Part shown: in pieces, positions 1 through 27,937 of the stretch
Position numbering within the stretch: the first letter of the stretch is position 1
How the letters are laid out: each line of letters begins with the position of its first letter
Source of the DNA: Pezizomycotina sp. ARF18
Taxonomy: Eukaryota; Ascomycota
Assembly (NCBI GenBank): GCA_002224055.1
Contig: AZLU01000354.1
Coordinates: 1-27,937 of the forward strand
Reading direction: 5' to 3'
Length of the DNA: 27,937 bases
Notes under the pieces: model-generated
Databases searched by the model: none
What the model was told of the DNA's origin: nothing
What the model saw: only the letters and a program-made list of their open reading frames with translations
Position numbers and translations under genes: made by a program

Positions 1-13
1 AAATTAATTTGCA

Positions 14-21
14 GCCTAGAC
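14..21. repeat. 8-base target site duplication of MITE copy 1 (left)
   Basis: GCCTAGAC here is repeated exactly at 244-251, directly outside the two ends of the element. Confidence 0.75.
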
Positions 22-243
22 TAGTGTTCGAGGTCGGGTCAGAGGTACATGTACGGTTAAAAAAGATCTTATTTTTAGTGAGGTTCGTAAAGTAAAAATT
101 GTGTTCCGTAACTATAAATGTACCGCTAACCTGAAGGCTGATATGCAATAGTTTGAAACATTTCGCTCGCCTAGCAAAAATATATATAAAACAAATTATT
201 AGAAATTTATTTTAATTAGGACTAGACCCGGTCTCGAACACTA
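22..243. mobile_element. hAT-like MITE, copy 1
   Basis: A 222-base element bounded by 19-base terminal inverted repeats. The left end reads TAGTGTTCGAGGTCGGGTC (22-40), and the right end (225-243) is its reverse complement with two mismatches. It is flanked by a perfect 8-base direct repeat GCCTAGAC at 14-21 and 244-251. An 8-base target duplication together with ends of the form TAGNG is typical of the hAT superfamily. There is no reading frame inside, so it would depend on a transposase encoded elsewhere. The interior is AT-rich. A second copy lies at 17824-18039. An alternative reading is a TA-duplicating Tc1/mariner-type MITE starting at GTGTTCG, because TA sits at both edges; the exact 8-base duplication favours hAT. 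Confidence 0.8.
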
Positions 244-251
244 GCCTAGAC
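244..251. repeat. 8-base target site duplication of MITE copy 1 (right)
   Basis: GCCTAGAC, identical to 14-21. It is followed at 246-258 by a short inverted stretch (CCTCC-TT-GGAGG within it) that I do not interpret. Confidence 0.7.
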
Positions 252-781
252 CTCCTTGGAGGGTCCAAGACTATTTTTACTAATATATAGAGAATTTTAA
301 CGCTAAAGACTAGCGCCCTTCGCTATTACTAGTTAATAAACCTAAACCCTAATATTTCCTAATCAAAAAGTACTAAGCTATAAACTATATATTTATTTTA
401 TTCTATAATTTTATTATTATTTATTAGTTCTCACCTCCTTATCGTTAGCTTTCTTCTTCTTTATATTAGATTTTTATACTTATAAGTTACTTTTGCTTAG
501 TTAAAAATATACTACTTATAGTCCCTTCCTATTACATGTACGAGCGGCTATTGCGTTGATAGTACTTAATTATCAAAATCATCTCTACTCCGCCCTTTCG
601 TTTCTACCTTCCTCTTTTTTTAAATAATAAAAAAAAACCGAAATCAAAAAACTCGATCAATGATTACCCTGCGAATCTTCCAGACCAGAGGAGACGAGTT
701 TACTTAAGTAATAATAAAATAATATATATACGTTTCATATATCTGAAAAAGGAATACACCGATGGTTCTTTTACAAACGAA
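252..781. other. AT-rich, RIP-type sequence; no gene
   Basis: Strongly AT-rich, with many TA steps and few CA or TG up to about 530. No coding pattern is visible. Composition becomes more ordinary between about 530 and 780, which marks the border of the gene island. Confidence 0.6.
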
Positions 782-1302
782 GTGATTCTATTCTCAATTG
801 CTTTTGAATATATACATTCATACGGATCGTTATTAGATGGTATTGCAACCACGGTATTATTCGGGAAGCTGTCACCAGAAAAGCAATGCTATTTGTACAG
901 CGGAAGCATGCTTGGATGGACTCTCGCCACTTTAGACGAATGGCCCGGACCGCCCTCCGTCAGTTAACGCCGCCCGGGGGTGTTAGCCTTGGCCGGAATA
1001 TGCGCCGCAAATCTAGCAGCCCGGGTGGACGACCTACCCTTCGCCGTATTTCCGGATCGGAACTCCCGGGATAGTGAACGTTTCAGTAACCAGGAACCAC
1101 AACCTTCGTGGGAGAATATACTGCCTCGGAAAGAATTTTCGCCTCAAGCGCAAAAAAGCGGTTCACTTCCGTTCGCAGAGTGGTAGCCGTTGATATCGCT
1201 TCAAGGGTTTGGATCCACGAAATGCGCCACCCGAACGATACAGGAGATACCCTGGGCAAGAATCTTTGTGAAAGTCCGTTATTTCTTAAACTTCCCCTTT
1301 AA
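782..1302 (+). pseudogene. Unassigned coding-like fragments
   Basis: Overlapping short open stretches in all three forward frames with ordinary GC content (about 880-1300), unlike the AT-rich DNA to the left. One stretch starts MARTALRQL and is rich in Arg/Ser, resembling a mitochondrial presequence; another further on contains FTSVRRVV. No family is recognised. It may be the broken 5' part of the Sel1-repeat gene that follows, or a separate relic. No single frame stays open for more than about 70 codons. Confidence 0.25.
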
Positions 1303-1441
1303 TATACTGTAATGGATAATTGTCCAGCCGATAATATATAGATATAAAAGATTTGCGCAAAAATTGTCAAGAAAAGAAAGAATATGAAAGAATGGGGAAG
1401 TACTACATATTTCCCCACCAATTGACGTCTGGTAATTGAAT

Positions 1442-2186
1442 CATCCGTGCCGGTGTGCTGAATCGAAAGTTTGTAGGGTTTTCAATACAGCCGCTGGACC
1501 TCACTGTGTTATCCATCGTGCTCAACCAGTCACTTCTAGCAGCTCTCCGGTGACTCGAATTACATCAGAAGGTTAGCAAGGCTTGTGCTCAAAGCAGCCT
1601 CATCAATGGCGGAGCCTGCTGCGGTAATCGGATAAGCACAACCATTGTTGCTCGGTCGCAGCAGTGCACAACTTCAGAAAATTCACGGGAAGCTTTTGAA
1701 CGATCTTGGAACTTGCGATCAGAAAAAGGTGGTCGAGGCAATGCTTCTCGTTGCTGAAGTGTACTCGAAGGAAATCAGACCAACATGGCTATGAAATTTT
1801 GGCGAAGCTTCTAAAAATGGGTCCGCGCATGCGGCAGTGATGATCGGAAGTCACGCGCAAGGTTGGGGGACAGAGAAGGGATGAAGACTGCTCTCCTTGA
1901 AGCCACGCGTTTAGGTTCTCTTCCTTTCTTTTTTTTTTTTTTTTCCAAACAATTTAAAGGAACAATTTAAGAAAAAAAAAATCTACATAAATAAAACAAG
2001 TACATCTCGAGTTACAAAATAATGAAATGGGCCACGCAGTATATTCTTCACCAAGCTTCTCGGAATCGACGTAATGCATGTATAGTGTGCTCTTTAGCGA
2101 GAGCAACGCGTACCACATTAACGTTCTTGTACAAGCAAATTATGTGTTCGGCGCCTGAGCATTATGCTCTAGATTGTGCCAATAGG

Positions 2187-2218
<32 letters not shown>

Positions 2219-3156
2219 TATTTTTATCCTCGTTAGGTTGCTTAAATCAAATGCTTGCACTACTAATCGACTCTAAATTAGGAAACGCCGATTCTTACTG
2301 GAGCTCTCCATCAGCGATACTCAGCGGGATCCACGCCCAGCTTGTCCTCATATTCTCTGATAGCAGCTTCTCTGGGGTGGCCGCGATCGCATAACTTGGG
2401 GGAGTATTACCGGCGCTGCAAGCACCATCAGACACACACGTTGCGGAGCAGTGGTATCGCATTGCCGCGGAAGCGGGCGTAGACTGGTCAATGCTTCAGC
2501 TAGCTAAGATACTGAAGGATCGTGGCAACTATCATGAGGCAGCCTATTGGGTGAAGCTAGCCACATACGGCTCACAGGAGGTTCAGGCTATCGCTATTAA
2601 ATTAATGGCCTAGGCGGGTAGTTATCGCAAAATGAGTACGGTATAGCATAGTTGGCATTAATACACGCGGAAAAGCACGTATTCCCAACTACAATTACTT
2701 TCACCGAGAGACAGGCTGTAGCAACCTAGTATGCTGTGGAGCTAATGCTTACTCTCCCACGTAGCACTAGTAGTTAAAGTGCGGAATAGGATGAACACAT
2801 CTGGGACGCTAGGAAGCTCCTCGCGAAATACGTTCATGGGAAAGAGTCCAGAGAAAGGCTTACACACGAATCTTTCTATTTCACCGGACAAAGCCTGGAT
2901 ATATGAGGCAAGTTACAATATAGTCAATATAATACCGAAGTCAATCTTTAAAAGGAGGAGTTGGCGGATATGTTCAGCTTCAAACAAAAGAAGAAGAAAG
3001 AAAGATAGAAAGAAAGGGAGGATTATGAAATTCAGCCTGTGTTCTAGTCCAGAAAAAAGAATGATGATTGGAAATATGTTTTGGTTTAAGAAGGACCTAT
3101 GGAACGATAGTATTAGCACCTTAGGTACCTTAAAAGCAGCAGTAGCGATAGGATAA
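1442..3156 (+). pseudogene. Decayed Sel1/TPR-repeat protein gene
   Basis: Several stretches read as helical Sel1-like repeats. Around 1681-1790 the frame reads KKVVEAMLLVAEVYSKE, then reaches a stop (TGA). The same frame continues with HAAVMIGSHAQG, and after a one-base shift with REGMKTALLEATR (about 1875-1910). A second block at about 2440-2610 reads AEQWYRIAAEAGVDW, LAKILKDRGNYHEAAYWVKLA, and then a stop. Near 2805-2860 a further piece reads ARKLLAKYVHGKE. Sel1 repeats are protein-interaction solenoids, in fungi often in mitochondrial or regulatory adaptor proteins; the specific protein is not identified. Stops and frame changes separate the blocks, and a run of 24 T (2187-2210) sits between them. 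Some gaps may be introns, but in-frame stops inside conserved blocks suggest a broken gene. Start and end are approximate. Confidence 0.5.
2187..2210. repeat. Poly-T tract (24)
   Basis: Uninterrupted run of 24 T between the two Sel1-like blocks, followed by an AT alternation. Length is uncertain because such runs are prone to error. Confidence 0.7.
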
Positions 3157-3474
3157 AGAGAAAAAAGAAAATACAATCACTGCCACCTTTTTCTTTTTTT
3201 TAAAAAAAAAAAATTGAATTTCAAGAAAAAAAAAAAAAAACCGAGAAAAACATTTGATCACTCTGTTAATGGATCGATGGATGGATGTAACCGTTTCGAT
3301 TTCTGATTCTTTCTTTTAGATTTTCCAAGTCCTTTAATTCTTTGCATGAAGCAAGTAGAGCTGTAACTGTACGATCAAATTAATGTATTCTAACAGTGAT
3401 ACTACTTAGCTTTTTTTAATTTTCACAGGGCGGGGGAAAAAGAGAAAGAAAAAAAGAAAGAAAGAAGAAAAGAG

Positions 3475-3507
<33 letters not shown>

Positions 3508-3760
3508 GGGTCATCAAAAGAAAAAAGAGAATTGAGTGCGTTGAAAATTAACCGAAACCCACTTGGAACTCATTTACTCCAAGTCTCCAACTCATGTTTC
3601 TTTTCAAAACAACTCGATAAAGGAAGAAGCCATCGCCAAAAAAGTATTTAAATTACCACAGCCTGCTCTTGCTATACAACAGCAACGTTATCCATTTCAA
3701 TTTCAATCGAGAGTATTTGTTATTTCACCAGCGTTATATAGGCCACCGTCACACAGAGAA
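3157..3760. other. Intergenic, purine-rich and low-complexity
   Basis: Between the Sel1-like relic and the HMG-box gene. It contains purine-rich stretches, A runs at 3201-3240 and an uninterrupted A run of 27 at 3479-3505. An open stretch at 3563-3781 shows no recognisable domain. It probably includes the promoter and 5' UTR of the gene starting at 3761. Confidence 0.5.
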
Positions 3761-4994
3761 ATGAAGTCTATCGGTGAGTAATTACTGGTGCCTTTCCGTG
3801 TCCAAAATCTGACGAGAGAAGGTAATCAGTAAACTGTATCTCGCACATACTGAGAACAAAAAATACGTACTCACCAGGGAAATCCTCCTCAGCCCAGGTT
3901 CTCTGCATCGTCGGTCGAAGAAGCTTACAAGAAGAAGTGCATCGACTGAAGAGGCGACTGATAGAGTGCGAAGACTGGAATGACTTGTTGGTCGTGCGCA
4001 ATGAACGGTTGCGACGCGGTGTTCAGAGATTGCGTCTAGAAGGGCTCTTCTTCTGAGGGAGATTGAGAGAAGGACAGAACCCGAGTTGACGATTCGACGG
4101 CAGCCCCTCGCCTCCTCCCACAGTAAGCGCCGTTACCTTTTCGTTCTTATCAATTCTACTTTTTACCTTTCTCTCTCTTTTCTCTTCTTGGCGGAACTAT
4201 CCAGATGACTATGGAGAAACTCAAATTGAATCTAGCCAGCACGTCTGAAAAGACCCAAGAGGGATGCCCCAAGCTATAGCATTCAGGAGCGTAGTGGCCA
4301 CGATTTCCCCCGGCATCTCCAGGGAATCCTTCTTTCACGCCAAAGTTCACCTCGGTAAACCTTGCCCAAGGAGAGCCGGTACAATCATCTCCTCTCGCAT
4401 GGTCCAGGCTACCGGAAGGAAGGGTGGGTCCCGATCCACAGTTTCGCGCCCGAGCGCTTCACGGCCTAGTGCGCTCCAGAAGCCTAAAAAACGCGTACAT
4501 GATGTAAGACCGAGCTCGATCCTTTAACCCTGCGTTCATTTCCCCCTTTCTTTCTTTATTTCTTTCGTACCATATAAGCAGAATCCCTTGGCAAGCTGAC
4601 TAAAAGTGCAACTTAGATTCTGTGAACAGGAGAGAGCTAACCTCCTGCAGAGGGAGCCAACGGCGAAGAGGAAGAAGATATTGACATCTCGAAACTTCTC
4701 GCGAAAGCCTGGCAAAGTTTAGGTCCAGAAGGACAGGAACCATACTATTTGGAGTTTGACGCTCAAGATCTCGGTATAAACAGGCCATGTTAGAATTCAA
4801 AGCCGGTGAAGGTCAGTCAAAAGGAAATAAAAAAGCATCGGGCAACGGGAGAGTCGAACGTGCAAGAAGCAACAGATGAAGAAGGAAGTGGCGCATCTGA
4901 AGACACAGATCAGGCAGCGCAGCATACCGATAACGAGGCAAAACCGCCCAAATCGGCCACGGCGGCGGTGGTGGGGTGGATTTACAGCAGTTAA
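3761..4994 (+). CDS. Probable HMG-box DNA-binding protein (frameshifted)
   Basis: Reconstructed as four exons: 3761-3773, 3893-4122, 4205-4503 and 4617-4994, with introns starting GTGAGT, GTAAGC and GTAAGA and ending CAG, CAG and TAG; a CTGAC branch-like motif precedes the last. Exon 2 encodes a charged helix (RRSLQEEVHRLKRRLIECED), probably coiled coil. The HMG box is split by intron 3: exon 3 ends KNAYMM, and exon 4 continues with FCEQERANLLQ, DISKLLAKAWQSLGPEGQEP and YKQAMLEF. This matches the first-helix NAYM motif, the central Trp and the closing Tyr-Lys of HMG boxes. The C-terminal tail is acidic (TDEEGSGASEDTDQ). HMG boxes bend DNA in nuclear or mitochondrial chromatin; which family member this is cannot be said. 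At least four one-base frame changes are needed (near 4053, 4260, 4650 and 4770). It converges on CTP synthase. Confidence 0.6.
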
Positions 4995-5543
4995 CAGCAG
5001 CCGGTCCAATTTCCTTTGATGAGGTTCCAGCATTTCTTTTCGAAATTTGGCGGCCCATCTTGATTTTCCAATATGGTTCTCTTGTATCTTTCCCCAAGCT
5101 TGTGACTAAAGTTTCAGGCGGTTTCCTGTCTCTTTGTAGCTAAACGGAATATAAAACTTGGCTGCTTCTTCTCTGTTTCATATCCCAACTAGAAAAAATG
5201 GTTGATTGTTTATACATGCCACACTTTAGAAATAAAGCAAAGTCTATAGCACAAAATCTGATGTTTGTCTGTCTAAACAACCAATTGATAAATAAGGAAA
5301 AGGAAAGAAAAAAGTAATAAGGAATACTAACTCAAAGTACTCAAGTAATAATCAGCAAGATAAAATAAAATAAATAACAGATAAACTTTTCAATCATTCT
5401 ACTTTACACGATAAAAGGGGTAATATCCCGTGAAGCAAAAAGGTGGAAGACGGGGTCCGGGATTGATAATAAATAATACAACGCTTGCAACATTGGGCAA
5501 TTAGCTCGCGTCTTGTTTTCTAAGCTTTCTTGTTGTGCAGAAT
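4995..5543. other. Intergenic between convergent genes
   Basis: Shared 3' region of the HMG-box gene (+) and CTP synthase (-). An AATAAA hexamer at 5230-5235 could serve as poly(A) signal for the plus-strand transcript. From about 5280 the sequence is A-rich. A short open stretch at about 4980-5120 (AAGPISFDEVPAFLFEIW) is not recognised and could be a frame-shifted end of the HMG-box protein. Confidence 0.5.
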
Positions 5544-8319
5544 CTAGTGTGACTCTTTCTGTGAAGCCGTTTGCAATACAGTCCCTTTCCTGGAAGCTTC
5601 TAACAAGGAGTCTAACGAACCGCACGCCGATGCGATGAAACCCAGGTAGGGTTTGCTGGGTCTCAACACACGGGAGAGATATTCTGGATGGTACTGGACA
5701 CCAACAAACCAAGGGTGGTCTTTGAGTTCTAGTATCTCCATCCTTTTCCCTGAGGTATCTTTCCCACAAACGTAAGTCAGCTTCATGTAATTGCTGAACG
5801 TATTTATCGTTAACTTCGTATCGATGCCTATGACGTTCAAGTATTCTGTCCACTTGGCCATACAAAGTCTTCAATTTGGACCAATCCGAATCTTGCTGGA
5901 AAAGGGTTTCTCGAAGGCCTAACCTCATCGTGCCGCCCATAGTCGTTTTGTCAATTTCGGGCATGAATACGATGACGGGATTTTCCAAGGATGAAGGGTC
6001 GTCGACCAGCTCTTCTGAAAAGGCATCTACACGGCCTCAAAAGGTGGTGAGCTCATGAAGTAATATAGAGGGGCAAAGTCCAGTGTTAAGTTTAGTTCTC
6101 GATTGAGAATGATAATAACATTTGTTTAACAAATGAAGTAATGCAGCGTAAGATAGACAGACCTTTCAAGCCGCAGACGTTGCGGGCGTATTCGATAACG
6201 GCAATCTGCATCCCGAGACATATACCCAAATACGGGACCTGCGGGTGCGTGCCCAGTTTGCGGCGGCGATCATCCCTTCCGTACCCCTAATGCCGAAGCC
6301 TCCAGGAACTATGATCCCACTAAAAGAAACAAAGATAGAAATACCGGGTAAGTAAGAAAGAAAGAAAAATAGAGGAGGTAAAAAAAATAGATACAAGATA
6401 AAAGAGGGAAGAAGAGGAGGGAAGAAAGAGAAAAATGGAGAGAGTTGGGGGAGAACGTATAAAAATAAAGACGAAATGTGCCAGAGGGGCACACGGGCGC
6501 ATACTTAGCTGTGCAAACCATATGCCATGCTCTGTGGTAACCAGCTGGGTGCTAAGCTTCGTTTCTGCTTCAAAGGTCGGATGAATCAACCCATTCCAGA
6601 ATTAACTTCCTTCCACAATGCATGGCGGCGTGCTCCAAGCTTTTGATAACGGAAAGGTAGCTATCATGCAGCGAGGTGTATTTCCCCACTAGCGTCACTT
6701 TGACCTCATCATGAAGGATCGTAGAGGCATTCACGAGAGATTTCCACTCTGACCATATGCTCTCGCCTTTGACTCGCAAAGATTGGGGAATATTCAGCCT
6801 CTCGAGCCGTAGGATTTCCGAAAGCAGAGGAACAAGCGTTGCTGTTCAAGGAGCAACGGTACCCTGTACGTTAGCCCGACGTCAACGACCTGCACACATC
6901 CTCAGGCTCCACTTGACAGAACATCGCTATCTTATCAACAGTCGACTTGGTAAGGGGTTCGGCGCAACGACATGCGATCTGTAAGACATGTCTTACGTCA
7001 GTTTATTCGCAAACTGTGCAATTTACTTGAAAGAAAGCGCTCGGAGTTGGTTTGTTTATTCATCCTTACAAGATCTGGCTGGAGGCCAAGTTTACGGGCA
7101 TCGCGTATGGCAGCTTGAGTAGGCTTCGTCTTCTGCTCCCCGGAGATAACTGGAACCAGACTGACGTGAATTGGAGGAAATTCCGTTTCCCAGCTCTGTA
7201 TTTTAACTGTCTCAAAGCTTCGACGAATGGTGCTGACTCGATATCACAACGTACCACCAAGCTCAATTATACATATGTCCGGCTGTTCGTTTGTGTCGTC
7301 AACGGGTATCTTAGCTACCCGCTCAATCCAATCTTGTATGGCGTCCGTTATATGCGGGACCACTTGTACTGTCCTTCCTAAATATTTGCCTTTCCTCTGA
7401 GCATTCCAAAGCCCCATCGCACCTGTCAGCCACGACTCCGATCCTGCTTGAAAGTATATTACGCTCAGTCCGGTCATATTATATGGAGAGCCCCGATGCC
7501 TCCCGACTGTGAACTTGAACCATTGCCACACACCTCTCGCTCAATGACCTGAGAATATATCTTTCCAGTTGTGATATTGTTTTCTCGCGTTAATGTTACA
7601 TTCAAATATCTCTCGTAGTTACCGAGGTCGAGGTCAACTTCTCCGCCATCATCGAGGACGAAAACTTCACCGTGTCTGCCAGGGAAAAATTAAATAAGAA
7701 ATATCAGCACCCGGTACCTTATTTGTTCCCGTTCTTTAGATCTATAACAGATCCGTTGAGATCGCATGGCGGAGGAAGTTTTTTGGGAGGCAAGGGTTAT
7801 TATATCTGACTCTGTTGGTGCCATCGTTCCAGCATCGATATTCATGTAAGGGTCGATCTTTATGGCGGAAACGTGCTGACCAAAATACTAGTTAGCCACA
7901 GGTTGGTGAACTAGCCGCTAGAGGGAAAGTTTAAAGAGCTATTCGAGGTGGGGAGGTAGCGGCAAGGATTTATCACACAATCAGGCACATATCTTTAATC
8001 CATGGTTTTGAGCAACAACCCCGTCGAAGAAGCTAAAATATAAGGGACGATAGTCAGCGCAAGAAAAAAAAAGGTAAAAAGGTAAAAAGGTTCGGTCTTT
8101 TTAATAGCAGAGGAATAGTGGATTCTATACCAATGACACCCTTTCCAATGCCGCTAATGACGCCTTCATTTTACAAGCCAGGTAAGATTGTCGAAAGCAG
8201 AGTGGGCTGTTAGTAACTATATGAATACCCTTATAAGAAGTGCGACCTCCAAGCCATCTGAAGATAACGGGGAAGTGTTGACCAAATCACGAACCTCCAG
8301 ATACGAGAACGTATTTCAT
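5544..8319 (-). CDS. URA7: CTP synthase (frameshifted, nine exons)
   Basis: Makes CTP from UTP, ATP and glutamine, the last step of pyrimidine nucleotide synthesis; cytosolic and filament-forming in fungi. Exons read from high to low: 8319-8295, 8163-8131, 8032-7993, 7875-7811, 7675-7534, 7396-7070, 6978-6505, 6319-6163 and 6026-5544, about 582 residues, the usual length. Start is MKYVLVSGG; the P-loop [10 protein letters not shown] spans intron 1. Other synthase-domain motifs are [42 protein letters not shown] and [15 protein letters not shown]. The glutaminase domain has [12 protein letters not shown], the nucleophile Cys in GICLGMQ, and the His-Glu pair in QYHPEYLSR. The frame breaks near 5769, 6240, 6547, 6573, 6830, 6896, 7171, 7247, 7250 and 8001; all are one-base changes, mostly losses in short runs. 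The donor of intron 3 (7992) reads AT rather than GT. Identity is certain; whether the locus is functional is not. Confidence 0.95.
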
Positions 8320-9733
8320 TTCAATTGCGCCAACTGGTTGGCCATCGTGGAGACGTGATAGACGACTTGGAGTAGCAACAGTCAGCAAAAGCAAACTGGG
8401 AATGTGGCACCCCAGGTGAGGAATAAATATAATCGGTATGAACAGTAAAGAGAAGCGAAGGAGCGCAAGTTTACTTTAACGCACTTGAACTTGGAGGATG
8501 CGCTAGCTTATAATATTATACACTTCTGAGGTAGCTGAGTAGTGAATCGAATAGTTATACAGCACCGAAGATATGCTACAAAGCTCGAAAAATTGGCTGT
8601 GAAGATTTAACGTAGAGTGATATTTTTAAGTGTTCAGAACAGAAATAAAAAATTTTCAGACGAAATATGCATGAAAAAAGAAAATCTTAGAGTGGATAAG
8701 AAGCTACTTGCTTTACCTAGTAAATAACCACTCTTTACCATTTTTCATTTTTTTTTCTTTTCTTTTCTTTTTTTCTTTCCTTTTTTCGAGCTGTCTCTTG
8801 TTTTATTTTAGACATGGCTCGGTTCTTACCTAGTTTCTACACCTCGCCAGAGTCCGGCGTCTGCCCTAGATGGCTTGGAGCGTTAGAAGTTACACTTCAG
8901 TAACCACCAAGCGCCTCCCCCTTCCCGGTTTCAATGCAGGAGAGACTTGCAGAGAGAGAGAGAGGTTTCGCTTTTCTCTTTTTTTGTCTTCTTGTTTCTT
9001 TTTTTTTTCCTCCTTTGCCAACAAATACAAAAGAGTATAGTCAATAGGACGAATCCGACACCCCCTTCAAACTCTTCTAAAACAACAATAATAATACTCT
9101 TTTACTTTTTTTTTTTTCTCTCTTTTCCCTTAGTTTTATTTCTTACTTAGTCATATTTCGAGTAAATCTCCGTAAAAAAAAAAAAAAAAAAAACAATATA
9201 GGTGGAGAAAGACTAAGAGAGTCCTCAAGTTTTCCCGTACTTGAGTATTTTTTTTTTCTATCTAATATCCCTTTCCTTCAAAGTAGGTCTCTAGGTAGTT
9301 ATATTATATTATATAATATAGATATATATACTTATATAAGATACATGCATATATATTTTGTTTGTATACCCTTTTCTCTTTTGCCCTGAGCACATCTTAG
9401 AAAGAAAAAAAAAAAAGTAATTAAATAAAAATAAAAATAAAATAGAGTAATAAAAAAGGAGGCGGCGGAGAAAGAAAACCAACCAAAGGTCCTAGTAAAA
9501 CAAATATATATCCGTCAAGCACGAACACACGCCTTCGCCTTTGCGAGAGCACGAATCCTCACTAATTCAGCACAACCACCTATAGAACGACCTCTGGGTT
9601 TGAAGGTAGAGGGCTTGGATCCCTCTCTTACTCTATTACATCTCTCGTTATCATTATCTATCTATTTATCTATTGATTTATTTCTTCTTCTCTTTCTTCT
9701 CTTTCTGCCTCCTCTCTCCACCTCGTATAGAAA
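8320..9733. promoter_or_regulatory. Divergent intergenic region of CTPS and CDC4
   Basis: About 1.4 kb separating the start of CTP synthase (-) from the CDC4 coding region (+), so it should hold both promoters. It contains pyrimidine-rich tracts (8740-8790, 8970-9010, 9100-9130), an AG dinucleotide run (8950-8964), an A run (about 9175-9193), an AT palindrome (9305-9320) and a long CT-rich stretch just before CDC4 (9630-9725). CT-rich leaders are common in highly expressed fungal genes. I see no specific factor site I would name. Confidence 0.55.
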
Positions 9734-12325
9734 TTGGTCGCCATCCGAAAACCAGGTTTATCTTCAATTAGCCCCCGTTGCCCGGACCTGGTCATCTCCC
9801 TCTGGGACTTTTCCCATGTCGGCAAGGGCCGAATTGTTCGGCCACGATGGCCGAAGAGGGGTGGATTCAGTTTCCCATCCCCGACCTCTTCCTACTCCCT
9901 CTCGCCAAATGGTTTCTCCTCTCACGAACCTTCTCCCTTCCGCACCCGCCAGCCCCCGACGCCGGCTCCCAGCCCAACACCTCAGATTCATAGGCTCCCG
10001 ACCTGGTCCACAGCTAATGAGAATGAAGACACTTTCCTCAGGGATGCACGGCCTCACTTTCTGCGTCTGGATACGTCCGAGAAACAGAGGTTCTTAGCTG
10101 AGATACTCAATCTGTGCGATTCGCAGCAACTTAGCTTCGTGCTCAACTATGTTTCGCCTCGCTTGAAGAAGGATCCCTTCAAAACATTACCAAATGAGCT
10201 CTGTCTTCGAGTATGTTTGTCCTGACAGATGATAACCATCCTTTGATGACCAGAACCCCCTTTCCTTTCCTGGCCTTTGTCCCTTGTTATTCCCACACTT
10301 TAGATATTTTCTGGTAAATGTTTGACCTTTGGTTTGCAGTACTATCATTCATCGAGGACCCTAAAACGCTTGCTCGCGCATCACAGTGTCGAAACAATGG
10401 CACGCCCTTCTCAACGATGACCTTACATGGAAAAAGCTTTGCGAAAAGCACAGCTATCGGAGACTGAGCGGAACAAGCGTCAATCCTTTTTCTGCCTCGT
10501 CATTTATACGTAACGAAACATCCACATTCGGGACTATAATGGACGCCCCAAAGACGCTCCCAAAGACGCCTCATTTGGTCCCGTAACAACCTCCTCGTCC
10601 GGCTTCACGTCTGAGATAACATCACAATACTCTTTACCCCGCCGGCGGCCGAAGCCGATGAGCTATAAATCTCATTTCAAGCAAAGGTATATGGTTGAGA
10701 CTGCATGGCGCAGTGGGGCCGGGCCATCGCGCGACACATAACTCCGACCAAGGGTCGTAACATCTTTACATCTTACTGCCAACTATATCATTGTCGCACT
10801 GGACAACGCAAAAATACATGTATTTGCGGAGGATGGGAGATTCATGAGGACCTTGTCGGGACACGTAATGGAGTGTGGGCTATGGTTCCCTGGGATGATA
10901 TTCTCGCAAGCGGTGGTTGCGATCGGGACGTTCGTGTCTGGAACATGGCGACTGGGTGAGTAAAACATTTAATCACCTTTAAAGAACTATTTTCCGTTCA
11001 GGTTTATGTAAACAGACTTTCAATGTAACGTTGTTCTTTCTCCCCTTGCTCCTGCTAAATTCCAAGCCTTGGTTCGTACTATTAGGCAATGCACTCAGAT
11101 TCTTCGAGTCACACGTCTACCGTTCGTTGTCTCAAGATGAGTGATCCCAAAACCGCCATCTCTGGCTCTCGAGATACAACCCTCCGTATATGGGACATCG
11201 AAAAAGGAGTCTGTCTCAACGTTCTGATTGGACACCAAGCCAGTGTCCGCTGCTTGGAAATACATGGTGACTTGTCGTTAGTGGAAGTTACGATACTACC
11301 GCAAAAATTTGGAGCATATCTCAAGGAACCTGTCTTCGAACCCTTTCAGGCCATTTCAGCCAGATATATGCGATAGCTTTTGACGGCGTGAGATTGCTAC
11401 CGGGTCTTTAGATACATCTGTAAGAATATGGGATCCGCACACCGGGTAAGGGCGCTCGCTTCTCCAATCCCTAGTGAAGGTGGTTTCCATATGATCTGGT
11501 AGACGATAGAATGAATAATAGAAGGAAGATCAAGAGAGGAAAGCAAAGAGTACTAGAAGTAGAACAAGGAGGACATGCAGCAGAGGGAGAAGAAGGGGGG
11601 GAAGATGAAGCGAATTTTCACTGGTACTTCTGCTAACGTTTATTTCTCTTCCGGTCGACCTCTAGAAACTGTCAAGCAGTGCTACAGGGTCATACGTCCT
11701 TGTGGGACAACTTCAAATGAGAGGGAATTCCCTGGTTACTGGAGGATCGGATGGATCCGTTCGTGTCTGGAGCCTTGAGAAGATGCAGTGCGTCCATAGA
11801 CTTGGTGCACACGATAACAGTGTCACATCTTTACAGTTCGACGAGACTCGGATAGTGAGTGGGGGTAGCGATGGTAGAGTAAAGGTGTGGGATCTGAGAT
11901 CCGGCACCCTTGTACGAGAGCTTTCAAGCCCCGCCGAAGCTGTTTGGAGAGTAGCATTTGAGGAGAAAAAGCAGTGATCCTAGCATCTAGGGCGGGTCGC
12001 ACAACGATGGAGGTAAGTGCACATGCCTACTGAAAAGAAGCGGCCGTTATCAGGTGCTAATATAACGGCTTCTCTTTGCATATAAACGACGTAGGTATTT
12101 TCATTCTCTCCACCGCCAGAGGCATTTACGGATGCATACCGAGCGAGCAGCCCAACAGGATCGGACATGTCTGGCATGGGATTTACGATGATGACGATAA
12201 TGGGTCAAACTTCGCGGAGCAGTGAGATAGCCCCTGGCGTAACATTTATTTTTCAATCTTTTGTAAGATCCCGTTTTTTATGGAATCCCGATCGCTTTAC
12301 TTCATCTTCACATATTGCAAAATAA
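9734..12325 (+). CDS. CDC4: F-box/WD40 protein Cdc4, SCF ubiquitin ligase substrate receptor (frameshifted)
   Basis: Recruits phosphorylated substrates such as cyclin-kinase inhibitors to the SCF ubiquitin ligase; binds Skp1 through its F-box; nuclear. Exons about 9734-10210, 10340-10955, 11086-11445, 11666-12012 and 12095-12325, about 675 residues. The F-box is split by intron 1: DPFKTLPNELCLR then LSFIEDPKTLARAS and KQWHALLNDDLTWKKLCEKH. Eight WD40 blades follow, for example GGCDRDVRVWNMATG, SGSRDTTLRIWDIEKG, GHQASVRCLEIHGD, GSLDTSVRIWD, GGSDGSVRVWSLEK and SGGSDGRVKVWDLRSG, the last blade ending AEAVWRVAFEEKK. The conserved Arg residues that read the phosphodegron sit in these blades. One-base breaks are needed near 10211, 10387, 10716, 10756, 10870, 11107, 11274, 11392, 11702 and 11970; nine of the ten are a lost G. 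The N-terminus is Pro/Ser-rich and the start is a choice among several ATGs; the C-terminal end is tentative. Confidence 0.92.
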
Positions 12326-12371
12326 ATAAATAAATAAATAAAAAGAAAGAAAGAAAAGAAAGAAAGAAAGA
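12319..12371. repeat. Tetranucleotide microsatellites (AAAT)n and (AAAG)n
   Basis: About six AAAT units followed directly by a run of AAAG-like units, starting at the proposed stop codon of CDC4. Confidence 0.85.
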
Positions 12372-13084
12372 CGGATTTATTCGCCATGCCAACGTGTAGT
12401 GTACAAGCTTGCATTCAATTTTACTTTATTCCTTTTCCTTTTCCTTTTTATAAGAAATGTAGTAACTGGCGATTGTGGTTTGGGGTTTGTTTGGATATGT
12501 TTGTCTTCATTGTTCATTTGATTCCTTTATATCAATTAAGCATTTCGTTAGTTCATGTTTCTATTTTCATCATATTTTTCCCAGGGAAAATCAAGACGTT
12601 AGATGATATATTGCAAACCTGTTCATAACACATTCGTCGCATTGACACTCGGCCCGCTGTTACGAGGTAAAATGGGGTAAAAAATTATGATGTATTGAAT
12701 TTATTAGGGAGCTCATAATAAAGATGATTTAAGTTCTTCGCAAGAAATTATACGTTCAGAACAACCAAAATTAGAGTATTTCTCCCCATGTGCATGATGA
12801 AATACAGTGTGTGGCACGCAGGGAGACAGAAGCTAGACGGAAGCTACCCGTTCACTTCAGCCCGATTGATATTGTGCTCCAGCATCATGAATCTAAACCC
12901 ATAAGATTTAGTAGAGGGACAAGTGCCACAATGCCTAGCAATATTAACCACTCTACGATCTGGCACAAGCTTCATTACACAGAACTTTCAGTTCAAATGA
13001 CCCCTAAACTTGCATTCCCCAATCGAAGGCCTTGTTAAAACCGGCCTTTCATATGTTGAGGTCATTTCTGAGACGTCTCTGCCG
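12372..13084. other. Intergenic between convergent CDC4 and ATG17
   Basis: Shared 3' region. Open stretches at 12386-12628 and 12790-13038 have no recognisable domain and biased low-complexity composition; I do not call them genes. Confidence 0.5.
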
Positions 13085-14861
13085 TCATCTCTGCGGGAAC
13101 AAAGCTCCTCCAGCACGCCGAGTCAAAGCCTTTTCGATAACATGCTTTGGCAGATTGGGGAGCTCATATAGTTCGACTGGGGTAACTGCGTACGTCACGG
13201 GGGGGTTTGAAAGCCCTGGCCATATATCGAAAGGTAGATATTCGCCATAGTCCGTTCTGAAACTCTCTCGATCCATAGTATCCTCTAAAGGAATGGAAAA
13301 GAACGTTAGCGCGTGTGCATGTTCCTTGAGGAAATATTCTCTATAGGCGCAGGGGACTTAAGGGGGTAAAAATGAACCGTCCCGATGACCGCCCGTGCAA
13401 ACCACGGCGAACAACGGCGAATGAGTTAAACCGATTTCCTTTTTCCATTTCTCCAATGAGAGACATACCTTCGTTTAGGTTCTGTACTTTGGCCAAGGCT
13501 TCCGCGATGATTTTTTCCTTCCTTTTTTGCATCCCTAACCGCCTGCCCACTTCGACTATCAAGGCGTCATAAGCGTTAGCGAAAAAAATGTAATGTTCCG
13601 CTAGATGATGCATTTCAGATAGTCTATCTTTGATCGAGGTTTGATAATCAGCCTGTTGCGCTTGAAAATCTTTCGTCCGGGCGATGCACGAAAGAATATT
13701 CCCCCGGAACTGCTCCATGATGGAGAAATTGTCCACTGCGTCTCGGTAGCTAGCATCCAGGTCGTTGACGAAACGCTGCACTGCAGTAGCGGTGGCCTCC
13801 ATTTCTCCTAGACGTTCCTTGATTTCATTCACTACATCATCTACTTCCGCAGCATCCCGTTCGAGCACTTCAATCATTTCTGCACGCTCTGTGGACGACA
13901 GCAATGTCGAATTGGAGCCGGTAACTTCCGAGTTTACACTGATGTGGTTACTTGATTCAGTCTGTTTCAGCGCTAACGAACACTGGTCATAATGTCGAGC
14001 GAGGGATTCAAGAAGAGACGCCATGGCGGATGCGTGATCCTCCAAGGAATGTAGTAAAGGAGAAAGCGAGGTCGCGGGTGGGAGGGATAGCGAGGAGGTC
14101 GGCGTTGGCAAATTATTGATCGCATTCTGCAAGGATTCTAGCTCCGTGTCAAAGCCTTGTAGCGCGGAAACGAGATTACTCTCCGACTCCTGCACGAATT
14201 ATCCCTTTTACCTTTAGCAAAACGTGTGAGATTGACCTTGTCCGGAGTTGATGGAGACTTCTACCTGTACCTGATCGATAGAATACCTTAACTGCGTTCT
14301 TAGGTTTTCTATGCCCTGGTCATCAACAAAATCATGCAAGGTCCTTTGCTCGTCGGTAGACGCACTGAACGCCGGATCCACAGGTGTTACCTGCAGCAGC
14401 GATAAGATCTCGTTCAACCTTGAGTCCGCAGAATCAAGATCTTTTAATGTGCCCTGGTAGTAGGTCGTTAAATAATAGTACCTGTAATAAATATATCACG
14501 AATCTCCAGAAGTGAATGGAGAGACGTGGAGGAGGAGTTTGACGATGGATTGGTAGAATACGATACGGGTTTAGTATGGTGAATAGGAGAGTATTCCTAA
14601 TACCTGAAATTCCTGCGCGCAAAGTCTCTTGAGGAATGCATGACCGCATTTATCTGCTTTACGACGGACAGCTGATCTTGTAAAGGCCCTCCGCAAGAAG
14701 ACGCACCTGGAGGCAACCACCGTCGCTTCCTGCAGGGCCGCTCTCGCAGAATCCACAAGGTCATTGGCTCTGGTGCAGAGGGCAACAGACGTAAGAGACC
14801 GTTTCGCGTTGATAAACCAGGTTGTGATGTCTCCGGTAGACCTCGCGCTGTGAGGCGACAT
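13085..14861 (-). CDS. ATG17: Autophagy-related protein 17
   Basis: Scaffold of the Atg1 kinase complex (with Atg13, Atg29 and Atg31) that organises the phagophore assembly site during starvation-induced autophagy; cytosolic, peripheral to the vacuole. Exons from high to low: 14861-14604, 14481-14265, 14189-13469 and 13284-13085; introns 122, 75 and 184 bases, all GT-AG. Together 1,396 bases, one more than 465 codons, matching a single extra T at about 14692. The N-terminus reads ITTWFINAKRSLTSVALC and LVDSARAALQEATVVASR; then QLSVVKQINAVMHSSRDFAR, TLHDFVDDQGIENLR, a long helical middle (ERAEMIEVLERDAAEVDDVV, AEHYIFFANAYDALIVEVGR) and the family C-terminal signature FRTDYGEYLPFDIWPGL. The predicted 464 residues are normal for fungal Atg17. 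The rest of the frame is intact, unlike its neighbours. Start chosen at the first ATG, a few residues before the conserved block. Confidence 0.94.
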
Positions 14862-15496
14862 TGCTGTATAGAGATGGAGAAGTTTGAGCTGGTTACCAAA
14901 AAAGAAATGACCGTAGAAGCTATGTGGAACACCACGGCGACGCTGTTGCGATTCACCGACCGATGCTCTCTAACCTCCTATTGGATAAGCACGTCAAGGT
15001 GCGTCTACCGAGATGGCCCTTTATTCCATATTACAGAAAACAAACAATCTGGGTATATCCTTAAGTATATCCTAGATAATAAAATAAATACTGTATTCAA
15101 ATAATTGCTGCCTTTGCAATTCTTTCCCCCTTTTCCTCTTTCTCTTCTTCCTTTCCCTGTAATTTCCTTCTTCCTTTTTCCTTCTCCCTTTCTCTCTCGC
15201 TCTCTCTCTCGCTCTCTCTTGGGGGAGGGAATGGGGAAAAATTCGGGGAAGGGAAGGGGAAAAAAAAGGATAAGGGACAACAGATAGATAGGGATATTAC
15301 ACTTCCTGGCGTTACACCTTTCTTACCCAACTAGATACTCCACTGCAGGTCGTGTGGAGCTCCCTCTGCTGACTGCAGAGTACTCAGCAATTTTTTTTTC
15401 TTCACACGACTACTATACTCTGTCTGATAAATAAATAATAATAATCATTCAAGTTTATGTATAATGTACTGTTTTAATAAAGCTTAAAAACTTTGC
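14862..15496. other. Upstream of ATG17; polypyrimidine-rich intergenic DNA
   Basis: Likely holds the ATG17 promoter (minus strand). From 15120 to 15220 it is nearly pure C/T, including an interrupted CT dinucleotide run (15190-15220), followed by a G/A-rich stretch to about 15290. Open frames here come only from the repeats. Confidence 0.5.
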
Positions 15497-15517
15497 TCTC
15501 CTCTCTCTCTCTCTCTC

Positions 15518-15544
<27 letters not shown>
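15497..15544. repeat. (CT)n followed by poly-T (27)
   Basis: A CT microsatellite (15497-15517) running into 27 uninterrupted T (15518-15544), about 150 bases before the compartment border. Confidence 0.8.
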
Positions 15545-15550
<6 letters not shown>

Positions 15551-16138
15551 CGATTAAATTCTTTTCTAATATCGAATAATATATAACTTGTCAGTTTAGA
15601 GGTAAATAAACATCCTTACTTGTAAGTCGAGCGTAGTCAAAATCGCCTTTCTTTATACCAAGTAATACCCCGTGTTTAAACCAGTAAATACTGTCAGCGG
15701 GGGCGTGCAATAGGGGTAACTAAGCTATTATTAAGCTATTATTTCATTTTATTGGATTAGACAGGGTTAGCTCTATTTATTTTTAGTAGTCACCTATATT
15801 TATTATCTTCTTATTAGCTATACCTAGTTTCTTTTTCTTTTATATCGCTAGGTAGATAATATTATATAGTTAAATAAATATTATAGTTTTAGTTATTTTC
15901 TTATTCTCTTTTATTATTATAGTATATACTAAGGATCTAGGATAGGTAATACGTATTATAGTTTAAGGTATTTTTTCTTTTTCTTTTAAAGTAATATTAA
16001 TAGTTTTAGTAATAGCTAAGGATTAGGGGAGCTATTATGTAAACCCTCTAGCTTTATTAATAAATATTTCTTTATAAGAGGATCTATTAGCTTAGAACCT
16101 TTATAAATAATTATTAGCTTTTTATAAGATTGATGAGT
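15545..16138. other. Border of the gene island; AT-rich RIP-type DNA
   Basis: Composition shifts at about 15,700-15,780 from normal to AT-rich with almost no CA or TG. A short tandem (TAAGCTATTAT twice, 15724-15744) marks the transition. No gene visible. Confidence 0.55.
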
Positions 16139-16310
16139 TGTTATGCTGGTTCCTGGCCTCCGGCCACCGGCATGCTGGCCCATGCGGGTATAAGGGGTAC
16201 CTATACCCTTCTACGAACCTTATAGGTTATATAACCCAACGGCTACCCCCTATTATATATACCCCTTCATACCTATGAACCTACCTCTTACTTATAGGGT
16301 AAGCCTTATA
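16139..16310 (+). repeat. Left LTR-like repeat
   Basis: 172 bases. Shares with the right copy long blocks such as CCCTTCTACGAACC and ACCCCCTATTATATA. Differences are nearly all C/T or G/A. Its 3' end is the more mutated part (CTTATAGGGTAAGCCTTATA against CCCACAGGGTGAGCCTTACA). Confidence 0.75.
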
Positions 16311-16641
16311 TTATAACCTATACCCTAGTAGGGAGGTAGCCGTAGCTTCGCGGTTATAAAGGTAGTAGCTAGCGCTAGGCTGGCGCTACAAAGCTAGCGT
16401 AGGTACGGGGGCACGGCAGTAGTAGCAGCGGCTACGAGGCCGTGCCTATTCCCACGTCGGTAGCGGCGAGTCTCCACGGTCGGTAGCGGTAAGGCTCCGC
16501 GGACGGTAGCTAAGGCTCGCGGACGGTAGCGGCAAGGCCCTACGGTCGTAGCGGCAAGGCCCTACGGTCGGTAGCGGTAAGGCCATGCCCACGAGCTACG
16601 GACGGCGGCAACGAAGGCTTTAGAAGGGAGGAGGGGAAGAG

Positions 16642-16658
16642 CGTAGCTAAAAGCTACG
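16642..16658 (+). repeat. Hairpin 1 (stem CGTAGCT, loop AAA)
   Basis: Perfect 7-base stem CGTAGCT/AGCTACG with loop AAA, at the end of the first tandem unit. Confidence 0.8.
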
Positions 16659-16884
16659 TATAGCTAGACCTACGACGGTCCCCTATAGCCGGTAGCGTAA
16701 GGCTATACTATAAGCCTTCTTTGTGGCGATAGTACCGTAGTACCGTGTCTACGAGTCTCTACGGTCGTTAGCGCGGTAAGGCTCTTACGGACGGTAGTAG
16801 TAAGGCCCGTAGACGGTAGCGGTAAGGCCGTGCTACGAGCTATAAACGGCAGCAACGAAGGCTTTAAAGAAAAAAAGGAAAGAG

Positions 16885-16901
16885 CGTAGCTAGAAGCTAC
16901 G
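16885..16901 (+). repeat. Hairpin 2 (stem CGTAGCT, loop AGA)
   Basis: Same perfect stem, loop AGA, at the end of the second unit. Confidence 0.8.
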
Positions 16902-17066
16902 TATAGCTAGTACCTACGAGTCTCTAATAGCGTAGCGGTAGGTCCGCAGACGGTAGCAGTAAGGCCCACGGCCGGTGCGGTAAGGCCTACGAACGGTAGC
17001 GGTAAGGGCTTATACTATAAGCTACGGATAGCGGCCGCGAAGGCCTTAAAAGGAGGAGGGAAAGAG

Positions 17067-17083
17067 CGTAGCTAGGAGCTACG
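17067..17083 (+). repeat. Hairpin 3 (stem CGTAGCT, loop AGG)
   Basis: Same perfect stem, loop AGG, at the end of the third unit. Confidence 0.8.
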
Positions 17084-17270
17084 TATAATTGGTAGAGTAC
17101 CGCTTTAAAGAACTAACTAAGATAGTACTAAAGGTAGTAGACGGATACTACTACGGGAACAACGGTAGCTAAAATAGTGCGCGAAGGTAGTAGATAGGGT
17201 ACTACTACGAAGGACTAGTAGCTATAGGAATAACCCTTATAGGAGCGTCAGCGGCTAGCTAGGCCGTAGT

Positions 17271-17283
17271 AAGGAGGAAAAGG
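17271..17283 (+). other. Polypurine tract
   Basis: AAGGAGGAAAAGG, 13 purines ending two bases before the right LTR-like repeat. This is the position and composition expected for the plus-strand primer of an LTR element. Confidence 0.6.
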
Positions 17284-17285
17284 TA

Positions 17286-17460
17286 TATTATACTAGTTCC
17301 TAGCTTCCGGCTACCGGTTATACCGACCTATACGGGTATAAAGGGGTACCCATACCCTTCTACGAACCCTTATAGGTTAGATAACCCAACGGGCTACCCC
17401 CTATTATATACACCCCTTCGTACCTACAACCTACCTCTCACCCACAGGGTGAGCCTTACA
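17286..17460 (+). repeat. Right LTR-like repeat
   Basis: 175 bases. Its 5' end is the more mutated part (TATTATACTAG against TGTTATGCTGG in the left copy), while its 3' end keeps CA and TG steps. Confidence 0.75.
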
Positions 17461-17545
17461 TAGTCTTAAAAGAGTATTAAAAGCTTAGGCTAAGTAGCTT
17501 ACTCTAGTATATATATAGAATCTAGCTCGGGTAAGTTTTAGCTAA

Positions 17546-17695
17546 TTAGAAGCTTTCGTCCCGAAGGAATTTTTAAAATCTGTAGACGTTAAGACAGCGG
17601 AAATGCTAAAAGAAGAACTAGACGTAAAAGAGAGAGGGAAGAATAGGAAACGTAGAAAAGAAAAGAAAAAAACAGAAACGAAAGAAGGAAAATAG
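17546..17695 (+). pseudogene. Fragment of a Lys/Glu-rich reading frame
   Basis: An open stretch of 49 codons ending in TAG inside mutated DNA. It reads LEAFVPKEFLKSVDVKTAEM and then becomes Lys/Glu/Arg-rich (VKERGKNRKRRKEKKK). Upstream the frame is closed by TAA that could be a RIP-type change of CAA. Such basic charged tails are common at the C-terminus of fungal DNA transposases, but nothing diagnostic is present, so the family is unassigned. It lies between the LTR element and MITE copy 2. An (AGT)n microsatellite follows at about 17700-17715. Confidence 0.35.
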
Positions 17696-17823
17696 AAGAT
17701 AGTAGTAGTAGTAGTAGCTGCTCTATATCTAAAGTAGTAGGTTATATAAGTGTGTTAGGTGCCTATATTATATATAATAGAAATAGGCTTAGGTCGTCCT
17801 AAGCAAGGTTCTAATACTTTTAG

Positions 17824-18039
17824 TAGTGTTCGAGGTCGGGTCAGAGGTACATGTGTGGTTAAAAAAGACCTTTATTTTTAGTAGGTTCGCTAAGGAAAAA
17901 TTGGTGTTCCGTAACTATAATGTACCGCTACCCTGAGGCTTATATATATAGTTTGAAACAATTTCGCTCGCCTAGCAAAATAGATAAAAAACAATTATAG
18001 AATTTTATTTTAATTAGACTATACCCGGTCTGAACACTA
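17824..18039. mobile_element. hAT-like MITE, copy 2
   Basis: 216 bases, alignable with 22-243 along its whole length. It begins TAGTGTTCGAGGTCGGGTC and ends GAACACTA. It differs from copy 1 by scattered one-base losses and transitions. The 8-base flanks (ACTTTTAG left, CCTTTATT right) are only partly alike, so the target duplication is decayed or lost. Same orientation as copy 1. Confidence 0.8.
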
Positions 18040-19408
18040 CCTTTATTTTTTTCTACTTATAAAAACTTAATACCTTCTAGTTTTTTTTACCTTATAAAAA
18101 CTTAATACTCTAGTTTTCTTCTACCTTATAAAAACTTAATATCTTTTAAAAATATTTACCTTTAATAAAATTACATCTTTAATTTTTTAATATCTTTAAC
18201 GTACTATAGGATTAATTTATCTTTTTAAATGTATTGTAAGGGACTTGCTAGCACTCGGTATATCGTAGGCCTCTTACTAATTTATAGAATATTATTAGGT
18301 AAAAGGTATATTTAGTATACTTAAAAGAACTAATAGTAAACTAGTAAAGTTAGACCTATAATATTAATATATCCTTTAGGGTAGTAACTCTATTAATCTA
18401 TAAACTAGTATGTAACCTCTTAAGCCTACTGCGAGATATCTAATATCTTTTTTCTTAAAATTTCTAGTTTTATATATAATAGTATTCTAGTAAAATATTA
18501 ATAAATAAAAAAAGATAAAACTATATATAAAAAATTTATTTACGTAAGCGCCTATAATAGCTTAAGTAGTATATCTTAGAGTATATTAGCGTAATTATAA
18601 TTAAAATAAAAGTCTAATTTTTCTAGAAATACTTTATTTATTTAATATATAATATACCCGTAAACTTATATTACTATTTTTTTTAGCGCGGTAGTATGCG
18701 CCTTAATAAAAGAATTATTTAACGTACTTTATTAATTAACTTTATAGAAAGATGTTTTATAACGCGTTATAATACGTTCCGCAAGTTTCTATAAAAAGAC
18801 TTTAACTTAATAGGTAGTAATTTATATTATATTATATCGCGCTTTATAGAGTTTCTTATTAAAAGACATTTATTATATTTCTATTTTAGAAGCGTTTATA
18901 TAATAGTTATAAGCTATAGCTATTTACTTTAAAGAATATTAAGCAAGACGTAATATTATAGTATAATAAATATCTTTTTAATATTAAAAAAATCTTATTA
19001 AAGTAAAGAAGAATTTTTTAAAAAAATTTTTTTAAGAAAGTTCTCTTTTTCTATATACGATATACTCGTATTAGTTTCTCTTTTTTTTAGATTAATCTCT
19101 ACTTTAGTTCTTAAAGTTCTTTAAAAAAAATTTCTATATCTTCTTTTTTTTTATAAAACTATATATTTAACTTTTTTTCGCGGTATAGCGACCTCTTATA
19201 ACATATTATTAATCTTATTAAGGTAATTATTATTAGTATTAATAGTCTCTTCTAGTACTAATATAAATATACTGCCGCCGGCTACGCCTATTATTATAAT
19301 AGTAACGCTAGTATACTCGCTATATCGCGCGTCAATATATATTAAGTTTAAAAATGCATTAACTATACCGCTATAATTCTTTAGACTAAGTTCTAGTTTA
19401 TTAATAAT

Positions 19409-19510
19409 AATTTTTAATAAATAGTCTATATTAATAATACGCTTTATCTAATATTATAATAATTTTTAATATAATGTCTATAATTAAATATGCGTTTTAT
19501 CTAATATTAT
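19409..19510. repeat. Imperfect tandem duplication, about 52 bases
   Basis: Units 19409-19460 and 19461-19510 share AATTTTTAATA, GTCTATA and TTTATCTAATATTAT in the same order, with scattered differences. Confidence 0.65.
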
Positions 19511-21477
19511 ATAAATACCTTTTCTATAATTATAACTATTTTAAGATAATTTTATAGCCACCGATACTACTTTAGATAAAGTCTAAATCCCTATTATATA
19601 GATATATACTAATAGCTATACGAACCGCGTCTAGCGCTAAAGATCGTCTTACTATCTATATTATATTAACTACTACTGTCAATAACTTTTTATTATTATT
19701 TCTAACGCCGGAGTTCTTAATATCCTTACTATAATATCGCGTAGCTCTAATAAGCCGTTATTAGAATTAACTCATAATTATGCTAATCTCTTCTATTAAC
19801 CTAATACTATAATATACCGCGTATATACTTAGCGCTAACTACGCTAGCGTCTATAATACTTTTTACTCTCTTTGCCGGCTTAGTACCTATAATAGCTACG
19901 TATATACTTAGCGCTAATTATATCGAGATTATAATAATCTTATGCCTTTTATCTATACGTAAGTATAATATAATCTTATTATAAGGTATAATAGTATATA
20001 TTGTTAATATAAATAGCTATAAAAGATATAGTTATAGATATAAAAGAAGAACTTACCGCGGGAGGTATCTAAAACGGTAAGCATAATATAGATATAAGTA
20101 AGATAGTATGTAATGCTATATTCTTATACTTTCTTATTTTATTTTATATTTTAGATAAAGCTAGAAATAGTAATAGATAAGTAAAAATTTTTTTATATAT
20201 ATAATTTTAGAAGAAAGATTTTTTAAATTTATTTAATATTTAAATTTTATATAAATCTTTTCTCTTTTTTATAATATATATAGACTTAACTAGCCTCGCT
20301 ACTTAATAAGATAATATATTATAAGTTTTTTAGATTTAGTTTTATTTTAGTATATTTTATAGTTAAAATTTTTTATTATATATTTTTTTTACTAGTTTAC
20401 TATAATTAATCTTAGCTTAGATAGACTTAAGTAAAATATTATTTAAATAAAACTTTAATAATAAGATATAAAATATATTATAATTTTTATACTAAAAAGA
20501 GTTATAGTTTATACGCTTAGAATTAATTCATTTAATAATCTGAAAAGATTTAAGTAATACACTTTTAGTTTTAAGCTAGTCGTTAAGTTTTATATTTTAA
20601 TAAAGTATTATTTTTTCTTTATTTAAAATATTAGCTATTTAGCGTAGATTTATTAGTAAGTACACGTACTTATTTTAACTATTTAGAATTTTTATCTATA
20701 TTTTTTATAATTTTAACTAATTTCTTTAGTCTTTTTTTACTATTATATAGTTTACTAAACTATGTTTAGTATCGTTTAACGCGGGCCTTATAGCCGTACT
20801 TTATTTAAAGGAGATATCTTAATAAATATTAGTATATATATCTAAAAAAAATTCTCTAGTCCGAGACACTATAAGAACTCTTAGGATCTTAGAAGTCTTA
20901 TAGAATAACTCGATTCTATTAGATATAAGTATATTAACTAATTTTATAAGATAGCGTTAAGCGAGAGTTATTTATATAGATAAACAAGAGTTAATTATTT
21001 AACGAAAAAAGTTATTATACTAACTTTTAAAATAAATTATTTTTTATATAATCTTATATTTTTTTTTTCTTTTTAATAATTTAATAAAAGATTTTAAAAT
21101 ATAAATAAATCTCTAAGAGTTTTGTTAATAAATAATATTTTATAAGATAAATTAAATATAATATTTCTTAAAATTTCTTTTTATAAAATTAATTTTAAAA
21201 AAAAGATTATATTTCTAAAAGTTATTATATTTATTATAAGAGTTAAAAGAATATATTAAAATCTAATATAATTTAGCTAATAATCTATTATATAGTATTA
21301 TTATCTTTTTTAAAACTTTTAGTCGTCATAAAAGTATCTTTTAAATAAAATAATTTTATTTAGCGTTACTTTATTATAATCTAGTACTTCTCGCTAATAA
21401 TTAGAACAAGGTAATAGTGAAATCTTTCACTAAATAAGCTCGAAAAGCATGTACGGTATTACTATAGAGAATTATTA

Positions 21478-21675
21478 TTATATATTATATAAAATACTAT
21501 TAATCTCTATAGAATAAAGCTTTATATCTATATAGGATAATACTCTATATCTATAAAATAATACATAACTATATAGAATATTACTATTAATTATATAGAA
21601 TAATAAATTATATATATATAAAAATACTATTATATTATATAAAATAATACTCTTATATTTATAGAAGTATTAACA
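21478..21675. repeat. Degenerate short tandem array
   Basis: About seven or eight loosely conserved units of roughly 25-30 bases built on the words ATATAGAATAATACT and TATATCTATA. Strongly AT-rich, no coding sense. Confidence 0.45.
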
Positions 21676-21680
21676 CTATT

Positions 21681-21810
21681 TACTACGCTTTCTCCTCAGA
21701 TCTACACGTTAAAGAATAATTCTTTATCTATAAAAAATATACGCGTTTATTACTACGCTTTTTATATAGATATACGCGTTATAGAAAATCTTTATCTATA
21801 AAGAGCTATA
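21681..21810. repeat. Imperfect tandem duplication, about 70 bases
   Basis: Units starting at 21681 and 21751 both begin TACTACGCTTT, share an ACGCGTT or ACACGTT word, and end TCTTTATCTATAAA. The first still has CA steps (CTCAGATCTACACG) where the second has TA, as expected from RIP acting unevenly. Confidence 0.6.
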
Positions 21811-23802
21811 TTCCTTTCTACGGATATATACTTTATAAAAAGTTCTTTAGCTATAAATATAGGTTCTATAAATGTTAGCTCCTTAGCGATAACGTTAATA
21901 CGTATTCTCTATAGCTTAAAAGATAAAATATAATATCTTAGAAATAAAAAATAGTATTTACGTAATAAGAATTAAAAAAGAAGATTACTCTATTTCTCTC
22001 TTAAAGCTACGTATTAATATCGTAAATATAGATTAATAATTTATTAAAGTATATAAAATAGAAATAAAAAGGCTATAAAAAAGGCGATTCCTTATCATAT
22101 AGATAAAATAATAGACTTTCCTTAGCTATAAATATTACTATATTAAAGCGGCGTTTTCTAAATCTTTTATTTCTAGACTATAGAGATAAAAATATAAAGA
22201 ATAAAGCTATTAGAGTATAAAAATCTACTTTATATATACGCCGTCCTACGTAGCTTATATTTTTTATTTTAAATATTATAGCAGTAAGTAAAAAATATAT
22301 TAAGCGCTACTATTAGACTTCTTATAATATCGATATATAATAAAAAGAATATAATAAAAAAATATAAAGTAGTAAATAGAATTATAGAGGTTTAAATTAT
22401 TAATTCTAAAGATAATTAATAAGTCGTTCTATATATTATTTATTCTATATAAATAGAAATCTTTTTTTTTTTATTTATAATTTTTATTTATTCCTTCTAT
22501 TATATCTTTATAGCTTATATCTATATTCTTATCGCTAGATTTCTAAATAATAGCCTAATTATAGCTTATACGCAAATTATATAGGCTACTAATAATAATA
22601 GATAAAATTAAAATAACGCCTAATACTAATAGACTACTATTAGTTAGACTTTACGCGTTAGTATAGGCTAGATTTAGGCGCTAATTATTAGTAGTTTTAC
22701 TAACGCTTACTATAATAGTTAGCTTAAAAGAAGTTAGTATAATATATAGATAGGAATATATAAGAATAATTTTATTTTAGTTTTATATTAAAGTTAAATT
22801 CTCTTATATAAAGTAGCTACCTTCTACTAGTATATATTTAGATATATACTCGCTATATCTAGGGTCTATAGTATTAGGATATATATGGCGAGTACGTTAG
22901 ATATAGTAAAGCCTACTTATTTAAAGATAAATATCTATATATTTTAAAAGATTATATCTAGTTTTATATTCTTTAAAGCTAATAAATATATATAAATCTT
23001 TATAGTATTTATATCTTAATTCACGCTATATATATAGAGGTTTATTTTAGATATACTCGTTATCGCTTTAGATAATAATAGCGTTTCTAGCGATACCGTA
23101 CGCCTAAGCAACTTAGTAATAATTATAAATAGCCGGGTATAACGTATCTAATAACTTAAATAAGGTAGTAGCTATTATTCTATATATAGAGTAAATAAAA
23201 CGTCGTTAAACTTATAAAAACAATTACTTTTTATACTACTCTATATTATATTTATTATTATCGTTAACGTAGCTATATAGGCTTAAATTATTATAAATAT
23301 AGTAACTATTTTTTATTTAAAACTACCTTTTAAGAATAAGAGTTAATATTATCTTCTAACTTGTTCGTATAGTATAATATTAAGAGACTTTTTATAATAA
23401 TCTATAAAGGTAAACGCGATATAGTCTTATAAAAGTAAAATAATACTCGTATTAGATATGATTAATCTATAGATAAACTTAACGTAACTCTATAGACGCT
23501 AGACTACTAGGTATAATTAGAATAGATATTATAATAAGCAAAAACGTTAAAAAGACGTATATTACGTACGTATAAAAGGCTCTATATATATCTAGATAAA
23601 AAGAATAATACTAGAAAAGCTCTAACCGTTATAATATCTAGCTAGAGCGTAAAAAAAAATAGAGTTTATTTTTAATAGCTTTAACGTATATAGTACCGAT
23701 AGGTATCGCTATATAATTTATATATTACTTTTTTTTATCTCTATTCTATTCTAATAGCTAATAATATTATTTATATAAGATTAGTTTTATTAGCTAGGCT
23801 AA

Positions 23803-23823
23803 TTTTTTTTTTTTTTTTTTTTT
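23803..23823. repeat. Poly-T tract (21)
   Basis: Uninterrupted T run inside the AT-rich block. Confidence 0.7.
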
Positions 23824-26800
23824 CTTTTTTTTAAGATACTTAGAATATCGGCTATATATATTAGTTATCTAGCTAGTTTAATTTTTTATCTAAAGAGCTA
23901 GCGTATTAAAATATACTTTTTTTATAATCTAGCTATTATATTCTAGCCGCTATTTATGTTCTTTTAGGCGTTTAAACGGCTAAGATTTAATAATATAATA
24001 TTTTTAGACGAAAAATTGTAGATATAACTATAAAGGTAATATCGATTATTATTTTTTATTTTCTATATCTATTTTTACCTTACTATCGTTATTCCTTAAT
24101 ATTTATATATAGTTATCGTCTAAGCTAATACTAACGATAGCTATATTCGCTTATAACTTTATCTTCTAATACTTAAATCTTTTTATAAACGATAATCGAT
24201 ATAATCTTATATAACTATCTATAAGAGAGGATTAATATAATTAATTAAACTCTACTAAAGATACTCTAGTAGTTTTTTTATAGTTTTAGAATATATTATA
24301 AACGTAGTCTAAAGCTCTATTATTAATTTAATATCGTTAGAGATTCTTTATAGTATATATAAGCGCTAATAGATAGTAAGACTATCTATAAAAAATTATA
24401 AGCGATATCTAAAGATACCCGCTAGCTTTATATTTAATACGGGCCGTAATTAGTAACTATAAAACGCGTAACTAGTCTCGTAACCTATTTAGCTTATTAA
24501 GATATATTAACTAACTAATATATTTTAGATAAAGAGCTATATATTTTAAAATTATACTTATAAGTAGGGTTAAAATATTTAAAAAACTAATCTCTAAAGA
24601 GCGTTAAGAAAATTTTTTTATATTAATACTATCTTTAGCTCTTAGTAATATATTTAAAACTTCTTCTAAATTAGTATTTTTAACGTATATTTATTATTAG
24701 CTTAATATACGCCGTAAATCGTCTATATAAATTAAAGCTAGAAATATTCTATATTTTTAAATTTTTATCTTAGAGCTACCTATATAGCGAGTCTCCGATT
24801 AAAGAAGCTACGTAAATCGTTTATAAGAACTATAGAGATCTCTATAAATAAAAGAAATTTTATCTAAAAAAATATACTATAAACGCGATAAATAAGTCTA
24901 TATATGCTAACTAACTATTAATTTTTTATCTAAAAGAGATACTTTATCTTACGTAGCCGCTTTTAAAAGTTTTTATATAATTTTATTACTTAAATTAAAT
25001 TATTATCTTCTAAGCTAAATTAAAATATAGTATATAGCGTTAGCTATAAATATTAAAAAGTATATACTTATATAGGTAATAATTAAGTAAAATATTAACG
25101 CTCTATTAGCGCGCTTAGACTATATTTAGAACGTATTAAATAGCCTTGTAATAAATATAACTTATTACTATTAGCTATACTATTAATAATTAAGTTATAA
25201 AGGCTTTTTTTTCTTTTAACTCGGCGTAAGGTTATAGTAGTCTATTATTATAAGTTAAAGAAGCTTATTAGCTAAAATTTAAAATCTATAGATCTACGTA
25301 CTCTAGATCTTTCGCCTCTAAAGGTTATTTTTCTATCCTCTTTATCTATATAGCTCTATCTAACGGTAATTAACGTTCTCTTTACTAAATCTTACTAATT
25401 ATATTCTAGTTATAATCTATATTATTTATTAATTATCTAGATTAGACTACTATTAATAGCTTATCGTTAGCTCTACTACCTATTACGGGCTATAATTTTC
25501 TAACTCTTAAGAAGTAGTCGCTTTTTTTTTTTAGATATTATCTTAAAGATAAGATAATTTACTAATTATATATTAAATTTTTATTTACTATTATCTTTAA
25601 GAATCTTTTTTCTCTTAGATAGAGATTTAAAGAGTCTTTAATTCTTAATCTATCACTATTACTAAAAAGATAATAATTTTAATAGAAACTCTTATCTATT
25701 AACGCTATTAGCTAAAAAAAAATTATTCTCGTCCTACGCGTAAAGATCGCGAAAGGTATATATAGTAAGGCTATAGTTTATAAAAACTTAAGCTTTAGAG
25801 CTAGTATGATCTAATATAAAAATTATAATATAATTTTATTAGTTTTCTACTACTATAATAGTTTAAAATATACTATATCTCGTTATTTACGCTATTTTTT
25901 ATTAAAAGATTCTATCTAGTCTTTTTATATTTATAATATTAGAATTTATATCTAATCTTTAAATATCGTATAGCGGTATATTTTAATCTTACCTAACGTT
26001 TAATGTACTTATCTATTATTAATAAACTATTATATAAATATAAAAATCTTTATTATTATCTTAATTCTCTATAGTTAAATTATATTTAATCTAACGCGAG
26101 ATTTTTTATAAGAAAGATATATATTATTAGCTAGTTTATTTTAATTAGCCTAGACCTATTAAAATATACGCGGCTTCTAGTAGCTAATATCCCTTTCTAT
26201 AGAGAGATAAATATATTTTTCTTATTATATTAAAAATTAGACGCTATTTAGCGTCTTCGCTAATAAAGGCTTCTTAAAATATTTTTAGAGCTTTTAAAAG
26301 GCGTCTTTACTTAACTATATATTTAGCTATATAGATAAGTACGGTATAGAAAGTTAAAATAATCTAAAAGTTATAGTTTACTCTCTATATCTAAAATAAT
26401 AGAGTAAAATAAATTTATCTACTTATTATATTTATCTTTAATAGTTAATAAACCTATTTTTATTTTAGATACGCTATAATTTACTTTAAGATATACTACT
26501 AAGAATAATTAAATTAATAGATATTAATCTTGTTTAATTTACTTATAAATTCTTATACGTAAGTAATAGCGGCTATAGATATAATATTATACGCGGTTAT
26601 TAAAGAAGTTAAATCCTAATCTACGTTTATATTATTAGTAAGATTTATAGACTTTTAAATGATAAAAAATCTACTATTATTAAAGCTAAGTTAAAATTAT
26701 AACGCGAGTAGTAATAAGCTCTTTATTAAAAAATATTTTTAGCTTAAGCGATCTACTATATTCTCTATCTTTAAGCTAGAAATATTAGAAGCGTCCTTAA

Positions 26801-27937
26801 TCTATAAAAGCTATATATATATCTAAAGCCTCAAACTACTACTTATAGCGATATTATAATTAAAACTTTTAAACGTAAATTCTTTTTTACTATCGTTTTT
26901 ATAAAGATCTTAAACTATTTTTTTAAATATTAAGCGGCGATATATAGATATTTAATAAAGTTTTAATTCTTTTTTAATAAGCGTTATCTATAGATAAAGT
27001 ACTTAAGTTTAATAGTTTAGGCTCGTTACTCTAGAAGTAAAATTTTTAATATACTCGCTATTACTTAATTAGATCGTATAAAGATCGCTAGTAGGTATTA
27101 CTATAGAAAATATAAAAAAAATACTTAGGTATTAGTTTTATAGATAAAGAGTAGCTATTTTTTTTTTTAATACTAAAAAAGATAATTTTTAATATATTAT
27201 GTTATTATAAAATCACTTTAACTTAGTTCGCTATTATAATTAGGGTTTATATATCTTTAAAAACTCTTTACTATTATTTTTAGGTTATTTTTTATAAAGA
27301 TCTTACTTATATCTATTATCTACTATTATAATCTAGAATAATAGTAAACTATATAAATTTAAATCTTACTAAAGTGGCTCTCGCGGTATTTAATAGATAT
27401 TTAAAATAATTTATATATTAATTTTAATAATTTAATTACTATATCTAAAGATTATACTTACTAAAAGAAAAGAGCGTTAGAAAGGCGCGAGTTATATAGT
27501 TAATGGTATAAATTTATTTATAAATTACTTGACAATCTTAGATACTTAACTATTAATATTTTATCGTCGTCTTTTAAGCTATTTTTACTATTTATATAGT
27601 TCTTTATCTATAGTATAGCTAGAATATTAGATAAGTATTTTAATATTCTAAAAGCGTTACTTTTTATTAGTATTAACTCGCGTACGTAGCGCTCTGCTAT
27701 AATAAATAAAAATATATTATACGTTTTTTCTTTTTTTTTAGTTTAACGCGCCGTCTAGCGTTTTTATAGTCTTTTCGCGGCCTCTTAGGCGGCTAGATCT
27801 TAATATATTAGAAATATTTAGCCGGTAGGATTATTATTATCTATAATATTAATTATCTAAATAATACTAAAAGAGTCTTTATCGCTATACTATATTTCTT
27901 TAGAGCTTATAAGTTTATTTATTAACGTTAATCTTCT

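Follow-up and report, generated by a model that had tools for sequence, protein, structure and literature searches.

A low-copy, noncoding LTR element of TRIM-like form, with tandem arrays as its interior, in a RIP-affected ascomycete genome

Positions 16139-17460 of the DNA analysed here hold a noncoding LTR element of 1322 bp, probably one RIP-decayed member of a TRIM-type retroelement family that is non-autonomous and low in copy number, and that would have moved by the mechanism set out below. The window, meaning the whole stretch of 27,937 nucleotides that was analysed, is contig C354 of Pezizomycotina sp. ARF18, and genome searches were performed on the 46.36-Mb assembly of 408 contigs. 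We regard the element as a genuine retroelement parasite, ordinary in kind but unusual in form.

The left LTR lies at 16139-16310 on the forward strand (172 bp, TGTTATGC...CCTTATA) and the right LTR at 17286-17460 on the same strand (175 bp, TATTATAC...CCTTACA), coordinates that agree exactly with the direct repeats of about 175 bases and the 1.3-kb element described in an earlier, sequence-only reading of this DNA. The pair is 85.9% identical, with transitions accounting for 23 of the 24 mismatches; the alignment used the slice 16140-16312 for the left LTR, which leaves the mismatch count unaffected. The TG...CA borders reported earlier are directly visible at one end of each LTR, as TG at the start of the left LTR (TGTTATGC) and CA at the end of the right LTR (CCTTACA). 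The remaining ends, those of the left LTR end and the right LTR start, read TA, and TATTATAC is the RIPped form of TGTTATGC. When LTRs of the family are compared, CA or TG stands in one copy where another reads TA, which is the RIP pattern. A polypurine tract (AAGGAGGAAAAGG, 17271-17283, + strand) is found two bases from the start of the right LTR, where the earlier reading had placed it, and the corresponding stretches of the C348 and C247 copies are also purine-rich. Read from the sequence, a TATA-box-like TATAAGG in the left LTR (16189-16195, + strand) is a putative promoter, with TATAAAGG as its counterpart in the solo LTR.

A search with the left LTR showed the family to comprise six LTRs at four loci, and the same six were recovered with the solo LTR. 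A degenerate LTR-start pattern, allowing up to 3 mismatches, found five of the six genome-wide with no other match (0 in the control); the left LTR of C348 was missed because of a deletion at that place. Contig C348 carries two LTRs in a second full-length copy of 1332 bp, with the 5-bp TSD ATATT on both sides. On C89 there is a lone 175-bp LTR with the 5-bp TSD GGTAG on both sides, that is, a solo LTR, which is the usual outcome of LTR-LTR recombination. The fourth locus, on C247, has a right LTR and a partial interior ended by the contig end. The target duplications that the sequence-only reading had proposed to look for are thus present at C348 and C89, but not around the window copy, which is flanked by TGAGT and TAGTC. 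The strongest proof of an LTR element, as opposed to a tandem-repeat curiosity, comes from the TSD-bearing solo LTR and the TSD-flanked full copy, which also back the original description of a TRIM-like LTR element with an array interior. It had also been proposed that LTRs and array occurring apart would speak against a single element. The array was found only between family LTRs, at both of the two loci where it could be seen (C247 ends earlier), and the sole LTR without an array is the TSD-flanked solo LTR, which is not an independent occurrence of that kind. As a separate observation, the C348 copy is bracketed by a 173-bp repeat, 89% identical and in inverted orientation (L065 5395-5566 and 8927-9092); the second 173-bp repeat lies at the C348 contig end, and this is perhaps a further short repeat family.

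Between the LTRs, a GC-rich array (16452-17008, + strand) is built from modules of about 22-23 bp in three higher-order units. Allowing up to 3 mismatches, 10 copies of the module CGGTAGCGGTAAGGC occur in 16458-17008 and 11 in the window (one outside the array, at 7954), compared with a mean of 0.38 and a maximum of 3 in 100 shuffles of the window. The array that had been noticed is therefore real, but the count of about 13 modules given with it needs a looser criterion. The division into three units holds, as three tails consisting of a purine run and a CGTAGCT...AGCTACG inverted repeat (repeat family D5, + strand) are found at 16624-16662, 16867-16905 and 17049-17087. Further downstream, a degenerate second array (17105-17232, + strand) is seen in the window by alignment only, with no call from Tandem Repeats Finder. 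In the C348 element there are 7 CGGTAGCGGTAAGGC modules (0.16 expected in its 9-kb locus) and, by alignment, two tails, with about 130 bases absent and about 133 additional bases in the first block; the visible part of C247 stops short of this array. Tandem Repeats Finder gives the second array a unit of about 50 bp, repeated 3.4 times in C348 and, as far as the contig reaches, 2.9 times in C247. Since array copy numbers differ among the copies, the arrays vary within the family. Genome-wide, with at most 1 mismatch, there are 34 matches to CGGTAGCGGTAAGGC and 21 to the reversed control; 6 of the 34 are in the window copy and 2 in the C348 copy, leaving 26. The sole exact match outside (C133) is isolated, as are the three one-mismatch ones that were inspected. 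Outside the family, the module is near background, and as an array it is found only between family LTRs.

The interior looks noncoding. Pfam was used to scan 10 of the 11 stop-free frames of at least 40 aa that overlap the element, and none reached the cut-off; the only match listed for these frames scored 13.1 bits against a cut-off of 32.1. The statement that gag and pol relics are lacking thus holds for the 10 frames scanned. Of the 35 indels that distinguish the two full copies, only 3 have a length divisible by 3. A search of 16100-17500 against Rfam found nothing at E<=1. Folding compared with shuffles gave z values of -0.03 for the LTR-to-leader stretch, -0.96 for the whole array (20 shuffles), -0.67 and -0.56 for the leader, and -1.83 and -1.05 for the second array, while the tails lay between -0.2 and -0.9 for the + strand and between -1.5 and -2.0 for the - strand. 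Among 32 sliding 80-nt windows (60 shuffles each), three were at z <=-2.4, the lowest being -3.5 at 16379. Because array and leader fold no better than shuffles, an RNA role for the array is unsupported except by that one local window; and because RIP of palindromes can mimic paired changes, we claim no RNA structure. The stretch 16379-16458 adjoins the inverted word GCTAGCGCTAG (16368-16388), and a hairpin may form here, with the primer site on one side and the array on the other.

Dinucleotide ratios indicate how heavily the family has been mutated. TpA/ApT and (CpA+TpG)/(ApC+GpT) are 5.3 and 0.21 in the interior of the window copy (54% GC), 3.25 and 0.13 in the C348 interior, and 4.0 and 0.15 in the C247 part; on the gene side of the window they are 0.85 and 1.13. 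The contrast between 56% GC at 16501-17000 and about 20% in the adjoining arm might suggest that the GC-rich core is young or was shielded from RIP, and both ideas were raised in the sequence-only reading. The ratios contradict them: CpA/TpG odds in the core are 0.24, near the values of the near flanks (0.31 and 0.22; 0.10 in the far arm), and TpA odds of 2.63 exceed those of both near flanks and the far arm, so that a young or shielded core has next to no probability. The core is strongly RIPped, not protected. Its high GC content persists because most of the G and C left in it belong to steps other than CpA/TpG (CG odds 1.32, GC odds 1.36), which fits a third suggestion of the same reading, that the core is rich in steps that RIP does not attack.

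For the solo LTR, TpA/ApT is 1.50, (CpA+TpG)/(ApC+GpT) is 0.96 and the CA/TG odds are 1.27. The usual cut-offs for the two RIP indices are 0.89 and 1.03, and by these the solo LTR still counts as slightly touched; we call it hardly RIPped because it has kept CA/TG where the other LTRs read TA. The length threshold for RIP is some 400 bp. A dependence of RIP on repeat length, as described in the available part of PMC12543289, would let a solo LTR of 175 bp escape. The first 60 or so bases of the left LTR (16139-16198) are also little RIPped, with many CA/TG kept and a (CpA+TpG)/(ApC+GpT) of 2.00, and are perhaps the edge of a RIP tract. On the other side of the element, 18001-27937 is an AT-rich arm of 21% GC in which CpA/TpG are nearly gone; it contains tandem arrays at 18038-18145, 19399-19511 and 21478-21679.

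Beside the left LTR, the word TATAACCTATA (16312-16322, + strand), 1 nt past the LTR and identical in C348, is a putative primer-binding site. Over 11 nt it is complementary to TATAGGTTATA in the left LTR (16221-16231, LTR positions 83-93, + strand), a putative self-primer and transcript start that begins 32 nt downstream of the start of TATAAGG. In Tf1, the first 11 bases of the RNA pair with the primer-binding site and are then cut off as primer (PMC7175516, in the part available), and the arrangement seen here has the geometry of self-priming of that type, which we consider likely for this element. The 11-nt complement of the window left LTR was matched by 3 of 2000 shuffles, and when the solo LTR was used with RIP modelled on both sides, 10 of 2000 shuffles were as good. 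The interior has 961 14-mers, and 10 nt is reached by just three of them, which overlap one another at the primer site. A 20-nt comparison with the letters unmodelled gave the window left LTR a result equalled by 6 of 1000 shuffles, and gave the window right LTR a 9-nt complement (80 of 1000 shuffles as good) and the two C348 LTRs complements of 6 and 7 nt (equalled by 875 and 295 of 1000). As three of the four full-copy LTRs thus carry no signal as they stand, RIP must be invoked; the C348 site reaches 11 nt only with RIP modelled on the solo LTR. The same comparison for a Copia element of this genome with a tRNA-type site gave 5 nt, or 6 nt with RIP modelled.

We also looked for a helper. 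Copia reverse transcriptases are common in the assembly, with at least 57 RVT_2 matches, of which 30 loci were examined. Gypsy ones are few, with RVT_1 at 2 loci off C50 (at least 5 matches in all, 3 of them on C50) and at least 6 RT_RNaseH_2 matches. To our knowledge, the known self-primed elements are Gypsy, and the small number of Gypsy reverse transcriptases speaks somewhat against a Tf1-like helper. Across 38 retroelement loci, the 19-base RIPped LTR start never matched with fewer than 4 mismatches, nor the 28-base U5-PBS word with fewer than 9. Genome-wide, the U5-PBS junction with at most 2 mismatches found the two full copies and one further match, compared with 4 in the control. The assembly thus yielded neither a helper nor an autonomous relative with the same LTR start or U5-PBS junction, and the full-length partner with matching LTRs that the earlier reading hoped for did not appear there; a helper is absent, diverged or unassembled. 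A young Copia element was considered as helper and rejected, since its LTR ends are unrelated and its primer site is different. This element is present at L050 707-5614 (C275) and L051 700-5607 (C28), in copies of about 4.9 kb that are 99.7% mutually identical, unRIPped to the eye and bounded by LTRs of about 313 bp; they are recent insertions amid many stop-riddled Copia remains. Two Gypsy-type regions, L063 (C132) and L064 (C209), are 98-99% identical over about 8 kb or more at about 45% GC, with a gag-like frame (by eye) after pol and with LTRs that are outside the stretches examined or unrecognised. At L022 1339-1691 (C14), a 180-bp tandem duplication, 93% identical, lies in or beside a Copia reverse-transcriptase match.

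Copia elements dominate this genome, and a tRNA, or a fragment of one, might have served as primer for the same non-autonomous element, its helper perhaps being a Copia; the LTR complement would then be a by-product of TA-rich words made by RIP. The primer site is TA-rich after RIP, and the unmodelled complement is just 6-9 nt in three of the four full-copy LTRs. The young Copia carries GGTTATGAGCCCGG beside its LTR, which we take to be an initiator-tRNA fragment site, and the site of our element likewise starts with TTAT. Fungal Helenus TRIMs, which make 5-bp TSDs, use tRNA sites and probably Copia helpers, according to the part of PMC10886601 available. Against this, the 14 nt that follow the left LTR, which are the same in the two full copies, contain neither TGG nor its RIPped form TAG, and the best tRNA complement among 20 loci is 7 nt, or 8 nt with RIP modelled. 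The tRNA set came from 1606 candidates, of which 63 were scored, with at least 54 matches; 20 of the 21 off C50 were compared, and 17 were named by ARAGORN. No tRNA primer site was recognised beside the left LTR with these 20 loci, a set that does not include the initiator tRNA. Moreover, the only interior complement of at least 10 nt adjoins the LTR, and its partner begins 32 nt after the TATA box. Priming by tRNA is accordingly a possible but clearly weaker reading than self-priming.

The origin of the element can also be explained in another way, namely that it arose by deletion from a single autonomous element and was then amplified one or two times, its array having grown in the deletion scar, and that it never formed a TRIM lineage of its own. 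That just four loci were found is in keeping with this, and for plant TRIMs an origin from larger LTR elements has been traced (PMC4717578, as far as the available text goes). No autonomous relative with the same LTR start or U5-PBS junction was found in the assembly, a weak counter-argument since the assembly is broken at repeats, and the interior frames scanned gave no gag or pol match, which is also weak; we consider such a derivative a minority possibility, rather unlikely on present evidence. A tandem-repeat locus that mimics an LTR element is far less probable still. Misclassification of such loci is a known error (in the part of PMC12477816 available), and both the tandem repeats of the interior and the missing TSD of the window copy would suit it, but two perfect 5-bp TSDs elsewhere, a solo LTR, TG...CA ends and a purine tract make it very improbable.

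The preferred reading is thus a non-autonomous TRIM-type element, for which we propose the following cycle. RNA polymerase II would transcribe the element from the LTR TATA box, and its RNA would be packaged and copied by proteins of an autonomous LTR element. First-strand synthesis may be primed, as in Tf1, by the first 11 or so nucleotides of the RNA itself on the site beside the left LTR, the option we lean towards for this step. An integrase would then insert the copy with a 5-bp TSD, and array copy number would shift by slippage, template switching or unequal exchange. RIP has since stripped CpA/TpG from the array-bearing copies, though hardly from the short solo LTR. As for the array, the likeliest of its putative functions would be that of a spacer, or of a packaging or dimerisation signal in cis that has been multiplied, through which the RNA would stay usable by the helper. 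A bolder version, which we hold to be improbable, would see a fungal TRIM lineage with tRNA-free self-priming and variable arrays that are a multiplied packaging or dimerisation signal, such that the element consists of promoter, self-primer, signal array and purine tract.

Like TRIM and SMART elements (terminal-repeat retrotransposons in miniature), the element has a short LTR at each end, a purine tract, an interior without coding sequence, a 5-bp TSD and a solo LTR, and would presumably need a helper, but it differs in having two tandem arrays as interior and no recognised tRNA site. TRIMs are defined by a total length of <1000 bp in the available part of PMC10886601, and as the two full copies measure 1322 bp (window) and 1332 bp (C348), we call the element TRIM-like and not a TRIM by that definition. 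Of the other TRIM features, it has short TG...CA LTRs, a TSD (C348 and C89), no coding capacity and a polypurine tract, and TRIMs of 1172-1449 bp carrying gene fragments have been accepted (PMC4717578, available text). TRIMs are known from an ascomycete and from basidiomycetes (PMC4112212 and PMC5689174, both in part). The Helenus TRIMs (311-1263 bp in the part of PMC10886601 available) are likewise fungal and noncoding with 5-bp TSDs, but they have a tRNA-like sequence in the LTR and tRNA primer sites, whereas Rfam had no match in 16100-17500, although a strongly decayed tRNA-like sequence could escape it. On present evidence the element is not Helenus.

Self-primed elements of the Tf1 type are autonomous, with gag-pol. 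Our element is like those listed in the available part of PMC6934838 in that its RNA 5' end and the LTR-adjacent site are proposed to pair over 11 nt, and differs in that no gag-pol was matched in it, while theirs is of the Gypsy type; it can work like them without being one. Variable tandem arrays inside an LTR element are also found in the Retand Gypsy elements, some members of which are non-autonomous, but these are plant elements with gene-bearing internal regions of 7.4-12.9 kb and with arrays mostly between pol and the 3' LTR (PMC11963269, in part). The fungal GalEa Copia elements have no tRNA primer-binding site, just as none was recognised here, and are alike in the 5-bp TSD and in LTRs of the form TGT...CA, but in them a conserved palindrome, mostly CTGATCAGT or CTAATTAGT, follows the LTR directly as part of a hairpin (PMC5445492, in part). 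By a reading of the alignment this palindrome was not seen in our element, both full copies of which read TTATAACCTATACC after the LTR.

In the fungal papers, as far as their available text goes, TRIMs are counted by annotation pipelines with little anatomy given. Among the matches listed in the literature searched, which was mainly open-access and available in part, we found no fungal TRIM whose interior is a tandem array, nor any TRIM for which self-priming had been demonstrated; self-priming of a bivalve TRIM is discussed without being settled in the available part of PMC6934838. The present element is so small that it can show which parts are required of a mobilised RNA, and it suggests that a gene-less element can use self-priming. 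It also demonstrates that RIP can act thoroughly on GC-rich sequence lying in an AT-rich arm, making GC content an unsafe sign of youth or protection.

Two further observations concern other parts of the assembly. Contig C50 (231,088 bp; L015, L016 and L019) carries 33 of the at least 54 tRNA matches, and its 3 of the at least 5 RVT_1 matches include one with an in-frame TGA; it resembles a mitochondrial genome, one of unusual size and with reverse transcriptases that may lie in introns. The gene side of the window contains an Atg17-like autophagy protein and a WD40 protein, at 13344-14198 (- strand) and 11666-11974 (+ strand), together with a frame at 5407-6036 that looks CTP-synthase-like but gave no Pfam match.
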